From: Vreelandella aquamarina
Lineage (GTDB): Bacteria > Pseudomonadota > Gammaproteobacteria > Pseudomonadales > Halomonadaceae
Direction of reading: 5' to 3'
Length of the DNA stretch: 64,000 bases
Assembly: GCF_900110265.1 (NCBI RefSeq)
Contig: NZ_FODB01000010.1
Location: forward strand, 1 to 64,000
Of this stretch, positions 1 to 64,000 are shown in pieces (positions within the stretch are counted from its first letter, which is position 1; the number at the start of each line of letters is the position of its first letter). The notes beneath the pieces are model-generated. The model was given only the letters and a program-made list of their open reading frames with translations. It was not told where the DNA came from and ran no database searches. The translations under genes were made by a program, and so were the position numbers.

Positions 1-48
1 GCTGGCCAACTGACCTTCATGCAGGTCGGCAAGTACCAGAATGCTCAT
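1..48 (-). CDS. etfA: Electron transfer flavoprotein alpha subunit, N-terminal fragment
   Basis: Only the first 16 codons lie in the window; the gene runs off the left edge. The visible N-terminus (MSILVLADLHEGQLAS) is typical of EtfA, the FAD-binding subunit of the soluble ETF heterodimer that collects electrons from acyl-CoA and other dehydrogenases. The ATG follows a GGAGTGAATTCT leader. It starts 45 nt after the etfB stop on the same strand, so etfB and etfA form an operon. The identity rests mostly on this context and on the first residues. Confidence 0.85.
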   Translation of the reverse strand, partial: MSILVLADLHEGQLAS

Positions 49-93
49 AGAATTCACTCCTTTCAAAGCATGTCGATCAACGTCACGCCGACC

Positions 94-843
94 TTAGATC
101 ACTTTGGCTTCGTTTTTCAGTTTGTCGATCAGCTCATCAACCGAGGCGACTTTGATACCGCCTTTGCGCTCGGCGGGGGATTCCACTTTGAGCAGCGTGA
201 CCTTGGAAGCCACTTCCACGCCGTAGTCAGCGGGGGTTTTGACATCCAGCGGCTTTTTCTTGGCCTTCATGATGTCCGGCAGCTTGGCGTAGCGCGGCTC
301 GTTGAGGCGCAGGTCAGTGGTGACGATGGCCGGGAGTGTCAGCGCGACGGTTTGCAGGCCGCCGTCGATTTCACGGGTCACGTTGACCTTGTCACCATCT
401 ACCGCGACTTCTGAGGCGAAGGTGCCTTGCGGCAGATTGGTCAGCGCAGCGAGCATCTGGCCGGTCTGGTTGTTGTCGGTGTCGATGGCCTGCTTGCCGA
501 GGATGACGAGGCCGGGCTGCTCTTCGTCTACCACTTTGGCCAGCAGTTTGGCCACCGCCAGCGATTCGGCGCGCTCGTCGGTTTCAATGTGGATGGCGCG
601 GTCGGCCCCCAGCGCCAGCGCAGTGCGCAGCTGCTCTTGGGCGGCCTTGGGGCCCACGGTCACGGCCACGACCTCGGTGGCCACGCCCTTCTCTTTCAGG
701 CGCACCGCCTCTTCCACGGCAATTTCGCAGAAGGGGTTCATGGCCATTTTAACGTTGGTAAGGTCTACATCAGAGTGGTCCGCTTTGACGCGGATTTTGA
801 CGTTGTAGTCGATGACGCGTTTCACCGCGACGAGTACTTTCAT
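94..843 (-). CDS. etfB: Electron transfer flavoprotein beta subunit
   Basis: A 249-residue protein of normal EtfB length. EtfB binds AMP and pairs with EtfA to carry electrons from flavin dehydrogenases to ETF-ubiquinone oxidoreductase. The start [20 protein letters not shown] is the family N-terminus. The segment [20 protein letters not shown] fits the ETF-beta signature, and DTDNNQTGQ is the conserved nucleotide loop. I chose the ATG at 843 because GAGGAA lies just before it; an in-frame extension 18 codons upstream has no family resemblance. The gene is transcribed into etfA and faces the ETF-QO gene. Confidence 0.96.
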
Positions 844-1217
844 AGGTTCCTCGCTTGGCTCGTGATAGAAGCCGTTAACCTGACTAGGCGCCGCCACCTA
901 GTGGCTGCGCTCAAAATTCATGCAAGCGTTTGATAGGCTAGCAAATGAAAAACCCTATCAATTTGCCACAGCCTACCCACCAGCAACAACTTTCTCTTCG
1001 TGCGGCCTTGGTCGTAGCCCGCCGGTATCGCTATTCGTACCGACACTTATAAAGTGTGCTTTTGCCATCGTAGGGGTGACCTGACACGGGTATTATGCCT
1101 ATCATGGGAGATAACCAGAAGCAAACGACCGTTTTAAATTAAGGCCATCTTTTCATAAGCTAGTGCCCATTCGCTAGCCAGATACAGATGGCGCTTATGA
1201 GAATAAGGAGAAACCGG
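844..1217. promoter_or_regulatory. Divergent intergenic region between etfBA and the ETF-QO gene
   Basis: A 374-bp non-coding stretch separates the two ETF transcription units and must carry both promoters. I see no convincing paired -35/-10 set on either strand. It does hold inverted repeats: an 8-bp perfect repeat TTGATAGG/CCTATCAA (930-937 and 954-961), an overlapping GCAAAT/ATTTGC pair (941-946 and 961-966), and ACACTT-ATA-AAGTGT (1043-1057). Such sites could bind a regulator of fatty-acid use, but none matches an operator I can name with confidence. Confidence 0.5.
1043..1057. promoter_or_regulatory. Perfect 6-3-6 inverted repeat, possible operator
   Basis: ACACTT-ATA-AAGTGT is a perfect dyad about 160 bp upstream of the ETF-QO start. 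The size and symmetry suit a dimeric helix-turn-helix repressor. This is seen directly; the regulatory role is inference. Confidence 0.3.
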
Positions 1218-2882
1218 GTGGAAAACGTTGAACGCGATGTAATGGACTTTGACGTGGTCATCGTGGGCGCAGGCCCCTCTGGCTTGGCCGCCGCCTGCCG
1301 TTTGATGCAGCAGGCCAACGAGGCGGAGCAAGAGCTAACCGTTTGCGTGGTCGAGAAGGGATCTGAAGTGGGAGCGCATATTCTGTCTGGCGCGGTATTC
1401 GAACCCCGCGCCCTGGCGGAGCTGTTTCCCGACTGGGAAGAGCGCGGCGCTCCCCTGAATACGCCCGCCACGCGCGACGATGTCTATTTGCTGAAGGATG
1501 CCGAAAAGGCGCAGAAAATCCCCAATGCGCTGGTACCCAAGAGCATGCACAACACCGGGGGTGAACTGACTCGCTACGTGATTAGCGCAGGCAACCTGTG
1601 CCGCTGGCTGGCCGAGCAGGCGGAATCGCTGGGCGTTGAAATATTTCCTGGTTTTGCTGCTCAGGAAGTCATCATTGAAGATAATGTGGTGCGCGGCATC
1701 CTGATTGGCGATATGGGCGTAGGTGCCGATGGCACCCCCAAGGATGGCTATATGCCCGGCATGGAGCTGCGCGCTAAGTACACGCTGTTTGCAGAGGGCG
1801 CACGGGGCCACCTAGGCAAGCGACTGATCAATGACTTCTCACTGAATGCTGGACGCGACCCGCAGCATTACGGCATCGGCTTGAAAGAGCTGTGGGATGT
1901 GCCCGCCGAGAAGCACGAACCCGGCTTGGTAGTTCACGGCTCCGGCTGGCCACTAGACAGCAAGACCCACGGCGGTTGGTTCCTCTACCATGCGGAAAAC
2001 CAGCAGGTCGTCGTTGGCCTGATTATGGATCTCGGCTACCAGAACCCGTGGCTCTCCCCGTTCGATGAGTTCCAGCGTATGAAGCACCACCCGGTGCTGA
2101 GCCAGTACCTGGAAGGCGGCAAACGCGTGGCTTATGGCGCACGGGCCATTGCCAAAGGCGGGTTCAACTGCCTGCCGAAAATGACCTTCCCTGGCGGTCT
2201 GTTGATTGGCTGTGACGCGGGCACCCTGAACTTTGCCAAGATCAAAGGCCTGCACACGGCAATGAAATCAGGCATGGTGGCGGCAGAAAGTGTATTTGAA
2301 GCGATCAAAGGCGGCGATGAAGGCGGGCAAGAGCTTGCCAACTTTACCAGCAAGTGGGAAGCCAGCTGGGCCTATCAGGAGCTAAAAGAGAGCGCGAGCT
2401 TCGGCCCTGCCATTCACAAATATGGCACGGTTGGCGGTGGCGCCTATAACTTTGTGAACCAGTTGCTGGGCAATAAGCTCCCCAACGTTCATGACACCAC
2501 TACCGACCACGGCGCGTTAAGGCCAGCCGCTGAGTTCGAGAAGATCAACTACCCGAAACCAGATGGCAAACTGTCGTTTGATAAATCCACCTCGGTGTTC
2601 TTGTCCAATACGAACCATGAAGAGGATCAGCCCTGCCACCTGCGCCTCGCAGACCCAGAGCTGCCGATTCGTGACAACCTGCCCAAGTATGCTGAACCCG
2701 CTCAGCGCTACTGCCCGGCAGGGGTGTATGAGGTGGTTGAGGATGATCAGGGCAAGCCACGCTTCCAGATTAACTTCCAGAACTGCGTGCACTGCAAAAC
2801 CTGCGATATCAAAGACCCCGCCCAGAATATTACCTGGGTAGCCCCTGAAGGCGGTGGCGGTCCGAACTATCCAAATATGTAA
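1218..2882 (+). CDS. Electron transfer flavoprotein-ubiquinone oxidoreductase (ETF dehydrogenase)
   Basis: A 554-residue membrane-associated flavoprotein that passes electrons from reduced ETF to ubiquinone, linking fatty-acid and amino-acid oxidation to respiration. The N-terminus carries an FAD dinucleotide-binding motif (DVVIVGAGPSGLAAA). The C-terminal domain has the four-cysteine 4Fe-4S pattern, RYCPAGVY followed by NCVHCKTCDIKDP. I set the start at the GTG at 1218 because AAGGAG sits seven bases upstream; an in-frame ATG at 1188 has no ribosome site. The gene is divergent from etfBA, so donor and acceptor genes share one regulatory region. Confidence 0.95.
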   Translation: MENVERDVMDFDVVIVGAGPSGLAAACRLMQQANEAEQELTVCVVEKGSEVGAHILSGAVFEPRALAELFPDWEERGAPLNTPATRDDVYLLKDAEKAQKIPNALVPKSMHNTGGELTRYVISAGNLCRWLAEQAESLGVEIFPGFAAQEVIIEDNVVRGILIGDMGVGADGTPKDGYMPGMELRAKYTLFAEGARGHLGKRLINDFSLNAGRDPQHYGIGLKELWDVPAEKHEPGLVVHGSGWPLDSKTHGGWFLYHAENQQVVVGLIMDLGYQNPWLSPFDEFQRMKHHPVLSQYLEGGKRVAYGARAIAKGGFNCLPKMTFPGGLLIGCDAGTLNFAKIKGLHTAMKSGMVAAESVFEAIKGGDEGGQELANFTSKWEASWAYQELKESASFGPAIHKYGTVGGGAYNFVNQLLGNKLPNVHDTTTDHGALRPAAEFEKINYPKPDGKLSFDKSTSVFLSNTNHEEDQPCHLRLADPELPIRDNLPKYAEPAQRYCPAGVYEVVEDDQGKPRFQINFQNCVHCKTCDIKDPAQNITWVAPEGGGGPNYPNM

Positions 2883-2911
2883 CAGGCCAAATATATAACA
2901 GGGATAGCAAT

Positions 2912-2938
2912 GGTGCAGCTGGCTACGCTGGCTGCACC
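2912..2938. other. Hairpin between convergent ETF-QO and helicase genes
   Basis: GGTGCAGC (2912-2919) and GCTGCACC (2931-2938) form a perfect 8-bp stem that spans the helicase stop codon at 2923. Neither strand has a T-run after it, so it is not a textbook intrinsic terminator. It may still separate the two convergent transcripts. Confidence 0.35.
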
Positions 2939-5130
2939 GGAGGCTCCATCACCTCAATAGGTGCACGGCGGGCGATGAGACGACGTCGCCCGGCTTGCAC
3001 AAACCGCACATCAATCACCGGGTCGGACGGATTACCCTCTACTGCCGCCACTTCGCCTTCTCCAAACACTGCGTGCAGCAAGCGCTGACCGGGGTAGTAG
3101 TGGCTACCCGCTTGGTAACCAGCTGAAGACTCCTTCACCTGTGGTGCGGCTAAGGCAATGTCGGCGCGCCCTACTCTTTCCAAGTAACGGGCCACTAAGC
3201 TAGGGGATTGCACTTCTAACGGCGTATCTGGCGCCTGCTGATTGGCTAAACAAGCGGCGACACGCATACCATCCTGCCAGGCACTTTCGGCAATAAAACG
3301 GCTTGGCCGATGTGCACCTCCGTCGTGAAGAACCAGCAACTGCTCCTTGGCACGCGTGATGGCCACATAAAACAGCCGCCGCTCCTCCTCTAAGCGCTCA
3401 TCATTCAGCGGGTTATCGCGGCTATAGTGGGGAAAGTCTTCTTCATTAACGCCTGCAACGGCCACTAGCGGCCACTCGAGGCCCTTGGCACCGTGCACGG
3501 TACTGACCAGCACGCCGCCAGCCTGATTCTCCACCGGACGTTCAAGTAGCTCAATGAAGGCATCTGGATCTTGTACGCTCTCAGCCTGCTCAATCAGCAC
3601 GTCGAGCAAACGCACGTCCTCCTCTCCTTTATCGCGTCTAGCGGCGGCACGTTTCAGCGTTTTTTCAGCGTCAATCGCCTCTACCACATGGCCGAGCAAT
3701 TTGGCCGGGGGCCATACGTTAAGTTTGGGCAGCTCACACAGTAGCTCCCAGCGTTTTTTTAGCGTGCGCCGCTGTAACGGTTTTAGCGCTGCCAGAACGG
3801 GCTCGTGCCGCTCCGGCCACTGCTGGGTTGTCGCTAACTGGTAAGCCAGACGCTGCAGGCGTTCACGGGCGACAAAGGGGGTTGGCTGAGATAACAGCAG
3901 CAGCAACTGCTCTGGGTCGTGAAGCAGTTCTGGACGCCTGGAGAGTTTCAGATAACCTGCCAACGCCTGCACCAGGGGCAAGCGGAACACGAAGCGATCT
4001 TCTCGCAGCAGACGAAAGGGGATACCCGCCTGCAGCAAGGCAAGCTGGAAAGGCACCGAGAGCGCCCAGCTTCGCACTAGCAGGCTAGCATCACTGAGCG
4101 CCCTCCCCTGGGCCTGCCAGTCCATCAAGGCATCCAGTAACAGTCGGCTTCCTTGACCTACGGTTATGCGAGTATCGGGATTACCTGCTTCGGCCAAGCA
4201 GAGCTGATCGGGCCGACGCTGATTGGCCATGATGGCGTGGTTAGCCGTCAGCGCCAAGGCATGCCCGTGGCGAAAGGTCATGGAGAGCGGATAGTCGGTG
4301 GCTTTGCCGAAGGTGGCGGTAAAGTTCTCCAGCATCGTGTCTGGACGAGCACCGCGCCACTCATAAATACACTGGTTAGCATCGCCCACAGCCATCACAT
4401 TCGCACTCGGCCCAGCAAGCACGGCCAGCAGCCGCTGCTGAACCGTATTGATATCCTGGTACTCATCAACAATCACATGATCCAAGAAACCTTCGACCCG
4501 CTTGCGGAGCGTGGCGTCCGCTTCCAGGGCCTGCAGTGGGCGGTAGAGCAGGTCCGCATAGGTCATGACGCCTTCAGCGTGCAGCAGACGCTCAGCTTCT
4601 TCGAAGGCCGTAGGAAAATAGTCGGTATCCGGCTCGTAATTAAGGCGCTCATAAAGCGCCGCCGCAGGCAGCATTTCGGCCTTCACTAGGCCACAAAAAT
4701 GCGCCAACGCCTCTAGCCGATCACCTTCCAGCGCAGCGTCGCGACGATCTACCTGGCCGGCAAGCACATTTAGGCTAGCTTGACGAAGCAAGCGCTCCAT
4801 TTGCCATTCAGCAGAGAGTAGCCGCCTGGGGGCGAGCGCCCCCCAGCGGCACAGGCTTTGGGTCAGCCGGTGGCCTAGGGAGTGAAAAGTACGAACGTCG
4901 GGCAACGGCTGGCCTGCGGGGGCCATGCTGGCTAGGCGACGCTGGAAGTCATCTTTCGCTGAGCGGTTAAACATCAGCACCAGCATTCGCTTGGGAGAAA
5001 CGCCACTGCCTAACAGGTGAAGCACTCGGGCAGCCATGGTCGTGGTTTTACCTGCGCCCGCCACGGCGGCTACACGCGCATGCCCTTCCCTATGGTGAAC
5101 AACAGCTTGCTGCTCGGCGGTTAACTTCAC
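2923..5130 (-). CDS. UvrD/Rep-family ATP-dependent DNA helicase
   Basis: A 735-residue superfamily 1A 3'-5' DNA helicase. Motif I GAGKTT is at residues 25-30. Then follow motif II VDEYQDIN, motif III GDANQCIYEWRGA, motif V VSTVHGAKGLEWPLV and motif VI YVAITRAKEQLL. A C-terminal stretch (YYPGQRLLHAVFGEGEVAAV) resembles the PcrA/UvrD tudor-like tail that contacts RNA polymerase. It is not a canonical UvrD or Rep, since motif II usually reads DEFQD or DEYQD in those and the 2B region is diverged, so I assign only the family. The start is a GTG overlapping the upstream stop by 4 nt, which suggests coupled translation with the DUF1285 gene. Confidence 0.9.
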   Translation of the reverse strand: MKLTAEQQAVVHHREGHARVAAVAGAGKTTTMAARVLHLLGSGVSPKRMLVLMFNRSAKDDFQRRLASMAPAGQPLPDVRTFHSLGHRLTQSLCRWGALAPRRLLSAEWQMERLLRQASLNVLAGQVDRRDAALEGDRLEALAHFCGLVKAEMLPAAALYERLNYEPDTDYFPTAFEEAERLLHAEGVMTYADLLYRPLQALEADATLRKRVEGFLDHVIVDEYQDINTVQQRLLAVLAGPSANVMAVGDANQCIYEWRGARPDTMLENFTATFGKATDYPLSMTFRHGHALALTANHAIMANQRRPDQLCLAEAGNPDTRITVGQGSRLLLDALMDWQAQGRALSDASLLVRSWALSVPFQLALLQAGIPFRLLREDRFVFRLPLVQALAGYLKLSRRPELLHDPEQLLLLLSQPTPFVARERLQRLAYQLATTQQWPERHEPVLAALKPLQRRTLKKRWELLCELPKLNVWPPAKLLGHVVEAIDAEKTLKRAAARRDKGEEDVRLLDVLIEQAESVQDPDAFIELLERPVENQAGGVLVSTVHGAKGLEWPLVAVAGVNEEDFPHYSRDNPLNDERLEEERRLFYVAITRAKEQLLVLHDGGAHRPSRFIAESAWQDGMRVAACLANQQAPDTPLEVQSPSLVARYLERVGRADIALAAPQVKESSAGYQAGSHYYPGQRLLHAVFGEGEVAAVEGNPSDPVIDVRFVQAGRRRLIARRAPIEVMEPPVQPA

Positions 5131-5687
5131 GGCGCCTCACTTGGCACGCTATCGCTCCACTGGCCAAGCAGGTGCCAGCTTCCCGCACTATAGAGCTGAC
5201 ACTCGCTCTGGCCTGACGAATTCTCTTGCACGCGCGCCTGCTCTACCAAGCGATAGAACACGTTGCGGTGCAGTCGAGCCGCTAAACCGAACCGGATAGC
5301 ACATTCGGGCGCCATCTCGCCGCTGGGAGAAGCAGTCAACCTCATGGGGTGCTCGGCATCCAGACGTACTACATCGTCAAATTGAGTCTTTAGCCACCAG
5401 GCACCATCGTGGAAATCCGCTTCGACCACGACAAAGGGGCGGTCCACTACGGCAATGCGCCAGCGCTCCACGGGAGTGACCAGGCAGTATCCATCGGCAT
5501 CCAGACGCAGCAGGCTGGAGAGCAGCTTGGCAATCGCAGGACGAGCAAACGGCTGCCCTTCATGCAGCCAGGAGCCATCCTCCTGAATCAGGATATCCAT
5601 TTCTCCTGATAGCGCGGGCTGCCAGGTATCAACAGGGGGAATAGATGCTGAGCCTTCTGACTGCTGCAATAGTCGATCAATACTCAT
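5127..5687 (-). CDS. DUF1285 domain protein
   Basis: A 186-residue soluble protein with no signal peptide or membrane segment. The run WQPALSGEMDILIQEDGSW, then GQPFARPAIAKLLSSLL and the paired YCLVTPVERW / VEADFHDGAWWLKTQFDD strands match DUF1285 proteins, which have no firmly assigned function. ATG at 5687 is preferred over the GTG one codon earlier because GGAGG lies six bases before it. It overlaps the helicase start by 4 nt, so the two are co-translated, but this pairing does not reveal a function. Confidence 0.85.
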   Translation of the reverse strand: MSIDRLLQQSEGSASIPPVDTWQPALSGEMDILIQEDGSWLHEGQPFARPAIAKLLSSLLRLDADGYCLVTPVERWRIAVVDRPFVVVEADFHDGAWWLKTQFDDVVRLDAEHPMRLTASPSGEMAPECAIRFGLAARLHRNVFYRLVEQARVQENSSGQSECQLYSAGSWHLLGQWSDSVPSEAP

Positions 5688-5716
5688 CACCGACCTCCAG
5701 TGGTTGTCACCGCGTG

Positions 5717-6550
5717 TTACACCACTAGCCCAGACTGTGCCAAGGCCTCTTTGACATGGGCAGGCGCGTCTGGTGCCGCAGCGCGGAACAGATGGTAAAA
5801 ATTAACGGTCGTTTGCATGGCAACTTCATCCACGCTGATGCCTCGTTCACGCGCAATACACTCCGCGACTTCAACGACCCAGGCAGGCTCATTGGGCTTA
5901 CCGCGATAAGGGACAGGGGCCAAATAAGGGCTGTCGGTTTCAATTAACAGCCGATCCAGCGGAAGCTGACGCGCCAGTGTTCTCAGCGATGCCGCATTAC
6001 GAAACGTAATAATGCCGGAAAGAGAAATATAGAATCCAAGCCGAACCGCCTCCCGCGCCATGTCCAGGTCTTCAGTAAAGCAGTGGATGACGCCGCCCAC
6101 CTGAGGATTGCTGTATTCACGCAGCAGCGCCAGCGTATCCTCTTTGGCCTCGCGGGTATGAATGATGACCGGCAACTCTAGCTCATTCGCAGCGATGAGA
6201 TGCCGTTTGAATCGCTCATGCTGAACGCTGACAGACACGCTCTCCTGGTAGTGATAATCCAGCCCTGTCTCACCAATCGCTACCGCCCCATACTGTTCAG
6301 CAGCCTCTACGATATCGTCCACCGTCGGCTCATTTGGCGCTTGGTGGAGCGGGTGAAGGCCCGCAGAAATAGCCACATCGTGATGTGCTCTGGCAATGGC
6401 GGCCAAGCCCGGCAGCTCTTCTAACGTCGTAGAGATGGCTAAAAACTGGCTAACGTTGGCAGCACGGGCAGCATCCAACGTGGCGGCCACATCGCCGCCA
6501 TGTGTATGCTCCGATAAACGGTCTAGATGACAGTGAGAATCGACAAACAT
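5717..6550 (-). CDS. TatD-family metal-dependent hydrolase
   Basis: A 277-residue TIM-barrel metallohydrolase of the TatD/YcfH group, cytoplasmic DNases or phosphoesterases. Metal ligands appear in order: HCHLDRL near the N-terminus, GETGLDYHY, IIHTREAKED, IHCFTED and ETDSPYLAP. Its place after tmk-holB-pilZ is the conserved gammaproteobacterial order in which the tmk-linked paralogue is usually called YcfH. The exact substrate is not evident from sequence. Confidence 0.93.
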   Translation of the reverse strand: MFVDSHCHLDRLSEHTHGGDVAATLDAARAANVSQFLAISTTLEELPGLAAIARAHHDVAISAGLHPLHQAPNEPTVDDIVEAAEQYGAVAIGETGLDYHYQESVSVSVQHERFKRHLIAANELELPVIIHTREAKEDTLALLREYSNPQVGGVIHCFTEDLDMAREAVRLGFYISLSGIITFRNAASLRTLARQLPLDRLLIETDSPYLAPVPYRGKPNEPAWVVEVAECIARERGISVDEVAMQTTVNFYHLFRAAAPDAPAHVKEALAQSGLVV

Positions 6551-6586
6551 GCAGTGCTCTTTGGAAGTAAATAGGAGGTGGCTAGC

Positions 6587-6922
6587 TTAGAGCGTAAACG
6601 AGGGAGGCGCTTTATCAAGCTGCCCGGCCAACAGGGTCTCGATACGGTCACGCACAAAGTAATCTTGCTGACTAAAGTGCACGCCAATGCCTGGCAGTCT
6701 TCGGCCACTAACACCTTCTGGCGAGATCCAAATCACCTGACCGGTGACGGAGAGTCGCTCGCTCACCCCTGGCAGCGTTAGCAGCAGTACAACGGGTTGC
6801 CCGAGGCTATACAATGTTTTGGTAGGCACAAAAATACCGCCTCGATCCAAAAACGGCATATAGGCAGATAGCAGCGTGGGCACGTCGGGTATCGTTAAAG
6901 AGAGTGCTTTTTGAGCAGCCAT
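6587..6922 (-). CDS. PilZ domain protein
   Basis: A 111-residue single-domain protein of the PilZ class found next to holB in Pseudomonas and relatives, where the founding member is needed for type IV pilus assembly. Visible family features are LPFLDRGG-like GIFVPTKTLYSLGQPVVLLLTLP and the following LSVTGQVIWISPEGVSGRRLPGIGVHF strand set (residue runs given in part). It lacks the RxxxR and DxSxxG c-di-GMP motif of canonical PilZ domains, as expected for this subgroup. The ATG at 6922 has GAGG five bases upstream, so I prefer it to the GTG one codon before. Confidence 0.85.
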   Translation of the reverse strand: MAAQKALSLTIPDVPTLLSAYMPFLDRGGIFVPTKTLYSLGQPVVLLLTLPGVSERLSVTGQVIWISPEGVSGRRLPGIGVHFSQQDYFVRDRIETLLAGQLDKAPPSFTL

Positions 6923-6945
6923 CACTACCTCATTGCATTAGATTG

Positions 6946-8582
<1,637 letters not shown>

Positions 8583-8625
8583 TTACTCAATAGATACGCC
8601 ATCGACATGTTCAGTGTTTAGCTAT

Positions 8626-9630
8626 TTAACGGTTTCGAATATAGCGATTCACGGCATTGTTATGCTCGCGTAATGTGCGCGAGAAGTGATGCGTGCCGTC
8701 ACCTCGGGACACAAAATAGAGCGTTTCGCCGGGTAGCGGCTTCACCGCCGCCTCCAATGAGGCTCGCCCTGGCATGGCAATCGGCGTCGGCGGCATGCCG
8801 TCAATCACATAAGTATTGTAAGGGGTGGCTTCACGTAGGTCTGCCCGTGTGATGCGGCCATCATAGCGCTCGCCCATGCCGTATATTACCGTGGGGTCTG
8901 TTTGCAGACGCATGCCACGCTCCATCCGGCGCTTAAATACTCCAGCAATCTCTCTGCGCTCTTCAGGCGCCCCGGTTTCCCGCTCAATCAGCGATGCCAT
9001 AATTAGCGCTTCATAGGGCGTTTCAATGGTTAAATCGTCATCCCGTTCCGCCCACACTTGCTCCAAAATGCGCTCCATCCGATTTAACGCTTGGCTCAAA
9101 ATATCGACATCGCTCATGCCCAGATGATAGCGGTAGGTATCGGGGAAGAACCAACCTTCAGGAAAGGTGCCCTCACGGTCCAGCAGCGTCATGACTTCTT
9201 CGTCACTCATGTCTGCCGTACGGTGTTCAAGCTTCGGCGCACTATTTAGCAGCGCACGCATTTGGCGAAAGGTCCATCCTTCAGGCACGGTCAGCGAATA
9301 AGTCACCACGTTATTACTGCCCAGCAGGGCCATCACCTCTCGCCAACTCATCCCCGGTGTGAGGCGGTACTCGCCAACCCGTAGACTTGGCATCTGCTCT
9401 GGGTCTATCCGCGCCAGTAGCTTAAATGCCCAGGCATCCTCAAGCACTCCTTGCGCCTCTAAATCGCGAATGACTTGATTAAAACCAGCTCCGGCAGGCA
9501 CTTGATATAGGGTGGGTTCCTCTACCGCAATTGGCGCCGCTAGACGCTGCTGCCAATAAGCATAACCGCCGAGCGCAGCGGCAACGGCCAGCACAACCAA
9601 TATTCCAAAGACGGTAAGTAACCGTTTCAC
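8626..9630 (-). CDS. mltG: Endolytic murein transglycosylase
   Basis: A 334-residue inner-membrane lytic transglycosylase (YceG family) that cuts nascent glycan strands and so sets their length. One N-terminal transmembrane helix (residues about 5-25) is followed by a LysM-like region and the catalytic domain. The conserved ASLIERETGAPEERREIAGV segment holds the catalytic glutamate, and MRLQTDPTVIYGMG is the family signature. The start is GTG at 9630. It lies 18 nt after pabC in the same transcription direction. Confidence 0.96.
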   Translation of the reverse strand: MKRLLTVFGILVVLAVAAALGGYAYWQQRLAAPIAVEEPTLYQVPAGAGFNQVIRDLEAQGVLEDAWAFKLLARIDPEQMPSLRVGEYRLTPGMSWREVMALLGSNNVVTYSLTVPEGWTFRQMRALLNSAPKLEHRTADMSDEEVMTLLDREGTFPEGWFFPDTYRYHLGMSDVDILSQALNRMERILEQVWAERDDDLTIETPYEALIMASLIERETGAPEERREIAGVFKRRMERGMRLQTDPTVIYGMGERYDGRITRADLREATPYNTYVIDGMPPTPIAMPGRASLEAAVKPLPGETLYFVSRGDGTHHFSRTLREHNNAVNRYIRNR

Positions 9631-9648
9631 GTTGACACCTCAATCTAT

Positions 9649-10473
9649 TTATTTGGATTCTGATGCGGGAAACACACTGGGATAGCCCAGCAGGCGGTGA
9701 GCCTCACCCTGCAGTGGGTCTGGCCCTGCTAACACAGGCCAAGTCGCGATCAGGCCGCCCTGCGTATCAAGCAATTCACACACAGGCCACACGCCCTGTA
9801 CCGAATTACCTACCCAAAGGCGCTCAACCTGTGGTAGTTCCGAGACTGTCAGCCCCTCTTCTTCAATAACGCCGTTAGCCAATAGCGCAGCGCGCAGAGT
9901 ACCTGCCACGCCGCAGCGGTTTACCCGAGGGGTCAAAAGACGCCCTTCCGTTGACCAGAAGAGGTTCATACTGGTTGCTTCCACCATTTCGCCTGATTGG
10001 TCCGCTAACAGACCTTCGGCAATATGGCTCTCTTGCCACTCCTGGCGAGCTAGCACATTCTCCAAACGGTTAAGGTGTTTGATGCCCGCAAGCAGCGGTT
10101 GATGCCCTAAACGAAGATGGCACAAACGTACGCAGACACCGTGTTGCCACCGCTGCCCGTTGGTAACAAAAGGCGTTCGCCGAAAGATCAGCCTGGGCTC
10201 AGGATGATCAGGCAGCGCGTAGCCTCGGCCACCGCTTCCGCGTGTCAATATTAATTTAAGTACTTCCAGCGCTGCCGCAGGGGGCGACTGCCACACCTGC
10301 GCCAGCTGTTGAGAGGTAGGCAACGGGATATTCAAGCGCCGACAGCCCTGTTCCAAGCGCGCGAGGTGATAATCCCAAAGTACGGGTACCCCATCGCGCA
10401 GCAGCACTGTTTCAAATACACCGTCGCCATACGCTAGCCCGCGGTCATCAAATGGCACCTGGGGCATGGGCAT
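9649..10473 (-). CDS. pabC: Aminodeoxychorismate lyase
   Basis: A 274-residue fold-type IV PLP enzyme that splits aminodeoxychorismate into 4-aminobenzoate and pyruvate for folate synthesis. DDRGLAYGDGVFETVLLRDG, LTRGSGGRGYALP and AGIKHLNRLENVL (holding the PLP lysine) are diagnostic. The protein starts only about nine residues before DDRGLAYGDG. Relatives have a further N-terminal strand of about ten residues here (in E. coli, MFLINGHK). The upstream codons are the fabF stop in the same frame, so no longer start is possible. It is 6 nt from fabF. Confidence 0.92.
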   Translation of the reverse strand: MPMPQVPFDDRGLAYGDGVFETVLLRDGVPVLWDYHLARLEQGCRRLNIPLPTSQQLAQVWQSPPAAALEVLKLILTRGSGGRGYALPDHPEPRLIFRRTPFVTNGQRWQHGVCVRLCHLRLGHQPLLAGIKHLNRLENVLARQEWQESHIAEGLLADQSGEMVEATSMNLFWSTEGRLLTPRVNRCGVAGTLRAALLANGVIEEEGLTVSELPQVERLWVGNSVQGVWPVCELLDTQGGLIATWPVLAGPDPLQGEAHRLLGYPSVFPASESK

Positions 10474-10479
10474 AAAAAG

Positions 10480-11718
10480 TTATACCTTTTTGAACAGCAG
10501 GGAGCCGTTAGTGCCACCAAACCCGAACGAGTTGGAGAGCGCGATATCAATACGCATATCCCGCGCGGTATGGGGTACGTAGTCGAGGTTGCAGCCCTCC
10601 TGGGGGTTATCCAGGTTGATGGTGGGCGGGGCGACCTGGTCACGGATTGCTAGAATGCTGAATACCGCCTCTACCGCACCGGCGGCACCCAATAGGTGGC
10701 CAATCATCGACTTGGTTGAGCTAACGGCCACCTGCTGGGCCGCACTGCCCAACACTTTTTCAATAGCGCGACTTTCAGCCAAATCGCCGGCAGCAGTTGA
10801 TGTGCCATGGGCGTTGATATACTGCACGTCTGCCGGATCAATAGCGGCATCTTTAATCGCATTGCGCATGGAGAGTGCGGCACCGCGACCATCCTCGGGC
10901 GGAGCGGTCATATGGTAGGCGTCATCACTCATACCAAAGCCAGCCAGCTCCGCGTAGATAGTGGCGCCACGGGCTTTCGCATGCTCGTACTCTTCTAGCA
11001 CCAGCACCCCTGCACCATCAGACAGCACAAAGCCATCGCGGTCGGCATCCCAAGGACGGCTCGCTGCTTGCGGGTCATCGTTGCGCGTTGAGAGCGCGCG
11101 CGCGGCAGAGAAGCCACCCAAACCTAATGGTGTGGTGGCCATTTCTGCGCCGCCACAAATCATGACATCCGCATCGCCGTAGGCGATGGTGCGAGCGCTG
11201 TAGCCAATATTATGGGTACCGGTGGTGCAAGCCGTGGTAATCGCAATATTCGGCCCTTTAAAGCCATGCTGGATCGCCATGTTGCCGGAAATCATATTGA
11301 TAATAGAACCAGGCACAAAAAACGGTGATACCCGACGTGCACCGCCTTTATTGAGCGCATTATGGTTATGCTCAATCATTGGCAGCCCGCCAATTCCAGA
11401 GCCAATCGCCACGCCGATTCGCTCAGCATTCTCCTCTGTGCACTCTATCCCTGAATCCTGTACCGCCTGAGCACCGGCAGCCATGCCGTACTGAATGAAC
11501 AGATCCATTTTGCGAGCGTCTTTGGGGTTCAGGTAAGGGCTGATATCAAAATTCTTTACCGAACCGCCAAACCGCGTATTGAAGCCACTGGTATCAAAGT
11601 GCTCAATAGGCGCTATGCCGCTTTTACCGGCGACAATGTTCGCCCACGACTCATTGACACTATTGCCCACTGGGGTCACCAGGCCTAACCCAGTTACCAC
11701 TACCCTTCTTCGCGCCAT
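10480..11718 (-). CDS. fabF: Beta-ketoacyl-ACP synthase II
   Basis: A 412-residue condensing enzyme that extends acyl-ACP by two carbons from malonyl-ACP and controls temperature-dependent unsaturated fatty acid content. The Cys-His-His triad is visible: [22 protein letters not shown] and [15 protein letters not shown]. The ATG at 11718 has GGAGGAAA upstream and gives the normal [18 protein letters not shown] start; an in-frame extension of 15 codons does not look native. A terminator separates it from acpP, so it probably has its own promoter as well as read-through. Confidence 0.97.
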
Positions 11719-11785
11719 CAGTTTCCTCCAGGCATCCATGGTGACACGACCCATCTGGGTCATTTGCTGCAGAAGTTTGGTGACT

Positions 11786-11791
11786 AGTATA
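11786..11791 (-). promoter_or_regulatory. Candidate -10 element of a fabF promoter
   Basis: TATACT on the minus strand lies about 70 bp upstream of fabF and downstream of the acpP terminator. No good -35 lies 16-18 bp upstream (the 17-bp position reads TGAATA). A separate fabF promoter is expected from the terminator, but this assignment is weak. Confidence 0.3.
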
Positions 11792-11829
11792 ACGGAGATT
11801 GAACGTTATATTCATTGTGAGCGTAAAGC

Positions 11830-11862
11830 AAAAAAGCCGCCCCATATCAGGACGGCTTTTTT
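11830..11862 (-). terminator. Intrinsic terminator between acpP and fabF
   Basis: AAAAAAGCCG (11830-11839) pairs with CGGCTTTTTT (11853-11862) around a 13-nt loop. On the minus strand the stem ends in a U-run, which is the right arrangement to end acpP transcripts 50 nt after the stop. The A/T-rich stem also allows function in the other direction. It likely makes acpP, needed in great excess, partly independent of fabF. Confidence 0.8.
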
Positions 11863-11912
11863 AAGACGGATGGGTGAGCACCCCACCCTGGTTCACAGCA
11901 TCGACCGCGCCC

Positions 11913-12146
11913 TTACTGGTGGGCGTTTACGTAGTCGATGGCTTCTTGAACCGTGGTGATTTTTTCAGCTTCTTCGTCAGGAATTTCAGTATCGAACTCC
12001 TCTTCCAAAGCCATCACCAGTTCAACGGTGTCCAGAGAGTCGGCACCCAAGTCTTCAGTGAAAGAAGAGCTATTCTGGATGTCTTCTTCTTTAACGTTCA
12101 GGCGCTCTGCCACAACTTTCTTAACGCGCTCTTCAATAGTACTCAT
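11913..12146 (-). CDS. acpP: Acyl carrier protein
   Basis: A 77-residue acidic protein that carries growing acyl chains on a phosphopantetheine arm. The attachment serine is Ser37 in [19 protein letters not shown], the invariant DSL motif. The start [18 protein letters not shown] is that of the family. It lies between fabG and fabF as in most gammaproteobacteria, followed by its own terminator and preceded by a 124-nt gap that probably holds a promoter. Confidence 0.98.
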
Positions 12147-12200
12147 CAACGTACTCCAGTCATTCACATTAGCTGTTAGAGATAACCAGCTATTTGGAAA

Positions 12201-12220
12201 CCGCAAGCCAAAAGCTGCGG
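12201..12220. other. Small hairpin in the fabG-acpP gap
   Basis: CCGCA-A-GC and GC-TGCGG form a 7-bp stem with one bulged base and a 5-nt loop. On the minus strand it follows fabG and is followed by TTTCC. It could be a weak terminator or a leader element of acpP; neither is certain. Confidence 0.3.
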
Positions 12221-12270
12221 GGTAGTTTATAGACGCCCTTAAGTTGACGCAACCGCCAAGCCTAAGGCCA

Positions 12271-13014
12271 TCAACGCATATTCATACCGCCGTTCACGTG
12301 CAGCGTTTCACCAGTGATATAGCCTGCGGCATCGCTGGTTAAAAAGCCAACCGCTGCGGCGATCTCTTCCGGCCCACCTAAGCGTGCCAGCGGAATCTGC
12401 TTTAGCAGCATTTCATGCTGGGCTTCAGGCAGCGCTTCGGTCATGTCGGTGGCGATAAAACCAGGCGCAACGGCGTTTACGGTAATGGCACGGGAAGCAA
12501 CCTCTCGCGCCAACGCCCGGCTAAAGCCTTCCATACCTGCCTTAGCAGCAGCGTAGTTAGTTTGGCCCAGGTTGCCCATGGTTGCCACTACAGAGCTGAT
12601 CGATACAATCCGCCCGAAACGCGCCTTGGTCATGCCACGAAGACACGCTTTGCTGACGCGATATACAGATTTGAGGTTGGTATCCATGACGGAATCCCAC
12701 TCCTCCTCTTTCATCCGCATCAGGAGGTTATCACGAGTGATACCCGCATTGTTAACCAAAATAGTCGGGGCGCCAAAACGCTCGCCAATGGTTTTCAGGA
12801 CCTCATCGATGCTCGCTTGGTCCGTCACGTTCAGGCACATACCAGCGCCTTCAACCCCGTTAGCTTTCAGGTCGGCATCGATTTTTTCTGCGCCAGATTT
12901 GCTGGTCGCTGTGCCGATGACAATACGCCCTTGGCGGCCCAGTTCATGGGCGATAGCGCGACCAATGCCGCGGCTCGCACCGGTCACCAAGGCAACTCGT
13001 TTTTCTTGCGTCAT
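12271..13014 (-). CDS. fabG: 3-oxoacyl-ACP reductase
   Basis: A 247-residue short-chain dehydrogenase that reduces 3-oxoacyl-ACP with NADPH in each elongation cycle. The cofactor loop is [24 protein letters not shown] is the structural motif, and the catalytic Ser-Tyr-Lys set lies in [11 protein letters not shown] and [32 protein letters not shown] is the usual PG motif. GGAAGGAAA precedes the ATG. It is between fabD and acpP. Confidence 0.97.
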
Positions 13015-13066
13015 AACACGTTTCCTTCCACTGAACTAAGCAAGGGTAGCTGAAAATAGCCGTTTA

Positions 13067-14026
13067 TCACGCACTACCTGCTAATGTTTCTCGCGCAAGC
13101 TCAAGCGCTGCATCCAAGCTATCGGGGTCATTCACCGCTAGCCCCTTGGCACCGCGCACAATACGTTTATTAAGACCTGTCAGCACTTTGCCTGGGCCAC
13201 ACTCAATGAAGACATTAGCACCTTGCTCAGACATTGCTTCAACGCAGGAGGACCAACGTACTGGCTGGTAGAGCTGCTCAATTAAACGAGTGCGCAGCGT
13301 ATCAACATCTGCATGCGCCTGGCCATCGACGTTCTGAATAACAGTATAGCGAGGGGCACGTAGCTCAATCGCCTGCATCGCTTCGGCAAGACGCTCAGCA
13401 GCAGGTCGCATCAGCGCGCAGTGAGAAGGAACAGACACAGGGAGGGCAAGTGCGCGCTTAGCGCCCGCTTCTTGGCAAGCAGCAATGGCACGCTCAACGG
13501 CTGCTTTGCTACCAGCAATGACGACCTGACCCGGGGAGTTATAGTTAACTGCAGAAACGACATCGCCCTGGGCAGCGCTTGTGCAAGCGGCTTCCACCGC
13601 GCTGTCATCAAGCCCAAGAATGGCGGCCATTCCGCCTTCACCAGCAGGTACAGCTTCTTGCATTGCCTCTCCGCGCAGGCGCACCAGCTGGACACCCTCT
13701 GCAAAGCCCATCACGCCCGCACAGACCATAGCGCTATACTCACCCAGGCTATGGCCCGCCATCACGCTGGGGCGAGGGCCTTCCAGCTCCTGCCAGACGC
13801 GCCAGATGGCAACGCTTGATGTCAGCAGCGCAGGCTGCGTGCAAGCCGTGGAATTCAACGCTTCTTCCGGCCCTTCTTGGACTACTTTCCATAAATCGTA
13901 GCCCAGCGCGTCAGACGCTTCCTCAAATGTCGTTCCCACCACACTGTAGCGCTCGGCTAGCTCTCGCAGCATTCCAAGCTGCTGAGAGCCTTGCCCGGGA
14001 AAAATGAGGGCAAGGGGTTGAGACAT
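13067..14026 (-). CDS. fabD: Malonyl-CoA-ACP transacylase
   Basis: A 319-residue acyltransferase that loads malonyl groups onto ACP. The substrate loop FPGQGSQQLGM is at the N-terminus. The nucleophile serine is in MAGHSLGEYSAMVCAG and the catalytic histidine in SVPSHCALMRP. I set the start at the ATG at 14026, which has AAAGGTGA before it; a 48-codon upstream extension has no family counterpart. A 156-bp gap to plsX leaves room for a promoter; within it CGATAG/CTATCG (14067-14084) forms a small hairpin. Confidence 0.96.
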   Translation of the reverse strand: MSQPLALIFPGQGSQQLGMLRELAERYSVVGTTFEEASDALGYDLWKVVQEGPEEALNSTACTQPALLTSSVAIWRVWQELEGPRPSVMAGHSLGEYSAMVCAGVMGFAEGVQLVRLRGEAMQEAVPAGEGGMAAILGLDDSAVEAACTSAAQGDVVSAVNYNSPGQVVIAGSKAAVERAIAACQEAGAKRALALPVSVPSHCALMRPAAERLAEAMQAIELRAPRYTVIQNVDGQAHADVDTLRTRLIEQLYQPVRWSSCVEAMSEQGANVFIECGPGKVLTGLNKRIVRGAKGLAVNDPDSLDAALELARETLAGSA

Positions 14027-14182
14027 GTCGTTCACCTTTGCTCTTGTAGGCATTTGCTCAGTTGAGCGATAGGCGTGGCTATCGGCCCCGTTATAAAACG
14101 GCTGTTGGCACATCCTACTGCCGCCGATAACCCGCAAAAGTCGTGCAACGCATTGCTGTAACCCACTCATCTGCCCACTGAG

Positions 14183-15205
14183 CTAAGCCCAGTGTTTGGC
14201 AAGCTGAGTAGGCAAGTCATGTTCTACTTCCTGCAGCGCTCGCTGAATAGCATAGTAGAACCCATCTGCACGGGCGCCACCATGGCTTTTCACCACAATA
14301 CGTTTTAACCCAAGTAGGCTTGCGCCATTATAACGAACGGGGTCAAGCTCCTGCTTTAGCCGCTTCAGCACAGGTTTGGCCAGTAAACTTGCTAAGCGCC
14401 CGCATAGGCGTGACTCAAACGCCATCTGCACACGCTCCACCAGCATACGGGTCAAACCTTCACTCGCCTTGAGCACCACGTTACCAACAAAGCCATCGCA
14501 GACCATGACATCAATATCGCCCTGGAAGATGTCACCACCTTCGGCATACCCCTGATAAGCAAAACTTAATGTGGTAGCGCGCTCACGCAGCAGCCGGTCA
14601 GCCTCTCGCACCGTCGCACTGCCCTTGGTCGCTTCCGCGCCAACATTCAATAGCGCGACTCGAGGGCAATTAATACCATCCATACATTGCGCCATTGCCG
14701 CACCCATCATGGCAAAATCCACTAGCCGTGATGCGGGCGAATCCACATTTGCACCTAAATCCAGCAAATAGCAGCGACGACCACCCCGTGCAGGAATCGC
14801 CGTACTGATAGCAGGTCTGGAAAAGTCTGGCAGCATACCAAGCTCACGCCTTGCAAGCGCAACTAGCGCACCTGTGTTTCCTGCACTAACACCCGCTGCG
14901 GCATAACCTTGTGCCACATAACGCAACATATGCACCATGCTGGTCTTACCCCCAGAGCGTAACGCCCAGGCAGCAGAAGCATCTTGTGACACAGTATCAG
15001 GCGCATCGCAGACGACTAAACGTGACGCTGCCGCAGCCAAGGGCTGCGGCAAGCGCGAAAGCTCAGCGACAACACGCTGACGCGGGCCAAACAGAGCGAG
15101 CTCTAGGTCAGGACGTTCAATTACTGCCCTTGCAGAGCCTTCTATGATGACACGAGGGCCTTGGTCACCCCCCATGACATCAATCGCTAGGCGCAATGCA
15201 CCCAC
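14183..15205 (-). CDS. plsX: Phosphate acyltransferase
   Basis: A 340-residue peripheral membrane enzyme that converts acyl-ACP to acyl-phosphate, the donor for PlsY in phospholipid synthesis. The N-terminal LAIDVMGGDQGPRVIIEGS motif is diagnostic. Other matches are AGVSAGNTGALVALARRELG and VMVCDGFVGNVVLKASEG. The start is a GTG at 15205 (a TTG three codons in is possible). It sits 31 nt after rpmF, the standard yceD-rpmF-plsX-fabD order. Confidence 0.95.
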   Translation of the reverse strand: MGALRLAIDVMGGDQGPRVIIEGSARAVIERPDLELALFGPRQRVVAELSRLPQPLAAAASRLVVCDAPDTVSQDASAAWALRSGGKTSMVHMLRYVAQGYAAAGVSAGNTGALVALARRELGMLPDFSRPAISTAIPARGGRRCYLLDLGANVDSPASRLVDFAMMGAAMAQCMDGINCPRVALLNVGAEATKGSATVREADRLLRERATTLSFAYQGYAEGGDIFQGDIDVMVCDGFVGNVVLKASEGLTRMLVERVQMAFESRLCGRLASLLAKPVLKRLKQELDPVRYNGASLLGLKRIVVKSHGGARADGFYYAIQRALQEVEHDLPTQLAKHWA

Positions 15206-15236
15206 TCTGTTTCGCCACTCGTTAGAGAGTTAAGGA

Positions 15237-15407
15237 TTAAACCTCAACTACCTTACGACCACGGTAGAAACCATCCGGAGAAACGTGGTGACGCAGGTGA
15301 GTGGTACCGGTTTCTTTGTCCTGGGAAAGAGTCGGTGCGCTCAACGCATCGTGGCTACGACGCATGCCGCGCTTGGAACGAGTTTTACGGTTCTGTTGAA
15401 CTGCCAT
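15237..15407 (-). CDS. rpmF: 50S ribosomal protein L32
   Basis: A 56-residue basic protein beginning [20 protein letters not shown], the L32 N-terminus, and ending [17 protein letters not shown]. It has no zinc-ribbon cysteines, as in the gammaproteobacterial cysteine-free type. It lies between yceD and plsX, so ribosome and lipid genes share a transcript. Its small size makes it easy to miss in automated searches. Confidence 0.97.
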
Positions 15408-15443
15408 GGGTGTTTACTCCAAGGTATGTAGGGTAAGTGATGC

Positions 15444-15992
15444 TTACTTTTTGCCTTTCAAAGCGCCACTGCTTTTCAAAGCATTGAGCACCGCGAAAGG
15501 ATTCTTGGCTGAAGCGGATTCATCCGCCGCGCCTTCGGTCTTGCTGACCAGCTGCTCCGCCGAGACATGGCATTCGGTCTCATCGTGATAGACCACCTGC
15601 GGCAGGCTGAGGATTAATTCATCCTCAACTACCGTCAGCAAGTCCAGCTGTTCATTTTCCACCAGCACCGGCTCATGACTGGCAGGCAGCTCGGCCGCCA
15701 AGGCTTCGTCGGTAATCATTCCAAGCAGGAAGTCACTGGAAACGTCTTGGCTAAGCGGCACCATACAGCGGCGACAAGGCAGCGCCAGGGTCGCTTGCAA
15801 ATGGCCACGAATTTCGCGACGGCCTTGGGCATCTACACCAAACCCAAGCACGACGTGACAGTCGCCGGTTTGGTCACCCGCTTCTTCAGCGAGGCGGGGC
15901 AGCTTATTCAGCGCCACTAAGCCTTCAAGTCGTTCGCGGCGGGCTGCAAGCTTATAAGGCTCAACCCGGCTGGGGAGTTGTGAGGTCAACAT
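15444..15992 (-). CDS. yceD: DUF177 protein, YceD (large ribosomal subunit accumulation protein)
   Basis: A 182-residue protein of the DUF177 family linked to 23S rRNA accumulation. It shows the paired cysteines LPCRRCMVPLSQDVSSDFLL, the acidic LLTVVEDELILSLPQVVYH and the final NPFAVLNALK signature that lies ahead of L32 in most bacteria. The ATG at 15992 gives MLTSQLPSRVEPYKLAARRE, the family start. An AGGAGG lies 27 nt upstream and is positioned instead for an 8-codon mini-ORF whose stop overlaps this ATG. An in-frame ATG at 16037 lacks a ribosome site. Confidence 0.92.
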   Translation of the reverse strand: MLTSQLPSRVEPYKLAARRERLEGLVALNKLPRLAEEAGDQTGDCHVVLGFGVDAQGRREIRGHLQATLALPCRRCMVPLSQDVSSDFLLGMITDEALAAELPASHEPVLVENEQLDLLTVVEDELILSLPQVVYHDETECHVSAEQLVSKTEGAADESASAKNPFAVLNALKSSGALKGKK

Positions 15993-16012
15993 AGGCGCGC
16001 AATGATAGGCAC
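15986..16012 (-). CDS. Possible 8-codon leader mini-ORF overlapping the yceD start
   Basis: On the minus strand AGGAGG-GCGA is followed by GTG and reads MPIIARLC then TGA. The TGA lies four bases after the first base of the yceD ATG, so a terminating ribosome would be placed at the yceD start. The ribosome site is the strongest near yceD and is out of frame with it. Translation is inferred; no homology can be tested on 8 codons. Confidence 0.3.
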   Translation of the reverse strand: MPIIARLC

Positions 16013-16151
16013 TCGCCCTCCTGGTGTCAAAGCTCATGGCATAATTCTTATCGGTTTATCGATGAAAACAGCGTCAATAGGCATGCCGCTGGGCTTTCGC
16101 TACACTCATTGCCAGTACATATTGCGCCATTCAGGCCACAAGGAGACGATA

Positions 16152-16754
16152 GTGCCGCAAACGCAAAACGCCCCTCTTGTGCTCGCCTCCAGCTCGCGCT
16201 TCCGCCAAGCGCTGCTGGACAGGCTACACCTGCCCTACCAATGCTACTCGCCCGATATTGACGAAACGCCACTTCCAGACGAGTCACCAAAGGCACTCGT
16301 TCACCGCCTAGCATTGAGCAAGGCTAATGCCGTCGCGGAACGTTTCCCCAATCACTGCATTATTGGTTCTGATCAGATTGCTCTGTTTGAAGGGGATATT
16401 CTCGGCAAACCCCATACTACGGAGCGGGCCTGCGCTCACTTAGCCCGCTTCTCAGGCCAACGAGTCACTTTTTTAACTGGCCTGGCCTTATTAGACACGC
16501 GCCACCAGCGCCATCAGGTCCATATCGAACCGTTTGACGTGGTGTTCCGCACGCTGAGCGAGCGGGAGATTGAGCGCTACGTAGCAATAGAGCAGCCACT
16601 GGATAGCGCCGGCAGTTTTCGCATGGAAGGCTTAGGCATTGCTCTGTTTGAGCGCTTAGAGGGGCGTGACCCCAATGCGCTGATCGGTCTGCCGCTGATT
16701 GCCTTGTGCGACATGCTTCGCCAAGCAGGCATGAACCCGCTTGGCGATGCCTAA
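16152..16754 (+). CDS. Maf-family nucleotide pyrophosphatase (YceF type)
   Basis: A 200-residue Maf-like house-cleaning pyrophosphatase. PLVLASSSRFRQALLDRL is the Maf start, SPDIDETPLPDESP the active-site loop, ALSKANAVAERF the lysine helix and IIGSDQIALFEG the catalytic aspartate. The SSSRFRQ... and FRMEGLGIALFERLEGRDPN segments place it with YceF, which acts on m7GTP, rather than with the dTTP/UTP enzyme YhdE. I chose the GTG at 16152 because AAGGAG lies six bases upstream; longer in-frame starts have no ribosome site. It diverges from yceD as in E. coli. Confidence 0.93.
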   Translation: MPQTQNAPLVLASSSRFRQALLDRLHLPYQCYSPDIDETPLPDESPKALVHRLALSKANAVAERFPNHCIIGSDQIALFEGDILGKPHTTERACAHLARFSGQRVTFLTGLALLDTRHQRHQVHIEPFDVVFRTLSEREIERYVAIEQPLDSAGSFRMEGLGIALFERLEGRDPNALIGLPLIALCDMLRQAGMNPLGDA

Positions 16755-16756
16755 TG

Positions 16757-17872
16757 CTACTGCGCCTGAAACTTTATAGGCGCATGACTACTGTGCAAGC
16801 CAAGCACTTCCGCTGCGGCCTGGGTAAAACGCCGCGTTAGGCGCTCAAAGGGATCCAGGCGGGGCGTATAGTTCTCCCATGATGCCTCACCCACCTGAGC
16901 ACGCGCCACCTGTTCAAGGCTTGCCAACTCATCGACCAGCCCCAAGCCAAGCGCCTGCTCACCGCTCCAGATCAGCCCGGAAAAGATCTCCGGGCTATCA
17001 CTCAAACGATCACCACGCCCAGCCTGTACATCATTGATGAACTGCTCATGAGTTTGAGTGAGCACGCTCTGCCAGAAACGAGCCACCTCCTCATCCAAGG
17101 GCTGGAATGGATCTAAAAACGCCTTGTTCTCGCCTGCAGTCATCACCCGCCGCTCGACGCCCAGCTCATCAATAGCTTCTTGAAAGCCAAAACCGGCATA
17201 GATCACCCCAATGGAGCCCACCAAGCTGGCGGGAGATGCCACTATCTCATCCGCCGCAGCGGCAATATAGTACGCCCCGCTGGCACCGATATCCTCGATC
17301 ACGGCAATAATCGGCTTATCTCCCTGCTCACGCAGCCGCATAACCTCCGAGTAAATACGCTGCGACTGCACTGGGCTTCCACCAGGGCTATCAATATGCA
17401 GCACCACTGCCGACGCGCTTTGACTCTCCCAAGCCCGGTTTAACCCTTGAATAATACGCTCAGCATTAGCGGGCGAATCGCTGGCGATCACGCCATGCAC
17501 TTCCACCAATGCAAGATGTTGCTGCGCAGGCACCACGGCTGACGGCTCGGCTAAAAACACGCGATATAACGTAACCGTGAGTGATACCAGCACTAGCGCC
17601 AGCAGCATCAGCCGAAAAAACAGCTTCCAACGGCGTGTTCTACGCTGCTCGGTCAAGACGCCACCAATCCAGCGATCCATCATTTCAAGCTGCGCTAGGC
17701 GCTGACGCTCTCTGAGTATTTCCGCATCGTCATCCTGCCCACCTGGCAACGGAGACTCTTGTGCCTTGGTGGAGACATCCGGCCCCTGGGTCCAGCGATC
17801 ATGAACACCACGCTGATCTTCACCTTGAGAAGCCTCTTCACTGTCACCACCGCGCTGCTGCTCATCACTCAT
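16757..17872 (-). CDS. Inner-membrane signal peptide peptidase, S49 (SppA/SohB type)
   Basis: A 371-residue serine protease with a hydrophilic N-terminal region of about 80 residues and one transmembrane helix (LFFRLMLLALVLVSLTVTLY, about residues 85-105). A periplasmic S49 domain follows. The nucleophile serine is in EDIGASGAYYIAAAADEI and the general-base lysine in TAGENKAFLDPF. It is the single-domain form, about half the length of E. coli SppA. Its role is probably degradation of leftover signal peptides. Only 2 nt separate its stop from the maf stop on the other strand. Confidence 0.93.
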   Translation of the reverse strand: MSDEQQRGGDSEEASQGEDQRGVHDRWTQGPDVSTKAQESPLPGGQDDDAEILRERQRLAQLEMMDRWIGGVLTEQRRTRRWKLFFRLMLLALVLVSLTVTLYRVFLAEPSAVVPAQQHLALVEVHGVIASDSPANAERIIQGLNRAWESQSASAVVLHIDSPGGSPVQSQRIYSEVMRLREQGDKPIIAVIEDIGASGAYYIAAAADEIVASPASLVGSIGVIYAGFGFQEAIDELGVERRVMTAGENKAFLDPFQPLDEEVARFWQSVLTQTHEQFINDVQAGRGDRLSDSPEIFSGLIWSGEQALGLGLVDELASLEQVARAQVGEASWENYTPRLDPFERLTRRFTQAAAEVLGLHSSHAPIKFQAQ

Positions 17873-17904
17873 CGTCAGCTCCTACTCTTCGTTTAAGGAC
17901 GCCC

Positions 17905-18558
17905 TTATGCATGACGCAGCCAGTCAAATAGCGACGGCACGTCTTCAGCGACCCACACCGGCTGGCTAGCGGCTAGCCGAGCGGGAGTATGCACTCCGTA
18001 AGTTACGCCCACCCGATCCATACCGATAGCACGCGCCATTTCAAGATCATACTCAGTATCGCCCACCATTACCGCTCGCTCTGCTGGAACCTGAAGCTCA
18101 GCCAAAATCTCTAGCAGCATTTGCGGGTGGGGCTTAGAGCGCGTTTCGTCAGCAGTCCGGCTAGTGTGGAACAGCCCCCCGCTACCTGTTTCATTAAAAA
18201 CCCGATCAAGCCCACGACGGCTCTTACCCGTCGCCACCGCAAGCCGCTGCTGGGGCCGCTCTCTCAGCCTTGCCAACTGCGCTTCAACCCCATCAAAAAA
18301 GGGCATAGGCGTAGTGTCACCATGAACAAAGTGATGGGAATAGCGCTGGCGCAAGCGCTCCGCCTGCTCTGGCTCAATGCCTGGGCAGAGTTTGGCAATC
18401 GCCTCAGGAAGACCCAGCCCAATAATGTCTTCAATGGCGCTGACTTCAAGCTCACCCCATTCAGCGTCTGCCGCTGCTGCTTGCATACAGGAAACAATCT
18501 TCGGCACAGAATCCATGAGTGTGCCGTCCCAATCGAAAATAATTAGCTCATAGCGCAT
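17905..18558 (-). CDS. HAD-superfamily phosphatase (phosphoglycolate phosphatase-like)
   Basis: A 217-residue HAD subfamily IA hydrolase. Motif I is IIFDWDGTLMDS with the nucleophile aspartate. Motif II is VATGKSRRGL, motif III the KPHPQML lysine, and motif IV MVGDTEYDLEMARA. The helical cap lies between motifs I and II. Neighbours sppA and rluC give the same rluC-HAD-sppA order seen in Pseudomonas. The natural substrate cannot be read from sequence. Confidence 0.9.
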   Translation of the reverse strand: MRYELIIFDWDGTLMDSVPKIVSCMQAAAADAEWGELEVSAIEDIIGLGLPEAIAKLCPGIEPEQAERLRQRYSHHFVHGDTTPMPFFDGVEAQLARLRERPQQRLAVATGKSRRGLDRVFNETGSGGLFHTSRTADETRSKPHPQMLLEILAELQVPAERAVMVGDTEYDLEMARAIGMDRVGVTYGVHTPARLAASQPVWVAEDVPSLFDWLRHA

Positions 18559-18570
18559 AACAGTTCTCTT

Positions 18571-19512
18571 TTATTGACGTGCGCGCTTGAGCGTCTCTTC
18601 AAGCGCCTCCGGAAGCGGCGCTTTTACCGTCACCGGCCTGCCATTGCCAGGCTCGGGGAATGTTAACGAGCGTGCATGGAGGAAAAGTCGCCCCAACCCC
18701 AGCTGCTTGGTTAACAAGCCGCTCTCACGAGTAGCGTACTTATCATCCCCCAGCAGCGCATGGCCAGCATGGGCTGCGTGCACACGAATCTGGTGTGTGC
18801 GCCCCGTAACGGGCTCAGCCTCAATTAACGTGACCTTTTCAAAGGTTTCCACTACAGAGAAGTGGGTGCGCGACACTTTACCGTTGGGATCTACCCGCAC
18901 GCGCCGTTCGCCGTTACCTGCATCAAAACGGTCCAACCGAGCACTTTCATAAGTTTTACGGGCCGGCCAGCGCCCGGCCACCAGCGCCAAGTAGCGCTTA
19001 TCCATGCCGTGCTTTTTCAACGCCTCATTAAGGGTTACCAGCGCATCGCGAGACTTGGCGAGCAGCAAACAACCTGAGGTATCACGATCCAGGCGGTGCA
19101 CTAACTCCAGGAACGTTAGGTCGTCCCGCACTTGGCGCAACGCCTCGATGAGACCAATCTTAACGCCACTGCCACCATGGACTGCTAAGCCTGACGGCTT
19201 ATTCAGCACCATCCAGTCGGGCCCTTCCATAATGACGCTGCCGACAAGCAGGTCGCGCAGATTATCGCTCACCTCTTTCACCGCCTCTTTAGGCGCTAGG
19301 CGCAGTGGCGGAACACGTACTAAATCGCCCGCTTGCAGGCGATAATCCACTTTTACCCGTTTCTTATTGACCCGAACCTCACCCTTACGCACGATGCGGT
19401 AGATCAATGCACGAGGTGCACCTTTTAGCCGGGTCATTAAAAAATTATCGATTCGCTGACCCGCTTGTTCCGGGGCGATATCCACCCACTGTACTTCACG
19501 CCCTTCGGACAT
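18571..19512 (-). CDS. rluC: 23S rRNA pseudouridine synthase RluC
   Basis: A 313-residue enzyme that isomerises uridines 955, 2504 and 2580 (E. coli numbering) of 23S rRNA. An N-terminal S4 RNA-binding domain (QRIDNFLMTRLKGAPRALIY, then VRVNKKRVKVDYRL) precedes the catalytic domain with ELVHRLDRDTSGCLLLAKS, where the aspartate is essential. RTHQIRVHAAHAGHALLGDD is the usual RluA-family motif. It lies divergent from rne, the gene order that characterises rluC in gammaproteobacteria. Confidence 0.95.
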   Translation of the reverse strand: MSEGREVQWVDIAPEQAGQRIDNFLMTRLKGAPRALIYRIVRKGEVRVNKKRVKVDYRLQAGDLVRVPPLRLAPKEAVKEVSDNLRDLLVGSVIMEGPDWMVLNKPSGLAVHGGSGVKIGLIEALRQVRDDLTFLELVHRLDRDTSGCLLLAKSRDALVTLNEALKKHGMDKRYLALVAGRWPARKTYESARLDRFDAGNGERRVRVDPNGKVSRTHFSVVETFEKVTLIEAEPVTGRTHQIRVHAAHAGHALLGDDKYATRESGLLTKQLGLGRLFLHARSLTFPEPGNGRPVTVKAPLPEALEETLKRARQ

Positions 19513-19591
19513 TGCCGCGCACTCCTGGTGACATTCTTTAACGTCAGGCTAAAAACGGCATTCTAACGTAGACCCACCGGCATTGCGTCAA

Positions 19592-19620
19592 TTGCTGGTG
19601 GTTGTCTTTACTGTTATATT
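19592..19620 (+). promoter_or_regulatory. Candidate sigma-70 promoter for rne
   Basis: TTGCTG (19592-19597), a 17-bp spacer and TATATT (19615-19620) form a good sigma-70 pair. A second -10-like TATAAT at 19669-19674 lacks a matching -35. Transcription would start near 19627. Confidence 0.5.
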
Positions 19621-19632
19621 CCAAAGCGCTCA

Positions 19633-19663
19633 TCGGCCAACGTGGCCGGGCCGAACGTGGCCC
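19633..19663. repeat. Two tandem near-palindromic 15-bp repeats
   Basis: GGCCAACGTGGCCGG is followed at once by GCCGAACGTGGCCCG. Both hold the core AACGTGGCC, and each unit is itself nearly palindromic. They lie between the candidate rne -10 and a TATAAT-like box, a place suited to a regulator binding site. No known operator is recognised. Confidence 0.35.
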
Positions 19664-19798
19664 GCTTATATAATCCTTGTATGGCGAATGATTGCCCACG
19701 TTTTGCCTTCGCACCTGCCCGACAAACACGCAGGTCAGAGCGAAAAAGCATGGATCAGTGTACGCACTACCTGCTTATCACGTATTGAAATGTAGTAA

Positions 19799-19830
19799 CT
19801 CTGCCGTTAAGTAAATGGGTAACGACAGAG
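19799..19830 (+). other. Stem-loop in the rne leader
   Basis: CTCTGCCGTTA (19799-19809) pairs with TAACGACAGAG (19820-19830): ten base pairs with one C/A mismatch and a 10-nt loop. It lies in the predicted rne leader RNA. Confidence 0.5.
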
Positions 19831-20067
19831 AGCGTCAGGTCATGCCAGCAACGGCAGGCCCGTCACTAAATAAACGTTACGCTTCAGAGTGGCAGCCCCT
19901 TTTCGTCACAAGGCACTGCCAATTCTGGGGCGCAAAGATCAACGCTGTGCCGATACCGGCGTTGGTGAATCGATGAATGCCAGGTGTGGGCGGTGTCAGC
20001 AGAGCCGGATGGACGTGACAGCCACCGAAACATGTTCTGCCGCCGCCACGTACTCAACGCCCTTTCG

Positions 20068-20095
20068 GCCGGGTCGGCAAAACTGCCTTCCCGGC
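20068..20095 (+). other. Strong stem-loop in the rne leader
   Basis: GCCGGG (20068-20073) pairs with CCCGGC (20090-20095), then a 2x2 internal loop, then GGCA (20076-20079) with TGCC (20084-20087) closed by an AAAC loop. It ends about 107 nt before the rne ATG. It is a candidate for the RNase E sensing hairpin of this leader. Confidence 0.5.
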
Positions 20096-20202
20096 TTAAT
20101 GCGTCAGCATAACCATGCGCCGAGCACAAGCACGCAGCACCCAGCGATTCGCCGACGCTAGCCTTTAAAAGCGCTTCGGCACGCCATGCTACGTGAGACA
20201 AC

Positions 20203-23200
20203 ATGAAACGGATGCTAATTAACGCGACCCAGCCGGAAGAGCTGCGGGTCGCACTGGTAGATGGACAGCGCCTGTATGATTTAGATATTGAATCTGGCGC
20301 TCGGGAACAGAAAAAAGCCAATATTTATCGAGGTAAAATCACCCGTGTAGAACCCTCGCTCGAAGCTGCTTTTGTTGACTTTGGCGCCGAGCGCCACGGC
20401 TTCCTTCCGCTGAAAGAAATCTCCCGCGAATATTTTGTCAAAGATGTCTCTGGCCGTCCGAGCATTAAAGAAGTGCTCAAAGAAGGCCAAGAAGTCATTG
20501 TTCAGGTCGATAAAGAGGAGCGCGGCAACAAAGGGGCAGCGCTGACCACCTTTATTAGCTTGGCAGGTCGCTTCCTCGTCTTGATGCCCAACAATCCTCG
20601 TGCGGGCGGTATTTCGCGCCGTATTGAAGGGGATGATCGCAGCCAGTTAAAAGACGCCATGGGCCAACTTACTGTGCCCGACAAAATGGGCCTCATTGTT
20701 CGCACCGCAGGTATTGGCCGTAGCCCAGAAGAGCTTCAGTGGGACTTGGATTATCTCGTTCAGGTATGGGAGTCCATCACCACAGAAGCCGGTAAGCGTT
20801 CTGCACCGTTCTTAATCTACCGTGAATCCAACGTCATCATTCGCGCCATGCGCGACTACCTTCGTCAGGATATCGGCGAGGTGCTGATCGACAGCCCCGA
20901 GATTCACGCCGAGGCGCTGGCATTTATCCGCCAGGTGATGCCCTCTTACCAGCAGAAAATTAAGCTGTACGCAGATGAGGTCCCCCTCTTCTCTCGCTTC
21001 CAGATTGAGTCGCAAATTGAAACCGCTTACCAGCGGGAAGTAAAACTGCCCTCTGGTGGCTCGATTGTAATCGACCACACTGAAGCCCTGGTGTCCATCG
21101 ACATCAACTCCGCGCGTGCTACGCGGGGCAGTGATATCGAAGAAACAGCGCTGCAAACCAATTCCGAAGCGGCCGACGAAATTGCCCGTCAGCTTCGCTT
21201 GCGAGATATTGGCGGCTTGGTCGTGATCGACTTCATCGACATGGGCCCTGCGCGCAACCAGCGTGAAGTCGAAAACCGCATGCGCGATGCTCTGAAGCTA
21301 GATCGTGCTCGGGTACAAATTGGGCGCATTTCACGCTTTGGCTTAATGGAAATGTCGCGCCAGCGCCTACGCCCCTCCCTGGGCGAAACAAGCGGCGTAG
21401 TGTGCCCACGCTGTAACGGCCAAGGCACCATCCGCGACGTGCGTTCACTATCGCTCTCGATCATGCGCCTGATTGAAGAAGAGGCAATGAAAGAGCGCAG
21501 CGCGCAGATTCGCGCCATCTTGCCGGTACCGGTGGCCACTTACCTGCTAAATGAAAAGCGCAGCGTACTGGCAGATATCGAGTCTCGCCAAGGCGTTCGC
21601 GTGGTGCTGCTACCCAGCCCAGAAATGGATACTCCGCACTACGATGTTCAACGCCTGCGGGATGACCATTTGGACGAAGACGAGAGCCATACGCTCTCCA
21701 GCTTCGAGCTGTCTACCGACACCGATGTTGGCAAAGAACCTGACCCTAGCTTTGCACCGCCTGCACAGCGGGCCGAAGCGGCCGTTAAGAGCGTAGTACA
21801 CAACGCCCCAGCACCGGCATCGCTACAAACAGAAGAAACGCCTGCTAAAGCGGCTGCAGCCACCCCTGCACCCGCCGCTGCTGCTGAACAGCCCAGCGTG
21901 CTTGGCCGCTTTATCCGCGGCTTTGCTAAACTGCTAGGCGGCGATGACGGCAGCCAGCAGCCAGCTCAGGAAGCCCAGGCACCAAGTAAGCAGACTGAAC
22001 AGCCGAAGAGTAGCCGCCCGCAACGCAGTGAACGCCGCTCCAAACCTGTTCAGGAGCGCAGCGACACCAGGGCCAAAAACGAGCAGCGCAGCAGCACGCC
22101 ATCCGGTAATGCCACTCCTCGCAATGACGATGCAAGCGATAAGCGCAGCGGCCCCAGCCGCACCCGCAACCGTCGTCGTCATCCGCAGCAGGACGATGCC
22201 AAGGCCCAAGAGAGCGCGAAAAACACGCATCAGAAAGAGCCCGTAAACAAGGACGCTCCTAAAGAGGAGGCAGCCAAGCCTGCCGTCCAGCCGGATAACC
22301 GTCGTGACAAGCCACGTGATGCCAAGCCCAAAAGCGATGAACGCACGCCTACGGCCCAGGCTGACGACAGCAAGCAAGACGACGGCAAGCCGAAGCGTAC
22401 GCGTAACAACCCGCGTCATCGTTCGCGCAAGCAGGCGCTAAACCCTCAAGCGGAAGCAGAACAGCTGAAACTGCAGGCAGAAGCGGAGCAGGCACCTCAG
22501 CCCCAAGAAGCCCCGGCAGCCACAGCGACATCTGAAGCCGCTAGCGCGCCTGACAACAACACGGAAGCATCGCCAACACCGGCTGACAAGCCAGCAACTG
22601 AGCAAGTAAGCAGCGAAAAAGACGATAGCGCTGAGCAGGCTCAAGCGGCAGCGGACGACAGCACAACTGCTGAGCGCCCGGCCAACAGCGCCGACAAAGC
22701 ACGCAAGTCGACGCGCCAGCGCCGTCAGGCTCAGCCTGAGTCAGTGCAGCACGAAGCCACCAGCACACCAGCGGCTGACAGCAGCGATGCAGCAGCCTTG
22801 AGCGCGCCAAACGCTGACGAGACCAAGGCCGCCGATGCTCAAACTGACGACCTCAAAGCGGAACAGCCGCCGGTGGCTCAAGAAACCGCAGCCCAAGACG
22901 CCACGGAAGCGCCGCAAACCGCTGCCGAGCACGTCGCAGAGAGCGAGCCGAAAGCGAATGACGCAGCTGCAGAAGCAAGTACAGCAGAAGCTGCTGCTGA
23001 AAGCACAGTGCCCACGGAAGAGCCTCAGACTCAGACAGTAGCGAATGAGACTGCTGAGCAGGACAGCGTTAAAGACACTCCGGTTGCCAACGCCGAAGCA
23101 GCGGCTTCTACGGATGAAGAAGCTTCAGCCCCAACAGTCAGTGAAGAGCCCTCAACGGCGAAAGCGCCTTCACCGGCGGCGGATCAAGAGCCTTCAACAG

Positions 23201-23445
23201 AAGCGAGCGAGCAGCCAGCTGCTGAAGCTCACGACGAGACGGCTACCAAGATGGAAGCGGCCCCTGCTCCAGAAGAGCAAGAGAACGTGTCAGCGCAACC
23301 CGCCGACAATGCGCCAGCGGCAAATCCCGTTAGCGAGGCCCCGACAGCTGATGAGGAGGCGCCAAAACCGCGTCGTCGCCGTCGTGCCCATAACGACCCG
23401 CGCGAACTACGCAAGCAGCAGGCACAGCAAAACTCGCAAGAGTAA
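20203..23445 (+). CDS. rne: Ribonuclease E
   Basis: A 1080-residue endoribonuclease, the scaffold of the RNA degradosome; processes rRNA, tRNA and mRNA. The N-terminal half has the S1 domain, the catalytic aspartates in [13 protein letters not shown] and [14 protein letters not shown], and the zinc-link [13 protein letters not shown]. From about residue 500 it is disordered and rich in Ala, Glu, Gln and Lys. An amphipathic [14 protein letters not shown] lies at residues about 566-580, matching the position of the E. coli membrane-targeting segment A. Arg-rich patches follow, and the tail [20 protein letters not shown] holds an NDPR motif also found in Pseudomonas RNase E. The ribosome site is weak (GTGAGA). 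Confidence 0.97.
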
Positions 23446-23456
23446 GTGCTCGCAAC

Positions 23457-23484
23457 AAACAACCCCGCTTCGGCGGGGTTGTTT
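23457..23484 (+). terminator. Intrinsic terminator after rne
   Basis: AAACAACCCCGC (23457-23468) and GCGGGGTTGTTT (23473-23484) form a perfect 12-bp stem capped by a UUCG tetraloop, 12 nt after the rne stop. The A/T ends give U-runs on both strands, so it can serve both rne and the convergent murB. Confidence 0.9.
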
Positions 23485-23508
23485 ATGGGTGATAAAGATA
23501 AGCAGACG

Positions 23509-24528
23509 TTAGATCACCCGCGGTTCTAGCTCTAGCAATACACCAAACCGATCAAACACGGTCTGAGCAATAGTGTCTGCAAAACTCAGCAGTCCTGGGC
23601 GATCTCCTCCCCCAAAGTGCACCAGCACTAACGCTTGGCGCTCATGGACGCCAAATGCTCCCAGGCGCTGCCCCTTTAAGCCGCACTGGTCAATCAGCCA
23701 GCCTGCTGCCAGCTTAGTTTGGTTATTGGGCTGAGGAAAATACGGCATGTCTGGATACTCCTTCAACAGCCGATGCGTATGCTCATTGCTCACTAGCGGA
23801 TTCTTGAAGAAACTGCCCGCATTCGCTAGCACAGCTGGGTCAGGCAATTTTTCCTGGCGAATCGCACAGACCGCTTGAGCCACGGACAAAGGGGTCGGTG
23901 ACTCCGACACGCGAGCCGCCAAATCGCCATAACCCAGCACGGGCCTCGGCGTGGCGGACAGCCGCAGCGCAAGTTGGGTGATCACTACCTTACCCGCTAG
24001 TGCTCGCTTGAAAATACTGTCGCGATAGCCAAACTGGCACGCATCAGCGTTCAACCAGTACATCTCGCCAGTGGCCAACTCGGCAACCTGGACTGCTTTC
24101 AACACATCGCTGAGCTCGACACCATAAGCACCAATATTTTGTACCGGTGCAGCGCCGCAATCGCCAGGGATCAACGCTAAATTTTCAACCCCCCACAAGC
24201 CATGCGTCGCCAATGCCATTACCAAGGCATGCCAGCTCACACCGGCACCCACATAGGCGGTGACGTCATCACCACTGCGCTCCAGCCACCAATGGCGAAG
24301 TGCCGGGCGAAGCGCCATACCGTGAAGCGTTGGTGGCAGCAGCACATTACTGCCACCGCCTAGCAGGGTAATTGGCCACTGATGAATACGCGCGCTATAC
24401 AAGGCAGCCTGCAGGCTAGAGAGCGTTGTCGGTGCAATGTAGCGCGCCGCTTGGCAAGGTAGGCGAAGCGTATTGGCTGTAGTGAGGTCCACCCAGACGG
24501 ATGCCCCATCCAAGCTATCAGCGCCCAC
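23509..24528 (-). CDS. murB: UDP-N-acetylenolpyruvoylglucosamine reductase
   Basis: A 339-residue FAD enzyme that reduces UDP-GlcNAc-enolpyruvate to UDP-MurNAc with NADPH, the second committed step of peptidoglycan synthesis. FAD motif: LLGGGSNVLLPPT. Substrate residues: GDCGAAPVQNIGAYGVEL, FGYRDSIFK, NAGSFFKNP (serine proton donor) and AGWLIDQCGLKG. The C-terminal ELEPRVI fits the type I (E. coli-like) form. The start is a GTG at 24528, overlapping the phosphatase stop by 11 nt. Confidence 0.95.
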   Translation of the reverse strand: MGADSLDGASVWVDLTTANTLRLPCQAARYIAPTTLSSLQAALYSARIHQWPITLLGGGSNVLLPPTLHGMALRPALRHWWLERSGDDVTAYVGAGVSWHALVMALATHGLWGVENLALIPGDCGAAPVQNIGAYGVELSDVLKAVQVAELATGEMYWLNADACQFGYRDSIFKRALAGKVVITQLALRLSATPRPVLGYGDLAARVSESPTPLSVAQAVCAIRQEKLPDPAVLANAGSFFKNPLVSNEHTHRLLKEYPDMPYFPQPNNQTKLAAGWLIDQCGLKGQRLGAFGVHERQALVLVHFGGGDRPGLLSFADTIAQTVFDRFGVLLELEPRVI

Positions 24529-24985
24529 AGGTCAGCTCTGCAATCAGTCCGGTACTGGCTTGCTCAATCATATCCAATACCTGCTCAAAGCCCGCTTCTC
24601 CGCCGTAATAAGGATCAGGAACATCGGTATTCGCGAGTCCTGCATACTCCAACAACAGCCCTACCTTAGCCTGGCTGTCGGCCGGTTTTAGCGCCTGCAT
24701 CGCCGCCAGGTTATCGCTGTCCATGCCCAGCACGTAGTCGAATTCCAGGAAGTCACTCGCTTTTAACTGACGGGCGCGCAGATGGCTAATATCGATACCA
24801 CGACGCAGCGCAGCTGCCTGGGCACGGGGATCGGGCGCTTTGCCAACATGCCAACTGCCAACACCGCAGGAGTCGATTTCCACGCGTTTGCTCAACCCTG
24901 CACGGTCGAGCGCCTGCTGAAAAACGCCCTCCGCGGTTGGTGAGCGGCAAATATTGCCCAGGCAAACAAAGAGAACACGCGTCAT
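24518..24985 (-). CDS. Low-molecular-weight protein-tyrosine phosphatase
   Basis: A 155-residue cytoplasmic phosphatase. The P-loop is [14 protein letters not shown] (CX5R) at the N-terminus and the general-acid aspartate is in VPDPYYGG. Length is typical. Its place between kdsB and murB matches Pseudomonas, where this gene lies in the lpxK-kdsB-ptp-murB string; this suggests, without proving, a link to envelope polysaccharide control. It overlaps kdsB by 4 nt. Confidence 0.93.
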
Positions 24986-25773
24986 GAAATGCCTCCTTTA
25001 CGCTCGGCAGACAACAGCGACCTTACCCGCGCCAAATCCTCTTCCGTATCGACTCCGGCGGGGTTTATCGCGCTCGCCAGCGCCACTTGAATAGCGTAGC
25101 CATGCTGTAGTGCCCGAAGCTGCTCCAACTGCTCCAACTGCTCCAGGCTGGAGGGCGCTAGATCCCGATAGGCGGCTAAGAAACTCGCTCGGTAGGCGTA
25201 GATCCCAATATGGCGCAGCCAAGCATCGGTTTCTAGTAGGCTTGGCTGTGCTTTAAAGTGCTCGCGATCCCAGGGAATCGGCGCTCGCGAGAAGTAGAGC
25301 GCCCGCCCCTGTAGCGACCGCACGACTTTCACCACGTTAGGATTAAACAGCGTATCAACATCCGCAATCGGCTCGGCTAGGGTGGCAATCGCCGCCTCGG
25401 GGTCATCCGCCAGGCGCAGTGCGACCTGATCAATAAGTGCCGGAGGAATCAGCGGCTCATCCCCCTGCACATTCACGACCAGTGTGTCATCACTTAGGCC
25501 TAGATGGTCGGAGACCTCGGCGAGCCGGTCAGTGCCCGAGGGGTGGTCATCGCGAGTCATCACTACGTCAGCCCCATAGGGCAGCATGGCATCGCGAATC
25601 CGCGTGTCGTCTGTCGCCACCACTACGCGGTTGGCCTGGCTTTGACAGGCTCGCCGCCACACATGGGCCACCATGGGCTCACCGGCGATCTCTAATAGCG
25701 GTTTGCCCGGCAAGCGAGAGGAGCCAAAACGAGCGGGGACAACGGCAATAAATTGCGGCGTAACATCAGACAT
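24982..25773 (-). CDS. kdsB: 3-deoxy-manno-octulosonate cytidylyltransferase
   Basis: A 263-residue enzyme that activates Kdo as CMP-Kdo for the inner core of lipopolysaccharide. The nucleotide loop [17 protein letters not shown] is at the N-terminus, with [24 protein letters not shown] and [12 protein letters not shown] following. The ATG at 25773 overlaps the Trm112 stop (TGATG); a GTG one codon earlier is possible. A run of three 9-bp repeats encodes [10 protein letters not shown] near residue 220, a slight expansion of a naturally leucine/glutamate-rich helix. Confidence 0.95.
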
Positions 25774-25982
25774 CACGCCTCTCCGGTGCGGCCAGGCGAG
25801 GTAGGTAACTTTTCATCAGCATCCATTTGCCGCGCCTCTTCAGGCAGCATGACAGGAATGCCATCCTGTATGGGATAGGCTAAACCGTCGTAGTGGCAGC
25901 AAAGCTCCTGGGCGTCACGATCATACTTCAGTTTGCCGTTGCAGAGCGGGCAAACCAGCATTGCCAATAGTTCCTTATCCAT
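25773..25982 (-). CDS. Trm112-like zinc protein (YcaR family)
   Basis: A 69-residue protein starting [20 protein letters not shown], with one clear CxxC and a further CC in [20 protein letters not shown]. It matches E. coli YcaR, the small Trm112-like protein between lpxK and kdsB. Function is not settled in bacteria; the eukaryotic relative activates methyltransferases. It overlaps both neighbours (8 nt with lpxK, 1 nt with kdsB), so it is certainly in the operon. Confidence 0.92.
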
Positions 25983-26991
25983 CGGTGCATCCCCTTTGTG
26001 TCAGTACGGACAGCCTGTTTGCCAGCCAGTCCTCAAATGCTTGTGGAAGCTGCGCCTCCACCTCTAATACCCAGCTATCAGACGGTGCAAACGCCTGACA
26101 CTTTACGGCGTCTTTCGCCGTCATAATGATTGGTCGTGGCGGCATAAATTGAAACGTGTGTTCATCAAATGGCTGGTGGTCTGCCAGGGGATGCATCTCC
26201 CCTTCCACGCCTAACTCCCGTAGCGTATTGAAAAAACGCTGAGGGTTGCCAATACCTGCCAGCCCATGCACCGGCAGCGCAAATGGCAGCGGCTGCAACG
26301 GATAGTGCTGCCCAGTAGGCAGCTGGCGCCAGCGCTGAGGTACCAGCTGCATAGCCACACTAGATATTTCCAGCGGGCGTTGTAGCGCTCCGTTGACAAT
26401 CACAGCGTCCACACTTGCAAGTCGCCCGGGCGCCTCTCTTAAAGGCCCAGCGGGCAGGCAGCGCTGATTGCCTAGCCCACGAGCACCATCGATAACCACC
26501 AGTTCAATATCGCGCCCTAAGGCCAAGTGCTGCAAGCCGTCATCGCTAATCAGTACATCGCAGCCCTGTTGCACCAACCTTTCAGCACCCCGCGCTCGCT
26601 GCGGGTCCGCCACCACCGGTACTCCGGTTTGCTGTGCCAGCATCAGTGGTTCATCACCGCTATGCGCTGGGTCTGTAGAAGGCGTTACTAACAGAGGATA
26701 GTGCGGCGCTTTACCGCCATAGCCGCGGGTGACGATACCGGGTGAAAATCCCTGCTGTACCAGCCAACGGCTAAGCCAGGCCACAAGCGGTGACTTACCC
26801 GTACCGCCTAACGTAATATTGCCCACCACGATCACCGGCACCGGTGCTTGCCAAACTGGTTTATTTCCCTCGCGGTAACACTGTGCTCGCCGCCCCATAA
26901 GATAACGGTATAAATTACCCAACGGATAGAGCGGTACTAGCCAGTTACTGCCGCCATAGGCAGCCTTTATCCAGCGCTGAGCAAGACTCAT
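25975..26991 (-). CDS. lpxK: Tetraacyldisaccharide 4'-kinase
   Basis: A 338-residue inner-membrane kinase that phosphorylates the lipid A disaccharide at the 4' position. An N-terminal hydrophobic part ([17 protein letters not shown]) anchors it. The Walker A loop is [38 protein letters not shown] is the conserved catalytic DDGLQH motif. It overlaps msbA by 4 nt, the classic msbA-lpxK pair. Confidence 0.96.
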
Positions 26992-28724
26992 TCACTCTCC
27001 TGAAACTGAAGCTGGTGCAGCGCGGCGTAGGCCCCACCTTTTTCAAGCAGCGCCTGATGGGTACCCTGCTCAATAATCCGCCCTTGATCCATCACTAGAA
27101 TGCGGTCGGCACGCTCAATGGTGGAGAGTCGGTGAGCTATGACCAGGGTGGTGCGCCCTTCACACACGTGCTCCAACGCTTTTTGGATATAGCGCTCTGA
27201 CTCGGTATCCAGTGCGGAGGTCGCTTCATCCAGAATCAGAATGGGCGCATCTTTAAAAATGGCCCGGGCGATGGCGAGCCGCTGGCGCTGCCCACCCGAG
27301 AGCATCACCCCATTCTCGCCGACGACCGTGGCGTAACTTTCTGGCAGCTTTTCAATAAACTCGCTGGCGTAGGCTGCCTCGGCAGCCGCCTTAATGGCGG
27401 CCGGGTCTGGGTCAGCCACGCCGTAAGCAATATTGTCAGCAATGGAGGCGTTAAACAGGGTGACCTGCTGGGACACCAGGGCAATATTCTGGCGCAGCGG
27501 CCCTAAGGCGTACTCATCGGCATTCACGCCATCAATCAAAATCTGCCCTTCACTGGGGCGATAGAAACGCGGCAGCAGGCTGACGAGCGTTGATTTACCG
27601 CTGCCCGAGCGGCCCACAATAGCCACCAGCTCGCCGGGAGCAACGTTAAGATTCACGTTGTGCAGTACGCTGGGCTGGTCGTCACCATAGCGGAAGCTGA
27701 CGTTCTCAATCACCACATTGCCCGTTAGCTTGCTGGGAATGAGAGAGCCTTCATCCTGTTCAGGGGTGAGGTCTAACAGGCCAAACAGCTCAGAGGCCGC
27801 TGCGATGCCCTTCTGAATCTCGCTGTTAATCTCGGTGAGCTGGCGCACCGGCTTAATCATCAGGGCAGCGGCGGTGATAAAGGCGACAAACTCCCCCGGC
27901 GTCATGTTTTCCATCAGCGAGGGCGCCATGGCCAGCCACACTAGCAGCGCCATAGAGATCGCCACCAGCATGAGCACGACAGGCGAACTAACCGCTCGGG
28001 TCATGGCCTCTTTCATACTCTGGCGACGGTTCTCTTCACTCACGCGCTCAAAACGCTGTTTCTCGTACGCTTCTGCGCCGTGGGTACGTACCACGCGATA
28101 GCCCGAAAGCGCCTCAGAAGCCACATGAGTCACATCGCCCATGGAGTGTTGAATACGCTTGGAGATACGCCGAAAGCGCTTGCTCACATAGCTCACCACA
28201 CCGGCAATAATCGGAGTAACACCCAAAAACAGCAGCGTTAGCATCCAGTTGGTCCAGAATAGATAGCCTACCAGCCCCACGACAAACAACCCCTCACGCA
28301 GGATGATCGTCACCGCATTGGTCGCTGCACCCGCTACCTGCTCAACGTGGTAAGTGACCCTTGATACCAAGTGGCCGCTGGAGTGCTGATCGAAAAAACG
28401 ACCCGGCAGGTGAAGCAAGTGGGCAAACACATCGCAGCGCAGCGTATGAATCACATAGCGCCCCACGTAGGCCATAAAGTAGGTGCTCAGAAAAGTGCCC
28501 AGCCCGCGAGAGGCAAACATGAGCACTACAAACAGCGGCAGGAAAAACCGAAAATCGGCGTCTGGGTTTTGAATCCCATCAATCAGCCGCTTCATCATTT
28601 CCGCCAGCGCGGTACTTGAAGCTGCGTAAATCACAAAACCCACCACCGCCAGCGCAAACGCACGCCAGTGTGGCTTAACGTAACCCAATAACCGTTTATA
28701 TAGCATCCAACCTGAATCAGTCAC
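26988..28724 (-). CDS. msbA: Lipid A export ATP-binding/permease protein
   Basis: A 578-residue half-transporter ABC exporter that flips lipid A-core across the inner membrane. Six transmembrane helices lie in residues about 1-320. The nucleotide-binding domain has Walker A GRSGSGKSTLVSLL, signature LSGGQRQRLAIARAI, Walker B ILILDEATSALD and H-loop TLVIAHRLSTI. The GTG at 28724 has GGGAG five to six bases upstream; an ATG six codons in is a weaker option. Operon with lpxK, Trm112, kdsB, the phosphatase and murB. Confidence 0.95.
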   Translation of the reverse strand: MTDSGWMLYKRLLGYVKPHWRAFALAVVGFVIYAASSTALAEMMKRLIDGIQNPDADFRFFLPLFVVLMFASRGLGTFLSTYFMAYVGRYVIHTLRCDVFAHLLHLPGRFFDQHSSGHLVSRVTYHVEQVAGAATNAVTIILREGLFVVGLVGYLFWTNWMLTLLFLGVTPIIAGVVSYVSKRFRRISKRIQHSMGDVTHVASEALSGYRVVRTHGAEAYEKQRFERVSEENRRQSMKEAMTRAVSSPVVLMLVAISMALLVWLAMAPSLMENMTPGEFVAFITAAALMIKPVRQLTEINSEIQKGIAAASELFGLLDLTPEQDEGSLIPSKLTGNVVIENVSFRYGDDQPSVLHNVNLNVAPGELVAIVGRSGSGKSTLVSLLPRFYRPSEGQILIDGVNADEYALGPLRQNIALVSQQVTLFNASIADNIAYGVADPDPAAIKAAAEAAYASEFIEKLPESYATVVGENGVMLSGGQRQRLAIARAIFKDAPILILDEATSALDTESERYIQKALEHVCEGRTTLVIAHRLSTIERADRILVMDQGRIIEQGTHQALLEKGGAYAALHQLQFQESE

Positions 28725-28780
28725 ACGCGCTCCCAGCAGTAGTGTGCAGTGTGGGCGATTCTACCTGATGGTGGCGCGCT

Positions 28781-31051
28781 TCAACACCGCTTATGGCCAC
28801 CTGCCAAGGCCCGCAGCGGCTGAAAGGTGACTGGCTGCTGCGGTATCAGCGTAAATTTAAGCGCGCCGTCCTGGGCGGTGCTCCATAGGCAGCTATGCTG
28901 CTGCCGAAAGCGCCGCACAACGTCGTCGGCAGGGTGGCGGAACGCATTGTCTCGCCCAGCGCTGAAAACCACGTGATGTGGCTGCGTCTCGCGCACAAAC
29001 TGAACACCCGAGCTGGTGCCGCTGCCGTGGTGGCCCGCCACCAATACACTCACGTTGCCATTCAGCTGCGGTAGAAGCTGTCGCTCCACTTGGCGCCCTA
29101 CGTCACCGGTGATCAGCAGGCTATGCTCACCCGCATACACTGCTAACACACAAGAGCGATCATTAGAGGATAGAGTGTTCTCACCGCTCGGTGGCCAGAG
29201 TATTCGATACGTAATACCGTCACGCTGCCAGCGTTGCCCCTGCTCGCAGCGCTGGCTTGGGATAGATAGCGACTCCCCTGCTGGCGCCCACCACTGCGCT
29301 ACTTGGTGATCCGCTAGTAGCGCATCTACGCCTCCGGCGTGGTCAGTATCCGCGTGACTGACCATTACTTGGTCAAAATCTTGACCTGGGGGCCATAGGC
29401 TTTGCAGGGGCATAAAGCCACTGCGAAAACGTGGCCCCGTATCATAGAGCAGCCGAAAATTGGCACTGCGCAGCTCTATTAACTGCCCTTGGCCCACATC
29501 GTAAACCGTCACGTGAAGCTGCCCCGGCGGAATCGCCTGCTCTCTCGGCCACCAGGGAATTGTCACCAAGAGTACCGCCGCACCCACGCGTAACCAACGC
29601 GGCACGGCGGGCAAGCCCCAGCACAGCGACAGCAGCACCAAGCTCCCCGCCAATGGATAGGCCAAATGCGCGGGAGGCTGCCAGAGCGGTGCGGCTTCCA
29701 CAGCGACAACCAACAGCTGATGAAATACCGCTAAGGCTTGCTCAAACACCCACCAGGGCACTAGACCAACAAACGGAAGGGGTGACAGCAGCCAGCCGAG
29801 TAGCGCGGTAGGCACCATGACCGAGCTGACCCATGGCACCGCCACTAAGTTGATCAAAGGGGCCGTAGGGGCTACACGCCCAAAGGCAAACAACACCGCT
29901 GCGGCCATTAAAGGGGCCAATAACAGTTGAGAACGCAGCAGTGCCCAGCACCAGCCTTTTACACCGCGCGGCCTGGACCGACCCTGCCAGATAATAATCA
30001 GCCACCCTACCGCCATAAACGAGAGCCACAACCCAGGCCGCCAAAGTGCTAGCGGGTCAACTATCAGCACCAGTGCCAGTGCAAGCCACCAAGCTTGCCA
30101 GGGCCCCGGTGCATGGCGGCCACTTAGAACCCACAACCCCAGCAACGTCATAATCATCGCGCGCATTGCCGGTGGCGCCAACCCGGCCAACACGGCGTAG
30201 CCAACGGCGGCCGCGCCAGCAAGCCACCAGGGCCAAGTGCGCAGCCGCCAGTTGGTAGGCGAAACGACACGCGCAGCATAACGCCCTAGCAGCAGCACGA
30301 ATGACGCCACCAGCCCCACATGCAGGCCCGAGATCACCACGAGGTGCGTGGTACCCGTAGCGTTTAACAGCGCCCAGTCATCTTGGTTAAGCTGTTCGCT
30401 ATCGCCAAGCGTCAATGCGGCCAGCCAGCGTTGGGTACGTGCCTCTAAAGGCAGCTGTGCTAGAAAGTCGGATGCCAATTGGCGCAGCCGAGGAGAAGCG
30501 TGCGTAAGCCGCTGCGGCGCAGGATCGGGGCGAATATATCCAGTAGCGTGGATGCCTTCACGCCATAACCACTGCTCATAATCAAAAGTATTGGGGTTGA
30601 TAAAGCCATAGGGCGGCCGTAAGCGCAGCGTCATTTGCCAGCGCTCGCCAACCACATACTCATGCTCATGGTCGTAAGCGCTCACCCGAACGCTGTTTAA
30701 TTGATCACAACGGGGAAGATGGGCAGGGGCTGTGCAGCGCTCGATACTCAATCGCAACCGCTGAACCCCTGACTGCTGCTGTACAGCGGTCACTTTGGCA
30801 TGCACCGCTATATCCTGCCCGCTCAGCCCAACGGGCAGCCGACGCACCCACTCCTGCTGAATACTAAAGGCAACGGACCCGCCTAAGAGAAACCATACTA
30901 GGGCCCGTGGCCGCCATACGCCAACGCTTAGCCCCGCCATCATGAGGACCAGTGGCAGCAGCCATGTACCGCCCTGCCCACCGGCCCACCAAGCCAACAG
31001 GCTACCGCCAAGCGCTGCTAATGCCGCAGGCATTGCAATGCCCTGCCCCAT
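28781..31051 (-). CDS. comEC: ComEC/Rec2 DNA internalisation channel
   Basis: A 756-residue polytopic membrane protein that moves single-stranded DNA through the inner membrane in natural transformation. N-terminal hydrophobic helices and an OB-like domain precede the competence domain (GTTHLVVISGLHVGLVASFV). The C-terminal metallo-beta-lactamase-like domain has YDVGQGQLIEL and SHADTDHAGGVDALL, the metal-binding motif. ATG at 31051 is chosen because GGAGGGG lies just upstream. It is upstream of msbA, as in Pseudomonas. Whether the cell is competent cannot be inferred from this gene alone. Confidence 0.94.
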   Translation of the reverse strand: MGQGIAMPAALAALGGSLLAWWAGGQGGTWLLPLVLMMAGLSVGVWRPRALVWFLLGGSVAFSIQQEWVRRLPVGLSGQDIAVHAKVTAVQQQSGVQRLRLSIERCTAPAHLPRCDQLNSVRVSAYDHEHEYVVGERWQMTLRLRPPYGFINPNTFDYEQWLWREGIHATGYIRPDPAPQRLTHASPRLRQLASDFLAQLPLEARTQRWLAALTLGDSEQLNQDDWALLNATGTTHLVVISGLHVGLVASFVLLLGRYAARVVSPTNWRLRTWPWWLAGAAAVGYAVLAGLAPPAMRAMIMTLLGLWVLSGRHAPGPWQAWWLALALVLIVDPLALWRPGLWLSFMAVGWLIIIWQGRSRPRGVKGWCWALLRSQLLLAPLMAAAVLFAFGRVAPTAPLINLVAVPWVSSVMVPTALLGWLLSPLPFVGLVPWWVFEQALAVFHQLLVVAVEAAPLWQPPAHLAYPLAGSLVLLSLCWGLPAVPRWLRVGAAVLLVTIPWWPREQAIPPGQLHVTVYDVGQGQLIELRSANFRLLYDTGPRFRSGFMPLQSLWPPGQDFDQVMVSHADTDHAGGVDALLADHQVAQWWAPAGESLSIPSQRCEQGQRWQRDGITYRILWPPSGENTLSSNDRSCVLAVYAGEHSLLITGDVGRQVERQLLPQLNGNVSVLVAGHHGSGTSSGVQFVRETQPHHVVFSAGRDNAFRHPADDVVRRFRQQHSCLWSTAQDGALKFTLIPQQPVTFQPLRALAGGHKRC

Positions 31052-31148
31052 CCGCCCCTCCCTGGTGCTCAACCATTACTGCGCACGCCGTAGCCGAAGC
31101 CCTACGCTATATGGATAATAGAAACGATCTAAAGTAAGAGTACCTGAC

Positions 31149-31700
31149 ATGCCGCGCCGTTTCCTGCAGCGCTACATGCCAAAACCCGATACGCTAAGGC
31201 GCCAGCGTTCGTTGCGCTTTATGGCACCGCTGATTGCGGATCCGGGCTTATGGCTACTAACTCGACGCAGCGTTGCGAACGCGTTTAGCGTCGGGCTGTT
31301 TTGCGCGATGCTACCCATCCCCTTTCAGATGGTGGTGGCGGCTCTGGGTGCGCGGCTAAGTCGTTGCAATTTGGCACTTTCGGTAGGGCTTGTGTGGGTC
31401 ACCAACCCACTTACCATGCCGCTGATTTTTTATGTGAATTATCGAATAGGCACTTTTTTGCTTGGGGCGCCCGCGCGGGAGGCCCCTTCCCGCATCTCAA
31501 CCCGCTGGATAGCTGAGCAGATGCACGACATCTTGCCACCGCTGCTACTGGGCTCTCTGATTACTGCGATTGTGCTTGCGGTCGTCGCTAACATTGGCAT
31601 TCGCCTTATCTGGCGCTGGCACGTCTCCCATAACTGGAAGCGCCGCCGCCTTAAAAGACGGCGGCGCAGGGCTCGCATCGAATCAGAGTTTGACGACTAA
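31149..31700 (+). CDS. DUF2062 membrane protein
   Basis: A 183-residue protein with two or three membrane helices (about residues 60-105 and 130-155) and a very basic C-terminus (KRRRLKRRRRRARIE). SVANAFSVGLFCAMLPIPFQ and VGLVWVTNPLTMPLIFYVNY fit the DUF2062 family, whose function is unknown. It diverges from comEC and converges on lolD with 12 nt between stops. Its C-terminal codons encode a very GC-rich hairpin (31640-31667). Confidence 0.88.
   Translation: MPRRFLQRYMPKPDTLRRQRSLRFMAPLIADPGLWLLTRRSVANAFSVGLFCAMLPIPFQMVVAALGARLSRCNLALSVGLVWVTNPLTMPLIFYVNYRIGTFLLGAPAREAPSRISTRWIAEQMHDILPPLLLGSLITAIVLAVVANIGIRLIWRWHVSHNWKRRRLKRRRRRARIESEFDD
31640..31667. other. GC-rich hairpin at the 3' end of the DUF2062 gene
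   Basis: GCGCCGCCG (31640-31648) pairs perfectly with CGGCGGCGC (31659-31667) around a CTTAAAAGA-type loop. It lies inside the coding sequence, 33 nt before the stop. Without a T-run it is not a standard terminator. Confidence 0.35.
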
Positions 31701-31712
31701 ACTAGCGCATCG

Positions 31713-32411
31713 CTATGCCTGAGCGACCAAGCGCCCCCCATCCAGCTTCATGACACGGTCTTGATGGGCAGCCAAGCCCACATCGTGAGTCACAATCACA
31801 AATGCACAGGCGCTCTCTTTGGCCAGCTCATCCATCAGCGCCAGAATAGACGCTGCGGTAGTTTGATCCAGGTTTCCGGTCGGCTCATCCATTAATACGA
31901 GGCTGGGGTCGGTCACTAGCGCCCGGGCAATCGCCACTCGCTGGCGCTCACCGCCCGATAGCTCACCCGGCTTATGGTCGGCACGCGCTTTCATCCCCAC
32001 CCGCTCTAGGATCTGCATAGCGCGCTGTTCAGCCACTTTTTTAGACTGGCCGCGAATAATCAGCGGCAGCGCAGCATTCTCCACCGCCGTAAATTCCGCC
32101 AGCAAATGGTGGAACTGATAAACAAAACCAATATATTGATTGCGGAAGCGGCCCAGCGCGGCTTCATTCAGGCCCGAAAGTGCCTCACCGCCAATCACGA
32201 CGCTGCCATTGCTCGGGCGGTCTAGGCCGCCCAACAGGTTTAACAGCGTGGTCTTGCCTGAACCCGAACTTCCTACAATCGCAACGCGTTCACCGGCACG
32301 GACGGTCAGTTCAAGCTGATCCAGTACGGTGAGATCCTGAGGGCCTTCGCTGTAAATGCGGGTGAGCCCACGGCACTCCAGCATGACGGCGTTAGAGGGT
32401 GTTGACGTCAT
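31713..32411 (-). CDS. lolD: Lipoprotein-releasing system ATPase
   Basis: A 232-residue ABC ATPase that powers release of outer-membrane lipoproteins from the inner membrane. Walker A is GSSGSGKTTLLNLLGGL, the signature LSGGERQRVAIARAL, and Walker B LVLMDEPTGNLDQ. QFHHLLAEFTAVENAALPLI is characteristic of LolD. I set the start at the ATG at 32411, with AAGGA seven bases upstream. It lies 10 nt after the permease gene and ends the operon; no second permease follows. Confidence 0.95.
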   Translation of the reverse strand: MTSTPSNAVMLECRGLTRIYSEGPQDLTVLDQLELTVRAGERVAIVGSSGSGKTTLLNLLGGLDRPSNGSVVIGGEALSGLNEAALGRFRNQYIGFVYQFHHLLAEFTAVENAALPLIIRGQSKKVAEQRAMQILERVGMKARADHKPGELSGGERQRVAIARALVTDPSLVLMDEPTGNLDQTTAASILALMDELAKESACAFVIVTHDVGLAAHQDRVMKLDGGRLVAQA

Positions 32412-32421
32412 CGGGGCATCC

Positions 32422-33663
32422 TTATTCATAGCGCAGTACATCAGCAGGCTGAACGCGAGCAGCTCGCCAGGCGGGATAGAGCGTGGAGAGGAACGTCAGG
32501 CCAAACGCGGCCAGCACGATGTCACGCACATCGCTCCATTCCAGACGCGACGGCAGGTCGCTGATGAAGTAAACCCCCGCATCCAGGAATTGAATACCAA
32601 ACGCCGTTTCAAACCAGCCAATCAAATCGGAAATGGTGAGCGCCAGCAGAATGCCCACGGTAACCCCTACCGCAATGCCGATCAGGCCAATCGCTAGTCC
32701 CTGCACAATGAAAATACCCATAATGGAGCCCGGCGTGGCACCAATGGTGCGTAAAATGGCAATGTCCGCACGCTTATCCGTCACCACCATCACTAGCGTC
32801 GACACAATATTGAACGCGGCAACCGCAATAATCACGGTCAACAGCAGCGCGATCATGCGTTTTTCCATCTGAATAGCTTGGAAGAGATTGCCATGGGAGA
32901 ACGTCCAGTCGGAACCGCTGTAGCCTGGGCCCAACTCGTTCACAATGGCCTGAGTTTCGCTACCGGCGATAAACAGGTCGTCTAGCTCTAGGCGCAAACC
33001 ACCAACCGCATCGCCCATACGTGCCAGCGTTTGCATATCTTCAATATTGGCGTAGGCCAAATTGGCGTCTAGATCGGCACCTACGCTGAAAATACCGCTG
33101 ACGGTAAACCGCTTCAGTCGGGGGAAAACGCCTGCCGGAGTAATCGATGCCTCGGGCACCAGCAGCGTCACGCGGTCACCCACGCCAACGCCTAGCCTGC
33201 GGGCGAGCATCGAACCCAGCACAACATTCCACCCACCGGGCACAAGGTCGGCCAACTCACCCTGGCGCATGTGCTCGCCAATAATAGAGACCTGGTCTTC
33301 CCAATCCGGATGAATGCCGTTGACCATCGCGCCTTGGTTGCGGCCGCCAGCGGAGAACATACCCTGCTGCTCAACGTAAGGGGCCACACCAATCACTCGA
33401 TCGCGCTGTACTAATTGCTCTGCCAACGCCTCCCACTCTACCAGTCCTTCCTGGGACTCAATTTTGGTGTGGGGCACCATGCCTAAAATGCGCGTGCGCA
33501 GCTCGTGATCAAATCCGTTCATAACCGACAGTACAAGAATCAGTACCGCCACCCCTAGCATCAGCCCCAGCATCGACGTTAAGGAGATAAACGAAATAAA
33601 GTGGTTCCGGCGTTTAGCGCGCACATAGCGCAGCCCCACCAGAAAAGGCAAACGATCAAGCAT
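32422..33663 (-). CDS. lolC: Lipoprotein-releasing ABC transporter permease (LolC/LolE type)
   Basis: A 413-residue permease with one N-terminal and three C-terminal membrane helices around a periplasmic domain. VRAKRRNHFISFISLTSMLG is the family N-terminus. VPEASITPAGVFPRLKRFTV corresponds to the LolC Hook region that contacts the chaperone LolA. AAFNIVSTLVMVVTDKRADI and GSIMGIFIVQGLAIGLIG are coupling regions. The ATG at 33663 has AAGGAAT before it. It is the only permease gene beside lolD, so it may be the single LolF-like kind rather than a strict LolC. Confidence 0.9.
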   Translation of the reverse strand: MLDRLPFLVGLRYVRAKRRNHFISFISLTSMLGLMLGVAVLILVLSVMNGFDHELRTRILGMVPHTKIESQEGLVEWEALAEQLVQRDRVIGVAPYVEQQGMFSAGGRNQGAMVNGIHPDWEDQVSIIGEHMRQGELADLVPGGWNVVLGSMLARRLGVGVGDRVTLLVPEASITPAGVFPRLKRFTVSGIFSVGADLDANLAYANIEDMQTLARMGDAVGGLRLELDDLFIAGSETQAIVNELGPGYSGSDWTFSHGNLFQAIQMEKRMIALLLTVIIAVAAFNIVSTLVMVVTDKRADIAILRTIGATPGSIMGIFIVQGLAIGLIGIAVGVTVGILLALTISDLIGWFETAFGIQFLDAGVYFISDLPSRLEWSDVRDIVLAAFGLTFLSTLYPAWRAARVQPADVLRYE

Positions 33664-33819
33664 GGCTACATTCCTTAATAATGGGCGTCCATGGTACGGT
33701 TTTTTTAACATGGCTGCATGTGCAAACGCAGCCTTAGAGTCGCCCTCTCCAAGGCCGTTCCCTTTATAACGGTATCGCTTGCAAGTTGAGGAGCAACCCC
33801 CTAAATTGCGCCCGACCCT

Positions 33820-33836
33820 CTTGCCCGCCGGGCAAG
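33820..33836 (+). other. Hairpin just upstream of the agmatine deiminase gene
   Basis: CTTGCCC (33820-33826) and GGGCAAG (33830-33836) form a 7-bp stem with a GCC loop, followed by CTTATTCT. It ends 13 nt before the chosen start. It may be an attenuator or may mask the ribosome site, which is not otherwise visible. Confidence 0.4.
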
Positions 33837-33849
33837 CTTATTCTGACTA

Positions 33850-34932
33850 GTGAGAGCACCTTTTACGTTGGCTACCAAGACTCACCGCTTATTGCCCGAA
33901 TGGCACCCTCAAGATGGCCTACAGCTCACCTGGCCCCGTCCAGACGGAGACTGGGCTTATATGCTGTCGCGTATCGAAGCAACGCTTGAGCGCATTGTGC
34001 TTGCCACGGCGCGCTATCAGCGCGTGATCATCAGCGTGCCAGACGAGGCGACCCATCAGCGCCTGACCGCCACGTTCGATGCCTACGGCATCCCCAAACA
34101 TCAGCTGCTGCTGATTGTCGCACCCACCGACGATACCTGGGCGCGAGATCATGGGCCGATCACGGTATTGGACGAAGATAACCAGCCGCTGCTGCTGGAT
34201 TACACCTTTACCGGCTGGGGCGGTAAATTCCCTGCTGAGCGGGACAATCAGCTAACCCAGTGGCTAGCCGATGCGGGCTTATGGGCCTGCCCAGTCTCTT
34301 CTCGGGAGATGGTGTTAGAAGGTGGGGCTATCGAGACTGACGGCGAAGGCACGCTGCTCACCACGGAAGCGTGCCTGCTCAACCCAAACCGCAATCCGTC
34401 GCTCTCTCGAGAAGACGTTGAAGCGCTTTTGGCAGATGACTTTGGCGTAGACCGCGTGCTGTGGCTAGCCAATGGGCATTTAGAAGGCGATGACACGGAC
34501 AGCCATGTGGATACGCTGGCACGTTTTTGTAACCCCTCGACCATTGCCTATGTACGTTGTGACGACCCCACTGACCCGCACTACACGGCCCTGCAGGCAA
34601 TGGAGCAGGAGTTAAAAGCCTTCCGTCAGCGTAACGGAGAGCCCTACCAGCTTATTCCGCTACCCTGGCCCCAGGCCTGTTTTGACCCGGAAGATGGGCA
34701 TCGCCTACCGGCCACCTATGCGAACTTTTTGATTATCAACGATGCGGTGCTGGTGCCTACCTATGGCGACCCAGCGGATGTCACCGCACTGCAGGCGCTG
34801 GCCGTCGCTTTTCCAGAACATACGCTGATCCCCATTGAGTGCGTCAGCGTGATTCGTCAGCACGGCAGCCTGCACTGTTTAACCATGCAGCTACCCAAAG
34901 GTACGCTTGTGCCTGCGACCACTCACTCTTAA
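33850..34932 (+). CDS. aguA: Agmatine deiminase family protein
   Basis: A 360-residue guanidine-modifying enzyme expected to convert agmatine to N-carbamoylputrescine. Active-site regions are WARDHGPITVLDED (Asp), MVLEGGAIETDGEG (Glu), ANGHLEGDDTDSHVDTLARF (His and Asp) and, near the C-terminus, GSLHCLTMQLP with the nucleophile cysteine. The next gene encodes the following enzyme of the pathway, which supports the assignment. No clear ribosome site precedes the GTG at 33850; a TTG at 33868 is an alternative. A peptidyl-arginine deiminase-like relative is the other possibility. Confidence 0.88.
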   Translation: MRAPFTLATKTHRLLPEWHPQDGLQLTWPRPDGDWAYMLSRIEATLERIVLATARYQRVIISVPDEATHQRLTATFDAYGIPKHQLLLIVAPTDDTWARDHGPITVLDEDNQPLLLDYTFTGWGGKFPAERDNQLTQWLADAGLWACPVSSREMVLEGGAIETDGEGTLLTTEACLLNPNRNPSLSREDVEALLADDFGVDRVLWLANGHLEGDDTDSHVDTLARFCNPSTIAYVRCDDPTDPHYTALQAMEQELKAFRQRNGEPYQLIPLPWPQACFDPEDGHRLPATYANFLIINDAVLVPTYGDPADVTALQALAVAFPEHTLIPIECVSVIRQHGSLHCLTMQLPKGTLVPATTHS

Positions 34933-34942
34933 GGAGGGCAGC

Positions 34943-35845
34943 ATGTCCCAGACACTTAACGTGGCGGTGATTCAACAAGCCGCATGGCCCGATAAAGCGC
35001 TCAGCCTGGCCGAAAGCGAGGCGGGCATTCGCAGAGCAGCCAGCCAAGGGGCACAGCTCGTACTATTACAAGAGCTGCACGCCACCCACTACTTCTGTCA
35101 ATATGAAGACCCGGCACTGTTTGATCTCGCCGAACCGCTGGATGGCCCGACGGGACAGCGATTGGCGGCACTGGCAAAAGAGCTGGATATCGTGCTGGTG
35201 GGCTCGCTGTTTGAAAAGCGCGCGGCGGGGCTCTACCACAACACCGCCGTGGTGTACGACCGCGCCAAAGGGCGGGTTGGCCAGTACCGCAAGATGCATA
35301 TTCCAGATGACCCAGGGTTCTATGAGAAGTTTTACTTCACCCCTGGCGACGCCGACGACGCACGCAAAGAGGGCTTTACGCCGATTGACACCTCAGTGGG
35401 TCGGTTAGGCATTCTTGTGTGCTGGGACCAGTGGTACCCGGAAGCCGCCCGCTTAATGGCGCTGGCGGGTGCTGAGCTACTGCTCTACCCCACCGCTATT
35501 GGCTGGGATCCTAATGACGACGACGCGGAAAAAACCCGCCAGAAAGATGCCTGGACGCTGATTCAGCGCGCCCACGGCGTCGCGAATGGCCTGCCCGTCT
35601 TGGTGGCAAACCGCGTAGGCTTTGAGGCCGACCACTCCGGCGTGGGTGATGGTATCGCGTTTTGGGGCGGTAGCTTTATTTGCGGCCCACAAGGTGAGCT
35701 ACTAGCCCATGCCGGTGAAGAGACTGAGCAGTTGGTCGTGAGCCTGGATATGGCGCGTAGCGAAAACACCCGCCGTATTTGGCCCTACCTGCGCGATCGC
35801 CGTGTCGACGCTTATGGCGACCTAACCCGCCGCTACCGCGATTAA
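34943..35845 (+). CDS. aguB: N-carbamoylputrescine amidase
   Basis: A 300-residue nitrilase-superfamily hydrolase that converts N-carbamoylputrescine to putrescine, CO2 and ammonia. The Glu-Lys-Cys triad is in LLQELHATHYF, YRKMHIPDDPGFYEKFYF and LGILVCWDQWYPEAARLM. ATG at 34943 follows AAGGAGGGC. It is 10 nt after the deiminase gene, so the two make an operon for agmatine-to-putrescine conversion, usable for polyamine supply or arginine breakdown. Confidence 0.95.
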   Translation: MSQTLNVAVIQQAAWPDKALSLAESEAGIRRAASQGAQLVLLQELHATHYFCQYEDPALFDLAEPLDGPTGQRLAALAKELDIVLVGSLFEKRAAGLYHNTAVVYDRAKGRVGQYRKMHIPDDPGFYEKFYFTPGDADDARKEGFTPIDTSVGRLGILVCWDQWYPEAARLMALAGAELLLYPTAIGWDPNDDDAEKTRQKDAWTLIQRAHGVANGLPVLVANRVGFEADHSGVGDGIAFWGGSFICGPQGELLAHAGEETEQLVVSLDMARSENTRRIWPYLRDRRVDAYGDLTRRYRD

Positions 35846-35869
35846 GCTTATTCGAGCATCTGAAAATCA

Positions 35870-35903
35870 AAAACGCCTGCTCTGTTACCAGAGCAGGCGT
35901 TTT
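35870..35903 (+). terminator. Bidirectional intrinsic terminator between aguB and the Nudix gene
   Basis: A perfect 15-bp stem (35870-35884 with 35889-35903) closed by a TTAC loop. The arms begin with AAAA and end with TTTT, so both strands give a U-run. It lies 25 nt after the aguB stop and 53 nt past the convergent Nudix stop. Confidence 0.93.
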
Positions 35904-35956
35904 GCTATCAGCGCTTTTCTATAAGTACCAAGCCGACATCGCTTATATCCAGAAAT

Positions 35957-36913
35957 TTATTTCCAGAAGTCGCGAATCGACGCAATACCCTGAGCACCCA
36001 CCGCGCGAGCGTGGTTGGCGTCAAAGCGGGTCATACCGCCCAGCGCGAATACCGGCATACCGGCACGTTCCACCAGCTGTTGGAAGTCGTGCCAGCCCAT
36101 CGGAGCCACTTCCGGGTGTGATGGCGTGGTGCGCAGCGGAGAAAGCGTGACAAAATCACAGCCCAGCACTGCCGCTTGGGAGAGCTGCTTTTGATCATGC
36201 GTGGAGGCGGACAGCCACTTGTTTTCCGCAATCGGGCGTCGGTCCAGCTGCATTAAGCGCGCACTGGTCAGATGAATACCATCCGCATCGACCCGATCCA
36301 GCAGCGTTGGCTCACCGTTGAGCAGCAACTTCGCACCGTATTCACGGCAAAGCTTGAGCGCTCGCTCAGCACGGGCAACATAGGCCGCGTCATCTAAGCT
36401 TTTGGCACGCAGTTGCACAAGGCGAATACTGTCTTCGCGCAGAGCGCGCTCCAGCAGCGACGCGAAGCGCTCATCGTCAGGCTCTTCACCGGTAATCAAG
36501 TACTCGGTGGGTAGCATCACCGCACGCAGAATGGGCAGGTTCGCCGCTGGGAACGGGTAGTTCACCAACTCATTCATCGGCACCCAGCGCACCGCCTGGC
36601 CTTCACGACCAAACGGTTCGCCAGCAAACTCATGCACCTGCCACACATCGAGCAGAATGTGCTTATCAGGATACTCATGGTGAACGCGAATGAGCGGTTG
36701 GGCACGAACAATCTCAACGCCTAACTCTTCATGCAACTCACGTTTAAGGCCTTCCAGCCCAGTTTCATAAGGGGCTAGCTTGCCACCGGGAAACTCCCAA
36801 AGACCGCCGTGATCGACGTTGGAAGGCCGGCGCGCGATCAGCACGTGCTTTTGATCGGCGCTGATCATCGCAGCTGCCGCGACATGAACCCGTCGTTTTA
36901 CCATTACACTCAT
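35957..36913 (-). CDS. Nudix hydrolase fused to a thiamine-phosphate-synthase-like (TenI) domain
   Basis: A 318-residue two-domain protein. Residues 1-135 form a MutT-like Nudix domain that should remove oxidised nucleotides; the Nudix box is GGKLAPYETGLEGLKRELHE followed by ELGVE. Residues about 150-318 resemble thiamine monophosphate synthase/TenI (LVQLRAKSLDDAAYVARAER, SASTHDQKQLSQAAVLGCDF, VFALGGMTRFDANHARAVGA). The same fusion lies by argJ-secA in Pseudomonas. The activity of the second domain is unproven. Confidence 0.92.
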   Translation of the reverse strand: MSVMVKRRVHVAAAAMISADQKHVLIARRPSNVDHGGLWEFPGGKLAPYETGLEGLKRELHEELGVEIVRAQPLIRVHHEYPDKHILLDVWQVHEFAGEPFGREGQAVRWVPMNELVNYPFPAANLPILRAVMLPTEYLITGEEPDDERFASLLERALREDSIRLVQLRAKSLDDAAYVARAERALKLCREYGAKLLLNGEPTLLDRVDADGIHLTSARLMQLDRRPIAENKWLSASTHDQKQLSQAAVLGCDFVTLSPLRTTPSHPEVAPMGWHDFQQLVERAGMPVFALGGMTRFDANHARAVGAQGIASIRDFWK

Positions 36914-36982
36914 TACGTCTTATCCACTTTGTGCGCGCCGCCTTTATATTGCACGGCGCTATCTCGCTGCGTTAGCACGTTG

Positions 36983-37000
36983 CCGCAGCCTTAGCTGCGG
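36983..37000. other. Hairpin holding the argJ stop codon
   Basis: CCGCAGC (36983-36989) and GCTGCGG (36994-37000) pair with a 4-nt loop; the argJ TAA (36991-36993) lies in that loop. No U-run follows, so it is not a clear terminator. Confidence 0.35.
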
Positions 37001-38220
37001 TAATCCGCGTTGATGGACACATAGTCATGGGAGAGATCCGAGGTCCACACGGTAGCGGCCTCGTCACCACGCCCCAAATTAATGCGAATTGTGATCTCTT
37101 CCTCGGCCATGACGGCACTGCCAGCCGCTTCGGTATAGCTACCGGCGCGGCCACCGTTCTCCACTAGGCGCACATCGCCTAAGTCAATCACGACCCGGCT
37201 AACATCAAACGCCTCAACCGGCGCTCGACCCACCGCCGCCAAAATACGCCCCCAGTTGGCATCCGAGGCGTAGAGCGCGGTTTTTACTAGAGGCGAGTGA
37301 GCTACGGTAAACGCCACATCCAGCGCCTCTTGGCGAGTGCTGGCCTCATTCACCTGTAGTGTGACGAATTTGGTCGCCCCTTCGCCATCGCGAATAATCG
37401 CCTGGGCGAGTTCGGTCATCACCCGCTGCAGAGCGTTACGGAAAACAGCAATGTGCTCGTCGCTTTCGATACGCGCGCCCGTGCCGGTCGCCGCTAACAT
37501 GCAGGCGTCGTTGGTAGAGGTATCGCTATCCACAGTGATGCAGTTGAACGAGCGATCCACCGTTTCTCGCAGTAGCGTGGCGAGCAAGGGCTGCTCAATC
37601 GCCGCATCGGTGACCACAAACCCCAACATGGTGGCCATGTTGGGTTTAATCATGCCCGAGCCTTTGGTAATCCCGTTGATGGTGACCTGATGGTCGCCAA
37701 TATCAACGGTCACCGTGGCTCCCTTTGCGCGGGTGTCGGTGGTTAGAATACCTTCACCTGCCTGCTGCCATGCTTGGCTTGAGTCGGCCAGCGTATCAAA
37801 CGCACCCGGCAAGCCTGCCAGCAGGCGCTCCATGGGCAGCGGCTCACCTATCACCCCCGTTGAGAACGGCAGCACCTGAGCCTGCTCAACACCTGCCTGC
37901 TCAGCGACAGCAGCACAGCTGGCATAAGCATCTTGCAAGCCAGCCTCACCCGTCCCCGCATTGGCATTACCGGTATTAATTAACCAATAACGAGGCGCAA
38001 GGCCGCTACTGGCGCACTGCTCAAGATGCTGCTTGGCAACCACTACCGGAGCAGCACAGAACGCATTGCGGGTGAAAACACCCGCCACAGTGGCAGTCTC
38101 AGGTAGCTCAATCAGCACCATATCACGGCGACCCGGCTTCTTAATGCCCGCCATTGCAGTGCCCAGGCGCACCCCGCTGAGGGGTGGCAATTCCGGAAAG
38201 GGAAGGTTTCCCACCGCCAT
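36991..38220 (-). CDS. argJ: Bifunctional ornithine acetyltransferase / N-acetylglutamate synthase
   Basis: A 409-residue enzyme of the cyclic arginine pathway; moves the acetyl group from N-acetylornithine to glutamate. The precursor cleaves itself at the KGSGMIKPNMATMLGFVVTD motif, where the threonine of ATML becomes the N-terminal nucleophile of the beta chain. PVVVAKQH, STGVIGEPLPM and the C-terminal VSINADYRS are family features. GAGGAGAGAAAC precedes the ATG. It lies 36 nt after secA and ahead of the Nudix gene, the Pseudomonas-type order. Confidence 0.96.
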   Translation of the reverse strand: MAVGNLPFPELPPLSGVRLGTAMAGIKKPGRRDMVLIELPETATVAGVFTRNAFCAAPVVVAKQHLEQCASSGLAPRYWLINTGNANAGTGEAGLQDAYASCAAVAEQAGVEQAQVLPFSTGVIGEPLPMERLLAGLPGAFDTLADSSQAWQQAGEGILTTDTRAKGATVTVDIGDHQVTINGITKGSGMIKPNMATMLGFVVTDAAIEQPLLATLLRETVDRSFNCITVDSDTSTNDACMLAATGTGARIESDEHIAVFRNALQRVMTELAQAIIRDGEGATKFVTLQVNEASTRQEALDVAFTVAHSPLVKTALYASDANWGRILAAVGRAPVEAFDVSRVVIDLGDVRLVENGGRAGSYTEAAGSAVMAEEEITIRINLGRGDEAATVWTSDLSHDYVSINADYRS

Positions 38221-38256
38221 GTTTCTCTCCTCTACGTTCGCTTACGCCATACGTGA

Positions 38257-40980
38257 TTAGCTTAATTTGCCGCAGCACTGCTTATATTTTTTACCCGAGC
38301 CACACACACAGGGGTCGTTGCGGCCAACTTTCGGGTTTTCCCGGCGCAGCGGACGGCCATCAACCCCGGGCGCTGTCTCGCTAGTACCGGCATCAGGCGC
38401 ATCGTGGCGGCTGGCGGCTGTCGCTTTTTCACGAGCAAGCTCTTCACGGCGTTTCTGCTCTAGGGCATCCACTTCTTCTGGCTGACGCACCTGAACGTGG
38501 CTGAGAATACGCGTGACATCGGCTTTGATATTGGTCAGCAGATGTTGGAACAGCTCGAAGGATTCGCGCTTGTACTCCTGCTTGGGGTTCTTCTGTGCAT
38601 AACCACGCAGGTGGATACCGCGACGCAAGTGGTCCATGGACTGCAGGTGCTCTTTCCAGCGGGTATCCAGCACTTGGAGCATCACCTGCTTCTCGAAGCG
38701 GCGAATCAATGCCGCACCTGCGGACTCGATTTTAGCCTCATAGGCCTCGCGGTGCATGGTTTGCAGACGTTCACGCAGCTTCTCTTCGCTAAAGCGCTCG
38801 TCTTCCTCGGCCCACTGCGTCACTGGCGCGTCGAGATTGAACTCGGTTTTCAAGTGGGCTTCCAAGCCGGGCAGGTCCCACTGCTCAGCCAGGCTCTGGG
38901 GCGGCACGTACTCGCTAATCGCGTCTTCCATCACCTCTTCACGAATACCCACCACCGCGGCGGAGACATCGTCAGACGCTAGAATTTCGTTACGCTGCTC
39001 GTAAATCACGCGGCGCTGGTCGTTGGCTACGTCGTCGTACTCAAGCAGCTGCTTGCGAATATCGAAGTTACGCCCTTCCACTTTCTTTTGAGCGCGCTCT
39101 ACCGCATTAGAAACCATTTTGTGTTCAATGGCTTCACCACGCTCAAGGCCCAGCGCCTGCATTAAGCGCTTCACTCGGTCGGAGCCAAATAAGCGCATCA
39201 GGCTATCTTCCAAAGAGAGGAAGAAGCGTGTGGAACCCGGATCGCCCTGGCGGCCTGCACGGCCACGAAGCTGGTTATCGATGCGGCGGGATTCGTGGCG
39301 CTCAGAGCCCACCACGTGCAAGCCACCAGCTTCCAGCACCGCGTCGTGGCGCTTTTGCCATTCGGCTTTTAGCGCATCAATTTGTGCTTGGCTAGGGTTT
39401 TGCAGCTTCGCGGCTTCGGCTTCCCAGTTACCGCCCAACATAATGTCAGTACCGCGACCCGCCATGTTGGTAGCGATGGTAATCGCACCGGGCCGGCCAG
39501 CTTGAGCAATAATTTCTGCCTCACTTTGGTGCTGCTTGGCGTTTAGGACGTTGAATTTAAGCCCTGCCTCACGCATTAGGCGCGCCAGATACTCAGACGT
39601 TTCGATAGAGGCGGTACCCACCAGCACTGGGCGGCCCGCTTCGGTCTCTGTTTTCACGTCTTTGATGATGGCTTCGTACTTCTCTTCCGCGCTCAGGTAC
39701 ACAAGGTCGTTGAGATCTTTACGCGCCAGCGGGCGGTTGGTGGGAATGACGATCACATCAAGACCGTAAATCTGACGGAATTCGAAGGCTTCGGTATCCG
39801 CCGTGCCCGTCATGCCCGATAGCTTTTCATACAGGCGGAAGTAGTTCTGGAAGGTAGTAGACGCCAGCGTTTGGCTTTCACGCTGAACCGTAACGCCCTC
39901 TTTAGCTTCCACGGCCTGGTGCAGACCTTCAGACCAACGGCGCCCCGGCATGGTACGGCCAGTGTGCTCGTCGACAATCACCACCTGCCCTTCGGCAACG
40001 ATGTAATCAACATCCGGATGATAGAGATGGAGAGCGCGCAGCGCCGAGTGCATATGCTGTAGCAGGTTGAGGTTTTGCGCTGCGTAGAGCGATTCGCCCT
40101 CACCCAGCAGCCCTTCGGCCCGCATGAGCTCTTCGACTTTATTGTGACCCTGTTCGGTCAGCTCCACCTGCTTCTGCTTTTCGTCGAGCACGAAATCGCC
40201 GCTCACCGGTGCTTCGTCATCTTCGGAGACTTCACCCTGCTCGAGCTGTTGGGCGAGGCGGTTCACGATGCCGTAGAGGTCGGTGTTCTCGTCTACCGCG
40301 CCAGAGATAATCAACGGCGTACGTGCTTCATCAATTAGGATGGAGTCGACTTCGTCCACAATCGCGTAGTGCAGGCCGCGTTGGACTTTATCTTCCAGCG
40401 AGAACGCCATGTTGTCGCGAAGATAGTCAAAGCCAAACTCGTTGTTGGTGCCGTAGGTAATGTCGCACTGATAAGCATAGCGCTTCTCTTCGCCGGTCTG
40501 CCCTGCAAAGATAACGCCTACCGTTAGCCCTAAGAATTCATAAAGCGGGCGCATCCATTCCGCATCACGGCGGGCGAGGTAGTCATTCACCGTTACCACG
40601 TGAACGCCTTTACGGGTCAATGCGTTCAAGTAGACTGACAGCGTGGCGACTAGGGTTTTACCTTCACCGGTTTTCATTTCCGCGATACGGCCACGGTGCA
40701 GGGTCATACCACCGATCATCTGCACATCAAAGTGGCGCATGCCCATTACTCGCTTACTGGACTCACGAACGACAGCAAAGGCTTCTGGAAGCAGGCTATC
40801 CAGCGTCGCCCCATCGTCTAACCGCTGACGCAGCTCAGTGGTTTTCGCTTGAAGTTCCGCATCGCTTAGGCCCGCCAGGGTCTCTTCTAACGCATTAACG
40901 CTCTGCACGCTTTTATACATGCGCTTTACTTCACGGTCGTTTTTAGAGCCGACCACTTTACGTAGCAAGTTATTAATCAT
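38257..40980 (-). CDS. secA: Preprotein translocase ATPase subunit
   Basis: A 907-residue motor that pushes unfolded proteins through SecYEG. Walker A is [13 protein letters not shown], the DEAD-type motif [19 protein letters not shown], and the motif VI region [16 protein letters not shown]. The C-terminal zinc tail [18 protein letters not shown] binds SecB and phospholipid. Length matches the E. coli protein (901). Only a weak GGAAA ribosome site precedes the ATG. A 122-codon ORF ends 67 nt upstream, and a promoter-like pair lies in that gap. Confidence 0.98.
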
Positions 40981-41021
40981 GAAATTTCCAGATCATCGTG
41001 AGCGCCCCATCCAGGTGCGCC

Positions 41022-41051
41022 CTTATATAAGGCAAATAGGCGTAATGTTAA
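41022..41051 (-). promoter_or_regulatory. Candidate secA-proximal promoter
   Basis: On the minus strand TTAACA (41046-41051) is followed after 18 bp by TATAAG (41022-41027), or after 16 bp by TATATA. The -10 is within the perfect palindrome CCTTATATAAGG (41021-41032). The -35 overlaps the stop codon of the upstream ORF. It would give a leader of about 35 nt for secA. This competes with the idea that secA is controlled only through the upstream ORF. Confidence 0.5.
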
Positions 41052-41416
41052 CCAATGCGTTGTTCGGCGGGCGGGCCACGAGGGGTCACTACATCGCTGG
41101 CAGCAACAAGTCGAAGCGTGATCAGCGGTAGTAATAGAGGACGGCTGCAAACGCTGGGCAATCGGCGCGTTTGGCGACTAGCCCAGCGACGAAGCGCACG
41201 GCGCTTCTTGGCAATCCAGTGCGATTGAGCCCGTAGCATCGCAGGCATCCAAAAGCAGATGCAGACATTGCGGCCACTGCTTCTCAATGCATCTGAAGGG
41301 TGTAAACTAGCGGGCAATAAGCAGCTCACCAACAGGCCAGCCAGCCACCAACGCGCTAAGCCATAGCGTCGTTGACGCCTTGGCGAAGCAGATACTATCT
41401 CTGACGTTGATGACAT
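41048..41416 (-). CDS. Small exported-type protein upstream of secA, SecM-like arrest peptide candidate
   Basis: A 122-residue ORF that I do not recognise by homology. Residues 13-23 are basic, then a hydrophobic segment (WWLAGLLVSCLLPASL, 23-38) ends in a possible signal-peptidase site near ASL-HPSDA. The middle is rich in Arg and Cys. It ends TPRGPPAEQRIG, with Arg113-Gly114-Pro115-Pro116 six residues from the stop. E. coli SecM, which senses secretion through ribosome stalling, also has an N-terminal signal and ends GIRAGPQRLT ahead of secA; RAPP motifs stall in other arrest peptides. The ribosome site is poor (GGAG 12 nt upstream). It is the first ORF on the secA strand, divergent from dciA. 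Function is inference. Confidence 0.5.
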   Translation of the reverse strand: MSSTSEIVSASPRRQRRYGLARWWLAGLLVSCLLPASLHPSDALRSSGRNVCICFWMPAMLRAQSHWIAKKRRALRRWASRQTRRLPSVCSRPLLLPLITLRLVAASDVVTPRGPPAEQRIG

Positions 41417-41437
41417 GCTGTGGACTGGCTCCCGAGC

Positions 41438-41465
41438 GTGTTAGGCTCTTTTCATTGGCGGTCAA
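41438..41465 (-). promoter_or_regulatory. Candidate promoter for the small ORF and secA
   Basis: TTGACC (41460-41465) and TAACAC (41438-41443) on the minus strand are separated by 16 bp. The start would fall near 41431, giving about 15 nt of leader before the ORF ATG at 41416. The -35 is good and the -10 poor. Confidence 0.35.
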
Positions 41466-41527
41466 TCACAGGCGCTGTTTGTATTCGCCAGTACGACGTC
41501 ACTAGCAACACCCTAGGAATTAAGTTG

Positions 41528-41998
41528 ATGAGTATAAAGGTTAAGCGTTCTCGCGCACAGCCCATTGCCCAACTGCTGACCAAGTCTGGCGGCGTTGGAC
41601 AGCTAATGCGCCAATCACGCTTAATTGATCAAGCGCAACGCCACCTTCGCGCCCATTTGCCTGAAGAGATGCGCGAGCACATTTTCGTCGGCGGCTTCAG
41701 CAACGGACGCCTTACGCTGATCAGCGGACAAGCCAGCTGGTTAACGTGGCTACGCTACGAGCAGTCGCAGCTACTGTCACTGCTTCACCAATTACCGGGC
41801 TTTGAAGGCGTGACAGGGTTTACGCTCAAAGTTCGTCCAGTGCGCCCGATCGAGTCACCTAAGCGTTACACGCGCACACTGTCAGATGATGCTGGCAAGA
41901 CCCTGGCCGAATGCGCCAAAGACACCGACAACCCCGCGTTAAAAAACGCCCTGGAGCGGCTTGCTTCTCACGCGCGCTCTACAGAACCAAAACCTTAG
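41528..41998 (+). CDS. dciA: DciA (DUF721), replicative helicase loader
   Basis: A 156-residue basic protein of the DUF721 family. DciA loads the DnaB helicase in bacteria that lack the phage-derived DnaC. The start MSIKVKRSRAQPIAQLLTKS and the compact KH-like core (EHIFVGGFSNGRLTLISGQA, SWLTWLRYEQSQLLSLL) fit the family. ATG at 41528 has AGGAAT upstream; a 36-codon in-frame extension is unsupported. It diverges from the secA strand and converges on lpxC, as in Pseudomonas. Confidence 0.88.
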   Translation: MSIKVKRSRAQPIAQLLTKSGGVGQLMRQSRLIDQAQRHLRAHLPEEMREHIFVGGFSNGRLTLISGQASWLTWLRYEQSQLLSLLHQLPGFEGVTGFTLKVRPVRPIESPKRYTRTLSDDAGKTLAECAKDTDNPALKNALERLASHARSTEPKP

Positions 41999-42018
41999 CA
42001 ACGCGACCCCTTAAACGC

Positions 42019-42046
42019 ATAAAGCACCGCCTTAGCGATGCTTTAT
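42019..42046 (+). terminator. Terminator between convergent dciA and lpxC
   Basis: ATAAAGCACCGC (42019-42030) and GCGATGCTTTAT (42035-42046) pair over 12 positions with one mismatch and a CTTA loop. The A/T-rich outer part acts as the U-tract on both strands. Confidence 0.75.
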
Positions 42047-42108
42047 AAAGTGGGGGGCCGTTTCGTTATGCCAACTCAACTCCCCCCAACATTTTGCCTT
42101 ATGCCTCA

Positions 42109-43020
42109 TTACGCCATGACAGGAGCGGCATAGGAAATAGGCGCCACTGCTTTCTCTTCTTCAAACGTAACGATTTCATACGAATCGGGCTGTGCCATCA
42201 GCTCCCGGCAAAGCTGGTTATTCAGCGCATGGCCGGATTTAACACCTCGGAACTCGCCAATCAGGCTGTAACCAAGCTGATAAAGGTCACCAATGGCGTC
42301 TAGCACTTTATGTTTGACGAATTCGTCTTCGTAGCGCAGGCCGCCTTCGTTCACAATACGGTAGTCATCCACCACAATGGCGTTTTCTAAGCTACCGCCC
42401 AGCGCCAGATTGTTCGAGCGAAGGTACTCTAAATCGCGCATAAAACCGAAGGTTCGTGCACGAGAGACTTCTTTCACGAACGATGTGGTTGAGAAATCGA
42501 TCAGCGCCGTTTGCTTCTGCTGTTCAAAGACCGGGTGGTCGAAGTCGATAGCAAATGACACCTTGAAGCCTTGGTGAGGCAAAAAGGTAGCCTCTTTATC
42601 ACCATCGGTAACGCTAACCCGACGCTTAATGCGGATAAATTTCTTCGCTGCCTCCTGCTCTAAAATGCCCGCTGATTGAATCAGAAACACAAAGGGGCTG
42701 GCACTGCCGTCCATAATTGGCACTTCGGGCGCACTGATATCGACGTAGGCGTTATCAATCCCCAAACCGGCAAAGGCTGACATCAAGTGCTCAACGGTCG
42801 CAACTTTGACGCCTTCATGGCAGAGCGCTGTGCATAGCATGGTGTCTTCCACCAATTCGGCACGGGCAGGTACGTGTACCACTGGGTCCAGATCGGTTCT
42901 GACAAACACAATGCCGGTGTTGGCCGGCGCCGGGCGCAAAGCCATGTGGACTTTTTTGCCAGAGTGCAGACCCACTCCAGTGGCGCGGATGACGTTTTGT
43001 AATGTGCGTTGTCTGATCAT
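42109..43020 (-). CDS. lpxC: UDP-3-O-acyl-N-acetylglucosamine deacetylase
   Basis: A 303-residue zinc amidase catalysing the committed step of lipid A synthesis. [20 protein letters not shown] holds the first zinc histidine, [14 protein letters not shown] the second histidine and the aspartate, and [17 protein letters not shown] the catalytic histidine. [12 protein letters not shown] is also typical. The C-terminus ([19 protein letters not shown]) resembles the degradation tail used by FtsH in E. coli. It follows ftsZ at the end of the division cluster. Confidence 0.97.
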
Positions 43021-43113
43021 GGGTAGTGGTCAAGCTCTGATGACGGCGGCTCGTAGCCTAACGCTACACAGTCCGCAGGGGGAAAGAAAGTTATCAAACA
43101 GTGTTCACTTTAA

Positions 43114-43154
43114 CAGCAAACGAGCGTTTTAACCAATAAAACTCTCGTTTGCTG
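43114..43154. other. Long near-perfect hairpin between ftsZ and lpxC
   Basis: An 11-bp stem (43114-43124 with 43144-43154), one C/T mismatch, then a 6-bp stem (GTTTTA/TAAAAC, 43126-43131 with 43137-43142) and a 5-nt loop. It lies 25 nt past the ftsZ stop. The sequence after it on the minus strand is TTAAAG, not a U-run, so it may be a processing or stability element rather than a terminator. Confidence 0.55.
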
Positions 43155-43178
43155 CCTCAATGAGCCTGATAGCGCGGT

Positions 43179-44360
43179 TTAATCCGCCTGGCGGCGCAAA
43201 AATGCGGGGATATCGAGATAGTCATCAGCATCCGCTGAACGACGTTTTTCTGGACGCGGCTTTGGCGCTGCTTCCGGCGCTTCTGCGCGTGCAGCGGCCT
43301 GCTGACGCATGACCGTCGGCTGCTGCAGCTTGCGGTAGTCGGAAGAGGAGGTATCTGCCGCAGAGCGACGCGCAGGTTCGCGAGCTGCTGCTTTTGACTT
43401 GCTGCCATCTAGCCCTGCTGCCACTACCGTCACACGCAGCTCGTCGGACATTTCCATATCGATTGAAGTACCGACCACAATCGTCGCTTCTTGAGAGGCG
43501 AACTCTTGTACCGTCGCCCCCACATCGTTGAATTCACCAATGGAGAGATCCGGCCCAGCCGTGATATTGACCAGGATACCGCGAGCGCCATGTAGATCGA
43601 TATCTTCCAGCAGCGGGCTGCGGATGGCTTTTTCTGCCGCCTCACGGGCACGGTTCTCACCCGTCGCGCCGCCTGTACCCATCATCGCCATGCCCATTTC
43701 AGACATCACGGTGCGTACATCAGCAAAGTCGACGTTGATGATACCTGGGCTGGTGATCAGCTCTGCGATGCCCTGTACCGCACCTAGAAGCACATCGTTA
43801 GCTGCGCTAAAAGCCGTCAATAGCGTGGCATTCTTGCCCAGCACCGATAGCAGCTTTTCATTGGGAATAGTGATCAAGGAATCAACGTGCTCAGAGAGCT
43901 CTTTCATGCCCTCTTCCGCAGCGCGCATACGCTTGGGCCCTTCAAACGGGAACGGACGCGTAACGACCGCAACAGTCAGAATACCCAACTCCTTAGCCAC
44001 CTGAGCTACCACCGGGGCGCCGCCCGTGCCTGTACCACCACCCATACCGGCAGTAATAAAGACCATATCGGCGCCGTTTAACAGCTCAGCAATGCGCTCG
44101 CGATCTTCCAACGCGGCTTGACGACCCACCTCTGGGTTAGCGCCAGCACCAAGACCCTTGGTGATTTCGCCACCTAGCTGCAGCACCGTTTTTGCGGATA
44201 CACGTTTAAGTGCCTGAGCATCCGTATTGGCGCAGATAAATTCAACGCCTTCGATATTGCTCTCGACCATGTGGTTGACAGCATTACCGCCGCCGCCGCC
44301 AACACCGACTACTTTGATGACCGCACTGCTCGAGGGTGCGTTATCTACCAATTCGAACAT
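43179..44360 (-). CDS. ftsZ: Cell division protein FtsZ
   Basis: A 393-residue tubulin-like GTPase that forms the division ring. [17 protein letters not shown] starts the nucleotide fold, the tubulin signature is [15 protein letters not shown], and [15 protein letters not shown] holds the T7 catalytic loop. A variable linker rich in Ala and Arg leads to the C-terminal [14 protein letters not shown], the peptide bound by FtsA and ZipA. ATG at 44360 has AGGAG upstream; a 33-codon extension is unsupported. It lies 34 nt after ftsA. Confidence 0.98.
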
Positions 44361-44394
44361 AAGCCCCGTCTCCTGAACCGCGCTTGCGGCCCTA

Positions 44395-45684
44395 TCAGAA
44401 ATTTCCTTTGAACCAGCCTTTGATTCTTGCCAGCGCCGAATGGCCATCCTTGATATCACGCCGGGCTAACTCATTACGTCCTTTATGGGCCGAAACGACT
44501 CCCCCGTGGCTTTCTAGGCCTTGCCCATGACGAGTTTCCTGCAGTGCATAATGCAGTAAACCAACGCCCGTCGCATAGATAGGATTGCGAACCACATCTG
44601 CCAAGCCTCTGACATTTTGCGGGCAGGCAATACGAACCGGCATATGGAAAATTTCTTCCGCCAGTTCGCTTACACCTTCCATGCGCGAGGTGCCGCCGGT
44701 GAGCACCACACCCGCAGCCACCATATCTTCATAGCCGCTGCGACGTAATTCGTCTCTTACTAACGTAAAGAGTTCCTCGTAACGAGGTTCGACCACTTCC
44801 GCTAGCGCCTGACGCGATAGATCTCTGGCTGGGCGATCACCCACGCTAGGCACTTTAATCATCTCATCGCTTGCAGCAAGCTGGGTTAATGCGCAAGCGT
44901 ATTTCACCTTGATTTCTTCAGCGTGCTGGGTCGGCGTTCGCAGTGCCATCGCGATGTCATTGGTGACTTGGTCACCTGCAATGGGGATCACCGCTGTATG
45001 GCGAATGGCACCTTCTGTGAAAATCGCCATATCGGTGGTACCACCACCGATATCCACCATACATACCCCGAGCTCACGCTCATCCTCCGTCAGCACAGCC
45101 ATACTAGAGGCCAACTGTTCCAAAATAATGGCATCCACATCTAAACCGCAGCGCCGTACACACTTTTCAATGTTTTGCACAGCATTCTGGGCCGCCGTTA
45201 CTAAGTGCACTTGTGCTTCAAGTCTTACCCCTGACATCCCCAGCGGCTCCCGGATGCCGCCTTGGGTATCAATGGAAAACTCTTGAGGTAATACATGTAA
45301 CACTCGCTGGCCTTCTGAAATCGCTCGTGCGCGAGCCGAGTCGATCACCCGTTCAATGTCTGAAGGTGTTACTTCACGCTCCTTAATCGCGACAACACCG
45401 TCGGAATTCATGGAGCTAATATGGCTACCCGCCACGCCCACATAAACCGAGTGGATGTCGCATCCTGCCATCAGCTCGGCTTCTTCCACCGCACGCTGAA
45501 TAGACAGAACCGTTGACTCAATATTAATCACAACGCCGCGCTTCATACCGCGCGAGGGGTGGGAACCGATACCGGCAATCTCAATCCCCCCATCATCGGT
45601 GGGTTGACCGACTATCGCGACGACCTTGGACGTTCCGATGTCCAGCCCGACAACCATATTGGATGCGTTGGGTGAGCCTGCCAT
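44395..45684 (-). CDS. ftsA: Cell division protein FtsA
   Basis: A 429-residue actin-like ATPase that tethers FtsZ to the membrane. [17 protein letters not shown] is the phosphate 1 loop, [20 protein letters not shown] the phosphate 2 region, and [13 protein letters not shown] the adenosine motif. The C-terminal [14 protein letters not shown] is the amphipathic membrane-targeting helix. AAGGAG lies 12 nt before the ATG, a long spacing. It is preceded by a 309-bp non-coding gap, the largest in the cluster. Confidence 0.97.
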
Positions 45685-45993
45685 GAGTCGGTAAATCTCC
45701 TTGCCGTCATTTTAATAGGGTAGGTATTGCCAATCGGCATTAAAACGCCAACGCAATAACCAATTTGCGTTTAATAGCTTTAACTAGAATACTATCTAAC
45801 CAAGCTAACCGCTGACAGGATAATAAAACTCATCCACATCACCGCTAGGGACATAGTATAGAAACAATAGTCGCAATACGACTAGCGCACAGCCACGATA
45901 ATTGGACTGGATCGCAATTTAAACCCCATTCATGGGTTTTTCGGCGTTGGCAACCACTCACATTACCTACTTTTTGCACATTGCCACGAGCGG
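45685..45993 (-). promoter_or_regulatory. AT-rich ftsQ-ftsA intergenic region
   Basis: A 309-bp gap without a credible gene in an otherwise tight cluster; base composition is visibly richer in A/T than its neighbours. A hairpin AAACCC/GGGTTT (45921-45926 and 45934-45939) lies near the ftsQ end. Possible -10 boxes on the minus strand are TATACT near 45855 and TAGTAT with CTGTCA 18 bp upstream. It most likely carries a separate ftsA-ftsZ promoter region; in E. coli the ftsAZ promoters lie inside ftsQ and ftsA instead. Confidence 0.45.
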
Positions 45994-46722
45994 TTACTCA
46001 TTGACCTCTTGCTGTTCACGCTCTTGAAAATCCGTTTCACCATGCCAAGCCACCGCAACACCATTAGGATAGCGTAAATCAATATAGCGGATATGCTCAC
46101 TAAAGCTTGCAAGCTCGCGCTGCCAAGAAGCAGATAACCTTGCCAAACGCTCTCCATGCTGACGTCTACCTAACATGACCCAGGCCCCGTCTCCCAACTG
46201 TAAGCGCCAAGCACCGCGAGGCTCTAAGCGTAGCTGAGAAAGCGATAGCGACAAACTGGCAAAATGGGGAGTCAACCGCTGATAATACGCCAACACCTCT
46301 TCACTGTTGCCCGCTGGCCCTGAGAGGTCGGGCAACCCTTCAGGTGCACCTAACGGCGCAAATGCAAACGGCTCTCCTTCAGGATTAAGCAGGAAATCAT
46401 CGTTCCAGCGCGCTACAGGCACCTGCTCCACTAGCTCAAACACCAAAGCGTTAGGCCACTCGCGGGAAATTCGCACTTCATTCAGCCAGCCAATACGTAG
46501 CGAACGCTGGCGTAGCTCGCCTAGATCTACCGATAGCCACGTTGCATCCTGCACAAGCGGCGCTAACTGCGTACGCAGGTAATCAGCACTAACGTACTCC
46601 CATTCGCCACGAATCGACACGCGCTCAATGGGACGATCAAGCCATAGCCACAGTGCACGGCCACCCGCACCTAGTAGCAGCGCCAGCAGCACAACGCCCA
46701 GCCATGCGTTGCGTTTTTTCAT
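45994..46722 (-). CDS. ftsQ: Cell division protein FtsQ
   Basis: A 242-residue bitopic divisome protein linking early and late components. One transmembrane helix (about residues 8-27) leads to a periplasmic POTRA domain (IERVSIRGEWEYVSADYLRT, LRQRSLRIGWLNEVRISREW) and the beta domain (VEQVPVARWNDDFLLNPEGE). The end IDLRYPNGVAVAWHG is the conserved FtsQ C-terminal motif. GGAGCG precedes the ATG. It lies 25 nt after ddlB. Confidence 0.95.
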   Translation of the reverse strand: MKKRNAWLGVVLLALLLGAGGRALWLWLDRPIERVSIRGEWEYVSADYLRTQLAPLVQDATWLSVDLGELRQRSLRIGWLNEVRISREWPNALVFELVEQVPVARWNDDFLLNPEGEPFAFAPLGAPEGLPDLSGPAGNSEEVLAYYQRLTPHFASLSLSLSQLRLEPRGAWRLQLGDGAWVMLGRRQHGERLARLSASWQRELASFSEHIRYIDLRYPNGVAVAWHGETDFQEREQQEVNE

Positions 46723-46747
46723 AACGCTCCTATTGCCCAGCTACTCA

Positions 46748-47683
46748 TTACGGCATGCTCGGCTGAACGGCGGTCTGTAAAATACGCATGACCAACTGAT
46801 CAAAGTCAATCCCGGCGTAGGCGGCTGCCTGCGGCACCAGGCTGTGGTCAGTCATGCCGGGCACGGTGTTAACCTCTATCAGCCAACACTTACCAGCTGC
46901 GTCACGCATTACATCAATACGCCCCCACCCTTCGCCACCTACCGCTAAAAAGGCCTTTTTACATAGTGCTGCCAGCGCTTGCTCATCTTGCTCAGACAAA
47001 CCACAGGGCAGATGGTACTGCGTGGTGTTAGCAATGTACTTGGCTTCGTAGTCATAGAATCCACCCGGCACTTCAACGCGAATAGCGGGCAACACATCAT
47101 CACCCAGGAGCGCGACCGTGTATTCATCCCCGACAATAAACCGCTCAGCCATTACCCGCGCATCAAATTTTGCGGCAGCCGTGTAGGCAGCTTTTAATTC
47201 ATCCCGGCTTTTGACAATACTGATGCCCAAGGTGGAGCCTTCATGGACTGGCTTGACCACCATAGGCAGCCCAAGCTGGTTTACTACGGCCGTCCAATCA
47301 GCGTTTTCACTTAGCATGATGCATTCAGGGGTAGGCAAGCCAACGGCCTGCCACACTTGCTTAGTGCGCTGTTTATCCATGCCCAATGCAGATGCCAGTA
47401 CGCCGCTGCCGGTATAGGGCACGCCGAGCAGCTCTAACGCGCCCTGAAACGTGCCGTCTTCTCCACCACGCCCATGTAGCGCCACAAACACGGCGCTAGG
47501 CGCCAGACGCTCAAGCCCTGCTAGACCACCCTCTTTAGGGTCGTAGCCGAGCGCATCCACACCTTGACGTTTTAAAGCGGCAAGAATAGCGGCGCCGCTT
47601 TTCAGGGAAACATCCCGCTCAGCCGATGTGCCGCCGTAAACCACTACGACGCGGTCTAGAGAACCAGTTTGCCCGCTGTTCAT
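46748..47683 (-). CDS. ddlB: D-alanine-D-alanine ligase B
   Basis: A 311-residue ATP-grasp enzyme that makes the D-Ala-D-Ala dipeptide for the peptidoglycan stem. [18 protein letters not shown] is the N-terminal D-Ala site, [20 protein letters not shown] the first PROSITE region, and [20 protein letters not shown] with [13 protein letters not shown] the metal and phosphate site. It overlaps murC by 4 nt, and its position between murC and ftsQ is the Ddl-B place in the cluster. Confidence 0.96.
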
Positions 47684-49149
47684 AGCGCCACCTCATCCAT
47701 CTCAAGTTTTGCCTGAGCAAGGCGCAGCGAAATACCGCCAATGTCGCCGGCCCCTTGAGTAATCAAAATATCTCCAGGCCGTAGCACATTATTCAACAAG
47801 GCAGGCAGCTCCTGCTTGTGCTCGACAAACAGCGGATCGACTTCACCACGCTGTCGAATAGAGCCCGCCAGCGTTTTCCCTTCGGCTCCCGGCAGCACGG
47901 CCTCACCTGCGCTGTATACATCCAGTAGCACCAGGGTATCCACCTGAGAAAGCACACGCACAAAATCCTCAAAAAGATCCCGCGTACGGCTGTAACGGTG
48001 GGGTTGGTAAAGCATCACAAGGCGTCGATCAGGCCAACCTGCTCGCACTGCCTGGATTACCATATCGACTTCACGAGGATGGTGACCGTAGTCATCCACT
48101 AGCATAATATCGCCACCGCCGGAAGGTGCTGGAAAGTGTCCATGCACTTGAAAGCGTCGCCCTACCCCGGCGAACCCAGTTAGCCCACGCTGGATCGCAT
48201 CATCACTTACGCCTGCGTCAGTGGCCACAACGATAGCCGCCATCGCATTGAGGGCGTTATGGCGGCCCGGCATAGCGAGCCGAATGGCCAGCGGTGCCGC
48301 ATCACCAGGGCGCAGAGCGGTAAACGAGACTTCTCCCGCCTGTTGAGAAAAATCAACGATGCGGTAGTCGGCATCTTCATCAAAGCCGTAAGTGACAAAC
48401 TGGCGTTTAACTTGGTCACACAGCCCACGCACATGAGGATCGTCAATACACAACACCGCAAGGCCATAAAACGGTAGATTGTGCAAAAATTCGATGAAAG
48501 TGCTTTTCAGGCGCTCAAAATCGCCGCCATAAGTCGCCATGTGGTCAGCATCGATATTGGTAACAATCGATACCATGGGCTGAAGGTGAAGGAACGAGGC
48601 ATCGGATTCATCAGCTTCAGCGACTAAGTAATCACCTTCACCTAAACGAGCATTGGCGCCTGCACTCGTCAGTTTTCCGCCAATCACAAAAGTAGGGTCC
48701 AGGCCACCCTCGGCCAATAGTGTTGCTGTCAAGCTAGTGGTGGTTGTTTTACCGTGAGTCCCCGCGACGGCAATACCGTGACGGAAGCGCATCAGTTCTG
48801 CCAGCATTTCGGCACGGCGCACTACCGGCACGCGGTGCTCATGTGCCCAGCGTATTTCAGGGTTGGTTTCATCAATTGCGCTGGAGACAACAACCACATC
48901 GGCCCCCTGCACATGCTCTTCAGCATGACCAATGGCCACGCTTACTCCGCAATGGCGCAGCCGTTCAACCACGGCGGAGGCTTTCATGTCGCTACCGCTA
49001 ACTTGGTAGCCCTGGTTGGCTAATACTTCGGCAATACCGCACATGCCTGCACCACCGATACCTACAAAATGCAGCCGCTTAATACGACGCATACCGGGGC
49101 CAGTTGGGCGAGCCCCCTGCGGCGACATGTTAGTCACTGAATCGGTCAC
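47680..49149 (-). CDS. murC: UDP-N-acetylmuramate-L-alanine ligase
   Basis: A 489-residue Mur ligase that adds L-alanine to UDP-MurNAc. [20 protein letters not shown] is the N-terminal UDP-binding fold and [20 protein letters not shown] the ATP loop. [15 protein letters not shown] and [18 protein letters not shown] are MurC-specific. Length is normal. It overlaps both murG (4 nt) and ddlB (4 nt). Confidence 0.97.
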
Positions 49150-50243
49150 GCAGTTTCTCCTTGCTTCACTAATCCCAAACAGCCTGCTGCAAGACGCTCG
49201 GTGGCATCTAAATAAGCGGCTTGGCGCGCTTTAGACGCCATTTCCGCCAGCCTGTCGGGATGAAGTAATTCGTCTAATAATTGAGTTAAGCGCTCAGGCG
49301 TGAGGGCTGATTGGATGACACACTGAGCCGCTCCCGCCTTCACCAGCACATCAGCATTGACTCGCTGATGGTCATCTACTGCAAATGGAAATGGCACTAA
49401 CAGCGCAGGCTTTGCCGCTGCAGCCAACTCGGCAACCGTTAACGCACCAGCGCGGCAAACCACAAGATCCGCCCATGAGTAGGCGGCCGCCATATCATCG
49501 ATAAAGGGGCTAACATCGGCCACAATGCCAAGTTCTGTATATGCCTGGGCGGTGGCTACGTCGCGCTCTTTACCGGCTTGATGGCGCACATCCGGGCGCC
49601 GCTCTGGTGGTAGCGCGGCAAGCGCTGGCGGCAGGCGCTCATTTAGTGCTACAGCACCGAGCGAGCCACCCACAACCAGCAGCCTAAGCGGCCTATTAGA
49701 CATCTCAGCCACCTGCTTAGGGCTCTCGCCTAGCGCCGCAATCTCTTCACGCACGGGGTTACCAATAACTACTGCACGACTGCCAAACGCATCCTCAAAG
49801 GCGGCGTAAGTACGCGTCGCCAAGCGCGAAAGCACTTTATTAGTGAGGCCTGCGACGGCATTCTGTTCATGAATGACCAGCGGCACACCCGACAGCCGCG
49901 CCGCCAGCCCACCCGGGCCACTGGCAAAGCCCCCCAGGCCGACCACAACATCAGGTTTAAAGCGTTTAATGATGCGTCGCGCCTGCATCACCGCTCGGGA
50001 AAGATTGATGGGCGCTTTGCACCAGCCTGCCAGCCCTTTGCCCCTCAGCCCTTCAATGGCAATCGTGTGTAGCATAATACCAGCATTAGGCACTAGCCGA
50101 TTTTCGATACCACGCGGGCTTCCCAGCCATTCAACGTCGACACCCTTGGCCTGTAAAGCATGCGCCAAAGAGAGCGCAGGAATAACGTGCCCACCGGTTC
50201 CCCCGGCCATAATCAATATCCGTCGACGCGAGTTCGTCGCCAC
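49146..50243 (-). CDS. murG: UDP-GlcNAc:lipid I N-acetylglucosaminyltransferase
   Basis: A 365-residue GT28 transferase on the cytoplasmic membrane face that turns lipid I into lipid [22 protein letters not shown] is the first glycine-rich loop, [17 protein letters not shown] the second, [18 protein letters not shown] the donor loop and [20 protein letters not shown] the UDP-GlcNAc pocket. It overlaps murC by 4 nt. Confidence 0.97.
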
Positions 50244-50261
50244 AAACGACTCCTTGAATAA

Positions 50262-51458
50262 TTACGATAAACGCGGTTCTCGGCGTGCTCGGTAGGGGGT
50301 GGGCGTACGCCGGGGGCGGTGCCGAGTCTCAGCATCCACACGCAGCAGTAGCCCAATCATCATGCCCGTCACCAACAGACTTGAGCCGCCATAGCTGATT
50401 AGCGGCAGAGTAAGCCCTTTTGTGGGCAGCAACCCAGAGCTTACGGCCATGTTAATGAACGCCTGAGCCGCCACAATAAACCCAATGCCGTAGCTAACGT
50501 AGGCGCCAAACAGATGCCCTGCCAGCTCCGCGCGGCGGCCGACCCACATGGCGCGTACAATAAATAGAGTAAACAGTAGCACCACTAAAATGGCACCAAT
50601 CATCCCTAGCTCTTCGGCCACTACAGCAAAAATAAAGTCGGTGTGGGCTTCCGGCAGGTAGTGAAGCTTTTGAACGCTATTGCCAAGACCGGTACCTGTT
50701 ACATGCCCACGACCAAACGCAATCAACGCCTGGGTTAACTGATAGCCGGTGGCAAATTGATCGGCCCAGGGGTCAAGAAAGCTTGTCCAGCGGGCCAAGC
50801 GGTAGGGCTCCATTACTACCATCATCACCGCCCCAACCCCCAGCACGCTTCCACTGCCGAGCAGTAAGGTCAGCGAGGCGCCACTCATCATTAACATGCC
50901 AATAACACACACGGCGTAAACCACCATGCCACCGAAATCTGGAGCTAAGAACAGCAGGCTCGCGGGTACGGCAAGCACGGCCAATGGCCGCCACATGGTA
51001 AACGCCCGCTGCCGCAGCTCGTAGGTAAAGCGCGACATAAATGCCGCCATGTAAAAAATAAGGCCCACTTTCGCCAGTTCCGACACCTGCAAACTCGGCA
51101 GCGGCCCAGGCAGTGAAATCCAACGCTTACTGCCGTTCACCTCTTGGCCAATAACTAGCACCACCACCAGCATAAAAATGCTGACGAGTAGAATAAGCGC
51201 TGCGTTCTGCCGCCACAGCTCCAAAGGCACGCATAACATAAAGAGGCAGGCAACAATGGCTAATAATAGAAAGATGCCGTGCTGACGGGAGTAGTGGTAG
51301 CTGTTTTCCAGCAGCCCCACCGACGCAGAGCTGACCATAATCCAGCCAAGCCCCGCCAACGCCACCACCGCAACAATCAGCCAGATATCACAAGGCAGGT
51401 GCTGGGTCGTTAAGGCAGCGCGCAGCCGCTGTACTCTACTGAGAGATTCATCGCTCAT
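50262..51458 (-). CDS. ftsW: Peptidoglycan glycosyltransferase FtsW
   Basis: A 398-residue SEDS-family polymerase that makes septal glycan strands with its partner FtsI. About ten transmembrane helices are evident. The conserved GSKRWISLPGPLPSLQVSEL, the PYRLARWTSFLDPWADQF loop, EAHTDFIFAVVAEELGMIGA and GLTLPLISYGGSSLLVTGM segments are SEDS signatures; the aspartate of the PYR...DPW loop is catalytic. It overlaps murD by 4 nt. Confidence 0.96.
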   Translation of the reverse strand: MSDESLSRVQRLRAALTTQHLPCDIWLIVAVVALAGLGWIMVSSASVGLLENSYHYSRQHGIFLLLAIVACLFMLCVPLELWRQNAALILLVSIFMLVVVLVIGQEVNGSKRWISLPGPLPSLQVSELAKVGLIFYMAAFMSRFTYELRQRAFTMWRPLAVLAVPASLLFLAPDFGGMVVYAVCVIGMLMMSGASLTLLLGSGSVLGVGAVMMVVMEPYRLARWTSFLDPWADQFATGYQLTQALIAFGRGHVTGTGLGNSVQKLHYLPEAHTDFIFAVVAEELGMIGAILVVLLFTLFIVRAMWVGRRAELAGHLFGAYVSYGIGFIVAAQAFINMAVSSGLLPTKGLTLPLISYGGSSLLVTGMMIGLLLRVDAETRHRPRRTPTPYRARREPRLS

Positions 51459-52834
51459 GGCGTCAACTCGCTGCGTTTGTGCTCAACCCAGTGACGAAAA
51501 GCGTCACCTCGTGCCTGATAGTTGGCGAATTGATCCAAACTCGCACAGGCGGGTGACAGCAGCACGCAATCACCGGGCTTGGCCATGGCGAAAGCAACCT
51601 CCATGGCTTGCGTTAAGTTTTCCACACGCTCAACCGGAATCGCCTCATTAAGCGCTTCGGCAAGGCGCGGCGCATCGGCCCCAAACACAATAGCAGTGCG
51701 AGCGCTATTCGCTAGCGGTGCAGCCAACGGAGAAAAATCCGCCCCCTTGCCAACGCCGCCTGCCAAAAGAAGCAGCTTTCCTTGCAGGGTGGTGCCAATC
51801 CCGTTGATGGCAGCCAGCGTCGCGCCCACATTGGTTCCTTTGGAATCATTGACCCAGCGAACGCCGTTTAGCTCGGCAATGGTTTCACTGCGGTGCGGCA
51901 AACCTACAAACGCTTTTAGGGCACCGCACATACTGGCTTTATCAAAGCCTAATGCGCGCCCCATCGCCAGCGCCGCTAACGCATTGGCGTAATTATGCTG
52001 CCCAGTTATACGCAGTTCATCGGCCAACAGCCATGGCGTTTTGCCCTGCATTAGCCACCAATGGCCCTGTTGCTCGACCAGTCCCCACGCAGCATCACGG
52101 GGAGTATGCACCCCAAAGTGCTCGATATGCTCTAGCGGCTGATCCGGCCATGTTTGCGGATCGTCAGCATTCACCACGGCGTGCTCTGCGCCGATAAAAA
52201 TACGCTGCTTGGCCTGTCGGTAGCCCTCTAGATCGCCGTGGCGATCTAGATGGTCATCGCAGAGATTTAAGAAGGCCGCCGAGGCCGCGCCTAAAGAGGG
52301 CGTGGTTTCCAACTGAAAGCTGGATAGCTCTAGGATGTATAGGTCGGCGTCTGGCTGTTGCGCCAGAAGATCAAGCGCGGGTGTACCTAGATTGCCGCCC
52401 ACAGCGGCATTAATGCCAGATGCGGCAGCCATCTCGCCAAGTAGCGTCGTCACTGTGGACTTAGCATTGGAGCCCGTAATGGCCGCAATGGGTGCTTTCA
52501 CGGCACGTTTGAACAGCGCGATTTCGCCTACCAGCATGGGCTCGCCAGTGGCAGGGTTATGGCGCTCAAGCAGCCCCTCCAAACCAGCCGTGCGAGGATC
52601 TACACCTGGGCTAATCACGACCTCGTAGGCCTGACAAAAATCTACAGCAGCCAGAGAGCCACAATGCACCTGAACATCCGGGTACGTTTGGCGAAAAGCC
52701 TCCACCCCTGGCGGCGCTTCACGGGTGTCAGCCACCATAAACGGCCTACCCAGCTGGGCAAGATGGCGGCAAATCGCCTGACCAGAGAGCCCTAGCCCAA
52801 CGACTACCGTAAATCCGTTCGGTACCTGCACCAT
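51455..52834 (-). CDS. murD: UDP-N-acetylmuramoyl-L-alanine-D-glutamate ligase
   Basis: A 459-residue Mur ligase that adds D-glutamate. VVVGLGLSGQAICRHLAQLG is the UDP site, ITGSNAKSTVTTLLGEM the ATP loop, and WVNDSKGTNVGATLAAINGI and VLLSPACASLDQFANYQARG are MurD-type motifs. The ATP loop reads GSNAKST where most ligases have GTNGKTT; this is common in MurD. I chose the ATG at 52834 with AAGGAG upstream over one eight codons earlier. Confidence 0.96.
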   Translation of the reverse strand: MVQVPNGFTVVVGLGLSGQAICRHLAQLGRPFMVADTREAPPGVEAFRQTYPDVQVHCGSLAAVDFCQAYEVVISPGVDPRTAGLEGLLERHNPATGEPMLVGEIALFKRAVKAPIAAITGSNAKSTVTTLLGEMAAASGINAAVGGNLGTPALDLLAQQPDADLYILELSSFQLETTPSLGAASAAFLNLCDDHLDRHGDLEGYRQAKQRIFIGAEHAVVNADDPQTWPDQPLEHIEHFGVHTPRDAAWGLVEQQGHWWLMQGKTPWLLADELRITGQHNYANALAALAMGRALGFDKASMCGALKAFVGLPHRSETIAELNGVRWVNDSKGTNVGATLAAINGIGTTLQGKLLLLAGGVGKGADFSPLAAPLANSARTAIVFGADAPRLAEALNEAIPVERVENLTQAMEVAFAMAKPGDCVLLSPACASLDQFANYQARGDAFRHWVEHKRSELTP

Positions 52835-52892
52835 GTGGCTCCTTCTGCCATACGCCAAAGGCGGCCTGTGCGCCGCCTACTATCTTCTTTGA

Positions 52893-53975
52893 TTAACGAA
52901 CTTTGAGCGTGGCCAAGCCTAGCAGCACAAGTACCACGGTAATTATCCAGAAGCGCACGATAACCCGCGGCTCTGGCCACCCTTTCAGCTCGTAGTGGTG
53001 ATGTAGCGGTGCCATGCGGAAGATGCGGCGTCCAGTTAGTTTGTAGGAGCCTACCTGGAGGATCACCGAGACGGTTTCCAGTACAAAAATACCGCCCATG
53101 ATAAAGAGCACGATCTCTTGACGGACAATGACCGCGACCACCCCTAACGCAGCCCCAAGGGCAAGGGCACCTACGTCGCCCATAAATACCTGGGCGGGAT
53201 AGGTGTTAAACCATAAAAAGCCAAGACCTGCACCCGCGATGGTGGCACAAAATACTGCCAACTCGCCGGTGCCGTGGATAAAAGGGATATGTAGGTAGTT
53301 GGCAAACACCGCATTACCGCTGGCATAAGCAAATACAGAGAGCCCCATCGCCACCAGCACAGTGGGCATAATCGCCAAGCCATCCAAACCGTCGGTAAGG
53401 TTGACGGCGTTGGAGCTACCGACGATGACGAAGTAGCTCAATACGATGTAGAACAAGCCCAACGACAGCGCAACGTCCTTGAACAGCGGAATGAGCAGAC
53501 TGGTTTCGGCGGGCGTGGTGGCCGTGGCGTACAGAATGATGGCGGCTCCCAGGCCGACCACCGACTGCCAGAAATATTTCCAACGTGCAGGCAGGCCTCG
53601 TGGGTTCTTTTCAACCACTTTACGATAATCGTCGACCCACCCGATGGCGCCAAAGCCCAGCGTCACCAGCAGCACGATCCAGACGTAATAGTTGGTCAGG
53701 TCACCCCACAGCAAGGTGCTGATCGCAATCGCCAGCAGGATCATGGCGCCGCCCATGGTCGGCGTACCTGCTTTGGAAAGATGCGACTGTGGGCCGTCGT
53801 CGCGAACGGCCTGGCCAATCTGCCCTTCGACCAGGCGACGTATCACCCAGGGCCCCAGCCAAAGGCACAGCATCAGCGCGGTGAGCGCGGCGAGAATGAC
53901 GCGCAGCGTCAAATAATTGAACACCTGAAACGCAGTTTGGAATTGAGCTAAAAAATTCGCCAAGTGAAGTAACAT
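52893..53975 (-). CDS. mraY: Phospho-MurNAc-pentapeptide-transferase
   Basis: A 360-residue polytopic enzyme that attaches phospho-MurNAc-pentapeptide to undecaprenyl phosphate to form lipid I. Ten membrane helices are expected. [20 protein letters not shown] is the first signature, [20 protein letters not shown] holds the DD pair, and [18 protein letters not shown] and [16 protein letters not shown] are the other conserved loops. It lies 9 nt from murF. Confidence 0.97.
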
Positions 53976-53984
53976 GAACGGCGC

Positions 53985-55340
53985 TTACCTTGTTTCATCC
54001 GCACGCAGCGCAGCAATGACCGTTTCCATGCCTGCACTACGTGACCCTTTCACCAGCAGAGTGGTGTTAGGCGGAAGAGTATTAATAACATGACGCACAA
54101 GCGTCTCGTGATCGTCAAAGTGTTGCCCGCGACCAAAGGCACTTGAAGCCGCGCGCGCCGCCTCGCCAAACGTTAATAACGTATCGATGCCTAACGACGC
54201 GGCGTAGCGGCCAATCTCTGCATGTAAAGCTTGGGACTCGCTACCCAACTCACCTATTGCCCCGAGTGCACACCAGCGTGGCGCTGGGAAGCTCGCGAGC
54301 GCGTCCAAGGCAGCTTTAACCGCCCCTGGATTTGCATTGTAAGTGTCATCCAACAACGTTGCATTGCGTAACCCTGGCACCACGCTTAGCCGCCCCGAAA
54401 GCGAGGTTAAACAGCTTAATCCTGTCACGACGTGCTCTGGCGTTACTCCTAGCGCTAGCGCTGCTGCCGATGCGGCCAGGGCATTACTGACATTATGTTT
54501 GCCGATAAGCGGCAACTGCACTTCACCCATGATTTGGCCGTGCGCAACAAGCGTGAAAGCATACCGCCCCTGGGGGTCGCAGGAAAGTGCCCTCGCGTGA
54601 ACGTCCGCATCATCATGTAAGCCATAGCTTACAATTTGCCGAGGGGCAGCACAGGCGGCCCAAAAAGCGTAGTAGCGGTCATCCCTATTAATGACGGCAG
54701 TACCATGACCGCTAAGACCCGAGAAAATTTCACTCTTCGCCTGAGCAATTTGGCCCATGCCGCCAAACTCGCCCACATGAGCGCCAGTCACGTTAGTGAT
54801 AATAGCGACCTGCGGTGCAGTGAGCTGGCTAGTCCAAGCGATCTCGCCTAAATGATTAGCGCCTAGCTCAATAACGCCCGCTTGATGTTCGCTCGATAAG
54901 CGCAGCAGGGTTAACGGCGCACCAATATCGTTATTCAAGTTGCCTGCTGTCGCCAGCACGCAACCTAGCGGTGCTAACAGCGCAGCAGTCATTTCTTTTA
55001 CCGTGGTTTTACCGCTATTACCCGTCACCGCCACCAGCGGCAGGATAAAGCGCTGACGCCAAGCCCGCGCGACCAGCCCAAGTCCTAACCGCGTATCGGC
55101 GCACACCAACTGAGGTAGAGCGCTATCCACCTCACGCTCTACCAGGGCTGCTGCGGCCCCTTGCTCTTTGGCATGCTCTACAAACTCATGGCCATCAAAG
55201 CGCGGCCCTTTTAGCGCGATAAATAGACAGCCCGGCACAATTTTACGCGTGTCGGTCACTACCGCTGAAATGGGCAAGTTGGCGCTCTCAGCCGAGATAT
55301 CGCAGCCAAGGGCGGCGGCTACTTCTACCAACGCCCACAT
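53985..55340 (-). CDS. murF: UDP-MurNAc-tripeptide-D-alanyl-D-alanine ligase
   Basis: A 451-residue Mur ligase that adds the D-Ala-D-Ala dipeptide made by DdlB. VVTDTRKIVPGCLFIALKGP starts the UDP domain, VAVTGNSGKTTVKEMTAALL is the ATP loop, and ATLLDDTYNANPGAVKAALD is the MurF-specific metal motif. Its ATG shares one base with the murE stop (TAATG), so the two are translationally coupled. Confidence 0.96.
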   Translation of the reverse strand: MWALVEVAAALGCDISAESANLPISAVVTDTRKIVPGCLFIALKGPRFDGHEFVEHAKEQGAAAALVEREVDSALPQLVCADTRLGLGLVARAWRQRFILPLVAVTGNSGKTTVKEMTAALLAPLGCVLATAGNLNNDIGAPLTLLRLSSEHQAGVIELGANHLGEIAWTSQLTAPQVAIITNVTGAHVGEFGGMGQIAQAKSEIFSGLSGHGTAVINRDDRYYAFWAACAAPRQIVSYGLHDDADVHARALSCDPQGRYAFTLVAHGQIMGEVQLPLIGKHNVSNALAASAAALALGVTPEHVVTGLSCLTSLSGRLSVVPGLRNATLLDDTYNANPGAVKAALDALASFPAPRWCALGAIGELGSESQALHAEIGRYAASLGIDTLLTFGEAARAASSAFGRGQHFDDHETLVRHVINTLPPNTTLLVKGSRSAGMETVIAALRADETR

Positions 55341-56830
55341 TAGGGGGTTCCCCGTGTGGCAAGGGCGTGGAGCACCTGCTCGACATCTTGATAAGGGTGG
55401 CGAACTCCGTCTATCTCTTGATAGGTTTCATGACCTTTTCCTGCAACGAGAATCACATCGTCAGGAGCGGCTTGATGAACCGCGTAAAGAATGGCTTGTC
55501 GGCGGTCACCTCTATCATCTACTGGCACACTACCAGCAAAGCCTGCGTGGATTTGCTGACGAATCTGCTCGGCAGACTCACTGCGTGGGTTGTCATCGGT
55601 GACGACCACGTGATCAGCCAGTTGCTCTGCTACTTTCGCCATTTCAGCGCGCTTCCCTGTATCCCGCTCACCGCCGCAGCCAAACAGGCACCATAGCTTG
55701 CCTTGACTGCCCAAATGGGCACGCAAAGCACCCAACGCACTCTGCAGTGCATCTGGCGTGTGGGCATAATCTACCACCACGCTAGGGGCGTTATCACCAC
55801 CGTAGCAGGCCATGCGCCCCGGCACAGGAGAAAGCACTGCTGCTGCTTCAAAGATCGCATCCAGCGGCTCACCTAATCCGTAAAGTACGGCCATGGCAAG
55901 TAGTACATTATCCAGGTTGAAACGCCCCACGAGCCCTAGCCGCAGGACTTTTTCGCCTTCTGGGGTGGCTATCAGCGCCTGCTGCCCAAGGGCATGGGGC
56001 TGCCAATCTAAAACGCGCAGCGTCACTGCCTCATCGGTACCTGTCGCTAGTACGCGTACATCGCTATCGCAGCCCGCCAGCATCAACTTAGCGAGAGGAT
56101 CATCACCATTGACCACCGCAAGAGATAGCTCGGTGCGTCTAAACAGCTTGGCTTTAGCGGCCGCGTAAGCCGCCATACTGCCGTGATAATCCAAATGATC
56201 TCGCGTCAGATTGGTGAAGACCGCGACGTTGACATCGACTGCGTCCAAACGCTGCTGATCTAACGCATGAGAAGAGGCTTCAAGCGCAACGCGCTTAACG
56301 CCCTGACGCGCTAGCTCACCTAGTGTTGCTTGCAGTGCCAACGGGCCTGGCGTGGTTAGACCGCTCTCAAGCAGCTTACCTGGCCGACCCACGCCCAGCG
56401 TCCCAATCACACCCGCTTGGGTGCCTAACTGCTCACTTAGCTCGGCCACATAGTGAGTCACCGAACTTTTGCCGTTCGTTCCCGTAACAGCAATGACCTC
56501 CAGACCACGAGGAACATCAAATAGCGCTCGACCTAATTCGCCTAGGCGTAGCGAAAGATGGGGGAGAAATAACACCCGTTCCTCTAGCCCTATGTCGCTA
56601 TCCTTGGTGTGAGCCAGCACCAGCGAGGCACCCTTGGCCAGCGCTTGTTCGATATATTCGCGTCCATCGCGCTGACTACCAGGCACGGCCACGAACACGT
56701 CTCCAGCGGCCAGGGCGCGAGAATCCGTTCTTAAACTGAGCTGCTGAGGCAGGTCAGGCAATGCTGGCAGCTTGGCGCTGGGCCAGACGTGGTGCAACGC
56801 TTTCCATAACTGGTCTGGGCATATGGTCAT
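55340..56830 (-). CDS. murE: UDP-MurNAc-L-Ala-D-Glu:meso-diaminopimelate ligase
   Basis: A 496-residue Mur ligase that adds the third residue of the stem peptide. The ATP loop is VIAVTGTNGKSSVTHYVAEL. The substrate motif VVTDDNPRSESAEQIRQQI has DNPR at residues 413-416, which marks use of meso-diaminopimelate rather than lysine. SSHALDQQRLDAVDVNVAVF and FTNLTRDHLDYHGSM are also conserved. It lies 16 nt after ftsI. Confidence 0.97.
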   Translation of the reverse strand: MTICPDQLWKALHHVWPSAKLPALPDLPQQLSLRTDSRALAAGDVFVAVPGSQRDGREYIEQALAKGASLVLAHTKDSDIGLEERVLFLPHLSLRLGELGRALFDVPRGLEVIAVTGTNGKSSVTHYVAELSEQLGTQAGVIGTLGVGRPGKLLESGLTTPGPLALQATLGELARQGVKRVALEASSHALDQQRLDAVDVNVAVFTNLTRDHLDYHGSMAAYAAAKAKLFRRTELSLAVVNGDDPLAKLMLAGCDSDVRVLATGTDEAVTLRVLDWQPHALGQQALIATPEGEKVLRLGLVGRFNLDNVLLAMAVLYGLGEPLDAIFEAAAVLSPVPGRMACYGGDNAPSVVVDYAHTPDALQSALGALRAHLGSQGKLWCLFGCGGERDTGKRAEMAKVAEQLADHVVVTDDNPRSESAEQIRQQIHAGFAGSVPVDDRGDRRQAILYAVHQAAPDDVILVAGKGHETYQEIDGVRHPYQDVEQVLHALATRGTP

Positions 56831-56846
56831 GCCATCTCCTTAAACA

Positions 56847-58553
56847 CTATTCGACCTCGTAGTCAGGCGGCACATCCAGTAGCCGCAACGCATTACCGGT
56901 GACACTAGAGAACACCGGCGCTGCCACCGCTCCACCATAAAATTCGCCTGCTTTGGGATGGTCAATCATCACCACCGTCACGATACGCGGGTCCGAAATG
57001 GGCGCAATCCCCGCAAAGACACTGCGGTACGCATCGGTGGCGTAGCCTTGCTGGCCCGTTTTACGCACGGTGCCGGTTTTTCCGCCAACGCGATACCCTT
57101 CTACACGGGCACGTCGCCCACCTGTATAGGCGCCAACCGAGGTTTCTAAGATTTCTAGTAAGTCGTTGGCAACACTCGGCTCAATGGCCGGGATACCTTG
57201 GGGCGGCTCTGACAACCTTAACAGCGAAGGGGGTAAGCGTTCACCATTATTAGCCAACGCAGTATAAGCACTGGCTAGCTGAACGGCCGTTACCGATAAA
57301 CCATAACCATAAGAGAGAGCTGCTCGCTCACTTCTAGACCACTGAATCCGAGCCGGCAGATTGCCCGTAGACTCCCCTGGGAAGCCTGTTCCGGGGCTTT
57401 GCCCCAGACCGAGCTGGTTATACTTCTCCCAAATAGCCGTATCGCTTAGCTGCAGAGCCAAGCGAGACATGCCAATGTTAGAAGATTTTTCAAGAATACC
57501 CGCGAGATCCAGTTCACCGTAGTTACGGAAGTCTCGGATCGTAAATTGATCAAGCCTCATCCATCCAGGCGATGTATCTACCACAGCATCACGGCCAACA
57601 ATACCGCTTTCAAGCACCGCTGCCATGGCTAACGGCTTCATGACCGAACCAGGCTCGAATACATCCACTAGCGCTTGATTACGCAAACCACGAGGATCTA
57701 AGCCCGCTCGGTTATTGGGGTTGTAAGACGGCAGATTGGCCATTGCCAGGACTTCACCTGTACGGGCATCCATCATGACCAAAACACCACCATCTGCTTG
57801 ATGTTCAGCCACTGCAGCGCGCAATTCGCGATATGCCATGTACTGGATACGCTGATCAATCGCCAGGGTCAGCTCTCCGCCTGGCTGCGCTTCACGAATC
57901 ACGCCCAGCTCTCGCACCAGCCGACCACGCCGGTCTTTGATGACACGACGCTGCCCCGGGTGACCCGCTAGGTAGGGCTGATAAGCGAGCTCTAAGCCCT
58001 CCTGACCGACGTCGTCTACGTTGGTGACGCCGAGTATTTGGGCCGCCACCTCTCCAGCCGGGTAGTAGCGCTTGTATTCACGCTGTGGATAGACACCCGG
58101 CGTGCGCAGATCGAGGATGCGCTGCGCAGCGTCTGGGGTCATCTGTCGGCGCAAATACATGAATTCGCGGTTACTGTAGCGCGCCACCCGGGACTCGAAG
58201 TCATCCAGTGACATCCCCAGCGCCTGCGCCAGCATGACACGCTGGATGGCGTCTGTAGGCAACTCTTGAGGGTTCGCCCAAAGCGTCACGACCGGCGTGG
58301 ATATTGCCAGTGGCTCGCCGTTACGGTCAGTGATCATTCCGCGGTGAGCAGGAATAGCTTCATGGCGCAGCGTGCGGGCATCACCCTGGCTCTGCAAAAA
58401 TGGGCGATCAATCACCTGTAGCAGTGTAATTCGCCCAATCAAAATGGCAGAGGCGAGACCAACTGCTAACAAAATAAAGAAAAAGCGCCCACCAGCAAGC
58501 GGCGGCGCAATAGGATATTGGCGGGACTTCCCTCCCCGACCTTCACGCTTCAT
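56847..58553 (-). CDS. ftsI: Septal peptidoglycan transpeptidase FtsI (PBP3)
   Basis: A 568-residue class B penicillin-binding protein that crosslinks septal peptidoglycan and works with FtsW. One N-terminal transmembrane helix (about residues 24-45) precedes a non-catalytic dimerisation domain. The transpeptidase active site shows SxxK in FEPGSVMKPLAMAAV, SxN in LEKSSNIGMSRLAL and the KTGT triad in RVGGKTGTVRKTG. It overlaps ftsL by 4 nt. Confidence 0.97.
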   Translation of the reverse strand: MKREGRGGKSRQYPIAPPLAGGRFFFILLAVGLASAILIGRITLLQVIDRPFLQSQGDARTLRHEAIPAHRGMITDRNGEPLAISTPVVTLWANPQELPTDAIQRVMLAQALGMSLDDFESRVARYSNREFMYLRRQMTPDAAQRILDLRTPGVYPQREYKRYYPAGEVAAQILGVTNVDDVGQEGLELAYQPYLAGHPGQRRVIKDRRGRLVRELGVIREAQPGGELTLAIDQRIQYMAYRELRAAVAEHQADGGVLVMMDARTGEVLAMANLPSYNPNNRAGLDPRGLRNQALVDVFEPGSVMKPLAMAAVLESGIVGRDAVVDTSPGWMRLDQFTIRDFRNYGELDLAGILEKSSNIGMSRLALQLSDTAIWEKYNQLGLGQSPGTGFPGESTGNLPARIQWSRSERAALSYGYGLSVTAVQLASAYTALANNGERLPPSLLRLSEPPQGIPAIEPSVANDLLEILETSVGAYTGGRRARVEGYRVGGKTGTVRKTGQQGYATDAYRSVFAGIAPISDPRIVTVVMIDHPKAGEFYGGAVAAPVFSSVTGNALRLLDVPPDYEVE

Positions 58554-58885
58554 GGCCGAATCACCTCGACATCATTTACGTCAGGAATACGCATCTCTAG
58601 CCGTTCCGTGGCAATTTGTTCAATGCGGGCTGGCGTTGCCCAAGCCGCTTCTTCCAACAGCAGTTGGCCCCACTCGGTCTGGAGCTGGTTTTCTTCCTGC
58701 TCTAACCGCTGAAGCTCAGCAAACTGTACCCGCGTCATGTGGGTGGTGGTCACTACTGCTAAGCCAGTCAATAAACAGGCAAAAAACAGCACAATCATGG
58801 TGATGGGCCACAGGCGAAGGCGCAGTTTAAACGGCCACTCCGCCCTCAGCGTGGAAGCCCAATGCTCTAGCCGCTCAATGCTCAT
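58550..58885 (-). CDS. ftsL: Cell division protein FtsL
   Basis: A 111-residue bitopic protein with a short cytoplasmic part, one transmembrane helix (about residues 26-46, LWPITMIVLFFACLLTGLAV) and a periplasmic coiled coil (QFAELQRLEQEENQLQTEWG). It forms the FtsQLB complex. Sequence conservation is weak in this family; the position between rsmH and ftsI makes the call secure. Confidence 0.93.
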   Translation of the reverse strand: MSIERLEHWASTLRAEWPFKLRLRLWPITMIVLFFACLLTGLAVVTTTHMTRVQFAELQRLEQEENQLQTEWGQLLLEEAAWATPARIEQIATERLEMRIPDVNDVEVIRP

Positions 58886-58887
58886 TG

Positions 58888-59841
58888 TTAGCCTCGCTTA
58901 CGGGCCGCCCGCATAACGGCACTACGCGCGCGGGGGTTAGCATCCACTTCCTCGTCGCTCGGGCGACTGCCTTTGCCCAATGCTTCAAGGCGACGATTCA
59001 ACTGATCATCACGAATGGGCACACCCCGTGGCAAGTGGGTGTCACCGCGCACATGATGGCGGATAAACCGCTTCACACGGCGATCTTCCAAGGAGTGAAA
59101 GCTGATGACCACTAGATGACCGCCCGGCGCTAGCGCTTCAAGCGCTGCTTCTAAGGCGGCATCTAGTTGATCAAGTTCCCCATTGAGATAAATACGCAGG
59201 CCTTGGAAGGCTTTCGTGGCGGGGTGACGGCCTTTTTCCCAGGCGGGGTGGGCAGTTTTCAACACCTCGGCCAAATCGACCGTATGGGTAAAGGGCTTTT
59301 CGACGCGACGTTTCACCACGGCATTGGCTAGCCGTTTGGCATAACGCTCTTCACCATAGGTTTTAAAGACGCTGGCGATATCTGCTTCGCTGGCACGCGC
59401 CAAAAACTCAGCGGCGCTTTCACCCTGGGTGGGATCCATGCGCATATCTAGCGGGCCGTTGCGCATAAAGCTAAAACCGCGCTCAGGATCATCAAGCTGC
59501 GGGGATGAGACGCCCACATCCAGCAAAACACCAGAGAGTTTGCCGTAGAGCCCCTGCTCTTTGGCAAATTCAGCCAAGTGAGCAAATTCACGCTGAGTAA
59601 TGTGGAAACGGGAGTCTTCTATCTCAGCAGCGGCGGCAATGGCCTGAGGGTCGCGATCCATGGCCAACAAGCGACCCTGCTCGCTTAAGCGCGAAAGAAT
59701 TAACCGGGAGTGACCGCCACGGCCAAAGGTACCATCTAGGTAGATACCTTCAGAATCATGGACCAGTGCATCTACCGCTCCTTCCAATAAAACGCTGGTA
59801 TGACGAAAACGGGTGACCTGATCAGCGTCAGCAGAAGGCAT
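58888..59841 (-). CDS. rsmH: 16S rRNA (cytosine1402-N4)-methyltransferase
   Basis: A 317-residue SAM enzyme that methylates N4 of C1402 in the ribosomal P site. [19 protein letters not shown] opens the protein, [20 protein letters not shown] is the SAM loop, [20 protein letters not shown] and [20 protein letters not shown] are family motifs. ATG at 59841 follows GAGAG; a 44-codon extension would run into rnpB. It is the first gene of the division cluster here, with rnpB rather than mraZ upstream. RsmI, encoded 450 nt away, adds the 2'-O-methyl at the same nucleotide. Confidence 0.96.
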
Positions 59842-59862
59842 GTTACTCTCACACATAATTTG

Positions 59863-59887
59863 GGAAGGCGTGCTTGGCACGCCTTTC
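59863..59887 (-). terminator. Hairpin between rnpB and rsmH, possible rnpB terminator
   Basis: AAGGCGTGC (59865-59873) and GCACGCCTT (59877-59885) form a perfect 9-bp stem with a 3-nt loop, extendable by two pairs. It lies about 10 nt past the rnpB 3' end. The minus strand continues CCCAAATTATG without a U-run, so termination would be leaky and could feed transcription into rsmH. Confidence 0.5.
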
Positions 59888-59894
59888 ATGGAAA

Positions 59895-60254
<360 letters not shown>

Positions 60255-60260
60255 GCGGCA

Positions 60261-60289
60261 AGCATACCAGCGCCCTGCGCTCGCCTCAA
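60261..60289 (-). promoter_or_regulatory. Candidate rnpB promoter overlapping the rsmI stop
   Basis: TTGAGG (60284-60289), a 17-bp spacer and TATGCT (60261-60266) on the minus strand. The -10 ends seven bases before the predicted first base of rnpB. The -35 covers the rsmI stop codon (60286-60288). Confidence 0.7.
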
Positions 60290-61143
60290 TGCTGACCTTT
60301 CATTGCCTGCAACCGGGCGTACCACTCCTGCTTACGGCCACCCAGCATTCTGGCCGCAATCGAAGCCCCCTGTTTGACACCCACCCCCTCTGCCAGCAGG
60401 GCAGCTAACAGCTCATTGGCCTCTATCGACTGCTCATCTCCCTGCACCGCCGGAGGGGCACCAGAAATAATTATTACAAACTCACCCCGGCTCTGGTTAG
60501 GATCTTCAGCGAGCTGATCACGAAGCGCTGCCGGTGATCCCTGAAGAAATGTTTCAAAGGTTTTGGTCAACTCTCGTGCCAGCACCACCGTGCGCTCAGG
60601 CATTTGCTCACATAGCGCCTCAAGCGTATGCACAATGCGGTGGGGCGACTCGTAAAATACCAACGTTTCTTCACGGCTCTGCCACTTCTCCAACGCTTGG
60701 CGGCGAGCGCTGGGCTTGGCAGGCAGAAAGCCCCCAAACGTAAAGCGGTCGGTGGGCAGCCCCGCTCCAGAAAGCGCGGTGACCAGCGCGCACGGCCCAG
60801 GCAGCGGAACAATGTGGCGCCCTCTGGCGCGTAGTTCCCGCACCAGCACGAAACCGGGATCGCAAATCAGCGGCGTACCGGCATCACTGATCAGTGCAAT
60901 ACTTTCACCAGCTGATAAATAACCATCGAGCGTATCGACCCGCTGGGCTTCATTGTGCTCATGCAGCGATATCATCGGCGTATTCACCCCTAAGTGGGCA
61001 AGCAGCCGCGCGCTATGTCGCGTATCTTCCGCCGCAATACGCGATACATCGGCTAATACCCGAGCAGCACGCGGCGTTAAGTCGTCCAAATTCCCAATTG
61101 GCGTGGCAACCACGTACAATGTACCCGGATGTTGGTGTGTCAT
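60286..61143 (-). CDS. rsmI: 16S rRNA (cytidine1402-2'-O)-methyltransferase
   Basis: A 285-residue SAM methyltransferase of the tetrapyrrole methylase fold that adds a 2'-O-methyl to C1402. GTLYVVATPIGNLDDLTPRA is the N-terminal motif; AEDTRHSARLLAHLG, ISDAGTPLICDPGFVLVREL and TFGGFLPAKPSARRQAL follow. ATG at 61143 has GGGAG upstream; a 60-codon extension is unsupported. It diverges from lpoA in the common rsmI/lpoA-yraN-diaA-dolP layout. Confidence 0.96.
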   Translation of the reverse strand: MTHQHPGTLYVVATPIGNLDDLTPRAARVLADVSRIAAEDTRHSARLLAHLGVNTPMISLHEHNEAQRVDTLDGYLSAGESIALISDAGTPLICDPGFVLVRELRARGRHIVPLPGPCALVTALSGAGLPTDRFTFGGFLPAKPSARRQALEKWQSREETLVFYESPHRIVHTLEALCEQMPERTVVLARELTKTFETFLQGSPAALRDQLAEDPNQSRGEFVIIISGAPPAVQGDEQSIEANELLAALLAEGVGVKQGASIAARMLGGRKQEWYARLQAMKGQH

Positions 61144-61167
61144 CGTGACTCCCGATTTGTTAATGGT

Positions 61168-61196
61168 TTGCCCTGACGGTGCGCTATGCTTATGGA
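61168..61196 (+). promoter_or_regulatory. Candidate lpoA promoter
   Basis: TTGCCC (61168-61173), a 17-bp spacer and TATGGA (61191-61196) lie 60 bp before the lpoA ATG in the divergent gap. The -10 is weak; an overlapping TATGCT is badly spaced. Confidence 0.3.
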
Positions 61197-61255
61197 AAAC
61201 CACGCTAACCTGCTGATAGACCGCGACAGCGCAAATGGAAACTAAGGAAGGATAC

Positions 61256-62764
61256 ATGAAACAGTCACTTCGTGGCCTGTTGGCCACTGCCTTCATGGCA
61301 CTTCTCATCACCGGGTGCGCCATGCAACCGCCGAGCGTGGTTGACCGAGTACCCGACCAGGATGCCGGCCGCTTGCTCAGTCAAGCCGAACAGCAAGCCC
61401 CAGAGCAGGCCGCTCGCACACGTCTGGAAGCCGCCAATATTTTGGCCCGCCAGGGCCAGCGTGAAAACGCCTTTGATACCGCCAGCAGCATTGATGAAAC
61501 GCTGCTTAACGACGCCGATCGCGTGCGCTGGGCCATGCTATTTTCAGAGCTTGCTCGCGGGTTAAACGACCCACGCGCCGTGTTGCGCGCAACACAAGTC
61601 TTGGACGATGAGCTACCTATGCAGGCAAATCAGCAGCAAACCCTTGCTGAGCGCCAACAGTGGGCACAGCAAACGCTTGATCAGCAGCCGGGGCAAGTTC
61701 AAGTCACCTTACCTGAACTTGAGGGCACCGAAATTCGCCGTATTGTGGTTGCACTACCGGAATCTGGCCCGCTAAGCAGCGTTGCCAATACACTTGCCAC
61801 CGCCATACGCCGCCATAACGAGATTAGTGCTGACGGCGTTCAGTTAAGTTTTATCGATGCTGCCCAGTACTCGCTCGACGAACTGTATAGCCGCGCTCAG
61901 CAAATGAATGCCCAGCTAATGATTGGCCCGCTCGATAAGGATCAGGTGTCTCAGCTTGAGCAGCGTGACAGCGTACCCCTGCCTACACTAGCGCTGAACT
62001 ATGGCAGCGGTGCCAACAACCAAGCACAACGTCTACTGCAGTACGGCTTATCTGCAGAAGGTGAAGCCCGGCAGGCAGCGCGCCGTGCTTATCAGGATGG
62101 CCAGCGCCAAATGTCGGTGATGGTGCCGGATAATGACTGGGGCCGCCGAGTTGGTGAAGCCTTCTGGAACGAGTTTCAGCGCCTGGGTGGCGAGGTGACG
62201 AATGCAGTGCGCTACAATCCGAGCAGCCCAGTTTCCAACGCTGTGCAAACCGCGCTGAATGTTAGCGGCGAGCGCGCCCGCCTTGGCAACATTGACGCCC
62301 TCTTCCTACTAGCGCTTCCCGATTACGCACGCCAGGTGCCGCCCACGCTGGATTATTACTACGCTCCTGACCTGCCCATCTACGCCACCTCGCACCTACA
62401 TGAAGGCCGGCTGCAAACGCGCTTGGATCAGGATCTGAACGATGTGATGTTCATGGACATTCCCTGGCAAATTCCAGATGCTGCAGTAGGCGGAGAAGAG
62501 GTACTACCTTTTTACCCTACCTATCAGCAGTTGCGCGATGAGGCAGATGCCTCGATGTTCCGCTTGATGGCTATGGGTGTTGATGCTTATGAACTTGCTA
62601 AACGGATGTCGGACCTGTCCAGCCTAAACGGTTTAAACGGCAGCACTGGGACGTTATCGCTATCAAATGATGGCCGCATCCACCGCGAACTGCCCTGGGC
62701 CAAGTTTCAAAATGGCACACCGTCACCCATTTTAATTCCTGGCCTACTGGGTAATGAGCAATAA
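61256..62764 (+). CDS. lpoA: Penicillin-binding protein activator LpoA (LppC family lipoprotein)
   Basis: A 502-residue outer-membrane lipoprotein expected to stimulate the transpeptidase of PBP1A. The signal peptide ends in LLITGC with the lipidated cysteine at residue 21. An N-terminal helical repeat region (to about 150) is followed by a periplasmic-binding-protein-like domain (RIVVALPESGPLSSVANTLA, MIGPLDKDQVSQLEQRDSVP). ATG at 61256 has GGAAGG four bases upstream. It is shorter than E. coli LpoA (678), mostly by lack of the long central insert. Overlaps yraN by 11 nt. Confidence 0.92.
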   Translation: MKQSLRGLLATAFMALLITGCAMQPPSVVDRVPDQDAGRLLSQAEQQAPEQAARTRLEAANILARQGQRENAFDTASSIDETLLNDADRVRWAMLFSELARGLNDPRAVLRATQVLDDELPMQANQQQTLAERQQWAQQTLDQQPGQVQVTLPELEGTEIRRIVVALPESGPLSSVANTLATAIRRHNEISADGVQLSFIDAAQYSLDELYSRAQQMNAQLMIGPLDKDQVSQLEQRDSVPLPTLALNYGSGANNQAQRLLQYGLSAEGEARQAARRAYQDGQRQMSVMVPDNDWGRRVGEAFWNEFQRLGGEVTNAVRYNPSSPVSNAVQTALNVSGERARLGNIDALFLLALPDYARQVPPTLDYYYAPDLPIYATSHLHEGRLQTRLDQDLNDVMFMDIPWQIPDAAVGGEEVLPFYPTYQQLRDEADASMFRLMAMGVDAYELAKRMSDLSSLNGLNGSTGTLSLSNDGRIHRELPWAKFQNGTPSPILIPGLLGNEQ

Positions 62765-63125
62765 TCCCCAAACTGCCCGTTATCGAGGTGCAGCCATTGA
62801 GCGGTTAGCCGCTCAATGGCTGCAGCAGCACGGCCTTCGCCTGGTCACCAACAATCACCATGTAAAAGGCGGAGAGCTTGATCTTGTGATGTATGACCAG
62901 GATATTTTGGTCTTTGTCGAGGTCAAACATCGCGCCACAACGCGCCATGGGCACCCCTTGGAAATGGTGAACGCGCAGAAGCGGCGTCGTTTAATTCGTG
63001 CGGCATCGCTCTATATTGCGCGACATAACCTCTCTTGCCCCTGCCGCTTTGATATCCTAGCCATTACAGGCACACCGCCCACTCTCGAGTTTCATTGGGA
63101 GCAAGCGGCTTTTGACGCTTATTAA
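62754..63125 (+). CDS. yraN: UPF0102 protein YraN, endonuclease-like
   Basis: A 123-residue protein with the PD-(D/E)xK nuclease-like core GGELDLVMYDQDILVFVEVK and the basic KRRRLIRAASLYIARH helix. GAAIERLAAQWLQQHGLRLV is the usual N-terminal motif. The family is predicted to cut Holliday-junction-like DNA but this is not proven. It overlaps lpoA and precedes diaA, the standard place. Confidence 0.92.
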   Translation: MSNNPQTARYRGAAIERLAAQWLQQHGLRLVTNNHHVKGGELDLVMYDQDILVFVEVKHRATTRHGHPLEMVNAQKRRRLIRAASLYIARHNLSCPCRFDILAITGTPPTLEFHWEQAAFDAY

Positions 63126-63138
63126 TACTCTTAACTAG

Positions 63139-63741
<603 letters not shown>

Positions 63742-63785
63742 TAGCGCACGCCTTGCGAATAATTACTGATCAAGGAGTCATCCTC

Positions 63786-64000
63786 ATGGCCCTGCACTTT
63801 TCATCCAAAACACTATTGGCTGCCACGCTCTGCGGCGTGATAGCACTAAGCGGTTGCGCCAACAATAGCGCCTCAAACCCCTCTAACTACGGCCAGCGTA
63901 GCAATGACGTAGAAGCTGTCGACGCCACGATTGAACGCGAAGTAGAGCGCGCGCTAGCTCGTGCCGATGCCCGCCTAGGCGATGCACGCATTCGCGCCCA
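63786..64000 (+). CDS. dolP: BON-domain outer-membrane lipoprotein (DolP/YraP-like), N-terminal part
   Basis: The first 71 codons of a lipoprotein that runs off the right edge. The signal peptide ends in IALSGC with the lipidated cysteine at residue 24. A short linker is followed by the start of a BON-like domain (DATIEREVERALARADARLG). AAGGAG lies eight bases before the ATG. DolP sits at the outer membrane and keeps it intact near the division site. The call relies on this N-terminus and on the lpoA-yraN-diaA-dolP order. Confidence 0.8.
   Translation, partial: MALHFSSKTLLAATLCGVIALSGCANNSASNPSNYGQRSNDVEAVDATIEREVERALARADARLGDARIRA

Follow-up and report, generated by a model that had tools for sequence, protein, structure and literature searches.

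An RGPP-containing open reading frame upstream of secA as a probable arrest peptide in Vreelandella aquamarina and other Halomonadaceae

The secA gene of Vreelandella aquamarina (38257-40980, minus strand; SecA domains in Pfam) is preceded on the same strand by a small open reading frame, which raises the question of whether the product of this frame is an arrest peptide regulating secA, and how it would relate to the systems already described. The stretch of DNA analysed here, further referred to as the window, comprises 64,000 nucleotides and is part of one contig of a 3.5 Mb genome assembled in 125 contigs. The initial annotation, made from the letters of the sequence, had described an ORF of 122 codons on the secA strand, ending 67 nt from secA with the C-terminus TPRGPPAEQRIG, and had proposed it as a SecM-type arrest peptide. 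The coordinates, length and gap were re-derived, and the ORF (41048-41416, minus strand, stop included; uORF in the following text) is real as annotated. Among the 238 ORFs of at least 60 amino acids in the window, RGPP occurs once, in the uORF. In all likelihood, the uORF encodes an RGPP arrest peptide which regulates secA, the presumed target gene.

The order of genes at the locus is lpxC(-), dciA(+), uORF(-), secA(-), and in E. coli K-12 the corresponding order is lpxC, secM, secA. The uORF thus occupies the position of E. coli secM, with an inverted dciA in between (41528-41998, plus strand, with an ATG start, the listed ORF beginning at GTG 41420; PF05258, E 2.1e-7, and synteny). It had been stated previously that lpxC is not the upstream partner at this locus, which proved incorrect, as lpxC (42109-43020, minus strand; PF03331, E 2.9e-111) is the next gene upstream on the secA strand, beyond dciA. 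Synteny was computed for the related genomes, and the divergent dciA was found upstream in all 69 uORF loci examined, with lpxC inside the examined flank in 63 of them. The closest named relative of the locus is that of Vreelandella lutescens, at 90% identity.

The uORF is a conserved gene. Within Vreelandella, a match was found in 80 of 82 genomes (E 1.7e-12 or better), and all 80 matches precede secA, one of them overlapping the secA start by 4 nt. The two genomes without a good match are 80% and 66% complete, hold weak stray matches only, and gave no secA match either at E 1e-20. An intact uORF with RGPP is present in 79 of the 80 copies, and the one broken frame (locus L056) comes from a genome (G030) that is 86% complete and 6% contaminated. 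There, the RGPP stretch is intact in another frame, which fits a sequencing error and a true loss alike. At the level of Halomonadaceae, a family of halophiles, 257 of 275 genomes, belonging to 20 of 24 genera, have a match. The 18 genomes without one are the two incomplete Vreelandella genomes and 16 others, and no RAPP-like ORF was found ahead of secA in these 16. In 15 of them, the place of the uORF is taken by an open frame of 309-353 codons, which is a Peptidase_M23 according to Pfam in all three cases tested (L191, L199, L209). A long frame ahead of secA resembling the same peptidase by eye was also seen in other families (L245, L264, L276), and at L262, again in another family, the long frame is LpxC by eye.

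A wider draw comprised 390 genomes of the order, which we take to be the GTDB order Pseudomonadales, with Halomonadaceae as one of its members. The uORF was matched in 26 of these genomes at E 0.01. All 18 Halomonadaceae in the draw match at 6.7e-17 or better, and the eight matches from other families are partial, none of them better than 2.9e-4. From the 372 non-Halomonadaceae genomes, 59 secA-upstream loci belonging to 24 families were inspected (three of them had no ORF longer than 60 codons, one only 254 bases long), and a RAPP-like ORF was absent in 58; the matches to the motif in the remaining locus, L289, lie in frames taken for noise. The uORF protein of the window has no Pfam or NCBIfam match, and an alignment of 43 uORF members has no match in PDB, the Pfam matches of its members being scattered and weak, with the best E of 0.004. 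The AlphaFold model of the protein was set aside (mean pLDDT 59.8). A chance or non-coding ORF was ruled out by the conservation together with the synonymous character of the changes.

With respect to the motif, motif-blind alignment placed RGPP in 80 of 80 Vreelandella loci and in 80 of 80 named loci, the latter largely duplicating genomes of the Vreelandella set (80 were kept of 163, retrieved with search patterns covering the Cys stretch or part of the middle segment). In other genera, 27 RGPP and two RAPP were counted in 29 loci, and 60 further loci gave 59 RGPP and one RAPP. The only substitution of RGPP seen in the aligned copies is therefore RAPP, and its occurrence in L193, L194 and L366, all from other genera, represents a natural swap of two known arrest motifs. 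In the Vreelandella set, each of the residues R, G, P and P is present in 79 of 79 copies, encoded by several codons per residue.

Selection along the peptide was computed as pN/pS over 79 Vreelandella copies, using 198 pairs of them that share 80-99% identity. From 0.36 in codons 2-12 the value falls to 0.05 in codons 13-38, which hold the signal (41303-41380), and then rises to 0.12 in the conserved middle segment of residues 39-77 (41186-41302; also apparent in alignment A1) and to 0.33 in the variable linker of residues 78-103 (41108-41185), all on the minus strand like the segments that follow. It drops to 0.03 in the putative arrest module VAASDVVTPRGPP (residues 104-116, 41069-41107), which follows the pattern VAAxDVxTxRGPP and ends with the RGPP codons at 41069-41080, and rises to 0.73 in codons 117-122, where little protein constraint is left (41048-41068, stop included). 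Constraint thus peaks at the basic/hydrophobic segment and at VAAxDVxTxRGPP, and stops at the second Pro. Such a profile fits a signal carried by the nascent chain, with an exposed part, a linker filling the tunnel, a core at the peptidyl transferase centre, and little afterwards. As the ribosome tunnel holds 30-40 residues, we infer that residues 78-103 fill the exit tunnel in the stalled state and that residues 39-77 lie outside the stalled ribosome. The distance from Cys32 to the third residue of the motif is 77-84 residues in 126 distinct copies, a set filtered for R[G/A]PP and Cys, so that the presence of both there is by construction.

The same data bear on a different explanation, in which the uORF product, encoded ahead of secA, is an ordinary small protein, either exported or resident in the membrane, whose finished form needs RGPP for its function. 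Conservation of the N-terminal and middle segments at the protein level would agree with it. However, the constraint ends at the second Pro, followed by a tail that ranges from 1 to 44 residues among the 126 distinct copies, no usable relative is found in Pfam, NCBIfam or PDB, and the sole substitution of RGPP is RAPP, which together make an ordinary protein highly improbable. The initial annotation had named checks for its arrest-peptide reading, and those that can be computed came out in its favour: frames are intact in 79 of 80 Vreelandella copies, no aligned copy lacks RGPP except for three loci with RAPP, and most changes ahead of and within RGPP are synonymous, unlike those beyond it. 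The arrest-peptide reading is supported by the conservation of RGPP and by the selection pattern, and published work shows stalling of ribosomes by RGPP peptides (PMC10987492, PMC12992588).

Residues 13-38 (RRQRRYGLARWWLAGLLVSCLLPASL, 41303-41380), earlier described as basic and then hydrophobic, are indeed so according to both alignment A1 and hydropathy. By hydropathy alone, the segment consists of a basic n-region (+4) followed by about 16 hydrophobic residues, and the summed insertion scale stays positive, with the best value of 2.66 over 17 residues, which argues against a strong membrane span. The segment resembles an export signal, and the uORF product is probably exported; given the conserved stalling motif near its end, it very probably works as a secretion sensor like E. 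coli SecM. Within it, RWWLAGLLV[S/G]CLLP is constant nearly letter for letter, the invariant residues being judged on alignment A1 (43 chosen of 79 copies). In the motif-blind sets, Cys32 is present in all aligned copies having a residue at that position, and the residue ahead of it is S or G, except for Thr in two loci. The hydrophobic segment seems to be conserved more strictly than mere export would require, and this strictness invites the question of which signal the peptide responds to.

The consensus of a lipobox is L-x-[GSA]-C, and the uORF carries a comparable L-x-[S/G]-C, in the form L-V-[S/G]-C, after a short hydrophobic stretch; this may be a lipobox or else a site of contact. It could be proposed that the N-terminal segment, exposed outside the ribosome, does not merely promote export but acts as a dedicated sensor. 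The peptide would then report on a particular branch of export, such as the maturation of lipoproteins or insertion into the membrane, and not on bulk secretion, and would adjust SecA by way of RGPP stalling and an mRNA helix specific to the family. The near-constant segment with its pN/pS of 0.05 and the constant, lipobox-like Cys32 with S or G before it in all but two loci would speak for such a variant of the core reading. On the other hand, the hydrophobic stretch runs on beyond the Cys, there are only six residues between the last Arg and the lipobox-like tetrad, Thr stands before the Cys in two loci, and some of the named loci were retrieved by patterns containing the Cys stretch. A sensor of one particular step is rather unlikely, and an RGPP arrest peptide that monitors Sec is the preferred reading.

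According to this preferred reading, the basic/hydrophobic segment would direct the nascent chain to the Sec machinery, and the ribosome would halt at RGPP, its P-site holding Pro115, the third residue of the motif, and its A-site Pro116, through a RAPP-type block of peptide-bond formation. For RGPP stalling, the stall site and the mechanism, this proposal draws on papers dealing with other organisms. When export is efficient, pulling by SecA/SecYEG would free the arrest quickly, and when export is slow, the arrest would persist and the stalled ribosome would cover the codons at and beyond RGPP. The free post-RGPP codons may pair with the sequence just ahead of the secA ribosome site, and since the stalled ribosome would occupy the pairing codons, translation of secA is proposed to rise. 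Release by pulling, the response of secA and the use of the pairing in Vreelandella are the steps that we infer.

Translation of the uORF itself would start from GGAG at 41429-41432 (minus strand), located 12 nt ahead of the ATG. A weak ribosome site had been counted against the ORF; the site is weak, and yet GGAG at 12 nt is kept in 75 of 79 Vreelandella copies, with a spacing of 11 nt in three and no GGAG found in one. The leader at 41414-41432, with GGAG at its 12-nt spacer, is nearly fixed, and codons 2-12 (41381-41413) show a pS of 0.114 compared to 0.40 overall. The low synonymous change and the fixed leader suggest a constraint at the level of DNA or RNA, exerted at initiation or from the side of the divergent dciA. 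The promoter-like pair that had been placed between the ORF and secA was not recovered by a sigma-70 consensus scan of 40900-42110 (other promoter types lie outside such a scan), and consensus scanning likewise found neither a promoter nor a terminator between the uORF and secA. No known RNA element was found in Rfam for 40900-41600 at E up to 1.

The secA ribosome site has a GGA core at 40987-40989, 6 nt ahead of the ATG, conserved in alignment A2. A possible hairpin, GGGCGCACC...GGGGCGCTC (41000-41022, minus strand), weakly indicated by RNAalifold, lies between the uORF and this site; in 46 sequences chosen of 72 from Vreelandella it has four outer pairs, one pair with changes on both sides and a covariation term of -0.03. 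Local folding gave a mean z of -0.85, with 40 of 106 copies below -1. The GC-rich stem-loop GGGCG...CGCTC at the same place recurs ahead of the secA ribosome site across much of Vreelandella.

Whether the codons following RGPP pair with the region of the secA ribosome site was assessed on copies passing the filter for R[G/A]PP and the Cys, with short gaps (limits of 30, 40 or 45 nt) or undetermined bases excluded. Expected pairs were computed between two segments, the 30 nt that begin with the P-site codon and a stretch of 36 nt at the secA start; 84 representatives gave a mean of 5.64 against 3.09 in shuffles, and 18 of the 84 exceeded 95% of their shuffles; the E. coli secM control gave 9.74 against 2.57. 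The best-helix score, compared between own and permuted partners in 94 representatives, was 15.74 against 14.32 (sd 0.27), none of 5000 permutations being as good, although, judged individually, only 8 of the 94 ranked in the top 5% under each of the two kinds of partner swap. The result is the same for the 49 representatives of other genera alone (0 of 5000) and after collapsing to 49 clades (16.13 against 13.98, sd 0.35; 0 of 5000) or to 34 clades (0 of 5000), and the excess corrected for G+C is 1.50 (standard error 0.42) in 91 representatives. For the 45 Vreelandella representatives alone it is not significant, as 737 of 5000 permutations were at least as good. When duplex energies were compared with those for the arms of other genomes, the top 5% included 10 and 14 of 114, with a weak signal in Vreelandella. 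In other genera, sliding windows of 18 nt score highest at offsets of 0 to +6 nt relative to the P-site codon, which falls inside the footprint of a stalled ribosome. Vreelandella has a local peak at -12 to -6 nt, and there 33-nt control windows near -210 outscore all windows near the motif. The accessibility of the secA ribosome site was 0.46 in the free and 0.49 in the stalled state in 106 copies (0.45 and 0.47 in shuffles), and since the E. coli control itself changed only from 0.46 to 0.51, this measure is insensitive. The permutations at the level of the family and of the clades, together with the null result in Vreelandella, make the switch well supported for Halomonadaceae and possible for the leader of the window. 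The earlier remark that no hairpin hiding the secA ribosome site is obvious needs correction family-wide, where the permutations support a helix that could hide it; for Vreelandella taken alone, such a helix is not supported.

An RNA unmasking step operating in Vreelandella has about even chances. A variant compatible with the core reading is that the arrest peptide serves secA there through another output, such as protection of the mRNA, a block of Rho or holding at the membrane. It is favoured by the non-significant long-range pairing in Vreelandella, by the window's own leader, whose expected pairs are at the level of shuffles (2.47 against 3.33), and by the uORF-secA gap, which varies from -4 to 210 nt among the 126 distinct copies. 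The pairing far above permutations in the family and in the clades opposes it, as does the minimum-energy fold of the window leader, in which the Pro-Pro codons pair with GGGGCG ahead of secA, and we consider such a variant a minority possibility, somewhat more plausible than a dedicated sensor of one export branch. Regulation of secA by an RGPP arrest peptide is common to both outputs.

The closest relationship to a described system is found in uA_RQH_Pseudomonadales, reported by Fujiwara et al. (2024, PMC10987492) as a small secA-upstream ORF with an N-terminal localization signal, which part of the Pseudomonadales (GTDB order) possess. Its member with R109GPP reached a stalled fraction >0.9 in the PURE systems of both E. 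coli and B. subtilis, and the same paper describes RQH members as stalling when the third residue of the motif occupies the P-site. The uORF shares the location upstream of secA and RGPP (R113 in the uORF), its N-terminal segment resembles such a signal, and of the features used to define RQH it shows a same-strand secA-upstream ORF without known function, a conserved C-terminal RAPP-like motif, and a spacer exceeding the required >30 residues. The same downstream gene, motif and order, together with Halomonadaceae being the only fit in the sample of the order, make this family the likely source of uA_RQH_Pseudomonadales, and the uORF group is probably identical to it. The statement that no description was known would then no longer hold, even though Halomonas has 0 occurrences in the main text of that paper, and in the open-access literature no paper was found joining 'arrest peptide' with Halomonas, or Halomonas with SecM and translation. 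As a difference, the text of PMC10987492, as far as available, describes stalling, and not secA regulation or RNA pairing. For a secA-upstream group described there by its stalling, the pairing result supplies an output step that can be tested. The kind of system is already known; the present analysis contributes the selection map, the exchange of M23 and uORF, the RAPP variants and the pairing test, none of which was met in the available parts of PMC10987492, PMC12992588 and PMC10951233.

ApdA and ApdP, which carry RAPP and precede secDF, share the R-[A/G]-P-P core, and the mechanism given in PMC10951233, in which RAP occupies the P-site and Pro the A-site, would apply to the uORF as well. 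They differ in the downstream gene and in the bacterial groups, as described in the available text of PMC10987492. According to PMC12992588, arrest takes place with either RAPP or RGPP in several contexts, and among RAPP-like motifs RGPP gives the most stable arrest.

SecM of E. coli is comparable in its place between lpxC and secA, in its export signal, to which the export-signal-like segment of the uORF corresponds, in the C-terminal R-x-[G/P]-P core, and in the pairing of post-motif codons with the stretch ahead of secA (in the fold for E. coli; family-wide in Halomonadaceae, not significant in Vreelandella alone). In contrast, SecM has RAGP where the uORF has RGPP, the uORF lacks FxxxxWIxxxxGI before the core and has VAAxDVxTxRGPP instead, and an inverted dciA stands between lpxC and the uORF. 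Homology to SecM was rejected, with an hhalign probability of 0.3% and no SecM match among 43 relatives. The designation as SecM-type can thus be retained for the probable mode of action but not for ancestry, which makes the uORF and SecM a clean candidate for convergent evolution. All of this indicates that nearly all Halomonadaceae would carry a SecM-like feedback on secA, encoded at the position of secM by a sequence unrelated to it.
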